Shown: positions 1-50,291 of the stretch, one piece after another
Position numbering within the stretch: the first letter of the stretch is position 1
Layout of the letters: each line of letters starts with the position of its first letter
NCBI GenBank assembly: GCA_017962085.1
Contig: JAGCWA010000015.1
Coordinates: 1-50,291 of the forward strand
Source: Paludibacteraceae bacterium
GTDB lineage: Bacteria > Bacteroidota > Bacteroidia > Bacteroidales > Paludibacteraceae
Direction: 5' to 3'
Length of the DNA stretch: 50,291 bases
The notes under the pieces: model-generated
Seen by the model: the letters and a program-made list of their open reading frames with translations, nothing else
Told to the model about the DNA's origin: nothing
Databases searched by the model: none
Position numbers and translations under genes: made by a program

Positions 1-186
1 ATAAAATGTTTAAAATATGTTAGAATTTATTCACATCCCTACAAAAATACGAAATATTAATGATTTGCAACAAATGTGGAGACATTTTTTTTGTTAAAAA
101 CTTTTTCAAAAAGATATTACACAGCATCTTTTTTCAATTCACGCTCAAATGTCCGCTCACATCCGCCTGCCCAAAGGAAAAATTAC

Positions 187-194
187 TAACTTTG
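187..194 (+). promoter_or_regulatory. Putative -7 promoter box for the epimerase gene
   Basis: TAACTTTG matches the Bacteroidetes -7 consensus TAnnTTTG exactly. It lies about 80 bases before the start codon at 275, so the transcript would have a leader of about 75 nt. No clear -33 TTTG is seen at the usual distance. The rest of bases 1-274 is AT-rich with no convincing gene. Confidence 0.4.
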
Positions 195-274
195 TGCAGA
201 ATAATCATCATATCGCTCACATTTCCAAAGGTACGAAATAAAGCAATCCGTTATTCTAAAAAGGGGAAAAATCG

Positions 275-1753
275 ATGAAAAAAAAGATTTTCTTAACCGG
301 AGCGACGGGCACCATGGGTTGGGCTGGTCTGCAGGAACTCGTCAAGAGAGCGGATCGGTTCGACATCACCGTCCTCGCCCGTCCAAGCCGGAAGAACCAG
401 AAGAAACTGGCGCCCCTCATGGATCGGATACGAGTCGTTTGGGGTGACCTCACGCGATACGAGGATGTGCTCAAGGCGACGGAGGGCGCCGACTACGTGC
501 TGCACGTGGGTGGCATGGTTTCCCCTTCCGCCGACTACTTCCCGAACAAGACCCGCCTCGTGAACGAGACCGCGGCAGAGAACGTGGTGAAGGCGGTGCT
601 GGCCCAGCCTAACGCGGACGACATCCGGGTGTGCTACATCGGTTCCGTCGCCCAGACGAGCGACCGCAACGAACCGAACCACTGGGGACGTACGGGCGAC
701 CCTATCTGCATCAGCGTATACGACCATTACGCCATCAGCAAGACCGTGGCGGAACGTATCTTCGCGGAGTCGGGCCTCAAGAGATGGGTATCTCTCCGCC
801 AATCCGGCATCCTATACCCGAACATCATCAAGCAGTTCGACCCGATCATGTTCCATGTGCCGCTCCGTGGCGTGCTGGAATGGACAACGATAGAGGACAG
901 CGGTCGGGTGCTCGCCAACCTGTGCGACACAGACCTCCCGGATAACTTCTGGAACCGTTTCTACAACATCGGAAGCGGCCCTGCCTACCGTCTCAGCAAC
1001 TACGAACTGGAATGCAAACTGCTCAAGGCGATCCACTGCCCTAAGCCGGAGAAGATATTCGACCCGAAATGGTTCGTCCTGCGCAACTTCCACGGCTACT
1101 GGTACCTAGACTCCCAAGTGCTGGAGGATTACCTGCACTTCCGTGGCAACGTGCCGGTGGACGATTACTTCAAGCAGATGGGCAGGCAAGTGCCTTGGTA
1201 TTACCACCTGGCGGCCATCGTGCCCGGATGCCTCATCAAGCAGTTCATCCGTCCATTGGCCCACAAAAAACGATGGGGCACGCAATGGTGGATCAAGAAC
1301 GACGACAAGAAACGGATAGCCGCCTACTACGGCACCAAGGAGGCTTGGGAAAAGATACCGGACTGGGAACACCAGAACCTATCCCACCCTTCGGAGAAAG
1401 CCATCGTGCTGGACCATGGCTACGACGAGTCCAAGCCTAGGGAGGAGTGGGACATCGACGACATGCGCCAGGCGGCCCGCTTCCGGGGAGGACGATGCGT
1501 CAGCGAGGAGATGACCAAGGGCGACCGCCGCACCCCGATCGAGTGGGAGTGCCAATTCGGCCACCGCTTCAAAGCCTCCCCCACCCTCGTGCTGCTCGGC
1601 GGACATTGGTGCCCCGAATGCCTGCCGTCGCCTTGGAACTACGACGAAATAGCGAAGGGGAACCCCTTCTTCGCCCAAATATGGTATCCTACACATAGCA
1701 AGGAAGAACACAACCAGTACGGAGAGGAGATCTTCGACGGTTGGGAAAAATGA
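275..1753 (+). CDS. NAD-dependent epimerase/dehydratase (extended SDR) with zinc-binding C-terminal tail
   Basis: This 492-residue protein begins with a Rossmann fold: the GATGTMG dinucleotide-binding loop is at residues 9-15 and the SDR catalytic pair Tyr152/Lys156 lies in YAISK. These support oxidoreduction or epimerisation of a nucleotide-linked or other small substrate that is not identifiable here. The enzyme part ends near residue 370, which is already long for an extended SDR. The last 120 residues hold a separate module with Cys near 407, Cys/His near 426 and 430 (ECQFGH) and Cys near 445 and 448 (WCPEC), resembling treble-clef/zinc-ribbon modules normally found in nuclease-like proteins. 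I see no signal peptide, so it is probably cytoplasmic. mnmE follows 9 bases later, suggesting co-transcription. The SDR assignment is firm; the role of the tail is unknown. Confidence 0.85.
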   Translation: MKKKIFLTGATGTMGWAGLQELVKRADRFDITVLARPSRKNQKKLAPLMDRIRVVWGDLTRYEDVLKATEGADYVLHVGGMVSPSADYFPNKTRLVNETAAENVVKAVLAQPNADDIRVCYIGSVAQTSDRNEPNHWGRTGDPICISVYDHYAISKTVAERIFAESGLKRWVSLRQSGILYPNIIKQFDPIMFHVPLRGVLEWTTIEDSGRVLANLCDTDLPDNFWNRFYNIGSGPAYRLSNYELECKLLKAIHCPKPEKIFDPKWFVLRNFHGYWYLDSQVLEDYLHFRGNVPVDDYFKQMGRQVPWYYHLAAIVPGCLIKQFIRPLAHKKRWGTQWWIKNDDKKRIAAYYGTKEAWEKIPDWEHQNLSHPSEKAIVLDHGYDESKPREEWDIDDMRQAARFRGGRCVSEEMTKGDRRTPIEWECQFGHRFKASPTLVLLGGHWCPECLPSPWNYDEIAKGNPFFAQIWYPTHSKEEHNQYGEEIFDGWEK

Positions 1754-1762
1754 TTTTAGAGC

Positions 1763-3175
1763 ATGGAAAGATTCGATACGACAGCCGACACGATATGTGC
1801 CATCTCAACCGCCCCCGGCATGGGAGCCATCGCCATCATACGCCTTTCGGGCAATGACGCGATCCGCATCGCGGACAAGCTATTCGTCTCCGTGAAGAAG
1901 GAGAAGCGACTAGCCGACGCCCCAAGCCACACCGCCCATTTCGGCACCATACGGAACGACGAAGGGGAGATCATCGACGAGGTGGTCGCCACCCTCTACA
2001 TCGCCCCGCACTCCTTCACGGGTGAGAACTCGGTGGAGATAGCCTGCCACGGCTCCACCTTCATCCAACAACGCATCATACAGCTGCTTCTGGAGAAGGG
2101 TTGCCGCATGGCTCAACCAGGTGAATTCACGCAACGGGCCTTCCTGAACGGTAAGATGGACCTCTCGCAAGCGGAAGCCGTGGCGGACGTCATCGCCTCC
2201 AACTCATCCGCCGCCCATCGCCTGGCGATCAAGCAGATGCGTGGAGGCTTCTCGAGGGAGCTGGGCCAACTGCGCGACAAACTGCTGCAGTTCGTATCCC
2301 TCATCGAGCTGGAGCTGGACTTCAGCGAAGAGGACGTGGAGTTCGCGGACAGAAGCCACCTGACACAGTTGGTGGAGGAGATCCACACGAGGATCGGCTC
2401 CTTGGCGGACACATTCCAATACGGCAACGCCATCAAGAACGGCATACCGGTGGCCATCATCGGCGAGACGAACGTAGGCAAGTCCACCCTGCTCAACTGG
2501 TTGCTGAACGAGGACCGCGCCATCGTGAGCGACGTGCACGGCACCACAAGGGACATCATCGAGGACACCATGCAGATCAACGGAACGCTCTTCCGCTTCA
2601 TCGACACGGCGGGCATCCGCAAGACCTCCGACAAGGTGGAGGCGATGGGCATCGAGCGCACCTTCAAGAAGATGGACGAGGCAAGGATCGTCCTGGTGGT
2701 GCTCGACACGACAGAGACGCTCGAGCGCAACAGCGACTTCCTGCGCCAGAACGCCCCGCACTGGGAAGGGAAAGAGGCGGTGGCATTGCTGAACAAGGTA
2801 GACCTATCGAGCGAGGCGCAGCAAGCGGATCTACAGCAACTCGTGGCATCCCACGGGCTATTCAGCATACGCATCTCCGCCAAGAACAACCTCAACAAGC
2901 AAGCCGTGCTGGACGAATTGACCCAACGATCCGGCATCCACGAAGCGGAGACCGAAGGCGTGGTCGTGACGAACCTCCGTCACTACGAAGCCCTCCGCAA
3001 CGCCCTCAGCGCCATCGACCGAGTCCGTGACGGGCTGCAGGAGAACCTCTCAGGCGACCTCCTCAGCCGCGACATCCGCGACTGCCTTTTCTTCCTCGCC
3101 GAAATCACGGGAGGAGAGATCACCAACGACGAGGTCTTGGGTAATATATTTGCGAAATTCTGCATCGGAAAGTAG
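1763..3175 (+). CDS. mnmE: tRNA uridine-5-carboxymethylaminomethyl(34) synthesis GTPase MnmE
   Basis: MnmE works with MnmG to install the (carboxymethyl)aminomethyl group on U34 of tRNAs reading two-codon boxes. The 470-residue length fits the family. The N-terminal folate-binding domain starts with a DTICAISTAPG-type motif. The G domain is inserted in the helical domain, with P-loop GETNVGKST near residue 234, DTAG near 280 and NKVD near 343, and the protein ends in the diagnostic FCIGK. The GET variant of the P-loop is usual in Bacteroidetes MnmE. The gene follows the epimerase by 9 bases. It is GC-rich, in contrast with the AT-rich hipBA region after it, so the island boundary probably falls just beyond this gene. 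Confidence 0.97.
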   Translation: MERFDTTADTICAISTAPGMGAIAIIRLSGNDAIRIADKLFVSVKKEKRLADAPSHTAHFGTIRNDEGEIIDEVVATLYIAPHSFTGENSVEIACHGSTFIQQRIIQLLLEKGCRMAQPGEFTQRAFLNGKMDLSQAEAVADVIASNSSAAHRLAIKQMRGGFSRELGQLRDKLLQFVSLIELELDFSEEDVEFADRSHLTQLVEEIHTRIGSLADTFQYGNAIKNGIPVAIIGETNVGKSTLLNWLLNEDRAIVSDVHGTTRDIIEDTMQINGTLFRFIDTAGIRKTSDKVEAMGIERTFKKMDEARIVLVVLDTTETLERNSDFLRQNAPHWEGKEAVALLNKVDLSSEAQQADLQQLVASHGLFSIRISAKNNLNKQAVLDELTQRSGIHEAETEGVVVTNLRHYEALRNALSAIDRVRDGLQENLSGDLLSRDIRDCLFFLAEITGGEITNDEVLGNIFAKFCIGK

Positions 3176-3337
3176 ATTCTGCGTGGCCAATTCTTACACG
3201 AAACAATATTCAATTGTATTTGCTTACAAGCCATTTCCACAATACAAGAGGCTCCAATATTTAGCGCATCATATCTCCTCAAATAGGTAGAAGTCAAGAG
3301 ATCAAAAACGAGTAAACGAATGTAAAATTCTTACAAT

Positions 3338-3373
3338 AATGTTTGTTATATTAAACATTTTTACTTATTCTTG
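3338..3373 (+). promoter_or_regulatory. hipBA promoter with inverted-repeat operator
   Basis: A perfect 7-bp inverted repeat, AATGTTT-N8-AAACATT (3338-3359), is followed by TATTCTTG (3366-3373), one base off the Bacteroidetes -7 box. The start codon of the HTH gene is 20 bases further on. The position suits an operator through which HipB represses its own operon, as is known for hipBA; the actual binding is inferred. Confidence 0.55.
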
Positions 3374-3392
3374 CACTCAATAACATACAATC

Positions 3393-3692
3393 ATGGGAAA
3401 GGATACATTTGGAAAAATGATGCCAAGGGCTTTGACTCAGAACCTGAAAATCATGGGCGAACAAATCATGTTGGCCCGCAAGCGCAGGCATTTGTCTATG
3501 CAGGACATAGCAGACAGGGCGACGGTGACACGTCTGACAGTCTCTAAAGTAGAACATGGTGACCCTACGGTTTCCATGGGTATTTATGCGCGAGTACTTT
3601 ATGCGCTTAATCTAGAAAAAGACATCACCCTACTAGCTGCTGACGATGCACTTGGCAGACAGCTTCAAGATGCTGAATTATTGAGGAAATGA
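3393..3692 (+). CDS. hipB: HipB-like helix-turn-helix antitoxin
   Basis: This is a 99-residue XRE-family DNA-binding protein. The HTH spans about residues 29-75 (LARKRRHLSMQDIADRA, then a recognition helix with TRLTVSKVEHG). In hipBA modules such proteins bind and restrain the HipA kinase and repress the operon. The stop codon overlaps the start of the downstream hipA-like gene in an ATGA arrangement (3689-3692), indicating translational coupling. The inverted repeat at 3338-3359 is its probable operator. Composition is AT-rich relative to mnmE. The family is clear; whether the pair acts as a persistence toxin system here is inferred. Confidence 0.85.
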   Translation: MGKDTFGKMMPRALTQNLKIMGEQIMLARKRRHLSMQDIADRATVTRLTVSKVEHGDPTVSMGIYARVLYALNLEKDITLLAADDALGRQLQDAELLRK

Positions 3693-4939
3693 AAAAAATT
3701 ACAGTTATAGCAGATTTCGATTTCCTTGCTTCGCCACAGGAGATTGGAACGTTAGGCTACGAGCGTGTACGTGGCAAGGATCATTTTGTCTTTGAGTATT
3801 CGCATGAATGGCTGAAACAGCATGGTGGTATCTTGCTGAGTGGCGACCTGATGAATGTTCCTTCGTTGCAGCATCCTCGTGGCACGGATAGTGTGTTTGG
3901 TTTCGTCAAGGATTCTTTCCCCGACCGTTGGGGGCGTTTGTTGCTCGACCGCAGGGAGCGTCTGAAGGCGCAAGCTGAGGGAAGCCCCGTGCGAATGCTC
4001 ACCAACTACGACTATCTTACGGGAATTGAAGACTTCACCCGCATGGGCGGGATACGCTACAAAAGTGACGATTCCGAAGAATACATCAATGCGAGCACAA
4101 AGTATCTTGTTCCACCCATTGAGAGTCTTCGCACCCTATGCGATGCCTGTCACGAGATTGAGATGGCAGAAGAACGTAACGAGTTGCCAGAGCAACATTG
4201 GCTCGACCAGTTGATCGACCCAGGAACATCGCTTGGCGGTGCTCGCCCCAAAGCCAATGTCATAGATGCCGACGGCAAACTATATGTGGCAAAGTTTCCA
4301 TCAAAGAAGGACTTGGAGAACACTGAACTCATAGAGCACTTCTCACATCGGCTGGCAGCTAAGGCTGGTATCAACGTAGCCCAGACGCGCACCATCAAGA
4401 TTTCCAAAGACCGCAACATGTTGCTTTCCGAACGTTTTGATAGAAGCGCAGAAGGCAAGCGCATACATTTTGCTTCCGCCATGTCGTTGCTTGAGTTTGA
4501 CGATGGAGCTGGCAGCAGCACAGGAAACGGCTATCTTGATATCGTTGATTTCATCCTTCGTGGATGTACAGATGTACGGCAAAATCTCCGCGAACTCTAT
4601 CGCAGAGTGGCATTCAACATCATGTATGGTAACATCGATGACCACTTCCGTAATCATGGGTTCCTACTCACCCCGAAAGGTTGGACACTCTCTCCAGCAT
4701 ACGACATCAATCCAGGAATAAAGTCACATCAATGCTTGCTCATAGACCCATACACAGAAGAATCGGACATCAATGTTCTACTCTCCGCAAGCGAGAGCTA
4801 CATGCTTGAACGCCAAGAAGCATCAGAGATTATAGAAGAGGTTCGCTCAGCCATCAAAGACTGGCGCGAGACCGCTACAGGACTGCAAATACCTGCGAAG
4901 TTGTTAGAATCATACTCTATTCATTGGGATGAACTATAA
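3689..4939 (+). CDS. hipA: HipA-like serine/threonine kinase toxin
   Basis: The 416-residue protein has the HipA architecture: an N-terminal subdomain with a GxRYK-type stretch near residue 118, the Gly-rich P-loop-like segment GGARPKANV near 181, the catalytic loop NIDDHFRNHGF near 316 and the metal-binding SPAYDINP segment near 337. Family members phosphorylate translation factors such as glutamyl-tRNA synthetase and stop growth. The expected catalytic aspartates are present and the length is normal, so it appears intact. It is translationally coupled to the upstream HTH gene. The target cannot be read from sequence. Confidence 0.9.
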   Translation: MKKITVIADFDFLASPQEIGTLGYERVRGKDHFVFEYSHEWLKQHGGILLSGDLMNVPSLQHPRGTDSVFGFVKDSFPDRWGRLLLDRRERLKAQAEGSPVRMLTNYDYLTGIEDFTRMGGIRYKSDDSEEYINASTKYLVPPIESLRTLCDACHEIEMAEERNELPEQHWLDQLIDPGTSLGGARPKANVIDADGKLYVAKFPSKKDLENTELIEHFSHRLAAKAGINVAQTRTIKISKDRNMLLSERFDRSAEGKRIHFASAMSLLEFDDGAGSSTGNGYLDIVDFILRGCTDVRQNLRELYRRVAFNIMYGNIDDHFRNHGFLLTPKGWTLSPAYDINPGIKSHQCLLIDPYTEESDINVLLSASESYMLERQEASEIIEEVRSAIKDWRETATGLQIPAKLLESYSIHWDEL

Positions 4940-5211
4940 CAAAGAAGCACATTCCGCACGTTTTTCGTATAACAATGTGTAACGTTTGCAACGTAAATAG
5001 GACATGTAGTGAGCAAAGAGAAACTCGTTGATATTCAATGGAATAATACATTCAGACGAGAATTTCTCAAATCGATCAAAAAGGCATGGTACAAATAAAA
5101 TCATCATAGTACCTATTATCAAGCATTTGCACTTTAACTTACTTCCAAAAAACTTTCGGATTGCCGTTGGTGCGTAGGAAAGTAGATTAAATTTGTCATA
5201 AAAAAGGTCTG

Positions 5212-5712
5212 CTATATACACTTAATCCATAGCCCCATAAAACCGTATGGCACAATAAAGGATGCAAGAGCTAAAGCGACTGCAACAATTTTCATTGGCG
5301 TAGTTTGGGCTTTTTCTATAGTGTATGCACATAGGATATAAAATGCTGTGTTTACAATAAATAAAAGTAGAGCGTAGATGATGGAAGACTGTAACCTCGC
5401 CTCAAAACAAATAAAGCCGAACACAATAGCCATGATGATAGTAAACCCGCAACATAGCTCATAAAATGTGTTGGAATTCTTTGTGTTTATCATCATCAAC
5501 ATTATCAGCCAAGGAACGATAGCAAATATATATATAATTAAGAATATAAATCCATCGCCTGGACCATCGCCAGACTCTATTACAAAAGAACATGGAAAAA
5601 TTGAAAATAAAAACGATATAGCCAAAACCGTAAATGTCAGTTTCCGTTTGGAAAAATATTTGACAAAGAGAAAGACAATAATGGCGACTATTATGATTAT
5701 TATATATTTCAT
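5212..5712 (-). CDS. Hypothetical multi-pass membrane protein
   Basis: This 166-residue, very hydrophobic protein has about five predicted membrane segments, starting with an Ile/Val-rich helix at residues 2-17 and then KYFSKRK. I do not recognise a family. It is AT-rich, stands alone between hipA and an unrelated plus-strand gene, and has no visible partner. The ATG at 5712 begins directly with the hydrophobic helix, which supports that start. Confidence 0.6.
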   Translation of the reverse strand: MKYIIIIIVAIIVFLFVKYFSKRKLTFTVLAISFLFSIFPCSFVIESGDGPGDGFIFLIIYIFAIVPWLIMLMMINTKNSNTFYELCCGFTIIMAIVFGFICFEARLQSSIIYALLLFIVNTAFYILCAYTIEKAQTTPMKIVAVALALASFIVPYGFMGLWIKCI

Positions 5713-5878
5713 AAGCGATGTCTGTTATTTTCTGTCAATTTACAAAAATACAACCTTTCCCAAGCATTTTTCTATTTTATTTCCTCTTCATATCCAACAA
5801 TCCAAGCAATTGCTTATATTTACAAATATTATTCACTGCCTCGACAAATAGATTCTTCACAGAAAAAACAGAAAAACC

Positions 5879-6691
5879 ATGGGATGGGATGTTGTACAAA
5901 TAGGACTTGGGCATGACCTGCCCGTTGATGATCCACATAAAACCGCCCAAGAGATAGCCAAAAGGATGGAGCGGAATGTCACACTCGCTTACTACAAAAA
6001 ATACGAGTATGATATTGCAAGTAATGTCATACATTACAAAAACAAGCCGGAATTAATTGAGCTGAAGAGATACGAAGTGGACGATTCCAAGAGTCCCCTA
6101 CTGATGACTGTCGCGGACTACCAAGTGAAGCAGATACTGGATTTAGTAGGAATAGACAAATTTTACAAAGCAACTTTCACGAATGATTTGGCAAGAATCA
6201 TACTGCATGAGACGAAAGAGCCCTTCGAACTATACGAAATAGAGGATGATGAGAGGAACTTAGGCATTCGTATCTTCAAAGAAAACGTAGATCTCGACAT
6301 ACACAGTCAAGGAAGATGGAACCACTTGGAAAGGACATTCCATCAACCGGACGAAAACAGAGAACGGCTGCACGATTACCGGATGCAGATATACAATCGG
6401 GCAAAGTTGTTTGGGTGCAAAGATGTGATTATCTGTGCCGACCAAGGCCCGGCAGGATCGATCGTCGACAATCTCAATTACACCGCAGATCGTCTAAGGG
6501 AATATGCACGGACCTATGAATACCTCAATGGATACGACGGTTGGGACTCCCACGAAGTCGAAGAATGGAAGAAGGAAGCGAAACACATTATGTTCTCATC
6601 TGTGTTTCAGGGACAAACCAACCTGTCAGACACCGATTTCGTGGAGGTCATTTACGATGATTTTAGGGATCTCATCAACGCTAAAAACTGA
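5879..6691 (+). CDS. Hypothetical cytoplasmic protein
   Basis: This 270-residue charged protein has no signal peptide or membrane segment. It begins MGWDVVQIGLGHDLPVDDP and contains an acidic central part and a Trp-rich C-terminal part (GYDGWDSHEVEEWKKE). I do not recognise the family. A strong hairpin terminator follows 18 bases after the stop, so it looks like a monocistronic unit. The coding frame is credible from length, even amino-acid composition and the terminator position. Confidence 0.7.
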   Translation: MGWDVVQIGLGHDLPVDDPHKTAQEIAKRMERNVTLAYYKKYEYDIASNVIHYKNKPELIELKRYEVDDSKSPLLMTVADYQVKQILDLVGIDKFYKATFTNDLARIILHETKEPFELYEIEDDERNLGIRIFKENVDLDIHSQGRWNHLERTFHQPDENRERLHDYRMQIYNRAKLFGCKDVIICADQGPAGSIVDNLNYTADRLREYARTYEYLNGYDGWDSHEVEEWKKEAKHIMFSSVFQGQTNLSDTDFVEVIYDDFRDLINAKN

Positions 6692-6709
6692 GCGGCAAGC
6701 ATACTCATA

Positions 6710-6753
6710 AACCACGAAAAGGTTGTAACGTCACAACCTTTTCGTGGTTTTTT
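6710..6753 (+). terminator. Rho-independent terminator after the 270-residue gene
   Basis: A perfect 17-bp stem (6710-6726 with 6733-6749) closes a 6-nt loop and runs into a short T tail. It lies 18 bases after the stop codon at 6691. Confidence 0.85.
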
Positions 6754-6850
6754 CAGCAACCTCCTTCGCACATCCTCCGTTTCGCTACGTATGTACGGAG
6801 TTACGGAGGCAACGTCTTCCAAACACTTTTTTGGGGGTTATAAAGCCTAT

Positions 6851-6901
6851 TGCATAAAAAACATACAATTTTATGCAGTACAAAGTATTTATTGCATAAA
6901 A
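6851..6901. repeat. Short inverted and direct repeats between convergent genes
   Basis: TGCATAAAA (6851-6859) and TTTTATGCA (6869-6877) form a 9-bp inverted repeat, and a further TTGCATAAAAAA copy follows at 6890-6901, next to the stop of the minus-strand gene. It may help terminate that gene, but the stem is A/T-rich and weak. Confidence 0.3.
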
Positions 6902-6904
6902 AAT

Positions 6905-7327
6905 CTATTTCCGCGCCACCCTAATATCCACAAACATATTCAAATCTCGTTCGTAGTCCGTTTGGGGATTTTCCACCAAAGGATCGTGATCGGCAACGCC
7001 TACAGCTACGACCTTTATTGGGACAGAAACATTTTCAAGTATCCATTGTCTTAGCCAATTGGCCTTCTCTTGAGACAATCGTATACTATACTCTTTATAC
7101 TCTTTTTCCCCTCTTGCTCTGACTTCCAAAAACTCGTCTTCTGCCAGTTGCGCATCCTCGATAAACTCAAGGATGATTTTTTGTGTGACCGTATCTTGCG
7201 GAAATGTCCAATCACGCCCAAACACATTAACCTGCAATCTCAAGATCCTGTCCGCTCCTTGTTTCGAATAGGACAATAAAGAGGGAATGAGCAGAAGCAG
7301 AACTAGTATTAACTTTTTGGCAATCAT
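6905..7327 (-). CDS. Secreted protein with OmpA C-terminal-like fold (degenerate)
   Basis: The 140-residue product starts with a signal peptide (basic MIAKK, then a Leu-rich core to about residue 20). The remainder resembles the peptidoglycan-binding OmpA C-terminal domain: LSQEKANWLRQWI matches the usual SxxRAxxVxxWL helix, followed by VVAVGVADHDP in place of the G-x-G strand, and DLNMFVDIRV where NRRVDI-type residues are expected. The Arg that contacts diaminopimelate is thus replaced, so peptidoglycan binding is doubtful. It probably sits in the periplasm or outer membrane. It lies 18 bases downstream of the DUF2809 gene and may be co-transcribed with it. Confidence 0.6.
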   Translation of the reverse strand: MIAKKLILVLLLLIPSLLSYSKQGADRILRLQVNVFGRDWTFPQDTVTQKIILEFIEDAQLAEDEFLEVRARGEKEYKEYSIRLSQEKANWLRQWILENVSVPIKVVAVGVADHDPLVENPQTDYERDLNMFVDIRVARK

Positions 7328-7345
7328 ATTGTAAATATCTCACGT

Positions 7346-7720
7346 TCAACACATTCTTTCGTGCCGCATCCTACTAAACACCCAATAAATGCACCCGACG
7401 CCTATCGTATAGGCCAGCAAATCGACCCAGAGGAAGCCTTGACCGAGCACCAAGTGACCGAGGGTGGTGCTGCGAAGGGAGACGAGCCACGGCCAGGTGA
7501 TCAGCTGCGAGAACTCCACGAGGTAGGCGGTGGCTAAGCTTACGACCGCAACGGTAAGCAAGGGTTTCCTGCACAAGATGATGCGCCAGAAGCAAAAGAC
7601 CATCATCGCCCAAAGCGCATCGCCCGTCTCCGCAGGGAGCCAAGCGATACGCCTTGAGATCAGTCCCAAAGGAATCAGAATAGCTATGCCGATTATTGCG
7701 GTTATAATTTTACGTTTCAT
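7346..7720 (-). CDS. DUF2809 family small membrane protein
   Basis: This 124-residue protein has about four transmembrane helices and the hydrophobic pattern of DUF2809: an N-terminal helix with ILIPLGL, a central GDALWAMMVFCFWR segment, YLVEFSQL, and a terminal GFLWVDLLAYTIGV segment. Function is unknown. The next minus-strand gene (OmpA-like) starts 18 bases downstream. Confidence 0.75.
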   Translation of the reverse strand: MKRKIITAIIGIAILIPLGLISRRIAWLPAETGDALWAMMVFCFWRIILCRKPLLTVAVVSLATAYLVEFSQLITWPWLVSLRSTTLGHLVLGQGFLWVDLLAYTIGVGCIYWVFSRMRHERMC

Positions 7721-7784
7721 GGGCTATAAATCTGTTTGTCAAATATACAAAAATTCTTCAGACGTTTTGCGATAATGATACATT

Positions 7785-7812
7785 GTACAGACGCAATGCA
7801 TTGCGTCCGTAC
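7785..7812. repeat. Dispersed 28-bp palindrome (REP-like), copy A
   Basis: The element is an imperfect palindrome beginning GTACAGACGCAATG and ending TGCGTCCGTAC, with one mismatched pair. It abuts the stop codon of the AAA+ gene at 7813. The same family occurs at 9611-9638 and five times at 25142-25403. Confidence 0.8.
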
Positions 7813-9468
7813 CTAAAAACCAACACGTCTCTTTGTCGCATTACCCAGCTGTTCATTCTCGCAATGGTAAAAGAGAGATTCCATCGACGATGATGTTTCG
7901 CTATGGAGGATGGTGTCGATGGTATAGTGGCGAGCGACGTTCTCTATTTGACCGCCGCTGAAATCATATTTTTCAGCCAACAAGCGGACATTCTCCTCCG
8001 CCAGATCCGGCAACATAGTGTGCCAAATGCTAGTACGGACCTCAAGCGAAGGCTTGTTGAATTGGATTTTGTAGAGGAACCGTCGTTCAAAAGCCTTATC
8101 CATATTTTGGGCAAGATTCGTCGTGGCGATAAGGATACCGTCGAGGGTCTCCATCTCCTGTAGAATAATGTTTTGGATGGCGTTCTCCATCTTGTCAACC
8201 GCTTGGTCCGCACCTTCACGTCGCTTGCCGATGATAGCGTCCGCCTCGTTGAAAAGCAGGATGGGGGCAATGTCTGATTGCGCAACCAGCATACGATATT
8301 GATCAAAAACTTCCTTTATGTTTTTCTCACTTTCGCCCACCCAACAACTTTTAATTTCAGGGATATTCACCTGCAGGATGTCGCGACCCGTCTGGCGAGC
8401 CAATTGGAGGACTGCCTCTGTCTTTCCCGTGCCGGGTGACCCGTAGAAGAGGCAAGTGAATCCATAGCGATAGCCCTTCTCTTTCATCCGTTCGCAAATG
8501 GTGCGATAGGTGGTTTCCTCCAGCAATCGGTTCAGGTCTGACACTTGTGTCGCCACCCCGCTATCGTAATAGAGTTGCTTAGGGACAATACCATCATGTT
8601 TGACAATGTTTCTCACCTTTTCCCCACTATTTGATGTCAGTTTCAATTCAGGGAATAGAGACTCTTTCGCTTTCTTACTTAGGCAAAACGAATCAATGCT
8701 GGCAAAACCATTCTCATTACAATGTTCAACAAGTCCCAATTGTTGCAGTATATGTTTGTTTTCCACAAATGGATTCCACCTATGCCGCGCAATAATCGGT
8801 TTGCCATAGAAGGAAATGAAATCATAGAAATGGATATCTTTCTCTTCGTTAACGCATTTATGAGAAAACAAGAGAAGAATCGTCTTTTCGTCTCTATTCA
8901 GACCATATTCATCCATTTTTTTCACAAACGGCAAATGCTTGTTGTCTTCACATAAATCCAGAAGATTTGAAATAGATTCTTCCTCTGTAATTATTCCTTT
9001 ATCAATTCTGTCTTCCATGATGTCATTTACGGAGCAAAAGAATTCAACACAACTTAGACATGTACTACTTTGGGGTGTATATTTCTCTCCCCGTTTAAAG
9101 GCTTCGACAACATCTGCGGGAACCCGATATGCTACTGATTTGTCATCGTAATGACGATAACGTACTAATTTTCTTTCTTTCAGTTCATCAATGGTATGCG
9201 TATAGCGGATTATGCGAGTCGTGGTACATTGCAAATAGTCTGCCAGATTAGAAATCGAGACATAACCAGACTCACTTTTCTCTATCAACAATGACATCAA
9301 CACACTTTGTTCCACGCTGAGATCCAACGTGTCGCCAATCATCTTGAGAGGCGACGCCGCTTTTTGGAAGAAATCTTCATCCAAATGAGAACCTTTCGAC
9401 AGTTCCACTACCTTTTCCACTGCCATCAGCAGGTCCATCTGTTCCGTTTTCTTTTCCATTGTTTCCAT
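7813..9468 (-). CDS. AAA+ ATPase with N-terminal winged-helix module
   Basis: In this 551-residue protein, residues about 45-115 form a winged helix of the kind that follows ISNLADYLQCTTTRIIRY. The C-terminal third is an AAA+ domain with Walker A GSPGTGKT near residue 341, Walker B ILLFNEAD near 398 and an AFERRF arginine-finger region near 457. The Walker B has Asn where Asp is normal, but keeps the catalytic Glu. The start at 9468 is fixed by a perfect Shine-Dalgarno (AAGGAGG), unusual in this phylum. An inverted repeat upstream (9515-9533) matches that of the WYL regulator gene, implying shared control. The family is otherwise uncharacterised to me. Remodelling of a nucleoprotein target, possibly in phage defence, is an inference from the island context. 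Confidence 0.8.
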   Translation of the reverse strand: METMEKKTEQMDLLMAVEKVVELSKGSHLDEDFFQKAASPLKMIGDTLDLSVEQSVLMSLLIEKSESGYVSISNLADYLQCTTTRIIRYTHTIDELKERKLVRYRHYDDKSVAYRVPADVVEAFKRGEKYTPQSSTCLSCVEFFCSVNDIMEDRIDKGIITEEESISNLLDLCEDNKHLPFVKKMDEYGLNRDEKTILLLFSHKCVNEEKDIHFYDFISFYGKPIIARHRWNPFVENKHILQQLGLVEHCNENGFASIDSFCLSKKAKESLFPELKLTSNSGEKVRNIVKHDGIVPKQLYYDSGVATQVSDLNRLLEETTYRTICERMKEKGYRYGFTCLFYGSPGTGKTEAVLQLARQTGRDILQVNIPEIKSCWVGESEKNIKEVFDQYRMLVAQSDIAPILLFNEADAIIGKRREGADQAVDKMENAIQNIILQEMETLDGILIATTNLAQNMDKAFERRFLYKIQFNKPSLEVRTSIWHTMLPDLAEENVRLLAEKYDFSGGQIENVARHYTIDTILHSETSSSMESLFYHCENEQLGNATKRRVGF

Positions 9469-9497
9469 AATTACCTCCTTTTTGATGTTTTATGGTA

Positions 9498-9533
9498 CAA
9501 AGGAAGGATGAGGGTCTGCCAGTTTGTGGCAGA
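9498..9533 (-). promoter_or_regulatory. WYL-type operator and promoter of the AAA+ gene
   Basis: The 7-bp inverted repeat TCTGCCA-N5-TGGCAGA (9515-9533) is centred at 9524. TTTG of the -7 box (TTCCTTTG) begins at 9501 on the minus strand, 23 bases from the centre. The promoters of the small upstream gene and of the WYL gene have the same arrangement. Confidence 0.6.
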
Positions 9534-9579
9534 GGTTAAGAAATTAATATATTTTAATCACAAACATCTCATAATCAGG

Positions 9580-10026
9580 CTACCGCAACGTTTTACAATT
9601 ACGTCCCATTGTAGAGACGCAATATTTTGCGTCTCTACGGCAGGCGAACAACACAACCGCCTGAAACACAGACGTATGCAGGGCAACCACATCCCACATT
9701 ACCGTAACATCGTTGGGCACCGATTGGCACCATTCGCAGAACGTCTGCAGTTCCGACATCAGCAAGGGGAAGGTTTCCGGGACGAGGAAACAGACATAAG
9801 CATGGCGGAGGGGCATCCCCTCTTGGGCAAGTCCATTCAACTGCTCCATCAAGCGTTTCATCCTACCCTCCTCGTCCGCCTCAACAGAGAGGGCGAAAGC
9901 ACGCAGTTCACCATCCTCCTTGAGCATCTCCTTGACCTCCTCATCGTCAATACACATCAGCACATCCTCCGCACGGAGCACATGCCCTCTGCTAATTTTC
10001 TCCCATAGGCTCATCTCTTTCTTCAT
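9580..10026 (-). CDS. Small hypothetical partner of the AAA+ ATPase
   Basis: I chose the ATG at 10026, giving 148 residues beginning MKKEMSLWEKISRG, because the upstream part of the open frame crosses a promoter and an inverted repeat. The protein is acidic in its first half and has a hydrophobic strand-helix end (VPNDVTVMWDVVALHTSVFQAVVLFA) vaguely like the FtsZ C-terminal subdomain; this is not strong enough to assign. The last roughly 20 residues (CRRDAKYCVST and on) are encoded by a dispersed palindromic repeat, so the natural end was probably replaced or extended by insertion of that element. It has its own promoter/operator of the same type as the downstream AAA+ gene. Confidence 0.6.
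   Translation of the reverse strand: MKKEMSLWEKISRGHVLRAEDVLMCIDDEEVKEMLKEDGELRAFALSVEADEEGRMKRLMEQLNGLAQEGMPLRHAYVCFLVPETFPLLMSELQTFCEWCQSVPNDVTVMWDVVALHTSVFQAVVLFACRRDAKYCVSTMGRNCKTLR
9611..9638. repeat. Dispersed 28-bp palindrome (REP-like), copy B
   Basis: GTAGAGACGCAA-TATT-TTGCGTCTCTAC is a perfect 12-bp-arm palindrome. It lies inside the 3' end of the 148-residue reading frame and supplies its last residues. Confidence 0.85.
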
Positions 10027-10063
10027 AACATCTAAACTGTTTAGTGATTCGTTATTTTTTGCG

Positions 10064-10103
10064 CAAAGAAAAAGAAGACCTCTGCCGGATGGGGGCAGAG
10101 GTC
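10064..10103 (-). promoter_or_regulatory. Inverted-repeat operator/promoter of the small partner gene, possibly also DUF262 terminator
   Basis: A perfect 10-bp inverted repeat, GACCTCTGCC-N7-GGCAGAGGTC (10077-10103), is centred at 10090. The TTTG of a TTTCTTTG -7 box starts at 10067, again 23 bases from the centre. Because the preceding DUF262 gene ends at 10146 and a T-rich run follows the stem on the minus strand, the same element could also end that transcript. Confidence 0.5.
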
Positions 10104-10145
10104 GAGGGAGGGATGTCATATAACAGTAAATATTCTCCCCTAAGA

Positions 10146-12371
10146 CTATTCTATTATATTTTCCGTTATTTTTATATATATTTTTTTTGCATCCATAGGT
10201 TTTTGTATTATTTCGCGATAAATCCACTCTTCATTTTCATATACGAACCCACAATCTTTTAATGTATCAATTTTTATAGATGGCTTAGCCGGATTCTTAT
10301 CTATCCTAGCGACAATTTGATAACCATTCTCCAATATTCGCATGTCAAGAGTCAAGTTGCATTTGCAACAACTGGAATAGAAAACAGACACTACGCCATC
10401 AGACCACACCCAAAATCCATTCCATTTATTCATGTTGACCATGTCTTTCTCAAACATTTGGCCTCTATGGAAAAGGCGGAAACTAGCCCTGGCTCTAATC
10501 TTTTCCATCAATTCAATTACTCCTTGAGCGTGAATACGAATCTGATGATCTCTAGAAAAATTAAGATTAGATTCATCTTTAATGAGAGGATAATATGGAG
10601 AACTTTCTTCCTTATAATTTGCAATATAGTCATCAAGATTACCAATTTTTTTAATAAAAGAGATAATTTGTTCTCCTTGGTTTTCAAACAACTTACGCCA
10701 TTCTGTTTCTGAACAAAGAGTCATATTTGCTGTATCTGTTGACATAGGATAACCGTTAACTCCGAATGCCAATAATGCGCGACGCAGTTTGTTCAGGTTC
10801 ACGTCAGGCTTATCCCATAATTCTTTAATTCTACCATAATAATAATCTAAATTATCAACTGGATCTGACTTGTCATCTGAATTAGAACTCCAAGTTACCA
10901 TTGTTGATATTTGACCATCATATATTTTGAAATTTTCTGCTTTTGCGAACAATTCTTCAATATGATGACGCTTGGTGTCGTCATATCCGTAATCATATAG
11001 GAATGAAAGTTTCTTTCTCTCCTCATCTATATTAAAATCGACAACCGCGAGGAATGATAATACATCTTTTGAAGGAAGTGCTTTAATCCATTGGCAAGCC
11101 CTATAAGCTGGCACTCTGATAGCTTCGTTTTGAGAAGAACGAGTTACTGGCCTATATCTCCCCATGTTGTAAAAAAGGTGGTAAACTCTTTGTATTTCTT
11201 CATCGGTTGCATCTTTATTATTTCTACAATACAACATTGTAGGCAGAATAGAATACAAATCCTTTTGAGTATAATGTAGTTGACGATCTGGATAAATGAT
11301 GTTGGGTGTCGACAACCAGCCATAGTCCAACTCATAAATCCTTTTATAAGCACAGAACCACTCCCAAATATCATACATTTTTATAGTTATTGGGAACTTG
11401 TCATCGCTTATGTCAATAGTATGATGCCATTCAGCCTCTGTTGGACTTTCTAATACCCTAACGCAATGAAGGAATGCTAACATTCCTTCTGTGGAAGTGT
11501 CATAATCATTTAAATGTCTATGTTGCCAAAACCACGTTTCCATTTCTTCCCAATCTTGGGCCGTGTCATGCTTAGTTATAGAGCCATCTTTATTCTCAAT
11601 TTTGCGAATATAATCAGGACTGCTCAAAATTATAAGAGGCTTTAAATTTTGATTTGCAGACAAAGGTTCTCCAGTTGTGTTAATTACGACAAATGTTTCT
11701 TCTCCATTTTGCCTATTTTCCATATCATAAAACAAAAACTTTAAGTGTGTTTGCAAAAAATCACCTAACACTTCTAAATCCTCACGTCCATCCAGACGAA
11801 TTGCTATTGTTCCCAATGCTCTAAGCATACTGAGAATTGTGGGGTCTTGATTATATGAATTAAGGAACCAGTACTGAGCCTTTATATCGTTAATTGATAA
11901 ATTTGAATCCAGAAAAAAATGTATTGTCAAATCGCTTAAGAAATACAGGGAGCTTTCTCGTATACCATATAGCAAATGAGGTTCTTTGTCATCTTCATGT
12001 AATTCAAAATTAGATATTAGTAATTCACGGTATTTGTTGTCAGCATATCTGTTTATCACACCCATAATCAAAAAAAGAGTCGTAAGACGTTGCTGACCAT
12101 CACATAATTGAAGGTGATATGACTTCAATTCGTCGTAATATCCATAAATCAATCCCATAGTGATATCATTATTAGGCTCTTGACTATAGACCCTAAAAAT
12201 ACTATCGAGGAATGAATCCACCAACGAGTCTTCACTATCTTTAGAATAAGGATTACCCCAACAATAATCCCGCTGAAGATCTGGAATGATAATTTTATCA
12301 TTTTCACCTGAAAATATTTCTTTCAGGGAGTATGTATTGCCACTTATTAACCTACTCATTGCTAATATCAT
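10146..12371 (-). CDS. DUF262 domain protein (GmrS-like half, no HNH seen)
   Basis: This 741-residue protein opens with a DUF262 domain: the IPDLQRDYCWG motif near residues 29-39 and DGQQRLTTLF near 94, the two signature segments of this ParB/Srx-like NTPase fold used in GmrSD-type and related restriction systems. I could not find the HxxP...N DUF1524 nuclease motif in its long C-terminal part, which ends in beta-rich sequence. It overlaps its upstream neighbour, a DUF262-DUF1524 protein, by 20 bases, so the two are translationally coupled and probably form a complex. Both are much more AT-rich than the flanks. A role in recognising or cutting foreign DNA is inferred. Confidence 0.8.
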   Translation of the reverse strand: MILAMSRLISGNTYSLKEIFSGENDKIIIPDLQRDYCWGNPYSKDSEDSLVDSFLDSIFRVYSQEPNNDITMGLIYGYYDELKSYHLQLCDGQQRLTTLFLIMGVINRYADNKYRELLISNFELHEDDKEPHLLYGIRESSLYFLSDLTIHFFLDSNLSINDIKAQYWFLNSYNQDPTILSMLRALGTIAIRLDGREDLEVLGDFLQTHLKFLFYDMENRQNGEETFVVINTTGEPLSANQNLKPLIILSSPDYIRKIENKDGSITKHDTAQDWEEMETWFWQHRHLNDYDTSTEGMLAFLHCVRVLESPTEAEWHHTIDISDDKFPITIKMYDIWEWFCAYKRIYELDYGWLSTPNIIYPDRQLHYTQKDLYSILPTMLYCRNNKDATDEEIQRVYHLFYNMGRYRPVTRSSQNEAIRVPAYRACQWIKALPSKDVLSFLAVVDFNIDEERKKLSFLYDYGYDDTKRHHIEELFAKAENFKIYDGQISTMVTWSSNSDDKSDPVDNLDYYYGRIKELWDKPDVNLNKLRRALLAFGVNGYPMSTDTANMTLCSETEWRKLFENQGEQIISFIKKIGNLDDYIANYKEESSPYYPLIKDESNLNFSRDHQIRIHAQGVIELMEKIRARASFRLFHRGQMFEKDMVNMNKWNGFWVWSDGVVSVFYSSCCKCNLTLDMRILENGYQIVARIDKNPAKPSIKIDTLKDCGFVYENEEWIYREIIQKPMDAKKIYIKITENIIE

Positions 12372-14142
12372 TTAATTCTGGATATTCTTCATTAAAACAC
12401 TTCAGTTCCTCATATTTTCTATGAGGAACTTGTTCCTTATTCCAGGCACTACCAGTACTTTCATCCTCCCAACTTACATCGGAAAAAATCATCGTAGTGT
12501 GAATCAAGTGGCGACTTTCAAAGGCTTCGTCATCTAGGTCTCTAAAAAAATAGTGATTTTTCTGCCTAAAATCAGCATCATTAAACTTAGAGTTATCCCT
12601 TTTATAAAGCAAGACCAGATTACCTATACAATGCTCAGACCCTTGATAGACATGTTTGTCATCAGGGCATATCCATTTCATCTCTTCCCGCCACAATTGT
12701 ATCTCATCAATATGTTTTTCATCCAACTCTTTATCATCCCATCCAAGAGCTTTATTTTCATCGTTTTTATGGCCAATTTTTGATTTAGGATAAATGTGCT
12801 CAAGAGACCGGTCTCGTTCAATATTGAAGTTAAATTTACGTCCTTTTCGCTTTTGATCTTGATTGTCTTGCTTAATGTTTTGCCTAAGAAGCCATCTATA
12901 TGCGACTTCGTAGTTTTGCAAAAAGAGTAAATTACTCTCTAATGCGGTTAAGAAAACTCTACGAGCATCATTATACTTTTCAATATTATTTGAGACTATA
13001 TCCTCATGGTTTACACCTATTATTGCCCAATCATAATATCGTTTTAGTTCTTCTTCTGATTTTGTGTGAGTCTCCTCAAACTGATTAGTTAATGCAAAGA
13101 ACCATCTAAGAAAAGCAAAACGTTGCTCAGAGCTGTTTCTGATATACAATATAACCCCAAGGTAATTATATAATTTCGAATTGTTATATGCATCTTCTAT
13201 ACTCTTCTGAAGAAGTCTCATTCTCTTAAAGACTTCTTTTGATTGTTTTATGCTTTGCTCATCAAGCATTTTCTCACGAAAGTCCTTAAATGAGATCTTA
13301 TAATTGTTATATATTAGTGGCAATAGCCAACCGAGTTGTTTCCCTTCAGTACGGAAGAATTTAACAATACCCTCATCATTCCACCAATGCAACCAATAAT
13401 CCCATTCACGAGCCAAGCGACTTCGTATTTCTAAATGTTCTGCCTCCCTGATGATATCGTTCTTTAAGGATGCGCACCTTAACAATTCTGCCTTTATCAG
13501 TTCCTCATCTGTCATTTTTGCCTTGTTACCATTCATCATGGCAAATACAATTTTGGCTTGTTTTTCCGGTACGATAACCAATAAGAATTTTACCATATCT
13601 AATATAAATAACAGGAAATCATTCTTAACAATGCCTTCAAGTTCGCTCGTAAATATCCGAAGGGTTCGCTTGAAAAAGAAAATATCCTGAAACTCTTCTT
13701 CTCCTGCTATTGAATCTATTGAATCAAAATCAATGTTGAGAAGATAATCGTTAGATTGCTTTCGTATTTGATATTTTATTCTTAGATCTCCATCATATTC
13801 GAGATACTTAAGTAACAGATAAAAGAATGTCGTGCGTTGTTGTCCATCTACAAGAGTAATGTCATAGGAATTTGCATTCCCATGAACCGTGATTCCCTGT
13901 AAAAAGACTTCCTTTTTCACAAAATAGGCATACCTCAGTGACCTAATTAAAAACGTGACAGAATCCATTGTTTCATCTTTCTTTCTCTGTCCCCAAACAT
14001 ACCCACGTTGATAATTAGGGATAACAAAACTTCCCTTATTATGCAATAGTCCTAAATATTCTTTAAGACTTATTGTAGATTTGTCCACCATTATCCGAAC
14101 GGATAATGGCGGGATTGTTTCCCCTGCTTTATTATAATCCAT
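12352..14142 (-). CDS. DUF262-DUF1524 protein (predicted DNA endonuclease)
   Basis: The 596-residue product carries DUF262 motifs IPNYQRGYVWG near residue 40 and DGQQRTTFFYLLL near 97, and in its C-terminal third a DUF1524 HNH-like nuclease: SLEHIYPKS near 447 (the H-x-x-P) and CIGNLVLLYKRDNS near 508. In GmrSD and related enzymes DUF262 binds NTP and DUF1524 cuts DNA, often modified phage DNA. The ATG at 14142 is the longest good start; a second ATG at 14091 is possible. It overlaps the downstream DUF262 partner. AT-rich composition suggests horizontal transfer. Confidence 0.85.
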   Translation of the reverse strand: MDYNKAGETIPPLSVRIMVDKSTISLKEYLGLLHNKGSFVIPNYQRGYVWGQRKKDETMDSVTFLIRSLRYAYFVKKEVFLQGITVHGNANSYDITLVDGQQRTTFFYLLLKYLEYDGDLRIKYQIRKQSNDYLLNIDFDSIDSIAGEEEFQDIFFFKRTLRIFTSELEGIVKNDFLLFILDMVKFLLVIVPEKQAKIVFAMMNGNKAKMTDEELIKAELLRCASLKNDIIREAEHLEIRSRLAREWDYWLHWWNDEGIVKFFRTEGKQLGWLLPLIYNNYKISFKDFREKMLDEQSIKQSKEVFKRMRLLQKSIEDAYNNSKLYNYLGVILYIRNSSEQRFAFLRWFFALTNQFEETHTKSEEELKRYYDWAIIGVNHEDIVSNNIEKYNDARRVFLTALESNLLFLQNYEVAYRWLLRQNIKQDNQDQKRKGRKFNFNIERDRSLEHIYPKSKIGHKNDENKALGWDDKELDEKHIDEIQLWREEMKWICPDDKHVYQGSEHCIGNLVLLYKRDNSKFNDADFRQKNHYFFRDLDDEAFESRHLIHTTMIFSDVSWEDESTGSAWNKEQVPHRKYEELKCFNEEYPELNDISNE

Positions 14143-14227
14143 ATAGTATCAATTTATATTCACCTCATCCCAATCAACAAACTCTGCCAATTCTCCATCT
14201 ACCACTCCTCGAAATCATCACCATGCC

Positions 14228-14235
14228 CAAAAATA
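14228..14235 (-). promoter_or_regulatory. Possible -7 box for the DUF262 operon
   Basis: TATTTTTG on the minus strand matches TAnnTTTG and lies about 86 bases upstream of the start at 14142. No clear -33 box was found. Between it and the gene, an 18-codon frame ending at 14149 (FVDWDEVNIN) looks like the relic end of another gene. Confidence 0.35.
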
Positions 14236-14409
14236 AGACAAATTATTGATTTACGAATAGTATACGTGAGAATTAATTAGCCATTACACGACCAACACCC
14301 TACAGATTTTACCATTTTAAAGCAGAAATACGCATTCTCAGGAGTATGCATTTTTCTTCGATGGCAACATGTCGGGTGGCATGTGCAAATTTTGTACACA
14401 CCACCCTGT

Positions 14410-14904
14410 CTACAATATCTCCCTAGCGATCCAAGCGCAAGCCTCCGCATCCGCCAGTGCGTGATGGTGGTTCTCCAGATGGTAGCCGCAGGCTTCGGCA
14501 ACGACGTGCAGCTGGTGGTTGGGCAAGCGCTTCCCGAAATGTCTCCGGGCCGCAACGCAGGTGCAATGGAACTCGTAATCAGGATAGTCCATCTGGTAGG
14601 TGCGGAAGACGGCCTTCAGACAACTCTCGTCAAATGAGCTGTTGTGCGCCACAAGGGGCAAACCCTCTATCAAGGGTTCGATCTGCGCCCACACCTTGGG
14701 GAAGATGGGGGCGTCGTCCGTGTCCTCGTGACAAAGGCCATGGACCTGCGAACACCAGTAATTGTAATAGTTGGGCTCTGGCTGAATGAGGGAGTAGAAC
14801 GAATCCACGAACTCACCATCCCGCACGATGACGATGCCGACAGAACACACGGAGGAGCGCTCATTGTTGGCCGTCTCAAAATCTATTGCTGCAAAGTCTT
14901 TCAT
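14410..14904 (-). CDS. DnaQ-like 3'-5' exonuclease (DEDDh)
   Basis: The 164-residue protein is a complete small DEDDh exonuclease. Exo I is FAAIDFETAN (residues 4-13), exo II is the AHNSSFDES segment near 89, and exo III is HHALADAEACAWIA near 145, with the second His of the pair acting as general base. Stand-alone members degrade single-stranded DNA or small RNAs, or act in repair. Its ATG overlaps the stop of the WYL regulator gene (ATGA at 14901-14904), so the two are coupled and the nuclease is probably under WYL control. I see no polymerase or helicase fusion. Confidence 0.88.
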   Translation of the reverse strand: MKDFAAIDFETANNERSSVCSVGIVIVRDGEFVDSFYSLIQPEPNYYNYWCSQVHGLCHEDTDDAPIFPKVWAQIEPLIEGLPLVAHNSSFDESCLKAVFRTYQMDYPDYEFHCTCVAARRHFGKRLPNHQLHVVAEACGYHLENHHHALADAEACAWIAREIL

Positions 14905-15824
14905 TTCTTTCTTTTATATTTATCCCACATCCTTTTTATCTTTTCTCCTATCTCATTGCGAAACCATTGAGGCTCAATTACTTCCACATCTTCCCCATTC
15001 TTCAACAACTCTTGCTGGAAATCAAGCTCGGGACGGAGGAAGAAGGTGAAGATACTGTATTCTTCATTGCATTCCACCTCCTCTTGCGATTCATGTATCT
15101 TCAGGCTACGTATGTAATTGGCTTGACTCGCCGACACCTTTATCTTGACTATCTGTTTCTCCTCATGAGGGTTGGTAATAATACCGTAACTACCATCAAA
15201 GTATTCATTCGCATCCCAATCTTTTGGCAACTCAAATGTCTCGTCCTTCACATTCAATTCTTGAATACGATCCAATGCATATATCCTTGGCTCATCATGA
15301 TAGGTTCCCTGTGCCACCATATACCATCGTTGACGGAATAACTTCACGCAATAGGGGTGCACATCATAGTTTCCCTCTTTGTCTTTCCAGAAACTATGAT
15401 AGGTCATGTTGAGCACACGGTTCTCCTTCATGGCCTCGATGATGGTTTGCAGGTATGCCTGTCCTGAAGGTACGTACTCAAGCAAGATACGGTCCTTGAC
15501 GCTTTGGCTGCCGAGCAAGGTGTTGCTGACGCAGAACGTGTTGATGATCCACGAACGCAGTCCGCCGTTATTGAGGTCATCACTGTTCTCTATGTAGTAG
15601 CGATACTCATCACAACGCTCGTTCTCGATATTGATATCAAACATTTCCTCAATAGCTTTGCGCCAGTTCTCGAAGGTGCGTTTAGGAAGATCGGTTCCTC
15701 CGCTGAGGTCCTCGTTTTCCCTCCACTTCTTGTTCAGATCGTCAAAGGAGATCTTTTGATTGCGGTTGATAGTGTCTACCAACCAGACATATTTTCTAAT
15801 TAGATTGGGTCCTTTCCCTGCCAT
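14901..15824 (-). CDS. WYL-domain transcriptional regulator
   Basis: With the ATG at 15824 the product is 307 residues: an N-terminal winged helix (KYVWLVDTINRNQKISFDDL and following), a central WYL domain (MTYHSFWKDKEGNYDVHPYCVKLFRQRWYMVA, with YALDRIQEL) and a C-terminal WCX-like part. I preferred this start to the frame's earlier codon because it lies just after a perfect TATATTTG -7 box. WYL proteins such as BrxR and CapW repress phage-defence operons from palindromic operators and sense nucleic-acid ligands. The inverted repeat at 15861-15875 is a plausible self-operator, and matching repeats precede two other genes of the island. The coupled downstream gene is a DnaQ-like exonuclease. 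Confidence 0.88.
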   Translation of the reverse strand: MAGKGPNLIRKYVWLVDTINRNQKISFDDLNKKWRENEDLSGGTDLPKRTFENWRKAIEEMFDINIENERCDEYRYYIENSDDLNNGGLRSWIINTFCVSNTLLGSQSVKDRILLEYVPSGQAYLQTIIEAMKENRVLNMTYHSFWKDKEGNYDVHPYCVKLFRQRWYMVAQGTYHDEPRIYALDRIQELNVKDETFELPKDWDANEYFDGSYGIITNPHEEKQIVKIKVSASQANYIRSLKIHESQEEVECNEEYSIFTFFLRPELDFQQELLKNGEDVEVIEPQWFRNEIGEKIKRMWDKYKRKK

Positions 15825-15841
15825 ATCGAATGATTTTTTTG

Positions 15842-15875
15842 CAAATATAAGAAAGGGGTGTGCCAAATCGTGGCA
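15842..15875 (-). promoter_or_regulatory. WYL gene promoter with inverted-repeat operator
   Basis: The minus strand reads TGCCA-N5-TGGCA (15875-15861), then 15 bases, then TTTG within the perfect -7 box TATATTTG (15849-15842). The operator centre to TTTG distance is 23 bases, identical to four other promoters in the window. Confidence 0.65.
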
Positions 15876-15967
15876 TAGGAATGGATTTTTTATGGGGAGG
15901 AGGGGGATAATGATGGGACATTACGACTTGGCGGGTTGACGACATGGCGGGGTGGAGACATAACGGA

Positions 15968-16453
15968 TTAACAACGAGGAGGGGGAAGTTGTGCGAGCAT
16001 CAGGAGCTCCTCTCCCCTATCCTCCATAATCTTGAAACCTGCCTTTTGATACATGCGGAGCGCATAGTTCTCCTTCTGCACCGACAACGATACTTGCGCA
16101 TAGCCTTTCTGACGGAGCAGCTCCATCATCTGGTGCAGCAGTTGTGTACCAATGCCTTGTCCACGATAGTCTGGATAGAGTGAGATGGCCAGCGAAGGGG
16201 TCTGGTTGTCCACATGACCATAATCGTCCATCACCCGTACCCATACGGCACCGACGATCTTGCCGTCACACTCCGCCACCAGGCAATGGTCGTGAGGAGA
16301 CTCCCCGAAACCACGCACATAGAGTTGCAAATCCTCCTGCTCGATGATGGAACGTGGCGGCGGCACCACGCCTTGAGGGATAAAGATGGCTTCGTAGAGG
16401 AAATCGTCCAACACGGGGATCTCTTCTTTCTGTATTCTTCGGATAAGAGTCAT
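15968..16453 (-). CDS. GNAT family N-acetyltransferase
   Basis: The 161-residue protein has the GNAT acetyl-CoA-binding signature YRGQGIGTQLLHQMMELL near residues 95-112, preceded by LAISLYPD strand beta-4 and followed by QKENYALRMYQKAGF, typical of the terminal helix and strand. The substrate cannot be inferred. It stands alone between the WYL operon and a plus-strand TPR gene. Length and start (ATG at 16453, beginning MTLIRRIQ) fit the family. Confidence 0.88.
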   Translation of the reverse strand: MTLIRRIQKEEIPVLDDFLYEAIFIPQGVVPPPRSIIEQEDLQLYVRGFGESPHDHCLVAECDGKIVGAVWVRVMDDYGHVDNQTPSLAISLYPDYRGQGIGTQLLHQMMELLRQKGYAQVSLSVQKENYALRMYQKAGFKIMEDRGEELLMLAQLPPPRC

Positions 16454-16607
16454 CTAAAGATTCGCTTACGGTTACAACTCCTCAAAATTACGCATCATCT
16501 GCCGCAAAAGCAAGGGAAAGCAGGCGGAAAGCGCCCAATCCGTCCTTATCTGTAATATAAACCATGATTTATTCCAACAAGAATATGACACAAACCATAA
16601 ACTATAT

Positions 16608-16615
16608 TATTTTTG
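16608..16615 (+). promoter_or_regulatory. -7 promoter box for the TPR protein gene
   Basis: TATTTTTG matches the Bacteroidetes -7 consensus exactly and lies 27 bases before the start codon at 16642. No good -33 TTTG was found. Confidence 0.5.
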
Positions 16616-16641
16616 TATTAAACAACTAAATCAATAAAGAA

Positions 16642-17604
16642 ATGAGGAAACATATTATTCACCAGCTTATTTTAGCTTCCTTTATCATGGTCTGCAATGG
16701 ACTTTCGGCGGCCAATCACCATGACGAAGTATTCAAATACATCCATGCGAAAGACACCATCAAAGCGAGAAACGAGCTTATGGTTTGGGAAAAAGAGGAG
16801 CCTAAGTCGGCCGACCTCTACGCCACATGGTTCAACTACTACTATTGGGTCGGGGAAAAAGAATTTATCGGGACCACCACCGACCTGCCGGAGGGAATTG
16901 ACGATTACATGACACTTACCGATTCGACAGGAGCCACGAGCGGATACGTATATTCCATCACAACCTACTGCAAAGACTCCATCGACACCGCCTTCAGGAT
17001 GATAGACAAAGGAATATCATATAACCCCAAACGATTGGATCTGCACTTCGGACGCATACACGTGATGCTACAATTGGCTAACGAACAAAAGGTCAGCTCA
17101 TGTGGAGACTCGACAACGACGCCTTGGCCAGAGAAGCCAACCGCCAACGATGTGACAGACTATTTGTGCAAACTTATCGACACGAAAGACCACAACAACT
17201 GGCTGTGGAAAAACGACCAAAAGATTGACGACAGCGAGGATGTCTTTTATGAAAGCATGCAATCTTATTTCGCCGAATTAATATCCCTTGGCGATATGGA
17301 TGCGGCGGAAAGACTGGTGGACAAACTGCTCACTAAAAAGCAGACGTTGAAGTTCCGAAACGACAAAGGTTACCTGATGGCGATGAAGAAGGATTACAAC
17401 AAAGCGGTAGACTGGTTCATCGCCATACACAAGGACTATCCAGACGATGAGACTGTCATCGCGAACATCGCCTCCTGTTACGAGAAAAAAGGCGACACGA
17501 AAAAAGCCATCAAATACTACGAGAAGTTGGCCAAAAGCGGAGACGAGGAAAGGAAAGCCATGGCGGAGGAATCCATCAAGGAGCTGAAGAAGAAGAAAAA
17601 ATAG
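16642..17604 (+). CDS. Secreted tetratricopeptide-repeat protein
   Basis: This 320-residue protein starts with a signal peptide (MRKHIIHQLILASFIMVCNGLS, cleaved after about residue 24). The mature part contains helical repeats, the clearest being a TPR pair near 240-300 (KDYNKAVDWFIAIHKDYPDD, then YEKKGDTKKAIKYYEKLAKSG). It ends in a Lys-rich tail. It is a paralogue of the 349-residue gene at 28254: both begin with a repeat of the form KARNELMVWEKEEPKSADLYATWFNYYY and share the DSLKKGFDIIDREIAKHPD-type segment. A periplasmic scaffolding role is the most that can be said. Confidence 0.75.
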   Translation: MRKHIIHQLILASFIMVCNGLSAANHHDEVFKYIHAKDTIKARNELMVWEKEEPKSADLYATWFNYYYWVGEKEFIGTTTDLPEGIDDYMTLTDSTGATSGYVYSITTYCKDSIDTAFRMIDKGISYNPKRLDLHFGRIHVMLQLANEQKVSSCGDSTTTPWPEKPTANDVTDYLCKLIDTKDHNNWLWKNDQKIDDSEDVFYESMQSYFAELISLGDMDAAERLVDKLLTKKQTLKFRNDKGYLMAMKKDYNKAVDWFIAIHKDYPDDETVIANIASCYEKKGDTKKAIKYYEKLAKSGDEERKAMAEESIKELKKKKK

Positions 17605-17681
17605 TCCCAACATATTGGGGAGGGGCTATCGCCTCGAATCCTAAACTCATTACATTTTCACTTAATTGCAAAAACACAGAA

Positions 17682-18080
17682 ATGGCAAAACAAGAGTACA
17701 TACAAGCGAACAAGCAATGGCTTGAGGAGAAGGCGAAGGAAGCGGGCGTCAAGGCGTTGCCCAAGGGTGTCTACTACAAAGTGCTGAACGAAGGGAACCC
17801 GTCAAGTGCGAAACCGACGGTCCGCAGCGTCATCACCGCCCACTACACGGGGAAGACCATCGACGGCAAAGAATTCGACAGCAGCCGTGGCGGTGTGCCT
17901 TTAGCTTGCAGGCTATGCGACCTGATCGAGGGTTGGATCATCGCCATGCAAGAGATGCACATAGGCGATAAATGGGAGCTCTACATCCCCGCCGAAATGG
18001 GTTACGGCAAGTTCTCCCAGCCAGGCATTCCGGGCGGTTCGACACTGATCTTCGAGGTGGAACTGTTGGGGATCGCATAA
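17682..18080 (+). CDS. FKBP-type peptidyl-prolyl cis-trans isomerase
   Basis: The 132-residue product is a single FKBP domain without signal peptide. VITAHYTGKTIDGKEFDSS and the later LIEGWIIAMQEMHIGDKWELYIPAEMGYG segment are classic FKBP motifs, ending PGGSTLIFEVELLGI. It catalyses proline isomerisation in cytoplasmic protein folding. In the segment that usually reads F-x-L-x-x-V-I-x-G-W two cysteines occur (ACRLCDLIEGW), a small deviation. It follows the TPR gene by 77 bases on the same strand. Confidence 0.92.
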   Translation: MAKQEYIQANKQWLEEKAKEAGVKALPKGVYYKVLNEGNPSSAKPTVRSVITAHYTGKTIDGKEFDSSRGGVPLACRLCDLIEGWIIAMQEMHIGDKWELYIPAEMGYGKFSQPGIPGGSTLIFEVELLGIA

Positions 18081-18115
18081 TAGCGGCTCTAAAATTCCAG
18101 GGAATATATTATCCA

Positions 18116-18349
18116 TCAGGGGAGCAACTCACAGATAGGGTCTTCCCGTATGATCTTGGGTGCGGACTTCCCCGCCAGCACCAGCACTTTCTTTCCGTTG
18201 CGGTAGATATGAAGCTGGCGTGAACGGACCACAGCCGTCAGTTCGGGGTCTGCCTGCATGGCCTGCCAAAGGGAGTGATAGACACCCTCCTCCTCGAACA
18301 GTTTCTTCTGCAGGTGCGAGCACATATTGGTGGTGTCGACGGTCAGCAT
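18116..18349 (-). CDS. Small hypothetical protein, last gene of the nitroreductase operon
   Basis: A 77-residue product (MLTVDTTNMCSHLQKKLFEEEG at the start, APKIIREDPICELL near the end). No family recognised. It lies 14 bases after the GNAT gene on the same strand and its ATG is well placed, which favours a real gene. It has a predicted helix followed by two beta strands (VVRSRQLHIYRNGKKVLVL). Confidence 0.5.
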   Translation of the reverse strand: MLTVDTTNMCSHLQKKLFEEEGVYHSLWQAMQADPELTAVVRSRQLHIYRNGKKVLVLAGKSAPKIIREDPICELLP

Positions 18350-18363
18350 ATCTCAGATAGTTT

Positions 18364-18777
18364 TCAGGTCCACAGGCTGGTGATGAACATCGGACTGGCA
18401 TCGTCCGCCTTCTTGAAGCCGCACGCCCCGTAGAAGTCCAATTCCTCGTTGTAGGCGACAACGACAATGCGCAGGTAATCCTTATAGTGTTCCTTCATCA
18501 TCTCCACCAAGCGTCGTCCGATGCCCAGATGTTGGTGTGTCGGACGAACAAGCAGGTAGTGGACATAGGCCGTCATGACACCATCGTCCATCGCACAGAT
18601 CAGCCCCACAAGTTGGTCACCATCCCATACGGTATAGACCGTTTCGAAGTTGCGCATGGCGACCACCAGTTTCTCCGAATAATGGCCGGAAGACCATTCG
18701 ACGGAAAGGAACAAAGACTCCAAATCTTCCTTCCTAAACTCATGTATATCCTTATATTCCAGCATATAATCACGCAT
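18364..18777 (-). CDS. GNAT family N-acetyltransferase
   Basis: From the ATG at 18777 the product is 137 residues (MRDYMLEYKDIHEF). The acetyl-CoA loop is VRPTHQHLGIGRRLVEMMKEHY and the C-terminal YNEELDFYGACGFKKADD is typical of GNAT enzymes. The open frame continues upstream inside the carbonic anhydrase gene, but that extension (Arg-rich) is an overlap artefact. The start overlaps the end of the carbonic anhydrase gene by 8 bases, showing operon structure. The substrate is unknown. Confidence 0.85.
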   Translation of the reverse strand: MRDYMLEYKDIHEFRKEDLESLFLSVEWSSGHYSEKLVVAMRNFETVYTVWDGDQLVGLICAMDDGVMTAYVHYLLVRPTHQHLGIGRRLVEMMKEHYKDYLRIVVVAYNEELDFYGACGFKKADDASPMFITSLWT

Positions 18778-19315
18778 TAATCTCCTCCAACGCCCCCGTC
18801 TCCGAATCGATGATGAAGCCCCTGACCACAATATCCTTCGGCACGAGCGGATGGGTCTTGATGGTCTCCACCGTCCTGCGGACAGAGGTTGGCGTATCCT
18901 TGAAGCCCTCCAGCCATGTGTTGAGGTCGATGCCGCACTTGCGGATGGTGTCGAGCGTCTGATCGGTCACGCCACGGGCAATCATCTCATGGTGGAAATG
19001 GTCGTAGCTCATGTGGCAAGCCCCGCAATGGGAGTGCGCCACCACCATGATCTCCTCCACACCCAGTTCATAGATAGAGACAATCAGGCTACGCATGGCC
19101 GAGTCAAAAGGCGAGATGACCAAGCCCCCCGCATTCTTGATGATCTTAGCATCACCGTTCTTCAGGCCGAGCGCCGCGGGCAGTAGTTCGGTCAGACGGG
19201 TGTCCATGCACGACAGCACGGCCAGTTTCTTGTCAGGGTACTTGTCCGTCACATACTTCTCATACCCCTTCTCAGCCACGAAAGTCTTGTTGTAATCAAT
19301 GATTTGGTCTATCAT
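18770..19315 (-). CDS. Beta-class carbonic anhydrase
   Basis: This 181-residue enzyme interconverts CO2 and bicarbonate. Zinc ligands are visible: Cys with the Asp-Arg dyad in SCMDTR near residue 36, and His/Cys in HSHCGACHM near 95-103. The AKIIKNAGG segment between them is also typical. Length is that of small beta/CAB-type anhydrases. It is the fourth gene of the minus-strand operon from the nitroreductase to the 77-residue orphan, overlapping the following GNAT gene. Confidence 0.93.
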   Translation of the reverse strand: MIDQIIDYNKTFVAEKGYEKYVTDKYPDKKLAVLSCMDTRLTELLPAALGLKNGDAKIIKNAGGLVISPFDSAMRSLIVSIYELGVEEIMVVAHSHCGACHMSYDHFHHEMIARGVTDQTLDTIRKCGIDLNTWLEGFKDTPTSVRRTVETIKTHPLVPKDIVVRGFIIDSETGALEEINA

Positions 19316-19335
19316 AACAGCCTCCGATTTTATGA

Positions 19336-20463
19336 TTAACGGTTAATATTCGGCTCCTCGCTGTAATTGTGTTCCACCACGACAGCCACCCGCACGCCAG
19401 GCACCAACGGTTCAATTTCGGCAGCGAGCTGACGACTCAGCGCATCATCATCGTGGACGGTATAGTCAGGGATGACATCGACGGAGAGGAAGTTATCGTA
19501 CTCCGAGTAATAGAGTCCGTGCACCTGAATGATCTCCTTATGGGAGGCGAGGATATGCAACACCTTCGACTGCAGTTCAGACTGCTTGTTTTCGCCCGTA
19601 GCGATGGCATAGATACCGACGGTCATGATGATGCCGTGCCGCTCGTGCATCAGCATGGAGATCTTGCGTGTCAGGCCATGGATATCATGGGCGGACATCG
19701 TATCATAAACGTTGACGTGCATCGAACCGATCGTCACGTCCGGTCCGTAGTTGTGCAGGATAAGGTCGAACACCCCGTGCACGCCCTCGATCGAAGAGAC
19801 CTCCTCCTTGATCTGATCGGTGAGCTCCGCCGGGATGCTCTTGCCCAAGAGCTCATTGACGGGCGAGGCAAGCATCTCCACACCCGCCTTGATGATGACC
19901 GCAGAGATCAGGGCACCTAAGATACCGTCGAGCGACACGTTCCACAGCAGCATGACACCCGCCGAGATGAGCGTCGCCAGCGTGATGACCGCATCGAACA
20001 GCGCATCCGAGCCAGAAGCGATCAGTGCGTCACTCTTCAGTTGCTCGCCCTTCCGTTTCACATACTGTCCCAGCACCAGCTTCACCACGATGGCCACCAC
20101 AATGATCACCAGCGTACCCTTCGTATAGTTAGGTTCCGTAGGGTCGAAGATCTTCTTGACCGACTCGATGAGCGAGGTGATACCCGCCGAGAGCACGATG
20201 ACCGCGATGATGATGGCGCTGAAATACTCTATGCGCCCAAAGCCGAAGGGATGTTGGCGGTCGGCCGGACGTTGCGAGAGCTTCGTGCCGACGATAGTGA
20301 TGACGCTCGACAGCGCATCGCTCAAGTTATTGACTGCGTCCATCACGATAGCCACGCTGCTGGAGAGAATACCCACGACAGCCTTGAAAGCCGCTAATAA
20401 CACGTTGGTGACAATACCCACCCAACTGGTACGAATGATTTGAGAACTACGATCCATATCCAC
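19336..20463 (-). CDS. Cation diffusion facilitator family transporter
   Basis: A 375-residue CDF protein exporting divalent metals such as Zn2+ or Fe2+ against protons. Six membrane helices are visible. Metal-binding acidic residues lie in helix II (VMDAVNNLSDALSS) and helix V (SGSDALFDAV). The C-terminal cytoplasmic domain has the LILHNYGPDVTIGSMHVNV segment expected of the metallochaperone-like fold. The tail beyond residue 290 is longer than minimal CDFs and forms a second alpha/beta lobe. The histidine in the helix V site is replaced by Asp, a variant that affects metal choice. It lies 7 bases after the hydrolase gene. Confidence 0.93.
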   Translation of the reverse strand: MDMDRSSQIIRTSWVGIVTNVLLAAFKAVVGILSSSVAIVMDAVNNLSDALSSVITIVGTKLSQRPADRQHPFGFGRIEYFSAIIIAVIVLSAGITSLIESVKKIFDPTEPNYTKGTLVIIVVAIVVKLVLGQYVKRKGEQLKSDALIASGSDALFDAVITLATLISAGVMLLWNVSLDGILGALISAVIIKAGVEMLASPVNELLGKSIPAELTDQIKEEVSSIEGVHGVFDLILHNYGPDVTIGSMHVNVYDTMSAHDIHGLTRKISMLMHERHGIIMTVGIYAIATGENKQSELQSKVLHILASHKEIIQVHGLYYSEYDNFLSVDVIPDYTVHDDDALSRQLAAEIEPLVPGVRVAVVVEHNYSEEPNINR

Positions 20464-20470
20464 TTATAAA

Positions 20471-21295
20471 CTATACAATCTCTTCCACATCGACCTCCGT
20501 GAACCTTGCGAACTTGCGGCCGTCACGGACAATAGAATCAAAGAACATGTTTTCGGGACGCACCCAATACTTGCCATCACCAGACATGGACTGATAGACG
20601 ACCATGCGCTCCTCGGTCTCGGAATCGAAAGCCGAGAGTATGTAGCGATAATATCCGCCGTTGAAATGCTGGAAGTAGCGCATATGGTCTTGCGGCGCAG
20701 GATACTGCAACAACAGCTTCTCCGCCAAAGGCACGTACCAGGTGGAGACCTCCTCCGCCGTCGGGGTATGAGCGCCCGGGAAGTGGAAAGCGTGGTTGTA
20801 ATGCTCCTGGAAGAGCGGTTCGAAGTGCGCCACCTTATCCTGCTCGCCGAAAATTCCCCAGACACGCTCCTTGTAGTAAGGGTTGCAATGGTTGAACTGC
20901 ACAGCCTCCCACTCGGCGAATGCGGCGATCAGCTCCTCGTCGATGATGAACTTCTGGTTGCCGTCCTTTCGGGGCGACTTATACTCATGTTCGCCAAGAC
21001 GCAGTTTCAGGAACTCCGTCATCTGGAAGTGCGGGTTACCCAGCAGCGCCGGAATGCCCACGACAGGTGCCAGCATCTGCGCATAGAAAGCGCCGCAACT
21101 ATTGCCGACCAAGAGGTCAGGCCTCTCCCGGTCAATGATCTCCCTGATCTGCATCATCGCCGCATGGGGGTACCTAGGGAGGTCAGGCGAGATCACCTGC
21201 GCCTTTTCCGCAAACGCCTCCTGCAGAGCCAAGGCAGGAACGCACTGGCCACTCGCGAAGAATCCGTGAAGAAATAGAATCTTTTTCATATCCAC
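20471..21295 (-). CDS. YqiA/YcfP-like alpha/beta-fold hydrolase
   Basis: The 274-residue product begins KKILFLHGFFASG (the oxyanion region) and has the nucleophile elbow GNSCGAFYA near residue 64, with a preceding SPDLPRYPHAAMMQIREII that is characteristic of the UPF0227/YqiA group. The C-terminal 90 residues form an extra domain with YRYILSAFDSETEERMVVYQSM, beyond the roughly 190 residues of YqiA itself. It is probably an esterase, cytoplasmic. It overlaps the nitroreductase gene by 10 bases. Like its two neighbours it starts with ATGGATATG. Confidence 0.75.
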   Translation of the reverse strand: MDMKKILFLHGFFASGQCVPALALQEAFAEKAQVISPDLPRYPHAAMMQIREIIDRERPDLLVGNSCGAFYAQMLAPVVGIPALLGNPHFQMTEFLKLRLGEHEYKSPRKDGNQKFIIDEELIAAFAEWEAVQFNHCNPYYKERVWGIFGEQDKVAHFEPLFQEHYNHAFHFPGAHTPTAEEVSTWYVPLAEKLLLQYPAPQDHMRYFQHFNGGYYRYILSAFDSETEERMVVYQSMSGDGKYWVRPENMFFDSIVRDGRKFARFTEVDVEEIV

Positions 21296-21984
21296 TCAAA
21301 ATTATCTTTGCCGGCACCCAGTTCGAAGTGATACTTGGCGATGCCCAAGTCCATCCGTGTGTAGCCGATTAGGGAGAAGCCCCTCTTGGCGCGTACCAGA
21401 TGGCGTCCCTCCTGTTGTCCTACATACTCGAACGAGAACTTCTGTTGGTTGACCGCCGTAGGAGCGAGCAGCGCCGCCTCGACACCCGCCCTGAACCAGG
21501 AAGGGGTAGTCTCGCTGACATTGCTCACCTGATCCACCCGTTTGATCTTATGGGCGACGCCCTGCGTCTCACCATAGCCGATGGAGATGTAACAAGCGAT
21601 CTTCTCACCCTCATCGAGCACATACGTGCCGGGCACCTTAGAGTAGCTGAGGCCCACCCAACAGGTATTCAGACCCAACATCTGGGCCAAGAGCACCAAA
21701 CGCTCACCGTAGTAGCCCACCCGTTCGTCGAGGTCATCCGACTTAGGACCCGCCATCACGAGGTAGTTACCCACATGGCGGAACTTACCGTACTTGGCGA
21801 TGGTACCCTGAAAAGCCTTCGGTTCGTTCAGGATCAGCTGGATGTGCAGTTGGTTCTCGCGGTTGATGGTCGCGATCTCCTCTTCCAACGTCTTGACCAC
21901 CTCCTCCGACAGAGGCAGTTCCTTGTAAGCCCTTACGCTGTGACGGGCCTTGATAGCTTCATATACATCTTTCGTCATATCCAT
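21286..21984 (-). CDS. Nitroreductase family protein (TM1586 type)
   Basis: This 232-residue FMN-dependent oxidoreductase homologue starts with AIKARHSVRAYKELPL, the usual FMN-phosphate Arg motif, and has the TM1586-like C-terminal half (TCWVGLSYSK, YISIGYGETQGVAHK, FRAGVEAALLAPTAVNQQ). It probably reduces quinones or nitro compounds with NAD(P)H. It heads a minus-strand operon continuing with the hydrolase, CDF transporter, carbonic anhydrase, GNAT and a small orphan. About 256 bases of AT-rich DNA precede it. Confidence 0.88.
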   Translation of the reverse strand: MDMTKDVYEAIKARHSVRAYKELPLSEEVVKTLEEEIATINRENQLHIQLILNEPKAFQGTIAKYGKFRHVGNYLVMAGPKSDDLDERVGYYGERLVLLAQMLGLNTCWVGLSYSKVPGTYVLDEGEKIACYISIGYGETQGVAHKIKRVDQVSNVSETTPSWFRAGVEAALLAPTAVNQQKFSFEYVGQQEGRHLVRAKRGFSLIGYTRMDLGIAKYHFELGAGKDNFEWI

Positions 21985-22141
21985 AACATGGTGTCTCGAT
22001 AATTCAATGCAATATACGGATTATTTTCAAAAGACAACCTAATGAACATTATTATTCTGAGATCAAGTATTCCTTCATCGCACATCCACCTAAAAATCAG
22101 TTCAATAACATATTTACCAAAATTTTTTAGCCCAAAAAGTA

Positions 22142-22194
22142 CGAAAATACGGAAATGTTTTTGCCAATTTCGTCCGAAAATACCGAAATGTTTT
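22142..22194. repeat. Two 20-bp direct repeats upstream of the nitroreductase operon
   Basis: CGAAAATAC(G/C)GAAATGTTTT occurs at 22142-22161 and 22175-22194, 33 bases apart and differing at one base. They could be regulator sites for the nitroreductase operon; no further evidence is visible. Confidence 0.5.
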
Positions 22195-22204
22195 CCCTAG
22201 CGCA

Positions 22205-22234
22205 TAAAAAAAGAGGAGATGTTGGTCTCCTCTT
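22205..22234 (-). terminator. Rho-independent terminator of the RING/TerD-like gene
   Basis: On the minus strand AAGAGGAGA-N6-TCTCCTCTT is followed by five further T residues, immediately after the stop at 22241. Confidence 0.88.
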
Positions 22235-22240
22235 AATCCA

Positions 22241-24508
22241 TCACACTGTCAGCAGTTTCGTCACCTCAGCCGGGTTGAGCGCCCACTCGTAGGTGTAGGC
22301 TTCATCGGCCTCGTCGGCACGTTCCACCCGTTCGAGGTGTTGCGCCTCCGCCTTGATGTCGAGGAGCTGGCCCACCGTGATTTTGTTCTCCAGCCTATGG
22401 AGCAACGCCTCGATGGAGGCACTGTCCGCTCCCCGCAACGTCTGCGCCGTGAAAGGCATCTCAAGCCAGATGATCTCACGCTTCGCCACATCCAGCACAC
22501 CGAAAACCAATCCCTTGGTGAGGTTCCCCTCGCTGATGCGCACCATGTGCTGCACGCACGACGGATCGTAAGCTACACCCGTCTTCTCCGATATTTTCAT
22601 CTCGTAGGCGGAATCCATCCAACCCACCATGAGGTTAGGCGAAAGCGTACCCGAGGAGTAGGCGTTGCATGTGAAGGTCACATACGTGGCGCCGGCAGCC
22701 TCCAACTCAGGGAGGGAGAGCTCGATATACTCGGCTGTACCCATCTCTCCTTTTGGCACCCAACGGATGTCGCCCGAGTGTTTTGCTCCCACGCAGGTCA
22801 GACTGTAGTAGGCGCACTCCGCGATTTGGTTATCTGGTAAAGCGACGCGGCAGCTCAAGTCCATGTCGATCGGACGGCAACCGAGACCTTTTCCCCAATG
22901 GAGGAAGAGTCGCACCGCATCGCCCGACACTGGGAAGCGCGTACCCATCAATGCGCAGGAGGTGTCCTGAATAGTGGAGGAACGGTCGCCCACGCTCACA
23001 GGGATATTATAGAGCGAAGGATCGATATAGATGCGCTTCGCCTCACACGGTTTTGCCGCGAATCGTTTAGTCATGGAACGTCGGTAGAGCGCTTTGATCG
23101 CCTCCATCATTCCTTGGAGGGTCTCCTCGTCGTAGAGTACCAGCAGTTTATTCGGTTCAATCGTTTTGACACCGCCTGTGATAGGACGAGCCAGACGTTC
23201 CGCCTTCGGGTCGAAGTAGGTCTCCGCCGCATTGCAGAGCGAGAGCAGCAAGCGGGCAGGCATACGATCCTCAACCTCCGAGAAGGCCGCCAGCGTCTTG
23301 TCTGTACCGAAGCGCAACATAGAAGCGAAGAGGCAACGGGCAAAGAGTCCCGGACGCTCCCTCAGCAGCGCCAGCGTGGCCTCCGCATCATCCGCGGAAC
23401 GAGCCTTGTCGACACGCCCCTGCCATGTGGAATAGTCTTGCTTGTAGAAGACATCGAGAATCTCCGCCAAGCGGTCGAAGCCCTTCTTGCGGGAGTATTC
23501 GCCCAAACGGAGCGCACGGATCATGCGTACCCACATGCCACGCTTCGGGTTCATGTTCTCGGCCGACTGGGCAGCCGTCATCGGGATATCGTTCAGCCAC
23601 TTCGCCACACGCAGGCAAGCCTTGCGATCGTACTTCAGCATCAGCTTACGCTTCATGTCAATAGCCGCGTCCTGGCTTCTGTCGAGCGGTCCCCACATGT
23701 GGAAGTACAACTTGCTGGCGTGGGCCACAAGCGTCTTCGGCTCGATGATCTGCGCGAAGCCCGTCTTCTCGAACCAGAGGTAGCGGAGGATGTCGGTCGG
23801 AGTCTTCAGGAAGCGCATCGCCTCGTCAGCCCCACCCTGCTCCACCAGCATCCTGATGACGAGCATGGCGGTCTCCTTCATCGTGACCTCGACATCGTCA
23901 GGCAGCGGGAAGAGCCTCAACAACTGGCTCAACGAATCCTGCTGCGTACCATCCAGCGGTGTGGCGGACGTCAGGAGCGAGCGGAACACATACACCATAT
24001 CCTCCATCGTGAAGAGGCGCAGTTCCTTCAGTTTGCTACCCTGCCCCTTGTAGACAAAGTCGGACGTTTCGAAAGGCTTGCCGCAGAAAGGACATCCGTT
24101 ATAGCGTTCCAGGGGGAAAGTACCCTCCGGGATCAGGTGACCGCAAGGCAATGTAGTGCCTTTGAAACCAGCCTTCTTGCCAAAGATATTAGCGACCCAC
24201 GTGATGAGATGATCGGCCAAGGATTCACCCGTAGGCACATCCCAGCCCTTGACGAGCGGTGTCCAGTTGAGGTCCACACCCATCACTTCATTGACGCACG
24301 AAGTAATCTCCGCCAGACGATCCACAGGGACATTGTTCAACGCATGGAGCAACTCCTCGCTGACGCAGTAACCATTCTCCTGCAAGCGGCGGACGAGCGC
24401 CAAGACAGGAGCGGTCGTCTCCGACTGCAGATTGATATCCGCACGGTTCACATCCAGGAACACCGCCTTGTAGCGCAAGGCCACTTTTGTTAAAACATTG
24501 TTATCCAT
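22241..24508 (-). CDS. MXAN_6230/SCO0854-type protein: RING-like, alpha-solenoid, TerD-like
   Basis: This 755-residue protein has an N-terminal helical part, a zinc module at about residues 119-145 (LPCGHLIPEG ... GCPFCGKPF, a treble-clef/RING-like Cys-His pattern), a long alpha-helical middle (about 160-480) with HEAT-like pairs such as RPGLFARCLFASMLRFG, and a beta-rich C-terminal domain (about 520-720) with LFLHWGKGLGCRPIDMDLSC resembling TerD. The order matches the family NCBI names MXAN_6230/SCO0854. It lies directly downstream of four structured RNAs and next to rtcB and rlaP. By analogy with Ro60/TROVE proteins that hold Y RNAs in RtcB operons, it may be the RNA-binding scaffold; that is inference. 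A stem-loop (24532-24575) sits in its leader and a terminator follows it. Confidence 0.78.
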   Translation of the reverse strand: MDNNVLTKVALRYKAVFLDVNRADINLQSETTAPVLALVRRLQENGYCVSEELLHALNNVPVDRLAEITSCVNEVMGVDLNWTPLVKGWDVPTGESLADHLITWVANIFGKKAGFKGTTLPCGHLIPEGTFPLERYNGCPFCGKPFETSDFVYKGQGSKLKELRLFTMEDMVYVFRSLLTSATPLDGTQQDSLSQLLRLFPLPDDVEVTMKETAMLVIRMLVEQGGADEAMRFLKTPTDILRYLWFEKTGFAQIIEPKTLVAHASKLYFHMWGPLDRSQDAAIDMKRKLMLKYDRKACLRVAKWLNDIPMTAAQSAENMNPKRGMWVRMIRALRLGEYSRKKGFDRLAEILDVFYKQDYSTWQGRVDKARSADDAEATLALLRERPGLFARCLFASMLRFGTDKTLAAFSEVEDRMPARLLLSLCNAAETYFDPKAERLARPITGGVKTIEPNKLLVLYDEETLQGMMEAIKALYRRSMTKRFAAKPCEAKRIYIDPSLYNIPVSVGDRSSTIQDTSCALMGTRFPVSGDAVRLFLHWGKGLGCRPIDMDLSCRVALPDNQIAECAYYSLTCVGAKHSGDIRWVPKGEMGTAEYIELSLPELEAAGATYVTFTCNAYSSGTLSPNLMVGWMDSAYEMKISEKTGVAYDPSCVQHMVRISEGNLTKGLVFGVLDVAKREIIWLEMPFTAQTLRGADSASIEALLHRLENKITVGQLLDIKAEAQHLERVERADEADEAYTYEWALNPAEVTKLLTV

Positions 24509-24531
24509 AACATTAAAATTTTAAAAGGTAA

Positions 24532-24575
24532 TGGGTCAGCAGAGAAACTACAATTCTGATTTGAAGTATGCTGAC
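24532..24575 (-). promoter_or_regulatory. Leader stem-loop before the RING/TerD-like gene
   Basis: On the minus strand GGTCAGCA pairs with TGCTGACC (8 bp), enclosing a second pairing ACTTCAA/TTGTAGT with one mismatch. It ends about 24 bases before the start codon at 24508, so it would lie in the 5' leader of the mRNA, downstream of the last tRNA-like RNA. A regulatory or RNA-processing role is possible. Confidence 0.5.
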
Positions 24576-24598
24576 CTTGACCTTGTTATAAAAAGCGC

Positions 24599-24785
24599 AC
24601 CGCGAGCAGGAATCGAACCTGCGACACATAGTAGGAACAGAAGTATATGATGATTGATCCTTTGGAAGGGAATGACATCACGGGGTGAAGAAGGGCTTCA
24701 CACAACCGTTATACGATGATTGATCCTTCGGGAGGAAATGACATCACAAATAAAACTATTGCTCTACCAACTGAGCTATCGCGGT
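24599..24785 (-). ncRNA. tRNA-like RNA 1 with a 122-nt structured anticodon loop
   Basis: A full cloverleaf is visible: 7-bp acceptor ACCGCGA/TCGCGGT, 4-bp D-stem GCTC/GAGC with loop AGTTGGTA, 5-bp anticodon stem ATAGT/ACTAT, 5-nt variable loop, and 5-bp T-stem GCAGG/CCTGC with loop TTCGATT. Instead of 7 nt the anticodon loop spans 24754-24633. It folds into three hairpins: two copies of GATG-TCATT-stem-TCAAT-CATC (about 24744-24716 and 24677-24649) with the same 5x5 internal loop, flanking a GTGAAG/CTTCAC hairpin. It encodes no CCA and no anticodon can be assigned, so it cannot be an ordinary tRNA. It lies between other structured RNAs and the RING/TerD-like gene, in an RtcB locus. Confidence 0.82.
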
Positions 24786-24868
24786 ATAAAGGAGAGGTAA
24801 TCGAACAACTGATGGAGCCTCTTTAGCAAAATGTTACAGAAGCAAGTTGCTCTTGACCTTTTCCTTAT
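24786..24868 (-). ncRNA. tRNA-like RNA 3 (degenerate)
   Basis: The 12-nt ends ATAAGGAAAAGG (24868-24857) and CCTCTCCTTTAT (24797-24786) pair at 10 of 12 positions, counting one G-U. Inside are the short hairpin AGCA-ACT-TGCT and a T-loop-like TTCGATT (24805-24799) that lacks a convincing T-stem. It fills exactly the space between tRNA-like RNAs 2 and 1, which supports a separate RNA unit, but the fold is less certain than for its neighbours. Confidence 0.4.
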
Positions 24869-24871
24869 CGA

Positions 24872-24960
24872 GCGGCGGGTTGGATTCGAACCAACAGTAA
24901 CCATTAGGAGTAAGCATACGTTTAGGCCTTGAAAGAGGCAATTACAAAGCTTACCGCCGC
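24872..24960 (-). ncRNA. tRNA-like RNA 2 (acceptor and T arm, altered middle)
   Basis: It has a perfect 7-bp acceptor GCGGCGG/CCGCCGC and a perfect T arm GTTGG-TTCGAAT-CCAAC. The 58-nt middle cannot form normal D and anticodon arms. Instead TAAGC (24953-24949) pairs with GCTTA (24915-24911) around a small GCCT/AGGC hairpin. The RNA starts directly after the T-run of the upstream structured RNA. It would be seen by T-arm and acceptor-binding enzymes such as RNase P or RtcB-pathway proteins, but not decoded. Confidence 0.75.
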
Positions 24961-24961
24961 A

Positions 24962-25048
24962 TAAAAAAAGACGGAAATCACGGTTCTGCCCTGTTTGAGT
25001 CCCGAAGGTCTCATACTAATAGAAGTAAGAACCATTTAGTCCGTCTTA
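24962..25048 (-). ncRNA. Structured RNA with closed ends, UUCG hairpin and U-tail
   Basis: On the minus strand the ends AAGACGGA/TCCGTCTT form 8 bp, then a symmetric 6x6 internal loop, then GGTTCT/AGAACC (6 bp). The head branches into TACT-N6-AGTA and GAGACC-UUCG-GGACUC, the latter with the extra-stable UUCG tetraloop. A run of seven T follows the last stem, so it could end by intrinsic termination. Paired ends, an internal loop and a U-tail are reminiscent of Y RNAs, but I see no sequence identity that would prove this. A possible -7 box TATTTTTA lies just upstream (25055-25062). Confidence 0.7.
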
Positions 25049-25141
25049 TGAACGTAAAAATACATACATTTTGTTTAATCACGAAAAATAAGACGAAAAA
25101 ATCGCAAATGTGTTTCCAAATATCAATCGGGTATCGGGGGC

Positions 25142-25403
25142 GTAGAGACGCAAAATATTGCGTCTATACAATCGACATCGTGATGCCGAGGCGGGGGGAC
25201 GTAGAGACGCAAAATATTGCGTCTGTACAATCGACACCGTGATGCCGGGGCGGGGTACGTAGAGACGCAAAATATTGCGTCTGTACAATCGACATCGTGA
25301 TGCCGGGGCGGGGGGACGTAGAGACGCAAAATATTGCGTCTGTACAATCGACACCGTGGTGCCGGGGCGGGGTACGTAGAGACGCAAAATATTGCGTCTG
25401 TAC
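25142..25403. repeat. Array of five palindromic REP-like units
   Basis: Five copies of a 28-bp palindrome (GTAGAGACGCAA, core, then TTGCGTCTGTAC) start at 25142, 25201, 25259, 25318 and 25376. Spacing alternates 59, 58, 59, 58, because the linkers alternate between a CATCG...GGGGGGAC and a CACCG...GGGGTAC version, so the array grew as about 117-bp dimers. It separates rtcB from the RNA cluster; the last unit almost reaches the rtcB stop codon. Long open frames across it are artefacts of the repeat. Confidence 0.93.
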
Positions 25404-25405
25404 AA

Positions 25406-26578
25406 TCACCCCTTGATCACCGCCACCGGCAACAATTTCGTCTTCACCCTGACCAGATCCGCCTCGTTGGCGATGACCGTATCAATGTCCTTGTAGGCAC
25501 CCGATGCCTCCTGCATATCATCTTGGGAGCGGATGGCGTGGACGATACCCTTCGCCTCCAGCATCTCCACCTCCTGACGAATATCCAGCGTGTCAATGGC
25601 CATCTTGCGCGACATGACGCGACCCGCACCGTGCGAGCAGGAGCAGAACGAGTCTGGGTTGCCAAGGCCTTCGACGATATACGAAGCCGTACCCTGCGAG
25701 CCTGGGATGATACCAACGACACCCTCTCGGGCAAGCGTGGCGCCCTTGCGGTGCACGATGACGTCCGACCCGAAGTGGTTCTCGACAGCGGCGTAGTTGT
25801 GGGCGATGTTGATCATCGGTTCGAACTCGATACCCTTGAGCGCATCCGCAAGGATCTCCTCAATGCGCTCCATCATCAGTCTACGGTTGCACAAAGCGAA
25901 ATCGATGCAATACTTCATCTCCTCCCAGTACATACCGAACTCCTTGCATCCACGGGCCAGGAAAGGCAGACGCAGCTCAGGGGCGACGCTGGAGTACCAA
26001 CGTTCGTTCAGGGAAGCCGCCAGCTTGTTGTAGAAATCGCCCACCTGCTTTCCCAGGTTACGCGAACCCGAGTGGATCATGATCCAAAGCGTATCCTCCT
26101 CATCCTTCTGCAGTTCGATGAAGTGGTTACCACCTCCCAACGTACCCACCTCGTGCCGGATGGAGTGCTGGCGACGGTTCACCACCTCCAGCTTATCTAT
26201 GTCATAACCTTGAGGCAAGTATTGCTCGTCCTGAGGCTCCTTGTGGTGGTCCATACCCAAAGGAATACGTTTGCGGATTCCCCTCATGATCTCCTTACGG
26301 AGCACATCCATAGGGATGTCGCCCACCTTCCAATTGGTCTTCACGGCGCACATTCCGCAGCCGATATCAACGCCCACCGCATTAGGGATGACAACATCCT
26401 TGCAGGCGAGCACGCCACCGATCGGCATACCCATACCAGCGTGCACGTCAGGCATGATGGCCAGGTGGTGGAAGAGGAACGGAAGGGTGGTCAGGTTCTC
26501 AATCTGACGCATGGCCGACTCCTCCACATCGTCGGTCCAAATCTTAACCAAACGGTTATTAATCGTTTTTATAATCAT
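25406..26578 (-). CDS. rtcB: RNA-splicing/repair ligase RtcB
   Basis: RtcB joins 2',3'-cyclic-phosphate or 3'-phosphate RNA ends to 5'-OH ends using GTP and Mn2+. The 390-residue protein from the ATG at 26578 (MIIKTINNRLVKIW) has the family motifs in order: DVHAGMGMPIGGV, GVDIGCGMCAV (metal Cys), GGGNHFIE, HSGSRNLG, NIAHNYAAVENHFG, and SHGAGR near residue 311 with the His that becomes guanylylated. An upstream extension of the frame runs into the promoter and was discarded. The promoter/operator is nearly identical to that of rlaP. The 3' neighbour is a repeat array and then structured RNAs. All active-site residues I can check are present. Confidence 0.95.
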   Translation of the reverse strand: MIIKTINNRLVKIWTDDVEESAMRQIENLTTLPFLFHHLAIMPDVHAGMGMPIGGVLACKDVVIPNAVGVDIGCGMCAVKTNWKVGDIPMDVLRKEIMRGIRKRIPLGMDHHKEPQDEQYLPQGYDIDKLEVVNRRQHSIRHEVGTLGGGNHFIELQKDEEDTLWIMIHSGSRNLGKQVGDFYNKLAASLNERWYSSVAPELRLPFLARGCKEFGMYWEEMKYCIDFALCNRRLMMERIEEILADALKGIEFEPMINIAHNYAAVENHFGSDVIVHRKGATLAREGVVGIIPGSQGTASYIVEGLGNPDSFCSCSHGAGRVMSRKMAIDTLDIRQEVEMLEAKGIVHAIRSQDDMQEASGAYKDIDTVIANEADLVRVKTKLLPVAVIKG

Positions 26579-26640
26579 CGTTATCAATCTTTTAAATTTC
26601 ACTTTCTTCTTGTGGCACCCCACCCGACAACCCGAATGGA

Positions 26641-26697
26641 AGATTCACGATGCAAAGTAAGAATGCCACTACGCAATCTTTCTGCGTACCTGAAAAA
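26641..26697 (-). promoter_or_regulatory. rtcB promoter/operator (shared element, copy 1)
   Basis: The minus strand carries TACGCA-N7-TGCGTA (26688-26670, centre 26679) and TTTG of a TTACTTTG -7 box at 26656-26653, 23 bases from the centre. About 55 bases around these are almost identical to the region upstream of rlaP (27611-27667). The repeat includes the sequence GTGGCATTC between operator and -7 box. Confidence 0.75.
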
Positions 26698-26730
26698 ATT
26701 TACATTATTTTTTTAAAACCAGTCTATTTC

Positions 26731-27561
26731 CTATTGGAGCAGAACCATATCATACAATATCGCGTCCAGCTTTTCGTGCGACACCCTTTGCAGTTCCGGG
26801 CGGAATGAACCGATGCGAGCGTCGTAATAATCCGCCAAGCGATGCGTGAAGCTTTGCAACTCGGCATCGACCAATTGCAGGTCACATTCGTTCCCGCTCT
26901 TTTTCAGTTGCAGCAATCGGTCGATTTGAACCTTTATTCGCTCATCGTCCACAACGGCCTCCACAAGCTCCCTGAACGCCACAGGAGGCATTGTCAGGTT
27001 CTTTTCGATCCACTTGCATGCCAGCACACCCCGAAGGTAGTAGAGGAAACGTTTGGCGGAACAACCCTCCTTCTGCAGGTACCGTTCGTTGTGCTTGTTG
27101 TACATCCTATTGTAGTGGTACATGCCTCTGACAGGGTTGAAGCAGAGCGATTCCACCTCCAGAACCCGTCGGATGAACTCCTCGTTTCTATAATAGACCT
27201 TAGGCGAATTGAACCATTCGAGCAAGGATGGATTACCACGGCTGAACATCACGAGCGCTTTCCGCAGTTCCCACCCGGACAAGTCCACATCGTCCTCGTA
27301 CATGCGCTCAATCACATCACGTTGCTCTTTGATCATAAAGTACCATTCGGGCTTGTGCACGTAGATGAAACGCACATCCCAATCGCTGTTCTTTGACTCG
27401 AAGCCCCATGCGCGGCTACCCGACTCGACGGCCAGCAGAATCTTCACACCAAACTCTTCCTCCACCTCCCTGAGATGCGTAGGTATGGCAACCTTCTCCA
27501 TGTAATCCGGACTGAAGTTCGTCATTTCAAGACATTTGCCCAAATTTCCAGTTTCCATCAT
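26731..27561 (-). CDS. rlaP: RlaP-type polymerase-beta-fold nucleotidyltransferase
   Basis: The 276-residue protein has the minimal NTase signature: GSRAWGF at residues 48-54 and the metal-binding Asp pair in SDWDVRF (Asp60, Asp62), followed by a helical C-terminal part with YHYNRMYNKHNERYL. This is the RlaP family (RNA ligase-associated pol beta), described as adding or editing nucleotides on damaged RNA ends in systems built around RtcB or other RNA ligases. Its own promoter copies that of rtcB, the gene just downstream, which argues for coordinated induction. The first two codons are both ATG, so the start could be 27561 or 27558. Confidence 0.88.
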   Translation of the reverse strand: MMETGNLGKCLEMTNFSPDYMEKVAIPTHLREVEEEFGVKILLAVESGSRAWGFESKNSDWDVRFIYVHKPEWYFMIKEQRDVIERMYEDDVDLSGWELRKALVMFSRGNPSLLEWFNSPKVYYRNEEFIRRVLEVESLCFNPVRGMYHYNRMYNKHNERYLQKEGCSAKRFLYYLRGVLACKWIEKNLTMPPVAFRELVEAVVDDERIKVQIDRLLQLKKSGNECDLQLVDAELQSFTHRLADYYDARIGSFRPELQRVSHEKLDAILYDMVLLQ

Positions 27562-27610
27562 TTTCTTCTTTTAATTCACCAATATCAGACCCAAAATAGC
27601 GGTCTCGTTT

Positions 27611-27667
27611 GATTCACGATGCAAAGTAAGAATGCCACTACGCAATCTATTTGCGTAGCTGAAAAAA
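27611..27667 (-). promoter_or_regulatory. rlaP promoter/operator (shared element, copy 2)
   Basis: The minus strand carries CTACGCA-N7-TGCGTAG (27658-27638, centre 27648) and TTTG at 27625-27622, again 23 bases from the centre. The surrounding 55 bases nearly repeat the rtcB promoter. Confidence 0.75.
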
Positions 27668-27750
27668 ATTTTAAAAATTTATTTTTTAGCCATTTATAAA
27701 CAACTATTTCAGAGATAAGGGAAGGAGGGGTAACAAAGCTCGGCAGACAA

Positions 27751-27777
27751 AAAGAGCGACTCTATCAGCCGCTCTTT
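27751..27777 (-). terminator. Terminator downstream of the fluoride-channel gene
   Basis: AAAGAGCG (27751-27758) and CGCTCTTT (27770-27777) form an 8-bp stem. On the minus strand it is followed by T residues, about 110 bases after the fluC stop. The remaining bases between rlaP and fluC hold the rlaP promoter and nothing else that I can support. Confidence 0.65.
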
Positions 27778-27887
27778 ATTTGGGTTATAGGAAGATTTTA
27801 GAAAGACACGTACAAGAAACGATAGCGGACAAACTATCCGTCATCAATGTACCATGATGGACCAGCAGACAAGGAGACAGGCAAGCA

Positions 27888-28250
27888 TCATTTCGCCACC
27901 ACATAGCCCCCAAAGAGAGCCAAGAGGCCGAGCGCCACGCTTCCCAACGCATAGAGGAGGAAGGAAGAATAATCGCCTGTTTGGATCAAGGCAAGGCTCT
28001 CCTTCGAGAAGGTGGAGAAGGTAGTGAATCCTCCGCAGAAGCCCACCACCAGGAAGAGACTCAGAGAAGGGGCATGGCAGCGGGAGAAGAAAGCCCATAG
28101 CAAGCCAATAAGCAGGCAGCCCACCACATTGACGGTGAAGGTAGCCCACGGGAAACCCGAGCCGACACCCTTCATGCAATAAGAGACAAGGTAGCGAGCC
28201 ATGCCCCCGAAGAAACTACCCGCACCAACTAAGAAAAAATCCTTCAACAT
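27888..28250 (-). CDS. crcB: Fluoride channel FluC/CrcB
   Basis: This 120-residue, four-helix membrane protein has the conserved FluC features: GGMARYLVS in helix 1, TFTVNVVGC in helix 2 and GGFTTFSTFS with the Phe-box/Na+ site in helix 3. Dimers form dual-topology pores that export F-. Its ATG lies 3 bases after the stop of the TPR gene, so it appears to be expressed from that gene's promoter. I found no sign of a crcB-type fluoride riboswitch directly in front of it. Confidence 0.93.
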   Translation of the reverse strand: MLKDFFLVGAGSFFGGMARYLVSYCMKGVGSGFPWATFTVNVVGCLLIGLLWAFFSRCHAPSLSLFLVVGFCGGFTTFSTFSKESLALIQTGDYSSFLLYALGSVALGLLALFGGYVVAK

Positions 28251-28253
28251 ACA

Positions 28254-29303
28254 TCACATCTTTTTCAGCGTCTCCATCCGCTTTTTAGCCGTTTGGCTCA
28301 CCTCTTTGTTTGATGATTTCAAAAGCGTTTTATAGAGTTTTTTAGCCGACTTAACATTCCCCGTGTGCAAATAGACCTCCGCAAGATCCATCGAAATGAT
28401 ATCATCCTTAGGGAAATCTTTATGCAACACCTCCAACTGCGCCAAAGCCGATTCAAAATTTCGGGAAACCATTGAAATCAAAGCTTTGTTAGTCCTAAAG
28501 TCATAGCGATCCGGATAGACCTTCAGTACGTTGTCGTTCAACTTGCTAGCCGACTGATAGTTCGCATTTTGCATCAAGGAGAGAACTATTCCCTGCAACC
28601 ATTCCAACATTACGGACTCGCCATTCTCCACTTTCTTGTCGAATAAATCATACCATTGATTCGAATTGACCCGCGAACGATCCAACATCATGCTATAAAC
28701 ATTCGCCACATCATCCGGCAGATTAGAAATGACGGAGGGGTCCCCCTCGTACACTGGATGAGACAACGCCTTCGACATCAGGTATTTAATCTTTTGATCA
28801 TCCGTCATACTACCCTTTTCGTGATGGAAATCCACATGATCTTTTTCTATCGATTCATGGCTACATTTATTCGCAAGGAACATAAGAATTTCCCCCTTGG
28901 TACGATAGAGATCGATGCAATCAGGATGCTTGGCGATCTCCCTGTCGATGATATCGAACCCCTTCTTTAACGAATCGCACCTGATTTTGACATCCATATA
29001 CAAGAATATCGCTTTCCCGTCATTTTCAATAAGTTCCATGAAATCCTCGGTGTGGGTAGGAGCCACACTATCTATCCGCATATTCTGGTTAAACCCTGAG
29101 GCTAGATAAAACCAGGCCCAAGTGTCCGCGACATTAGGGGAATTGGGTTCCTCCTTTTGCCACTGAGCGAACTCCTTGTAAACACTCGCCGTATCACCCT
29201 GCTTCAGATAACTTGATATGGAATCGGCATGAGGATTGACGGCAAACAAACTTAGCGCACACAATGAGAGCAGGCTAAATAGACAAATGAATCTCTTTCC
29301 CAT
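28254..29303 (-). CDS. Secreted TPR-like protein, paralogue of the gene at 16642
   Basis: The 349-residue product has a signal peptide (MGKRFICLFSLLSLCALSLFA) and TPR-like helices throughout, most clearly near 250-345 (VSRNFESALAQLEVLHKDFPKD, then YLHTGNVKSAKKLYKTLLKSS). It shares with the 320-residue protein at 16642 the first repeat (QWQKEEPNSPNVADTWAWFYLASG) and overall layout, so one arose by duplication of the other. The mature protein is periplasmic. The function is unknown. The fluoride channel gene follows at once. Confidence 0.75.
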   Translation of the reverse strand: MGKRFICLFSLLSLCALSLFAVNPHADSISSYLKQGDTASVYKEFAQWQKEEPNSPNVADTWAWFYLASGFNQNMRIDSVAPTHTEDFMELIENDGKAIFLYMDVKIRCDSLKKGFDIIDREIAKHPDCIDLYRTKGEILMFLANKCSHESIEKDHVDFHHEKGSMTDDQKIKYLMSKALSHPVYEGDPSVISNLPDDVANVYSMMLDRSRVNSNQWYDLFDKKVENGESVMLEWLQGIVLSLMQNANYQSASKLNDNVLKVYPDRYDFRTNKALISMVSRNFESALAQLEVLHKDFPKDDIISMDLAEVYLHTGNVKSAKKLYKTLLKSSNKEVSQTAKKRMETLKKM

Positions 29304-29370
29304 TTTCGTAAACGATTATAAATTAACAATATAAGTAAACAGAAACATAACGTTATCGTTCACAATCACA

Positions 29371-29399
29371 CTTCGGGCAATCCGAAGTAGACAAATTTA
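29371..29399 (-). promoter_or_regulatory. Promoter of the TPR-fluC operon with leader hairpin
   Basis: TAAATTTG (29399-29392, minus strand) is a perfect -7 box. CTTCGG-N5-CCGAAG (29371-29387) lies just downstream, at or near the transcription start, and would form a hairpin at the 5' end of the mRNA or act as an operator. Confidence 0.5.
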
Positions 29400-29539
29400 C
29401 TCAATTTAAGCAAAAAAACAAGGGAAAAACACGATTCCGGCAAAGGGAAAGAGTGAATATCATCATTGCGGACCATATTCCACAAAATTTTTCCTTCACA
29501 GAGAAACGGTTCCCTCACATGCTGCTTAATATTTGAAAA

Positions 29540-30586
29540 TCAGAAACGAAAAAATATGAATATATTAGAAATATTACTACAAATCGTACCCGCCAAAGCC
29601 AACACGTAAATGACCCATCTCAATTCTATCCTATTGACGATTTTTTCACACAGATACACCACAGGGACCATCACTGACACAATATGCATCAATATAAAAG
29701 AAATAAGAAGAATCTTATTGGGAATCATCAGCCATAGAAGAGACAGCGATTTGATGACGGAAGGGACAAATAATAAGATCACGATCATAATAATCACCAC
29801 CACATCAATGCCCTTACCCTGTAAATACTCTCTTATAATTTTATATGAAACAAATAGAGAGCATGAAAAAAGGAAGATATAGTACAAGCTATTCACATAG
29901 AAAACGAGAGAATAATCCTCTAATGGCTTACCTGTCAACAGAAGGTTTGAAGGAGAGATATAGCCCGCTTCATAAAGAGACAATATCAGCACGATGACGA
30001 GACAGGCGATCCGTTTCGTCGCACTTTTATGAAGCACATAGTTCGGATCACCACTCACCTCCAGACTTGTATGGGCAAAACAATCCCCCAAGGTTTTTCC
30101 CTTTAGCGCGACACAAATAAGATCAGCCCACATATAGATCACAAACCCAAGTCTCAACCAATGGGAAGGGATGAGAATGATCTGCTCCAAGTCCCGCCAT
30201 CCCCACAAAAGGATCATCAAACTGAGGGGCAAGTTCCGATAGACCAAGCGAGTCTTGTCTGAATCCTCCGGCCACACGACCCGGATATCCACGAATCGTT
30301 TTCCTAAACTTCTTCCGTCAAAAAGGAAATCCTTCAACAACATATAAACGGCAAGCAGAATTGTCGGAACAAAGGTTATATCTCTGAAATACAATTTTTT
30401 GCTAAAGTAAAATTCACAATCATAAAAGAGTATTCCTGTCAATAAATGACAAAAACTATACATGATTATTATCGGGATGAAATCAATCATCGCAGCGCAT
30501 AACCATTCTATACGGCTTACCTTTTTCGAGTCACTACTAGAAATCCATGTAAAAAAACGCAATAAGCGCAATTTAGCCCGTTTCAT
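29540..30586 (-). CDS. RDD family membrane protein
   Basis: This 348-residue protein has an N-terminal RDD domain: Arg-Asp in AAMIDFIPIIIMYS-type helix 1 and the conserved GRSLGKRFVDIRVV loop near residues 90-103, followed by WADLICVALKGKTLGDCFAHTSL. RDD proteins are implicated in ion or solute transport. The last 150 residues add four or more further helices, more than the roughly 150-residue RDD core. It starts 6 bases after the stop of the upstream lipoprotein gene, so the two form an operon. Confidence 0.75.
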   Translation of the reverse strand: MKRAKLRLLRFFTWISSSDSKKVSRIEWLCAAMIDFIPIIIMYSFCHLLTGILFYDCEFYFSKKLYFRDITFVPTILLAVYMLLKDFLFDGRSLGKRFVDIRVVWPEDSDKTRLVYRNLPLSLMILLWGWRDLEQIILIPSHWLRLGFVIYMWADLICVALKGKTLGDCFAHTSLEVSGDPNYVLHKSATKRIACLVIVLILSLYEAGYISPSNLLLTGKPLEDYSLVFYVNSLYYIFLFSCSLFVSYKIIREYLQGKGIDVVVIIMIVILLFVPSVIKSLSLLWLMIPNKILLISFILMHIVSVMVPVVYLCEKIVNRIELRWVIYVLALAGTICSNISNIFIFFRF

Positions 30587-30592
30587 ATCTTA

Positions 30593-31246
30593 TCATTCAA
30601 AATTCACAATTTGCTTTACGGGCCATCCGAAATCCTGGACACAAGAGACGTCAAGATTACGCTTTTTCACATACTCCGCAAGCACCTCCAACCTACGTTG
30701 TTCACGTTTCTGCTCATTGCTATGGAAATCATGGAAAACCTCATACTTATCCCCGAAGATCTGTTGGGCGCTCTTCAAGTTATCGGAGCCGTCAGCCACC
30801 TGGTCGAAAGAGGCTACCTCATAGCCCGTGTCGGTTTGACGGATATGCAGCAAGCCGGGATGGTTTCCGCCCGACACCGTCTTCAGCGTATCGCCCGACC
30901 GATTGTAGTTGAACACCCAAAAATCACCCCACACCAAGATATTCTCCGCATCACGTTCATCGACCGCCACGATTTTATGGAAAGGCACACAATACTCCGA
31001 TTCGGCGTACTGACCACCGATCTCATTCACAAAGAAGCGTTCAATGGCGGGGAAATAATTCGTCTCCCTCTCCACGGAGACGGTATCACTGACGCTCGGC
31101 TCCACCCCACTCGTCGTTTCCACCGATTTGGGCTGGCAACCCATCAACTGCGCGCAGCACCAGAGCAGGGCCGCGAATTCCATCAGGACCACGACACTCA
31201 CTGCGTGGGATTCCTTTCTTTCAAGTGATTTCATGTTCTGATTCAT
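30593..31246 (-). CDS. Lipoprotein of unknown function
   Basis: The 217-residue precursor has a hydrophobic signal segment and a lipobox LMGC ending at Cys37, so a mature lipoprotein is expected. The body is acidic, with WGDFWVFNYNRSGDTLKTVSGGNHPG and a C-terminal YVKKRNLDVSCVQDFGWP. I recognise no named family. A shorter start at 31234 (MKSLERKE) is also possible. It is followed after 6 bases by the RDD membrane protein. Confidence 0.7.
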   Translation of the reverse strand: MNQNMKSLERKESHAVSVVVLMEFAALLWCCAQLMGCQPKSVETTSGVEPSVSDTVSVERETNYFPAIERFFVNEIGGQYAESEYCVPFHKIVAVDERDAENILVWGDFWVFNYNRSGDTLKTVSGGNHPGLLHIRQTDTGYEVASFDQVADGSDNLKSAQQIFGDKYEVFHDFHSNEQKREQRRLEVLAEYVKKRNLDVSCVQDFGWPVKQIVNFE

Positions 31247-31578
31247 GTATTATGATTTAAGGTTAAAACATTCACTCTCAAGCCACTGCAAGTTGGGCAA
31301 CCGTCCCCGTTCGACGGTTTCGCAGGAAAAACATCTATTTACTTATCTCAACGCACAATCAATCTACTCGATGTACTTTCCCGTGTCATTCATAAATCTA
31401 AAACACGTTGCCTAAAATCTGACAGAAAACGATTTTAGGTCATCTTCTAACATCCGTCGAATACGTAAAGATAATAAAAACGGACGATATAACCGCAATT
31501 ATCATAAGAAAATTTAACGTATAGCGTCCGTTATGATGTTTTGTCAAGGATATCCCTAATGAATTAGCCGTAAAAGCG

Positions 31579-31815
31579 TCATAGATTCCCCTTGAAAATC
31601 TTCACTGGATTGCCTCGTTCCAACAGATTGTGATTCATCCAAACGACACGGTCTTGTTCCGCTTTCTTCTCATCTTCCATCTCCATGAGTTTCAGCAGAA
31701 GGCGATCAGGGGTAGCCTCATGGCCATCTCAATCTGCTGTTGCGACAAAAGCACAAACTCCTCCCCGTAGACCTTGAAGGGAATGGGTTGAGGAAGAAGG
31801 AGCCCCAATCTATAA
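31579..31815 (-). pseudogene. Frameshifted 3' relic of an unidentified gene
   Basis: Two adjacent minus-strand frames read as coherent protein: PIPFKVYGEEFVLLSQQQIEMAM, then after a frame change LLLKLMEMEDEKKAEQDRVVWMNHNLLERGNPV, ending at a stop at 31579-31581. The pieces look like one helical protein broken by a frameshift and lacking its 5' part. The family is unknown. Confidence 0.5.
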
Positions 31816-31852
31816 ATTAGCGTCAATTATACAATATTTACAACTGAAAGCA

Positions 31853-31882
31853 TTGTAGCACAAAAACAAAGCATTATATTTG
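31853..31882 (+). promoter_or_regulatory. Strong Bacteroidetes promoter before the RhuM-type genes
   Basis: TTG (31853-31855), a 19-base spacer and the perfect -7 box TATATTTG (31875-31882) match the Bacteroidetes consensus. The first gene starts at 31979, leaving a leader of about 90 nt. Confidence 0.7.
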
Positions 31883-31978
31883 CATTGAAAATTGACACCT
31901 GTTATAAGAAACAATAACAATCCACAGGCTAAGGATTTTCATCTACTTTTTGTTTGACCAATAAGCACGTCAAATTCT

Positions 31979-32395
31979 ATGAACGACAAGAACGAAATCA
32001 TACTGTACCAGCCTGATGAAACGATAAAGCAGGAAGTGAGGATGAGCGAGGAAACGGTTTGGCTCACGCAACAACAGATGGCAACACTATTCGGTGTGAA
32101 AGAAAACAACATAACTTACCATATACGAGGCATTTACACAACCTGTGAACTTGAGCCAGAATCAACTACTCAAAAAATTAGAGTAGTTCGACAAGAAGGG
32201 AACAGAAAGGTGACACGCATGATTGACTTTTACAATTTGGACATGATTATTTCTGTAGGATACAGAGTGAACAGCGCCAATGCCACTAAGTTTCGCCGAT
32301 GGGCCACATCTGTCTTAAAAGAATATTTGCTAAAAGGTTATGCCATTAATCAGCAAATAACACACCTGGAAATCGCAGATATAAATAACAACTAA
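31979..32395 (+). CDS. RhuM-type protein 1, truncated (N-terminal domain only)
   Basis: This 138-residue protein corresponds to the N-terminal half of the two paralogues that follow. The constant start (MNDKNEIILYQPDET to WLTQQQMA) is followed by its own variable segment (residues about 45-100) and KFRRWATSVLKEYLLKGYAIN. The C-terminal phospholipase D-like domain is missing. The DNA encoding its last residues, ATCGCAGATATAAATAACAAC, equals the sequence at the 3' end of the third copy, but in another frame. This shows an internal deletion joined in the 3' end rather than a stop mutation. The isolated domain may still fold. It is AT-rich. Confidence 0.75.
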   Translation: MNDKNEIILYQPDETIKQEVRMSEETVWLTQQQMATLFGVKENNITYHIRGIYTTCELEPESTTQKIRVVRQEGNRKVTRMIDFYNLDMIISVGYRVNSANATKFRRWATSVLKEYLLKGYAINQQITHLEIADINNN

Positions 32396-32406
32396 ATAAA
32401 TATACC

Positions 32407-33252
32407 ATGAACGACAAGAACGAAATCATATTATACCAGCCTGATGAAACGGTAAAGCTGGAAGTGAGGATGAGCGAAGAAACGGTTTGGCTCACGCAAC
32501 AACAAATCGCATTGTTATTCGATTGCTCAATTGACAATATTGGATTACATCTGAAAAACATTTTCCGGGAACAAGAGTTAGACAAAAGCTCAACTACCGA
32601 GGAAATCTCGGTAGTTCGAAAAGAGGGCAATCGGATGGTGAAACGCAATGTAACCCACTACAATCTAGATGCCATTTTATCAGTTGGTTATAGGGTTAGT
32701 TCTCGCAATGCCACCAAGTTCCGTCAGTGGGCGAACCGAGTGCTGAAAGAGTACCTGTTAAAAGGATACTCCGCCAACCAAAGGATTGAAAGACTGGAAC
32801 ACCGAATGACGGAGGCGGAAGACAAGATAGACTTCTTTGTGCGCACAGCCCTGCCTCCCGTCGAAGGAATATTCTACGACGGTAACATGCTCGAGCCTTT
32901 CGCCTTCGTCAACAAACTGATACGTTCGGCTCGGGAGCGCATTGTCCTGATTGACAACTATGTGGACGAGACCGTGCTGATACGCTTGGCGGAACGGGAG
33001 GAGAATGTCCAGGCTAAGATCTACACGCAACGCACCTCCCCCTCCTTCAACGTGGCCTTGGCGCAACACAACAACCAATATGCGCCAATCGATTTGAGCA
33101 TCTTCACCCAATCGCACGACCGCTTCCTGATAATCGACCAAGAGGTCTACCACATCGGTGCCTCCATCAAGGACCTTGGAAAGAAATGGTTCGCCTTCTG
33201 CAAGATGAAGCTGCAGGCTGACGAAATCATGGAGAGACTATCACAGATATAA
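32407..33252 (+). CDS. RhuM-type protein 2 with PLD-like C-terminal domain
   Basis: The 281-residue protein has a RhuM-like N-terminal domain (ETVWLTQQQIALLF; NLDAILSVGYRVSSRNATKFRQWA), a coiled linker near 130-145 and a C-terminal domain with SHDRFLIIDQEVYHIGASIKDLGKKWFAF near 235-265, resembling the HxK-x4-D half-site of phospholipase D-like proteins. RhuM and ORF6N-type proteins are common near mobile elements and restriction loci, and are thought to bind DNA. The residues from about 105 to 281 are almost identical to those of copy 3, while residues about 45-100 differ strongly. It follows copy 1 by 11 bases and precedes copy 3 by 21. Confidence 0.8.
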   Translation: MNDKNEIILYQPDETVKLEVRMSEETVWLTQQQIALLFDCSIDNIGLHLKNIFREQELDKSSTTEEISVVRKEGNRMVKRNVTHYNLDAILSVGYRVSSRNATKFRQWANRVLKEYLLKGYSANQRIERLEHRMTEAEDKIDFFVRTALPPVEGIFYDGNMLEPFAFVNKLIRSARERIVLIDNYVDETVLIRLAEREENVQAKIYTQRTSPSFNVALAQHNNQYAPIDLSIFTQSHDRFLIIDQEVYHIGASIKDLGKKWFAFCKMKLQADEIMERLSQI

Positions 33253-33273
33253 ATAAAAACTAAATAAAAATCC

Positions 33274-34119
33274 ATGAACGACAAGAACGAAATCATATTA
33301 TACCAGCCTGATGAAACGGTAAAGTTGGAAGTAAGGATGGAAGATGATACCGTATGGCTCACGCAACAACAAATGGCAGATTTGTTTGAAACAACGCCAC
33401 AAAACATCACAACTCATATACGCAACCTATACAACGAAGGCGAATTGGACATAAATCCAACTTGTAAGGATTCCTTACAAGTTCGAATGGAAGGCAACCG
33501 AAAAATCAAGAGGGTTCAGAAATACTACAATCTTGATGTTATAATATCTGTAGGTTATAGAGTAAAATCCCTACGGGGCACACAATTCCGTCAGTGGGCG
33601 AACCGAGTGCTGAAAGAGTACCTGTTAAAAGGATACTCCGCCAACCATAGGATTGAAAGATTGGAACACCGAATGACGGAGGCGGAAGACAAAATAGACT
33701 TCTTTGTGCGCACAGCCCTGCCTCCCGTCGAAGGAATCTTCTATGACGGCAACATGCTTGAGCCTTTCGCATTCGTCAACAAACTGATACGATCGGCACG
33801 GGAGCGCATTGTCCTGATTGACAACTATGTGGACGAGACCGTGCTGCTACGCTTGGCGGAACGGGAGGAGAATGTTCGGGCTAAGATCTACACGCAACGC
33901 ACCTCCCCCTCCTTCAATGTAGCCTTGGCGCAACACAACAACCAATACGCACCGATCGATTTGAGCATCTTCACCCAATCGCACGACCGTTTCCTGATAA
34001 TCGACCAAGAGGTCTACCACATCGGCGCCTCCATCAAGGACCTCGGGAAGAAATGGTTCGCCTTCTGCAAGATGAAGCTGCAGGCTGACGAAATCATGGA
34101 GAGGCTATCGCAGATATAA
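33274..34119 (+). CDS. RhuM-type protein 3 with PLD-like C-terminal domain
   Basis: This 281-residue paralogue of protein 2 has the same constant ends. The variable middle (residues about 28-100: EDDTVWLTQQQMADLFETTP, then NLYNEGELDINPTCKDSLQV) differs from both other copies and is closer to canonical RhuM (YNLDVIISVGYRVKSLRGTQFRQWA). The C-terminal PLD-like domain differs from that of copy 2 in only a few residues. The high identity of the downstream half is also visible at the DNA level, consistent with recent duplication or gene conversion. No terminator is obvious before the convergent TIR-MORN gene, which ends 39 bases downstream. Confidence 0.8.
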   Translation: MNDKNEIILYQPDETVKLEVRMEDDTVWLTQQQMADLFETTPQNITTHIRNLYNEGELDINPTCKDSLQVRMEGNRKIKRVQKYYNLDVIISVGYRVKSLRGTQFRQWANRVLKEYLLKGYSANHRIERLEHRMTEAEDKIDFFVRTALPPVEGIFYDGNMLEPFAFVNKLIRSARERIVLIDNYVDETVLLRLAEREENVRAKIYTQRTSPSFNVALAQHNNQYAPIDLSIFTQSHDRFLIIDQEVYHIGASIKDLGKKWFAFCKMKLQADEIMERLSQI

Positions 34120-34158
34120 ATAACAACTAAATAGATATATGAATTATAAAATAGAAAA

Positions 34159-35349
34159 TCATTCCTTTTTCAGCAAATCTTCGAAAGGACCCACCTTACG
34201 CATACCGTCAGGGAAGGTATAGGTGCCATCCCCCACGGTTTTCCCCTCAAAGAAGAGACCTTGGAAGACGGTCCCATCGGGCCATGTATAGCGTCCCAGA
34301 CCCGTACGCTTGTCTTGTTTCCACTCCCCCTCGTAGATGGCGCCATTGGGCCAAACGAGTCGGCCATATCCGTGACGGCGGCCATCCATCCAATCCCCCT
34401 CATAGGAGGAACCATCGGGCCAATTGATCTTACCCTTCCCCATCATCTTACCATCGAGGAAACCACCCTTATAGCGTGAGCCATCGGGCCAGGTATATTC
34501 ACCTTGTCCTGTGAGTTTGCCATCCACCCACTCCCCCACATACTGGGCACCGTTCGTCCAGAGCATCCGCACCCTACCGGTCAGACGGTCATATTCGACA
34601 TCGCCCTGACAGGTATAGTCCGAGGTATTCTCCTGCATCTCACCCGTGAAGTGGCCATTCTGCATGACGCCTCGCCTGAATCCGCGATGGTTCACCTCCT
34701 CGAACGGATAGCCGATACTATCCGCCAAAGCGTTGAGATCGAGGTCCACCCCGTGCGTCTCAGGCGTGATTTCCACCATGCGGGACAACGTGTAGCGATT
34801 GTACTTGTCCGACCGGCAGACGACCTCGTAAGTGCCAGGCAGGAAGACGACGTCATATATAAACTCCGCCCCTGGAGAACAGCCGGAGAGAACCTCCCGA
34901 CCATTGATGAGCAGGGAGAAAGGCTCGACGAAATAAGCGTTGATACGGAACGGAACAGTAAGTCCAAGCGCATTATAAACAGGCATCGGCTTACCCAAGA
35001 AGGTGATCGCCACACGCAGGAAGTGCTCCTTGCTTTCCAATTCATACCACGAGAAGGCATCCGCATCAGGCAGGAAGATGTTCTTCAGCGAGGAGGTCCA
35101 CTTCACGATAAGGATACGTTTATTGTAGTCGGACGCCAGCTTATACTCCCTACCCTCCTCGCTCTTGGAAGAGGACAAAGCGGTATTCCGCGTGACGACC
35201 GCCACCACAAGCCTTGCCCGTTCCATCTCGGTCTCGTCACAGTTCGGAGAAAGGCACACCGACACGGGAGATAGGAACCCCTCCAACTCCTCCTTGAACT
35301 GCTTCGCCACAGCCAAGTCCGCACGGGCATAACACACATAAACATCCAT
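34159..35349 (-). CDS. TIR domain protein with MORN repeats
   Basis: From the ATG at 35349 the product is 396 residues. Residues about 1-130 form a TIR domain (MDVYVCYARADLAVAKQF at the start; SEEGREYKLASDYNKRI, where the Glu aligns with the catalytic Glu of TIR NADases). A beta-rich PEGA-like middle follows (SLLINGREVL ... FLPGTYEVVCRSDKYNRY), then at least six MORN repeats of about 23 residues from near 255 to the end (YVGEWVDGKLTGQGEYTWPDG and similar). MORN repeats often bind lipid or act as scaffolds. An NAD-cleaving effector placed at the membrane is a plausible reading. It is the last gene of the long minus-strand locus. Confidence 0.8.
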   Translation of the reverse strand: MDVYVCYARADLAVAKQFKEELEGFLSPVSVCLSPNCDETEMERARLVVAVVTRNTALSSSKSEEGREYKLASDYNKRILIVKWTSSLKNIFLPDADAFSWYELESKEHFLRVAITFLGKPMPVYNALGLTVPFRINAYFVEPFSLLINGREVLSGCSPGAEFIYDVVFLPGTYEVVCRSDKYNRYTLSRMVEITPETHGVDLDLNALADSIGYPFEEVNHRGFRRGVMQNGHFTGEMQENTSDYTCQGDVEYDRLTGRVRMLWTNGAQYVGEWVDGKLTGQGEYTWPDGSRYKGGFLDGKMMGKGKINWPDGSSYEGDWMDGRRHGYGRLVWPNGAIYEGEWKQDKRTGLGRYTWPDGTVFQGLFFEGKTVGDGTYTFPDGMRKVGPFEDLLKKE

Positions 35350-35412
35350 CGTGGCAACGTTATGAAAAACAACTTCCGTCCATCTCACGCAAGGGCATTA
35401 GCCTTGGGGATT

Positions 35413-37017
35413 CTATCCCACCACACGGCCATACAAATACAACGCATAGACAATGCCCAGCACAATCAAAACGAATATAAAAAAGAGCGAAACGACAGTA
35501 CGCACCAAAGAGCTGACAGGGAAACCCGCCAACCCGGCATTGACGGACAGACGGTCCAGCATCTGATCAACAGGGTGCACCACTTCATCCCGCATAACCT
35601 CATCATCATTAGATTGGGACAAACGCTCCGGGCTCATGTCGCCCAAAGTGTTCAACAAGGATCCCTTCCTTGCCAAAAAGTTATAATTTTCAGTATAAGG
35701 CGCCTGCCTATAGTTCCAATAATCGATCCTAAACCTTGACGTCTTCGACCAATACATATTCTTCAGAGCCTGGATGACCCAATAGCCTCCACAAGTGATC
35801 AACAGCCCCACAAAGCCACCCACAGCCAATCCTCGGAAGAAAGGGAGATGGAGGTGTTCGTAAAAGAGCATGTCCAAGAACTTGACCAGAAGGGCCGCGG
35901 CGATATAAAACACAAGATATTTATTCAAAGAGACACTCCCCCGCAGAATAAGCGAGACAAAAACGGTGATTGCCACAAGAGAGATCAGGAACGGAATGGA
36001 CGTCATGGAAGAATGCAGAAAGACAATCATAGGCAGCGCCAACAACGAAAGCAGGCCAAAGAGTCCGTCCGCGGAGGAAAGCTCGTCGAAGGGTGACAGC
36101 ACACCGACCAATGCAAAGAGAGCCGCCACGCAAAGGGCCACCTTAAGCAACATAGGGCTTGACCATACTATATTTTTCGGACGACTGAGGATGTCCCACT
36201 TCCGCTCATTTATCTCCTTAATCGTCCGGGAGAGTTCAGCACTACACTTCTCGATTTTCTGTTGGTAATTACGCTTCGTCTCGGCGCATTTATGGGCATA
36301 GGAGAGGAATTGATCCGTCTTTGCCGAAAGGTCATTCTTAAAGTGCTGATGATCAGAATCATTTTTCACCGAGAAAGGCATTTCCATCGACACTCGCTTA
36401 GGGTAATTGGTGGAGTATAAGCAATACATATAATCCCCCCTCCGCAAGCGAAGCGTGATGTCCGCAGAGGATTGCATCCTATCCACAATCTTTTTCCAAT
36501 CGTTCCGACCCTCCTTCCGGTAGAGCCTGAAATAGGCATACGGACACTTAGCAGGGTCCGTGTAGTTGGAGAACGTCACACGCGCCCCCACAAGGTCTCC
36601 TTCGAGGGTTTCCAATCCGCATGCGCCTCGCATGTGGGCCAGGAAGGCCGCTCGGCTGTTCATATCCAGCCAAGCGAAGATATCCGTCCGCAGGGACCAC
36701 TCGTCCTGCACCCACGATTGTCGGTTGAAGAATCCACCCTTATGGTACCCCACGCAGACAATGTTCTTATTGAGGTCATGCGCCAGCTTCACGCACTGGC
36801 AGCAGAGCGCATCCCTGCGGGAATGGTCGGAAGCCAACACCAACACAAGGTCGGCGTTCTCCATCAGCCGATCATAATCCAGATCTGCCTCGGAAGGATT
36901 GTCGAAATAGCGCTCGAAGGAGATACCCTCCTCCTCCATTGTCTGCGCCATCTCGCTAATGACCGACACATCCTCAGGGGAATAGATACTAAATATTTTT
37001 ATCTGACGTTTATCCAT
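35413..37017 (-). CDS. TIR-like membrane protein
   Basis: Starting at the ATG at 37017 the product is 534 residues. An earlier in-frame start at 37047 is a TTG overlapping the upstream gene's stop. Residues about 1-135 resemble TIR (IKIFSIYSPEDVSVISEM; LVLVLASDHSRRDALC). In the segment CQCVKLAHDLNKNI a Cys takes the place of the catalytic Glu found in the neighbouring TIR-MORN protein, so this TIR is probably a non-enzymatic adaptor. A beta-rich domain and a coiled coil (about 230-270) follow, then about six membrane helices between 285 and 415 and another at the C-terminus. It probably anchors the system in the inner membrane. Confidence 0.7.
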   Translation of the reverse strand: MDKRQIKIFSIYSPEDVSVISEMAQTMEEEGISFERYFDNPSEADLDYDRLMENADLVLVLASDHSRRDALCCQCVKLAHDLNKNIVCVGYHKGGFFNRQSWVQDEWSLRTDIFAWLDMNSRAAFLAHMRGACGLETLEGDLVGARVTFSNYTDPAKCPYAYFRLYRKEGRNDWKKIVDRMQSSADITLRLRRGDYMYCLYSTNYPKRVSMEMPFSVKNDSDHQHFKNDLSAKTDQFLSYAHKCAETKRNYQQKIEKCSAELSRTIKEINERKWDILSRPKNIVWSSPMLLKVALCVAALFALVGVLSPFDELSSADGLFGLLSLLALPMIVFLHSSMTSIPFLISLVAITVFVSLILRGSVSLNKYLVFYIAAALLVKFLDMLFYEHLHLPFFRGLAVGGFVGLLITCGGYWVIQALKNMYWSKTSRFRIDYWNYRQAPYTENYNFLARKGSLLNTLGDMSPERLSQSNDDEVMRDEVVHPVDQMLDRLSVNAGLAGFPVSSLVRTVVSLFFIFVLIVLGIVYALYLYGRVVG

Positions 37018-37043
37018 CACTTCAATCGATTCATTAGGAAGCC

Positions 37044-39446
37044 TCAACCTCTATGGAACAGTTTCTTGGCGAACCCTACGATGGCCTGTTTCCGCTTGTA
37101 GGAATGGTATTGGTCGCCGTAACACTCCTCGAAGAACTTATCAGCCTCCGCCTCCGACCCCACATTGATCTTCTTGTCCGCCGCCATCTGCATGGCCGTT
37201 TTGACATCCACACCATTCTTGAGAAGGATTTTCTGCAGGAAGTTCCGCTTATCCTTGAGTTCCTTCACGGAGGCGACACGCGCGAGCATATCGTCCAAGT
37301 TCATACCCAATAGCTCTCCGAAAAGATCCACCATCATGGAGGTATGCTCCTTCTTCGTGAGGGATATCAGTCTATCCAGCAAACGTTCCAAGGACGACTT
37401 GGCCCTGAGCGAACCTGCCAGGCGGGTAACCTCCTCACAATTCTTTTCCGTGACCTCCTTCTCCTCTCCGCAAAGCAGAATGTAGAGTGTCCGCCAGTCC
37501 TTCGTGACGGAGTCCGAATAGAAGCCTAACACGTTATCCTTCAGGCATTCAGACTGTTTCACAGCCTCCTGTTCATTCTCCCGCACCTGTTTTTCCAACT
37601 CGGACAGCAAAGCAGGGAAGAGTTTTTTCTCCGTATTAAAACCCTCCTCCATCAATGATTTCAAGCGCTTATTCCCCTCCGCAACTTGTTTCAACCAAGG
37701 CAACGCCTCCGACAGAGGAAGTGATAATCCATTCGATGTCAATTGCTTATAGAATAGCGGAGCAAATTTGTCATTCGACAATTGCGCGCTGAAACAATCC
37801 GTGAAGTCAGAGGATAGTTTCGTCAGCTCGCCTTCCGCAAGGTAACTGGTCAGAAGCTTCCAATAGGATTCCACCTTATCAGGCTCCTGTCCCATTGTTG
37901 ACTTCAGCGCCTCTGCTAACGTATATTTTTCATTATCAGCATATAATCCTTTCAGCACGCTCAATATGGCCTCCGTATCCAGACCACAGTCCACCATTCT
38001 GCGCACCACTTTCACACGCGCGTCACCCTTCAGTTCATCCTCCTGATAGAAGAAACGATAGAGATCCTTCCAATAGACCTTCATACGAGGATCATCCAGG
38101 AAAGCGTTCTTCTTCGCCAAGACGCCACGGTCCAAATACTTCGTCCATGTGGACAATCCTCCGTCCACCTGGTTCGCCGAAGCAACGAACGACTCCACGG
38201 AAGAGAAGGCGATTTGGGTGAAGTGGGGCTTATATTTCTCCGCGATGGAAGAGAGATCGATCTGCTTCTTCCGCATATCCTCCAAGAAATTGATGCTTAG
38301 GGCGACCTCCCGCTCATCGGAGGCACTGGCCATCTTCGCATCGGTAAGAGAGAAGAGCGGTTCCCTGTATTTCTCCTCCTTGGAGATATAATTCGCCAAG
38401 ACAGCCACCAGCTCGTCATTGCCTTTCAACGCATTCAGGGAGAAAGCCTCAGGCGTCACGCAGTATTGGTAGAAAGCGGTGTTAGTCTCCTTGCTCTTAT
38501 CCATGACGCTAAAGTAGGCGCCACTCAGCATCCACCGCACGCAATTGAAGACAGCCTCCCTATCTCCCGCCGACAAGTCCTGCTCCAGGCTCTTCCCAAA
38601 TAGCTGATACTCATCCGTTTCCGTCCATTCCGAAGCGGTATTGAAGCATACCGACAGGTTTTTGCTCAACGAATAATCGTAGAACTCATTCACCCAAACG
38701 ATAGGCGTATGCTTAGGCAATCCCTCCTCCTGGTAATTGGAGACGAAGCCGAAGTCATCGATCAGGTCATCAGGCAACAGGCGGTAGAGATCCGCCATCA
38801 ACGGAGCCGCCTCTTTCCACGGAGACTTGACCGCCAGCACCTTATGGAGCCTCTGCGCCTCCACCAGAGCGAACAGTATCTTCACCGCCATAGGAGAGAT
38901 CGGGGCAAGGGAAGACGCCACGAAAGGTTTCCCCTCCGCAGGCAAAAGCGGTTGCGAGCCCAATGACAAGCTCTTCATCTCCTCGTTGGACTCCTTAGGC
39001 GAAGGGTCTTGCGGAACGAACCGGTTCGAGCCCTGCGCTGGGTTTTCATAAAGGATCTGGAAAACATCGGACGAAGGCTGTTCTTCGAAGAGATAACAGT
39101 CCGTCACGTAGTTGCCCATGCGACCAGGCACATATTTCATGTAGAACGTGTAGTCGAAACCCACCGGGATGGTACGTCCCAGCACGAAGATATGCTTTCC
39201 GCCCTCCACCGTCAATTTTCTGAAGAAGTATGACGTAGGATAAGACTTGATGCTCTCGGGCTCACTCTTGAGGGTCTGGGGCATGATTTGCTCGCAGTTA
39301 CCTTGTTGGTAGCCCAACAGTTCATTCTCCTGCAACGCATTCAAATAGGGCGTCGGGGTCCCTTCGGTATAGGTTCTGAAGCAGAAGCCTCGGCCCCCTT
39401 CAACCCCCTTCTCCGAAGAATTATATATCACATGGAAATATTTCAT
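37044..39446 (-). CDS. GAP1-like (GTPase-associated) protein
   Basis: The 800-residue protein starts with a beta-rich domain (MKYFHVIYNSSEKGVEGGRG ... FRTYTEGTPTPYLNAL ... ENELLGYQ) and is otherwise a long helical repeat-like protein. This layout, directly following a zinc-ribbon GTPase gene, fits the GTPase-associated protein 1 (GAP1) family described in bacterial conflict systems, though I cannot confirm the match without a profile search. A YDYSLSKNLSVCFNTASEW segment lies near residue 265. There is no signal peptide or membrane helix. It lies 53 bases after the GTPase gene and its stop almost touches the TIR-membrane gene. Confidence 0.55.
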   Translation of the reverse strand: MKYFHVIYNSSEKGVEGGRGFCFRTYTEGTPTPYLNALQENELLGYQQGNCEQIMPQTLKSEPESIKSYPTSYFFRKLTVEGGKHIFVLGRTIPVGFDYTFYMKYVPGRMGNYVTDCYLFEEQPSSDVFQILYENPAQGSNRFVPQDPSPKESNEEMKSLSLGSQPLLPAEGKPFVASSLAPISPMAVKILFALVEAQRLHKVLAVKSPWKEAAPLMADLYRLLPDDLIDDFGFVSNYQEEGLPKHTPIVWVNEFYDYSLSKNLSVCFNTASEWTETDEYQLFGKSLEQDLSAGDREAVFNCVRWMLSGAYFSVMDKSKETNTAFYQYCVTPEAFSLNALKGNDELVAVLANYISKEEKYREPLFSLTDAKMASASDEREVALSINFLEDMRKKQIDLSSIAEKYKPHFTQIAFSSVESFVASANQVDGGLSTWTKYLDRGVLAKKNAFLDDPRMKVYWKDLYRFFYQEDELKGDARVKVVRRMVDCGLDTEAILSVLKGLYADNEKYTLAEALKSTMGQEPDKVESYWKLLTSYLAEGELTKLSSDFTDCFSAQLSNDKFAPLFYKQLTSNGLSLPLSEALPWLKQVAEGNKRLKSLMEEGFNTEKKLFPALLSELEKQVRENEQEAVKQSECLKDNVLGFYSDSVTKDWRTLYILLCGEEKEVTEKNCEEVTRLAGSLRAKSSLERLLDRLISLTKKEHTSMMVDLFGELLGMNLDDMLARVASVKELKDKRNFLQKILLKNGVDVKTAMQMAADKKINVGSEAEADKFFEECYGDQYHSYKRKQAIVGFAKKLFHRG

Positions 39447-39499
39447 AACGACGACTCGAAAGATTAGAAATTAGCATTTAGCGATCAGTTTCCGGAGGC

Positions 39500-40747
39500 T
39501 CATTTAAAGAAACCGCCGATCTTATAGAGGACCCAAACGAGGGGATCCATCACCCGATAAGGCTGGATGACACCCTCCGCGTCTCCCTGCAACGAAGCGT
39601 TCTCGTCGGGCATGCAGCCGAAAGAGGAGACCCCGAAGAAACGGGCGTTCTCCCCCCACTTGGAGACGATATTGAAGCTATGCTCGCTGGCGTCCCATAT
39701 ATCCGCGTCATCCATATAGCTCTTGATGGCCTTGTGGGCATTCTCCATCTGCGGGAGGTTCAGTTGCCCTGTCTTGATGAAATCGCTATTGCGGGGCGAA
39801 CCATCCTCGTTCAGGAACATGGAGACATCGCAACCAAGGTCCTCGTGATGGTCGATGACCACATCAAACTTAGACATCACGAAGGCGAAAGGCTTATCCG
39901 ACAGGTTCTTGTCCCCTGTCTGGAAGTTGAACAAGGCGGTCAATGTCTCGTCGAAAGGCGTCGCCACATCATTATTGTCTATATCATTGGATTCCAACAC
40001 TTTCTGTATACGTTTGATCGACAACGTGTCCAGCACACAGATGACCGCCTTGGACTCACGCAGGTACTGCGCATTCTTGCGGATGGAGTCGGAGTCCTTG
40101 AAGTTCTCGCCCGCGGTATCGTAGAAGACCAAGTATACAGCCTTGCCCGTCGTGACACTCTCCAAGCGGAGAATCCAAGGGATCTCGTGCCGAGTGACGG
40201 CCGTCTTAGGCACAGGCATCTTCATGTCGAAGATCACCTCCCTCGCCTTCTCGTACTTGTAGGAGGTGAACTCCTCCTTCTTGCGACCAACCTGTTGGGG
40301 AATGATGGAGAGCCCCAATTTATTACCATACTTTTTCATCTGTTGGATCAGGGTGACGATGTAGTTGGTCTTTCCGCTGGCAGGTCCGCCGATGACGGAG
40401 ATGATCTCCGCCCCCTTCTCCACCATCTCCTTAGGCAACCAGTTGTTGCAGTGCGGGCAGACGAAACGTTGGGAGAGATAACCACACCCCGGACAGCTCT
40501 CCTGTTTAGGCTTATAGGGGAAGAGGAAAGAGAACATGCCCAATTTAGGCTTGAAGATCAGGTGCGTCTCCAAGTCATTTCCCCAGTGGTTAGAATATTT
40601 ATCGTTCAGCCGTTTCGCACAGACCAGTTCTCCCCGGCTATTCAAGCCATTATTCTCACATTCCACCTCGATCTCATTGTTGTCGAAGTGCCGATAGCAA
40701 TATGGACATAAAATCTTTTTCCCCATACCAATAATCCGATTATCCAT
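39500..40747 (-). CDS. Zinc-ribbon GTPase (double-GTPase type)
   Basis: The 415-residue product has two N-terminal zinc modules (CPYCYRHFDNNEIEVEC near 14-30; CPGCGYLSQRFVCPHC near 85-100) and a TRAFAC-like GTPase domain: P-loop GGPASGKTNY near residue 119, DTAGENF near 211, and MSKFDV near 293 in the place of NKxD. The last part (DENASLQGDAEGVIQPYRVMDPLVWVLYKIGGFF) is typical of the DO-GTPase2 group that accompanies GAP1 proteins. It is probably the regulatory switch of the locus, but biochemical function is inferred. It lies 85 bases after the small Hsp70-like gene and 53 bases before the GAP1-like gene. Confidence 0.7.
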   Translation of the reverse strand: MDNRIIGMGKKILCPYCYRHFDNNEIEVECENNGLNSRGELVCAKRLNDKYSNHWGNDLETHLIFKPKLGMFSFLFPYKPKQESCPGCGYLSQRFVCPHCNNWLPKEMVEKGAEIISVIGGPASGKTNYIVTLIQQMKKYGNKLGLSIIPQQVGRKKEEFTSYKYEKAREVIFDMKMPVPKTAVTRHEIPWILRLESVTTGKAVYLVFYDTAGENFKDSDSIRKNAQYLRESKAVICVLDTLSIKRIQKVLESNDIDNNDVATPFDETLTALFNFQTGDKNLSDKPFAFVMSKFDVVIDHHEDLGCDVSMFLNEDGSPRNSDFIKTGQLNLPQMENAHKAIKSYMDDADIWDASEHSFNIVSKWGENARFFGVSSFGCMPDENASLQGDAEGVIQPYRVMDPLVWVLYKIGGFFK

Positions 40748-40832
40748 GAAAAGAGGGGTCCGGACGGTTACCGCCCTGCCCTTCGTGTTTTTTTATTTTT
40801 GTAACGGTGAATTCCCGAACCCACCTGAAGCG

Positions 40833-42848
40833 TCATTTAACCATAACGGAGCAACCATTCCCCTCGAAAGCGGAGTTGATGCCTATCAGTTCCTCCTCAT
40901 GCGGCCAAAGCTTAATGGTCAATTCGCCCTTCTTCTTGCACATCTCACGTTCCGGCAAAGGAAGGTCGAACTCCTTGTGCACCACGCCCGAGAGCGACTC
41001 GCCCTTCTCGTTCAGGTCCACGACGTAAGCCTTCTCCCTGTCCACCTTCACGACCATATCCGTGAAGAAAGCCAGCACGCAACGGAAAGGCACATTCGCC
41101 TCTCCGAAGTCCACATCCACCACCAGCTTGCTCTTCTTGGAGAAGAGGAACCCGGACGTGACCAGTTCGGCGGAAAGACGCACCTTCACCTTGGAGGCTT
41201 GGACGACAGGCATTTCGAACCCTTTGGGCACCAAAGTCTTAATCTTCTCGATTAATCGGTCTTGAAGCGACCTGACGGAGGTCTTCCGCAAAGCCTCCAA
41301 TGTCTTCTGGTACTCAGGATAGAGCGATTCGAAACGATCCGTCTCCTCCATTTTCCTTGATATGAATTGTTGGGCCTCCTCCATGGTTTCCCGTAGGGAG
41401 GCGACATATTTCAGCGCCTGGTTGTAGCGTGAGACAAGAGGTTTGGCGTCGTCGACGGAAGCGATCGTCTGCATGGCCGTGAACTGTCCGTCCAGCTCGT
41501 TCTTGCAGGCATCCAATTCAGCGGCCGCCAGCCCCAGGTCTGGAGAGAGGTCGAGCTGCAGATTCAGTTTAGCCCCCTTGAAATCGGCCGCCTTCAACGA
41601 GTCGAGCCACTTCGCCTCCACCCGTTTCAGATCCTCGACGAAGGGTTTCATCATCGAATCCGCCTTGCCCGCCGTAGCCTCCGCACGGTCCAACATGGTC
41701 CGCATATCGTCCGCATTACGTATCCAAAGGCGAACCGCCTCCGCATTCGTGACAGAGCGTGTTCCGACACAGCCCATGTCCAGCCGATTCTTCTTGGCCG
41801 TCTGCCAAAGCAGGGTCAAGACATCCATCAACTGCTTATCCGCCAACTTGATGGTCGGGGAGAAGAAAGGTGCGACGGAGGTCTCCATCAAATCATTTCG
41901 GGAAGAGAACTCCCTATACAGCACACCAACCTTGGAGGCATCCACTTCATTCCTTTTCAGGAAGTTGTTGATACGCATGCTCAATTGGTCATTCGCCAAG
42001 GCGGCGTCCACAATATTTTTCTTCAGTAAATACGCGTCATACTCCTTATTGTCGGAAAGCACGATCGTCTCGTGGAGGAGAGACTTGGTGTCATTGTCCA
42101 GGAAACGTTTCACGATGTCGGACAAGATGGGACGCTCGTTCTCCAGAGAGAGTCCATGGACATCCAAGCTTTCCCACAGGAGCTTGGTCCCGTAGTCGAT
42201 GCGTGGGTCACGCCCGAGGTCCGCTATCATCCCCGTGGCCAACCGTTCCGCCGTCTGGGAGATGTAGACCCCTAACAACACATCCTGCCCATCGTTCTCC
42301 ACCAGGCAGGAATAGGGAGACTGCAAACGGTTCTGCGACTGCAGGCAATCCAGCGCCGAGGAGGCGAAATCTATGCCAGCGACGTTCCCATAGCCATTCT
42401 CCTTGAAGGCTTCCAACAGACGAGTACGGTCCTCGTCGTCCACATCGGAACAGAAGACCAGCCCCAATGGAAGCTCCTTCTTGAGGGAGAGGAGATCCTC
42501 GTCCCGATAGAGATCCAGGAAGAACTGGCGGAGGTATGCCTCGACCGTCACGAAAGGCAACTCGGACATGGAGCGAACCCCTCCACTGTTGAAGGTGCGA
42601 TCCGCCAACCTAGACAATGAGAAGATATCCGCATACGCGGTGGGCGAACGACGAAGGGACTCCTTGCAGGCGAAATCCGTGCCGACCTGCAATCCATTCT
42701 CCGTCTCCACCGCCACCCAAGGCGTCCAATAGTCACTTCCATACGAGTTCGCATCGTCGTAGTGATGCAGGGAAAAGGCATCAGCCTCCGCATCGTAATA
42801 CAACGATATGTTCTTTCTCGAAAGAAGAATTAGCACAAAATGTGACAT
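40833..42848 (-). CDS. Degenerate Hsp70/actin-fold protein with coiled coil
   Basis: This 671-residue protein begins with an Hsp70-like fold lacking the classic DxGT phosphate-1 loop. WVAVETENGLQVGTDFACKE and ELPLGLVFCSDVDDEDRTRLLEAF (position of the helix before phosphate 2), then CLVENDGQDVLLGVYIS near 210 as a phosphate-2-like motif, support the assignment. Residues about 400-560 are helical and coiled, and the C-terminus (about 570-671) is a beta-sandwich of charged strands. It starts one base after the stop of the 1311-residue Hsp70-like gene, so the two are surely co-translated and may form a heteromer. Confidence 0.6.
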   Translation of the reverse strand: MSHFVLILLSRKNISLYYDAEADAFSLHHYDDANSYGSDYWTPWVAVETENGLQVGTDFACKESLRRSPTAYADIFSLSRLADRTFNSGGVRSMSELPFVTVEAYLRQFFLDLYRDEDLLSLKKELPLGLVFCSDVDDEDRTRLLEAFKENGYGNVAGIDFASSALDCLQSQNRLQSPYSCLVENDGQDVLLGVYISQTAERLATGMIADLGRDPRIDYGTKLLWESLDVHGLSLENERPILSDIVKRFLDNDTKSLLHETIVLSDNKEYDAYLLKKNIVDAALANDQLSMRINNFLKRNEVDASKVGVLYREFSSRNDLMETSVAPFFSPTIKLADKQLMDVLTLLWQTAKKNRLDMGCVGTRSVTNAEAVRLWIRNADDMRTMLDRAEATAGKADSMMKPFVEDLKRVEAKWLDSLKAADFKGAKLNLQLDLSPDLGLAAAELDACKNELDGQFTAMQTIASVDDAKPLVSRYNQALKYVASLRETMEEAQQFISRKMEETDRFESLYPEYQKTLEALRKTSVRSLQDRLIEKIKTLVPKGFEMPVVQASKVKVRLSAELVTSGFLFSKKSKLVVDVDFGEANVPFRCVLAFFTDMVVKVDREKAYVVDLNEKGESLSGVVHKEFDLPLPEREMCKKKGELTIKLWPHEEELIGINSAFEGNGCSVMVK

Positions 42849-42849
42849 G

Positions 42850-45800
42850 TCACTTTATTTTTTTCAGCAAGAACTCATCCAAGAAATTCATTCCTTCCAG
42901 TACGATCGGAGGATAGAGGAAGGAGAACGGCTTATTAGGAGCCTCCTTCTTCATAGCCACCTGATACTCAGGCATCTCCTTGATGTAGCGGTTCAACTCC
43001 ATGTTGCGCAGGAAGTCCAGTATCTCATTCTGACTGAAGAACTTACTGATACCGAAATTGCTAGCAACCATATAGAAAATATTCACGAAGTTCTGGAACT
43101 TCACATACTGACCGCGCTGTGGGCAGATGAAATTGGAGCCCAGATAGCGGAACATGTCGGAGGATACACCATCGTCGAACTTCAGGGCGACACGCTCCTG
43201 CGTCTGTGAATTCACGACGTAGAAGTTATCCTCACCCATGCACTCGATCACCTTCCCATCGGAAGGCACCAACAGCTTACTGTTCGAAGCGACCAAGCCC
43301 ATGGAGACCTCGTACTTGATATCGTTGCTTGCCTCCCCCTTCGTGAACTCGCTCACATTGACGTCGTAGATGAACTGTCCGGCAGCCCGCTCGATCGCGG
43401 CGTTGCTCTCCACCGTCCCCGCCAAACCGGCGAGGTAGGATGTGCGGTAGTAATTCTCCGCAAGCCCCTTGTTGATGCAGCTGAGCCACTCGAAGATACG
43501 GGCGCCCTTGCCGGCGGTCTTCAGGTATACCACCGGACGGAAACTGTTGTCCGGCGCCTCGTCCGACTTCCGGACCTCCTCCACCAACATCTTCGTGATC
43601 TGTCCCGCATAGTACATGATCAGACCCGTAACGAACAAATTGGCGCACATAAGGCCTTGGCAATCTGTGCTTATCTTCTTATAGAAGGCAGGAAGATCCT
43701 TGATGTCCATCCTATCGACCACCTGATCGAAGTAGAAGGAGGCAGTCTCCGCGCTATAGCGGTTCTCCCCGACATTCAAGCCCGGGATAGACCAGCCCGC
43801 CTGCTGGCAAACGGACAATAGCACATTCTTGAAAGACGCGGAGGCATACTGGGTCGCACGGGAGACGTTCTGCGCGGCGAAACGGATGGAGCTCTGCTTC
43901 ACCATGGCGCAGGAGGCTACCCTACGCTCGTCGTACATCTGGCAAAGCGCCGAGATGTCGGACGTGCTGCCACCGATGTCGAAACAGAGCAACAGGCTCT
44001 GTCGGTCTATGTTGTTGGCGAACTTATTCGCTACCGCATTCGCCTCCGTCATGCTATAGTTGCCATCCATATTGATGGTCTTGAAGCCGAATCGCACTGC
44101 CTCGTTTTTAGGAGCCAAGTCAATGACCTGAGGACGCACATCGTTATGGTTGCTACCCAAGCCACCCTCAGGGGCGCTTCCTAAGCCACCGCCCTGGTTG
44201 CTGCCCAAGCCGCCACCTAAGCCGCCACTGCCCAGACCACCTAAGCCACCATTCAGGCCACCGCCCAAGCCACTCAGACCGCCACCTAAGCCCTCAAGGC
44301 CCTGCGAGGAACCGAGCGATGCGCCCAAACCGCCCTCATTGGCGGAAGAAGCGTCACCCAAGCCTCCGCCCAATACGGAAGCGCTCGCAAGATTAGGGGT
44401 GGAGATCTGCGGACGTTGGTACTTGTCGCCATCCTCCCCATCGAACGGATAGACCTCCTTCAGGCTCTCCCATATCTGGGAATACTGGTTCATCAGTTCA
44501 TACGAGAAGGAGGAAGGATATGACCAGCGGATCTTATTAGGCACGATAGGCGCGAAATCCTTGTCGTAGAGCTCCGCATAGATCTGCAACAGCAATGTAC
44601 GGAGGTAGGATTTGCGGTAGGCGATATCTATCGCGGAGTCCGCCCACTTCATGTTGTGGACCAACTCAGCGGAGACCTCATCGTCGAACAACAAGTTGAT
44701 CCGTTGCTCGGAGACAGAGGAGATAGGCAATTCGTTCTCCAGGCAAGGGAATCCCCCGACAACCTCCTTTTGGATCGTCTCCGCCTCCCCTTTCGAGAGG
44801 TCGATGCGAGACTTGTCGTGGATGGCCAGGATACTCTTAATCTCATTGGAACCTAGCTCGCGGCGCTGGAAGAAGAAGATGTTACGTTCTGCGCATTTGG
44901 TGTCATGGTTGCCGGACTCGTCCTCCTTCGGGGAGTGGCTGTTCTGCAGCAAAGAGACGCATTTATTGTGGAAGCTGAAGGCCTCCGGGCTACGGTTCTC
45001 TATGCAATAAGCCACCGACGAGTTGGTGCTACCGAAGTCGATACCCAAGACCGCATTGACCGTGTCGGAAGCGGAAGCCCCGAACATATTGCGCGGCAAC
45101 TGCGTGTCTCCCTGGCTACCGTACTTGACCACCAAGAAGCCCGCAGGTCTCTCGCCGCAGGTCAACGCCAAGCCATAGTAAGGGAGCTTCGACTCGAATA
45201 TCTCGTACTTGTATGGATTATCAATCATCTTGCGGGCGGATACCAGCAACTGCGCATTCACACGTTTGTCCGTGGAGAGCAGGTCTCCGTTCGTCAGATA
45301 GACAGGCTGTTCCTTCTCGTCCAGCAACATGCGCATGGCTCCCTTCCCCGGGCAAGCCGCGATCGGGTTCGCCGTGAATGGGCAATTGGAGGAATGCGTG
45401 TCGTGCGGGAGCTCCGAATAGAGGAAATAACGGCTCCATTTATCCCTCACGAAGTTAGGCCAAACGATCAGGTCCTTCTTCTGGATTGGACGTTCCTTCA
45501 CCGTGTAGACCTCGTTGATGTCCGCACCTTGGTCACCGCTCTCGCCCGAGAGACGGATCTTCAGCAACACCTTCAGGTTGTCGATCTTGAGCGAAGGGTC
45601 GTATGTAGCCGTCAGCGTGGAGCGGATCTCCTTGTTGGAGCCATCCTCGTTCTCCTGCAGGAGCTGACCGATATTGTTGCCGAACACCTGCAAGCCCTTG
45701 ACACTGAGCGGCAAAGCGAAGTAGGCATACCCCTCATCGCCCTCGATCTTAGCCTTGAGCAAATGCAACGGATACTTATCCAACGCATTCGGATGCGTGG

Positions 45801-46785
45801 CGGTATAAGGTCGGGTGAGGATCTGCGCGATCTCCGAGGTCTTAGGCAGAAGCAACGATTTAGGATCGAAGGCCACCTCATTCTCCTGGCCAGCCTTGCT
45901 GGAGGCGAAGATCGCTCCGTTGTAGCTGAAGAGCGATGTGGAATGGTTGAAGACCACGGAGAAAGGAGCGATGAACTTATTAATCGAAGGGATATCGTTC
46001 ATGGTATCATACTCCTTCAGCTCCTCAGCCAATTCCTTCAGCCAAATCTCCAACTCATGGTCGATATAGGAGAGGTTCTGGTCATACAACGTACCGAACT
46101 CATTGATCCTGGACTTGATATACCCCACATAGGAGTAGAGCCTTCCCTTCTGCTGGATCGACAAGTTATTGACCGCCTGGTACAACGAAGGATTGTTGGC
46201 TTCGCTGAACTGCGTGGAGGAGAAGAGCAACGTCTCGGGCGACGTGGCACCGATCACCTTATGGTCGAACTTGATGATGTCGATGAATGGCTCCAACTTA
46301 TCATCGGGTGTGTCGGCAGGAACGCTCGGGTCGCACCACAAATGTCTGTTCATCAGGAGCATATTACCGAAGGCGCCCTTCGGCTCGTACAGATGGGAGG
46401 TCTCCTTGACCGATAGTCCGTCGGAGTAGGTCAGCTTCACCCTACGCACCTCGATCTTCTCGTCGAAGAGGGCGATGGCCGTGATGAGCTTGCGCCACTG
46501 GTCGAGCAAGCTGGTGTAGAAGATATTGATGGACTGCGTATTATCCGAACGGATCTTACCCGCATGAACCAACGCGTATTTGAACAGATACACGCGGGCG
46601 AAGACGGAAGGCACACCGGACACGAAGGCGTTCAGCCCCTCCTTGTTATCCTTGTCCAGGGCGGAACCCGTATCGATTTCGTCCGTAATAGTCTTTATTT
46701 CAAGAGGATTCCATTGATTGGCGTCGCTACAAGCAATTTCCTTACCCTTATTTACATCTATAACTAAAGCTTTATTTTCAGCCAT
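42850..46785 (-). CDS. Giant Hsp70/actin-like ATPase with Gly/Leu-rich insert
   Basis: The 1311-residue protein has an uncharacterised N-terminal region of about 570 residues, then an actin/Hsp70 ATPase core: phosphate-1 loop GIDFGSTNSSVAY near 579 and phosphate-2 motif CFDIGGSTSDISAL near 934. Between these loops, residues about 802-878, lies a low-complexity stretch built from GGLG and GGGLGS units, absent from ordinary Hsp70s. The overall size and the partners recall SrfB-type virulence-associated proteins, without enough similarity to name it so. It sits 16 bases after the tubulin-like gene and 1 base before a second Hsp70-like gene. Confidence 0.75.
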   Translation of the reverse strand: MAENKALVIDVNKGKEIACSDANQWNPLEIKTITDEIDTGSALDKDNKEGLNAFVSGVPSVFARVYLFKYALVHAGKIRSDNTQSINIFYTSLLDQWRKLITAIALFDEKIEVRRVKLTYSDGLSVKETSHLYEPKGAFGNMLLMNRHLWCDPSVPADTPDDKLEPFIDIIKFDHKVIGATSPETLLFSSTQFSEANNPSLYQAVNNLSIQQKGRLYSYVGYIKSRINEFGTLYDQNLSYIDHELEIWLKELAEELKEYDTMNDIPSINKFIAPFSVVFNHSTSLFSYNGAIFASSKAGQENEVAFDPKSLLLPKTSEIAQILTRPYTATHPNALDKYPLHLLKAKIEGDEGYAYFALPLSVKGLQVFGNNIGQLLQENEDGSNKEIRSTLTATYDPSLKIDNLKVLLKIRLSGESGDQGADINEVYTVKERPIQKKDLIVWPNFVRDKWSRYFLYSELPHDTHSSNCPFTANPIAACPGKGAMRMLLDEKEQPVYLTNGDLLSTDKRVNAQLLVSARKMIDNPYKYEIFESKLPYYGLALTCGERPAGFLVVKYGSQGDTQLPRNMFGASASDTVNAVLGIDFGSTNSSVAYCIENRSPEAFSFHNKCVSLLQNSHSPKEDESGNHDTKCAERNIFFFQRRELGSNEIKSILAIHDKSRIDLSKGEAETIQKEVVGGFPCLENELPISSVSEQRINLLFDDEVSAELVHNMKWADSAIDIAYRKSYLRTLLLQIYAELYDKDFAPIVPNKIRWSYPSSFSYELMNQYSQIWESLKEVYPFDGEDGDKYQRPQISTPNLASASVLGGGLGDASSANEGGLGASLGSSQGLEGLGGGLSGLGGGLNGGLGGLGSGGLGGGLGSNQGGGLGSAPEGGLGSNHNDVRPQVIDLAPKNEAVRFGFKTINMDGNYSMTEANAVANKFANNIDRQSLLLCFDIGGSTSDISALCQMYDERRVASCAMVKQSSIRFAAQNVSRATQYASASFKNVLLSVCQQAGWSIPGLNVGENRYSAETASFYFDQVVDRMDIKDLPAFYKKISTDCQGLMCANLFVTGLIMYYAGQITKMLVEEVRKSDEAPDNSFRPVVYLKTAGKGARIFEWLSCINKGLAENYYRTSYLAGLAGTVESNAAIERAAGQFIYDVNVSEFTKGEASNDIKYEVSMGLVASNSKLLVPSDGKVIECMGEDNFYVVNSQTQERVALKFDDGVSSDMFRYLGSNFICPQRGQYVKFQNFVNIFYMVASNFGISKFFSQNEILDFLRNMELNRYIKEMPEYQVAMKKEAPNKPFSFLYPPIVLEGMNFLDEFLLKKIK

Positions 46786-46801
46786 AATTCAAGAATTAAC
46801 A

Positions 46802-48508
46802 TTAGACAAATTTTTGAGCGATCGTAATCGCATTATATAAGTGAGCAAGAAATTTCTCTTTGATCGTAGTCAGATGCTGCTCCTGTTCCTTAGGCTCAGC
46901 CTTCGTCTTCAAGATCGTGATCAGCTTGTTATAGCTGGTTTCGCCACCTATGCCGATGATACCCGACTCGGTTGGCCAGTTATGCGCCTCCTCCACGAAG
47001 ATGTTGCCTGGATCGAAGTCCTTGCTTCTCAGGCGCACAGGGTCGCTCTCGAAGGCATCCTTCTTGAAGATGAAATTGCTACCGCCCAGCGAATCGAAGA
47101 TCTGGTAGATCCAGCCCCTACGAAGCTTGGAGTTGACAACCGAGTAGGCGAACTGACGCATGTACTTGTCGATCTGGTCCATCTCCTCGATCTCAAGACC
47201 CGTCTCATAGTGGTATTTATTCTTGATGTCCTCGTTCTGGTTCAAGAAATCGATGAAGGCCTTGGTGCCATGGATATCCTCGTCAAAAGCAGCCTGGTGC
47301 TTGGAGAGGATCACGTGTGCGAAGGAGAGGAACGCTCCGAGCTTATTGGTGAAGACATCCGCCAAATGCTCGTTGCCGGACCCACCGACGAAGGTGTTCC
47401 CCGTAAAGTTATAGGTTTGTGTGCCAGGGATCTGCTCCACCCCATGGAAATAGTATTGCGCATCCACATTGCTTAGCTCGCTCTCCTTCCTGTTGAAGAA
47501 ATCGAAAGCCGCCGAAGCGCAGAGCAACTCCACCACGTGGCAGGCGTTCTTCTGCTCGTTTCCTCCCGTGACGGTCTTCGTGTCGGACACGTTGGTGTAG
47601 TCGGACGTGCCGAAAGGCCATCCCACATGATAGAGGGAACGGTAGCACTCCTTCACCGTCGCGTCGTTCTGGTAAAACTGGAGGGCGGCCTGGCTGTTCA
47701 CCGGGAAGAGCTTGGCGTCCGCCACGATACCCTTCTCCGCCTTCCGTTGCTTCTCGTCCGGGCTGGCGAAGGTGAAGTATTGCGTGAGCAACGTCGTGGC
47801 GAACTTCATCTCCTGGAAGTTCAAGGAGAACTTACCCTGAATCGCCACCGCCTGCTTGAAGGCCATCGGCAAGATAGGGATCGAGCTGGCCCCCGTGCCT
47901 CCGAAGACGGAACCAAAGATGAAGACGCGCGCCTGCTTGCCCGCTTCCGCCATCTTATCGAGGAACTCGATCAACTCGCAATCCTGCTTGCTGGCCGTGT
48001 TCTTGTTGAGGGAGACATTGCGCGCCGCCTCAATGATGCCATGGTACATCAGCATACTACCCAAGTGGGTCTGCGCGCGGAAACCATGCGCCAGATCGAA
48101 CTGCTGCACGCTGTCCTTCTCCAGGAAGAGGTCGGACAAATCCTCGTTGTCCTGCTTCAGGCTATCCTCCTGGTTAGGGACGGAGGAGAGGTTGACGTAA
48201 TTGTCACGCGCCTTATCCTTGTCCCCGAAACTGGTATAGAAGCTATACAACTTCAGTTTAGCGGAGAAGAACGTGTTATGGTTGGGATGGCCCTCCTCAT
48301 TGGACCCTTTTTTCCTTTTGATGGCCGAATAAAGGTGGATCAGACTCTCCGTCCGCTCCTTGTTACCGTTCTGGGCATCGGTATCCAACGTCAACACGTT
48401 GATCTCCTTGTCGTCAAACAAGCCGACCGCGCAGAGATGGACAAAAGACTCCAGGCAACGCATGCCCGTGCCTCCGATGGCTATCACAAAATATTTACTG
48501 TCATTCAT
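46802..48508 (-). CDS. Tubulin/FtsZ-like GTPase
   Basis: This 568-residue protein has the tubulin-superfamily nucleotide site: an N-terminal AIGGTGMRCLESFVHL loop, NVLTLDTDAQNGN (T2-like), and the glycine-rich signature FGGTGASSIPI near residue 207. It is much longer than FtsZ and belongs with the Tubulin_2-like proteins seen in gene neighbourhoods with vWA and chaperone-like proteins. It could form filaments or simply act as a GTP switch. It follows a small membrane protein and precedes the giant Hsp70-like gene in a tight operon. Confidence 0.8.
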   Translation of the reverse strand: MNDSKYFVIAIGGTGMRCLESFVHLCAVGLFDDKEINVLTLDTDAQNGNKERTESLIHLYSAIKRKKGSNEEGHPNHNTFFSAKLKLYSFYTSFGDKDKARDNYVNLSSVPNQEDSLKQDNEDLSDLFLEKDSVQQFDLAHGFRAQTHLGSMLMYHGIIEAARNVSLNKNTASKQDCELIEFLDKMAEAGKQARVFIFGSVFGGTGASSIPILPMAFKQAVAIQGKFSLNFQEMKFATTLLTQYFTFASPDEKQRKAEKGIVADAKLFPVNSQAALQFYQNDATVKECYRSLYHVGWPFGTSDYTNVSDTKTVTGGNEQKNACHVVELLCASAAFDFFNRKESELSNVDAQYYFHGVEQIPGTQTYNFTGNTFVGGSGNEHLADVFTNKLGAFLSFAHVILSKHQAAFDEDIHGTKAFIDFLNQNEDIKNKYHYETGLEIEEMDQIDKYMRQFAYSVVNSKLRRGWIYQIFDSLGGSNFIFKKDAFESDPVRLRSKDFDPGNIFVEEAHNWPTESGIIGIGGETSYNKLITILKTKAEPKEQEQHLTTIKEKFLAHLYNAITIAQKFV

Positions 48509-48523
48509 ATCTTCACATTCAAA

Positions 48524-48865
48524 TTAGAACCATGTTTCAACCTTCTTTCCCTTGCTGACCTTGCTGAGCAAAAAGCCTATCAGGACGTACAAAACAGAGA
48601 ATGCCACCGCGGCTATCGCCATGTGGATCAAATAGTCGTTGTACCTGGCCGGAATACGGATGGCGCTCAACTTGAGGAAATAGTTCAGCCCAAGGCCCAC
48701 CAACAAACTAGCCACCATCAGAAGCCAAAAAACCTTCTTGCGTTTCCCCACATCCGACTTGTCCGGCGCATAATTGATTTTATTGGAAATCAATAAAGCC
48801 AACAAAAAACATACGATACACACTACACCTGCAATCAAGTAGGCCGAAACAACTGTTGTTTGCAT
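48524..48865 (-). CDS. Small membrane protein in the tubulin/Hsp70 operon
   Basis: A 113-residue protein with three membrane helices (residues about 5-27, 45-65 and 80-103) and a basic C-terminus (KVSKGKKVETWF). There is no recognisable family. It is flanked by the vWA-like gene 40 bases upstream and the tubulin-like gene 15 bases downstream, suggesting it anchors that complex in the inner membrane. Confidence 0.65.
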   Translation of the reverse strand: MQTTVVSAYLIAGVVCIVCFLLALLISNKINYAPDKSDVGKRKKVFWLLMVASLLVGLGLNYFLKLSAIRIPARYNDYLIHMAIAAVAFSVLYVLIGFLLSKVSKGKKVETWF

Positions 48866-48905
48866 AAATATCTATAATTTAATTATTTAACATTCATATT
48901 ATCAA

Positions 48906-50291
48906 TCAATACGTCTTCACGTAATAGGTGTAGATCACCCTACCCGACGGGCTGACACCCTCCGCCTGCAACGTGTTGCGCAGGGACTCGGCGATGGAGT
49001 TGTTCGTCCTCGCCACATCCTTCCACACGAAAAGGTCCTTCATCTTATTGTAATTGACCTCGCAATCACCGATCATGACCTCTATCCTCAACATGTCACC
49101 TGGCGTCACGTTGGTGTTCTCCCCCGTGAACTTGTTCGATAAATCGATGGTGATCTCCGTCTGCGAATCGTTCCCTTCAACTGGCTTCTGCACCATCTCG
49201 AACATATCCAGCACCTCCTTCGTCGGACGCTCGCCCTCATAGAGGTATTGCGGCAACAACTCTCCGCTCACCGGGTCGTAGAACAACTCGGTATACTTGT
49301 CGCCTCCCATGTCCACGATCTTCTCCCCCTCCTCGGTGGTGATCTTAGGGGCGCAGGTCAACGCCTTCTGGTAATTCGCATAGGCGGCGAAGTCCTCCTG
49401 CACATTCGTCACACGTATCTTCAAGTTCTTGATCACGTACGAATCGTCACTGGTCACATTCAGGAAAAGATTACTTAACAGGTGTCTGAAACGGTCAGCG
49501 CGTGGCACACCCTCCTCCTTCATGGTTTCCGAATTCTTCTTGATCTCAGGCCATGTGGCGTTGCATGGGTAGAACTCCCAGCCCTCCGCCGAACGGTTGA
49601 TGTACATCGGGAGGGAAGGGTCGTTCTCGTTCACCACGGTCACGAGATCCTCTCCGTTGCCGTCATGGTAATTACCGCCTTGGGTAGCGCTCGCGTACTT
49701 GGTCTCCAACGAATAGAACTGGCTGGTGAGCAAGAAATTGCTGTAGACGGCAGGCCTTCCCACCAAGGCTTGGTCGACCTTCTCCTTCAGGGTCCCCTTC
49801 GCATCGTCGAACAAGACGAAATAGAGGTGCTTGTCCTTCATATCCGTCTTGTTGACCGGTTCCTTGTAGTCCATCACATAGAAATAGATCTGCCCGCCCG
49901 TACGAAGCCATTGGGTGAAATATTGCGATGCGTAGGCGCTGTATTGGATTTTGGCGCCCGAGCTCACCGGTCCTCCCTTAGGCTCCCCATAGGAGATGCC
50001 CTTCTTGCCTGAATTGACAATCACCGGCCTCAAATAGGGACATCCTGCCTCCTGTTGCTCATACTCCTCCAAATCGGAGATCAGCAACGCCAACTTGCGC
50101 TCGGAGACGATTTGCTTGAATGAGGCCTCGATAGGCGCCATGATATCCTTATACTCCACATTGACGATTCGGTTGAACAGGTCTTTCTTCGTCAGGTTCA
50201 AAGTGTTAATCTGCGAATTGCCCAGTCCGTAGGAGTTCCACTCCCCATCCACCTTGTTGGTTATCGCCTCCAAATAACACCTCAGCGTCTC
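48906..50291 (-). CDS. vWA-like protein, 5' end outside the window
   Basis: The frame is open to the window edge (ETLRCYLEAITNK); the apparent start near 50273 is only an internal TTG, so the N-terminus is missing. The visible 461 residues include KLALLISDLEEYEQQE, a strand plus DL motif like the beta-1/MIDAS region of von Willebrand A folds, YASQYFTQWLRTGGQIYFYVMDYKE, and later beta-rich segments with DSQTEITIDLSNKFTG. The MIDAS DxSxS is not complete in what I can see, so metal binding is doubtful. It is the first visible gene of the operon that continues with the small membrane protein. Confidence 0.6.
   Translation of the reverse strand, partial: ETLRCYLEAITNKVDGEWNSYGLGNSQINTLNLTKKDLFNRIVNVEYKDIMAPIEASFKQIVSERKLALLISDLEEYEQQEAGCPYLRPVIVNSGKKGISYGEPKGGPVSSGAKIQYSAYASQYFTQWLRTGGQIYFYVMDYKEPVNKTDMKDKHLYFVLFDDAKGTLKEKVDQALVGRPAVYSNFLLTSQFYSLETKYASATQGGNYHDGNGEDLVTVVNENDPSLPMYINRSAEGWEFYPCNATWPEIKKNSETMKEEGVPRADRFRHLLSNLFLNVTSDDSYVIKNLKIRVTNVQEDFAAYANYQKALTCAPKITTEEGEKIVDMGGDKYTELFYDPVSGELLPQYLYEGERPTKEVLDMFEMVQKPVEGNDSQTEITIDLSNKFTGENTNVTPGDMLRIEVMIGDCEVNYNKMKDLFVWKDVARTNNSIAESLRNTLQAEGVSPSGRVIYTYYVKTY

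Follow-up and report, generated by a model that had tools for sequence, protein, structure and literature searches.

We observed that a single class of structured RNAs forms an array tied to the gene of a RING-solenoid-TerD protein, the solenoid of which is predicted to resemble that of Ro60. The RNAs occur in two topologies, their tRNA-like members are devoid of an anticodon loop, and lone copies are present in some phages. It is virtually certain that this RNA class is real and that it is linked to the RING-solenoid-TerD gene. The DNA came from a Paludibacteraceae bacterium (GCA_017962085.1, contig JAGCWA010000015.1, positions 1–50,291), and this whole stretch of 50,291 nucleotides is referred to as the window.

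Five RNAs ahead of the RING-solenoid-TerD gene

The order on the minus strand is rlaP (27561–26731), rtcB (26623–25406), a block of 59-bp tandem repeats, five RNAs (25045–24523) and the RING-solenoid-TerD gene (24508–22241). The features are as follows.

22241–24508, minus strand: gene of the RING-solenoid-TerD protein, 755 aa, MXAN_6230/SCO0854-type
24523–24586, minus strand: S2, leader hairpin of plain topology; fold z −3.4; 14 bases between its 3′ end and the ATG
24598–24785, minus strand: C, tRNA cloverleaf with an insert in place of the anticodon loop; Rfam tRNA 51.8 bits; z −4.9
24640–24681, minus strand: second copy of the permuted element in C, then UACUUC at 24640–24645 (from the sequence)
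24715–24747, minus strand: first copy of the permuted element in C, no UACUUC after it (from the sequence)
24792–24862, minus strand: S1, plain hairpin, UGCUUC variant, flanked by both tRNA-like RNAs; z −2.2
24871–24960, minus strand: B, tRNA-like RNA with acceptor and T-arm only; fold z −3.7
24963–25045, minus strand: A, plain hairpin variant with closed end, followed by a run of seven U; −27.7 kcal/mol, z −4.1
25406–26623, minus strand: rtcB, RNA ligase; Pfam RtcB E 2e-107
26670–26688, no strand: inverted repeat TACGCA-N7-TGCGTA ahead of rtcB, putative operator; one of two perfect sites in the genome
26731–27561, minus strand: rlaP, polymerase-beta-type RNA repair nucleotidyltransferase; Pfam RlaP E 1.7e-74
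27639–27657, no strand: second perfect TACGCA-N7-TGCGTA inverted repeat, ahead of rlaP

The RNAs of the window measure 64–188 nt and fall into the two topologies. The earlier note on this DNA had described a closed-end RNA with a U-tail, two or three tRNA-like RNAs and a leader hairpin directly ahead of an MXAN_6230-type gene. RNAs A and S2 bear out the first and the last of these, with the fold values listed above. Two tRNA-like RNAs, B and C, also stand; 24792–24862 is the plain hairpin S1, and so the window holds two of them and not three. The earlier note lacked the point that one motif is common to all five RNAs.

In a search of the whole genome with RNA model R1, S2 scored 62.9 bits (E 5e-10) and S1 52 bits (E 1.3e-7), both being members of the R1 training set; the fold of S1 was equalled by 6 of 200 shuffles. 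RNA A consists of an outer helix GACGGA/UCCGUC, a loop CUAA/GAUU, the 8-bp helix AUGGUUCU/AGAACCGU and UACUUC. RNA B encloses a weaker copy of the permuted motif, the UACUCC of which is in part base-paired in the fold of minimum energy, and 13 more B-type RNAs, with acceptor and T-arm only, were found at other loci. The insert of C is the permuted element twice over, and its minimum-energy fold forms a single motif from the 5′ half of copy 1 and the 3′ half of copy 2. ARAGORN called no tRNA at C (24598–24785). Instead of the seven-base anticodon loop of a functional tRNA, the C of the window and 26 C-type RNAs from relatives have the motif insert.

Two repeats in this region are recorded separately. 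The 59-bp tandem repeat (4.7 copies, 25136–25407) separates the RNAs from rtcB, and its copy number varies among close relatives. A 30-base stretch between the permuted copies of C (24680–24709) has a 97% repeat at G000 C52:2616–2645 (L002 1501–1530). This second site lies within GACGACGGTTGCGTGAAGCCCTTCTTCACCCCGTCG, followed by a T run, and resembles a small RNA or a terminator.

A known RNA family was considered and rejected, as tRNA alone reached the Rfam cut-off in the window and nothing reached it in three phage loci. The RNA class is therefore new in the sense that no Rfam family other than tRNA reaches its cut-off in the stretches scanned. In the open-access literature, which excludes most subscription papers, we found no report of this RNA among the top-ranked papers and no mention of MXAN_6230 or SCO0854.

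One motif in two circular permutations

The plain topology reads GGU-CAA-[8 bp]-UACUUC-loop-[8 bp]-NAUU-ACC. The circularly permuted form, the counterpart of the plain hairpins, occurs in the tRNA-like RNAs and is weakest in B of the window; it reads [8 bp]-NAUU-(U/A)CC-loop-GG-(U/A)CAA-[8 bp]-UACUUC and occupies the anticodon-loop position of the tRNA cloverleaf.

We examined both forms for covariation. Among 36 plain hairpins from five genera and two families, the 12 pairs were 90.5% paired and 11 of the 12 showed changes on both sides. Double-change cells numbered 97, compared to 29.4 in shuffles, and sliding the 3′ side by 1–3 columns lowered the pairing to 34–51%. In the named loci, which are the best 80 of 331 relatives of the protein, 110 of the 114 model matches could be parsed, with UACUUC in 84 and UACUCC in 25. 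The 109 distinct hairpins had 96.9% of cells paired, in an alignment fitted to the RNA model, and covariation was present.

The 26 C-type RNAs were chosen for having both the cloverleaf and the motif, and the alignment excludes the L159 copy and, from the window's genus, the long copies with a double insert, among them window C. Pairing was 100% in their acceptor and T-stem, 90% in the 8-bp helix of the permuted motif and only 66% in the outer helix, the lower value being due to a register that differs between two groups. Double changes were seen in 26 of 32 pairs. The permuted element is single-copy in these relatives, and it is the insert, not the anticodon, that is conserved across them. 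The occurrence of the same motif in two circular permutations, on hairpin and tRNA scaffolds, suggests that a protein recognizes it by its three-dimensional shape.

Linkage to the protein gene and to other neighbours

The RNA arrays were found in gut and rumen bacteria, directly 5′ of the RING-solenoid-TerD gene. In a draw of 150 genomes from the family, the protein was present in 15 and the RNA in 14, all within those 15; in the fifteenth carrier the gene match begins at base 4 of a contig and the upstream region is cut off. In a draw of 395 genomes from the phylum, the protein was present in 11 and the RNA in the same 11. Together, with the window's genome entered a single time, the RNA is in 24 of the 25 genomes that have the gene and in none of the 519 that do not (135 + 384 from the two draws; about one genome may be in both). 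Searches of more than 40 genomes used stricter filters, at which weak matches are lost. The genomes behind the 36 training hairpins match the RNA model by construction; the absence from all 519 gene-less genomes and the five further carriers described below are independent of that.

A gene-blind scan of 393 genomes of the order returned the window's own genome and five further carriers. The gene adjoins the RNA in all five, with protein identities of 44–75%. One of them, G752, is the named locus L117 by position and score, and hence four of the five are additional.

Among the best 80 of 331 loci, 70 had the 114 model matches, every one on the gene strand. All but one (113) lay at most 1 kb upstream of the gene, and the remaining one precedes a second gene copy in L122. 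For 56 of these 70 loci, the nearest hairpin ends 7–22 bases upstream of the gene match. Eleven of the 80 are apparently genomes already in the draws, and 59 of the 69 others had a match. The ten loci of this set without a model match were read by eye, and five have a variant RNA: the A-type variant of the window in L096, L116, L147 and L148, with a decayed S2 besides in L116, and a UACGCC hairpin in L133. In L112, L121, L127 and L158 no RNA was visible by eye in the full upstream sequence, and the contig of L106 gives just 212 bases upstream. The absence of the RNAs from homologous loci, which the earlier note had named as evidence against its proposal, was thus not what we observed, with RNA in 24 of 25 gene-bearing genomes and, in the best 80 of 331 loci, in 70 by model and five by eye.

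Among named genomes, the closest relatives are Paludibacteraceae from the stomachs of ruminants (protein identity up to 98%). Seven-unit arrays are present in a second genus, which is probably Flavobacterium, and in Prevotella ruminicola KHT3 (L157). Some loci are arranged unusually. In L122, from 1907 onward, a second RING-solenoid-TerD gene start, apparently frame-broken and with its own leader hairpin, lies 6 kb upstream of the other. L046 (G128) has an extra tRNA-like RNA, a leader-type hairpin and an inserted coding stretch between the array and the gene, an arrangement suggestive of a cassette duplication on either side of cargo. L112, L121 and L158 have in common a short leader CCATGAAA...GATGGTT, or a near form of it, which is perhaps a replacement element.

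The RNA repair genes are less constant. Many named loci are shortened by contig ends. A close RtcB (at least 80% identity) lies upstream in 16 of the best 80 of 331 loci, or about 17 with L087, and RlaP is rarer than RtcB near these loci. In the second genus, none of 10 upstream stretches has a close RtcB. RtcB and RlaP, beside which the earlier note had placed the RNAs, are not fixed partners of the array. A WYL/WCX regulator (Pfam; at least 66% identity) is found near 21 of the best 80 of 331 loci, and in the second genus 7 of 10 loci have a relative of 45–55% identity; no close WYL regulator was found in the window's genome. What stays constant is the pairing of the RNA with the RING-solenoid-TerD protein, which a WYL regulator often accompanies.

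In the 3.37 Mb of the window's genome, TACGCA-N7-TGCGTA occurs without mismatch just twice, once ahead of rtcB and once ahead of rlaP. A single mismatch is found in four further palindromes, and a control search with the pattern reversed gave two sites per strand. A looser palindrome is present upstream in 36 of 103 regions, among them all 10 of the second genus, some loci being included twice in the 103 as two copies of one contig; a TTTG promoter-like box mostly follows it. In 1.10 Mb of named loci it has 56 sites, compared to 2 in one shuffle. PADLOC gave no match to known defence families for the RING-solenoid-TerD protein, RtcB or RlaP.

The protein, the phage copies and a proposed particle

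The 755-aa protein consists of a RING-like zinc segment (∼118–145), an alpha-solenoid (∼161–500) and a TerD-like beta domain (∼525–700). Prok-RING_4, the RING-like zinc segment, was matched by Pfam in 39 of 40 relatives, other matches being weak. The protein is related to NF041916, the MXAN_6230/SCO0854 RING family, over residues 12–689 (E 4e-45). Its score of 154.3 bits misses the family cut-off of 600, and it is therefore a divergent branch of that family. A sequence search of the PDB with the protein profile returned five weak matches (E 0.018–0.44) to unrelated enzymes and ribosomal proteins. When the solenoid was modelled alone, Ro60 was the best match among the chains compared. The proposal that a solenoid protein takes the scaffold position of Ro60 is supported to this extent by the model, at a Z score that is moderate.

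In its layout the locus resembles that of Ro60 and Y RNAs (bacterial Rsr and YrlA beside rtcBA): structured small RNAs, some of them tRNA-like, are encoded beside a solenoid protein, with RtcB adjoining in some genomes. It also differs from that system. The protein has a RING-like N-terminal part and, at its C-terminus, TerD instead of the vWA domain of Ro60/TROVE proteins. Pfam TROVE (PF05731) had no match in the window protein or 39 relatives, no TROVE protein was found in the window's genome, and hhalign gave 0.3% in a comparison with 10 aligned TROVE proteins, i.e. no sequence homology. The RNAs are outside the Rfam Y RNA families at their cut-offs (in L157, YrlA was matched in part at 26.7 bits, where the cut-off is 69), and the neighbour is WYL, not RtcR. 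Vault RNA, which is small and has tRNA-gene-like boxes, partners a TROVE protein, TEP1, and offers a further likeness as a small RNA with such a partner; the new RNAs may also resemble it in sequence. A text search of a vault RNA review (PMC11012908) did not show the stretch concerned, leaving this link unconfirmed. TEP1 is equated with TROVE1 in PMC11277228.

Pattern scans of IMG/VR gave mostly chance matches, and four contigs scored as true members (48–55 bits): three of 43 in one scored set and one of 100 in another, the latter being part of the pattern-matched viral loci. The other contigs of the 43, at 17–28 bits, had been picked by pattern and were treated as chance. Of 11 whole viral records searched, five had a match with E <1e-6. 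One of the four contigs is the crAss-like phage cr60_1 (NC_055891, Buchavirus), where the hairpin lies in the leader of a sigma-factor gene; the copy of cr52_1 is at the corresponding position (44 bits), and the changes in its stem compensate one another. In cr113_1 and cr109_1, a diverged copy that contains an insert was recognized by eye (17.5 bits, E 0.18); cr56_1 has no hairpin at the corresponding place, and three other related records have no convincing match. No relatives of the RING-solenoid-TerD protein were found in the viral contigs, as nine stretches with the peptide pattern were all unrelated. At least 84 pattern matches to the permuted motif in viral loci were judged not to be real; among those listed, two near-identical ones had 7 of 8 pairs and none had all 8. 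A GGTCTAA pattern gave three matches in viral contigs, with just 1–4 of 8 pairs. In L206, part of a 92.7-kb phage contig, the hairpin is inside a stretch without long reading frames (4660–5470) that may contain more structured RNAs.

The copies in phages favour a role in conflict over one in housekeeping repair. A lone phage RNA without the protein suggests, by analogy, a decoy, like the pseudo-ToxI with which phage PhiTE mimics the ToxIN antidote (PMC3475682). That analogy also brings up a type III, ToxIN-like antitoxin, in which the RNAs would restrain a toxic protein and the phage copies would be antidote mimics. As in ToxIN, RNA units lie directly upstream of one protein gene on the same strand and phages carry stand-alone copies. 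However, Pfam in 40 relatives had no ToxN among the 15 families listed and no nuclease domain was found, the folds being a predicted Ro60-like solenoid and TerD, and the RNA units, being long and in two topologies, are not uniform short repeats; we consider this reading unlikely. It is similarly improbable that the hairpins serve to control the mRNA in cis, with the protein, or some other factor, binding its own leader. The short distance of the nearest hairpin from the gene match in most of the 70 loci and the leader position of the cr60_1 copy would fit such control, but the presence of as many as seven units at one locus, of either topology, the tRNA-like members and the U-tailed RNA A would not, and a leader role of the last hairpin is equally compatible with an RNP, as feedback on free protein.

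With its complete cloverleaf, an insert in the anticodon arm and RtcB adjoining, C could also be an intron-bearing pre-tRNA that RtcB rejoins after excision. We rejected this as very improbable, because the conserved part is the insert and not the anticodon and at many loci no close RtcB was found; C-type RNAs without one were found in L137, L152, L153 and the second genus, and the same motif is present in plain hairpins without any tRNA. tRNA fragments do occur beside integration sites, and we also considered that the RNAs could be remnants of decayed tRNAs, or chance folds, in AT-rich intergenic DNA. This reading is contradicted by the covariation in the 36 hairpins, the 109 hairpins and the 26 tRNA-like RNAs and by the strict strand, position and co-occurrence with the gene, and its probability is negligible.

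We favour instead an RNP. The protein probably binds the RNA motif, and it is fairly probable that the locus encodes an RNP working like Ro60 with Y RNAs. That this Ro/Y-like particle has a role in phage conflict is slightly better than an even guess. The RING-solenoid-TerD protein would recognize the 8-bp helix, the CAA/NAUU loop and UACUUC, and the tRNA-like bodies may serve as bait or handle, by which partners in tRNA processing or repair are recruited or imitated. Upon damage, a WYL-type regulator could induce the array through the TACGCA-N7-TGCGTA palindrome, together with RlaP and RtcB in the window's genome. The assembly would then sense, handle or dispose of RNA broken in phage attack, and the phage hairpin would occupy the protein as a decoy; the leader hairpin may add feedback on the protein's own mRNA. 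The full picture, in which a Ro60-like-ring protein armed by RNAs of two topologies senses anticodon-type damage and is countered by phage decoys, is a tentative one, with the chances somewhat against it.

If true, this would be a second, so far unseen kind of Ro/Y-like immunity particle. As Ro60 is, of the compared chains, the closest to the modelled solenoid, the finding would bear on the origin and the bacterial role of Ro/Y and vault-type particles, and the phage copies make a role in defence directly testable.
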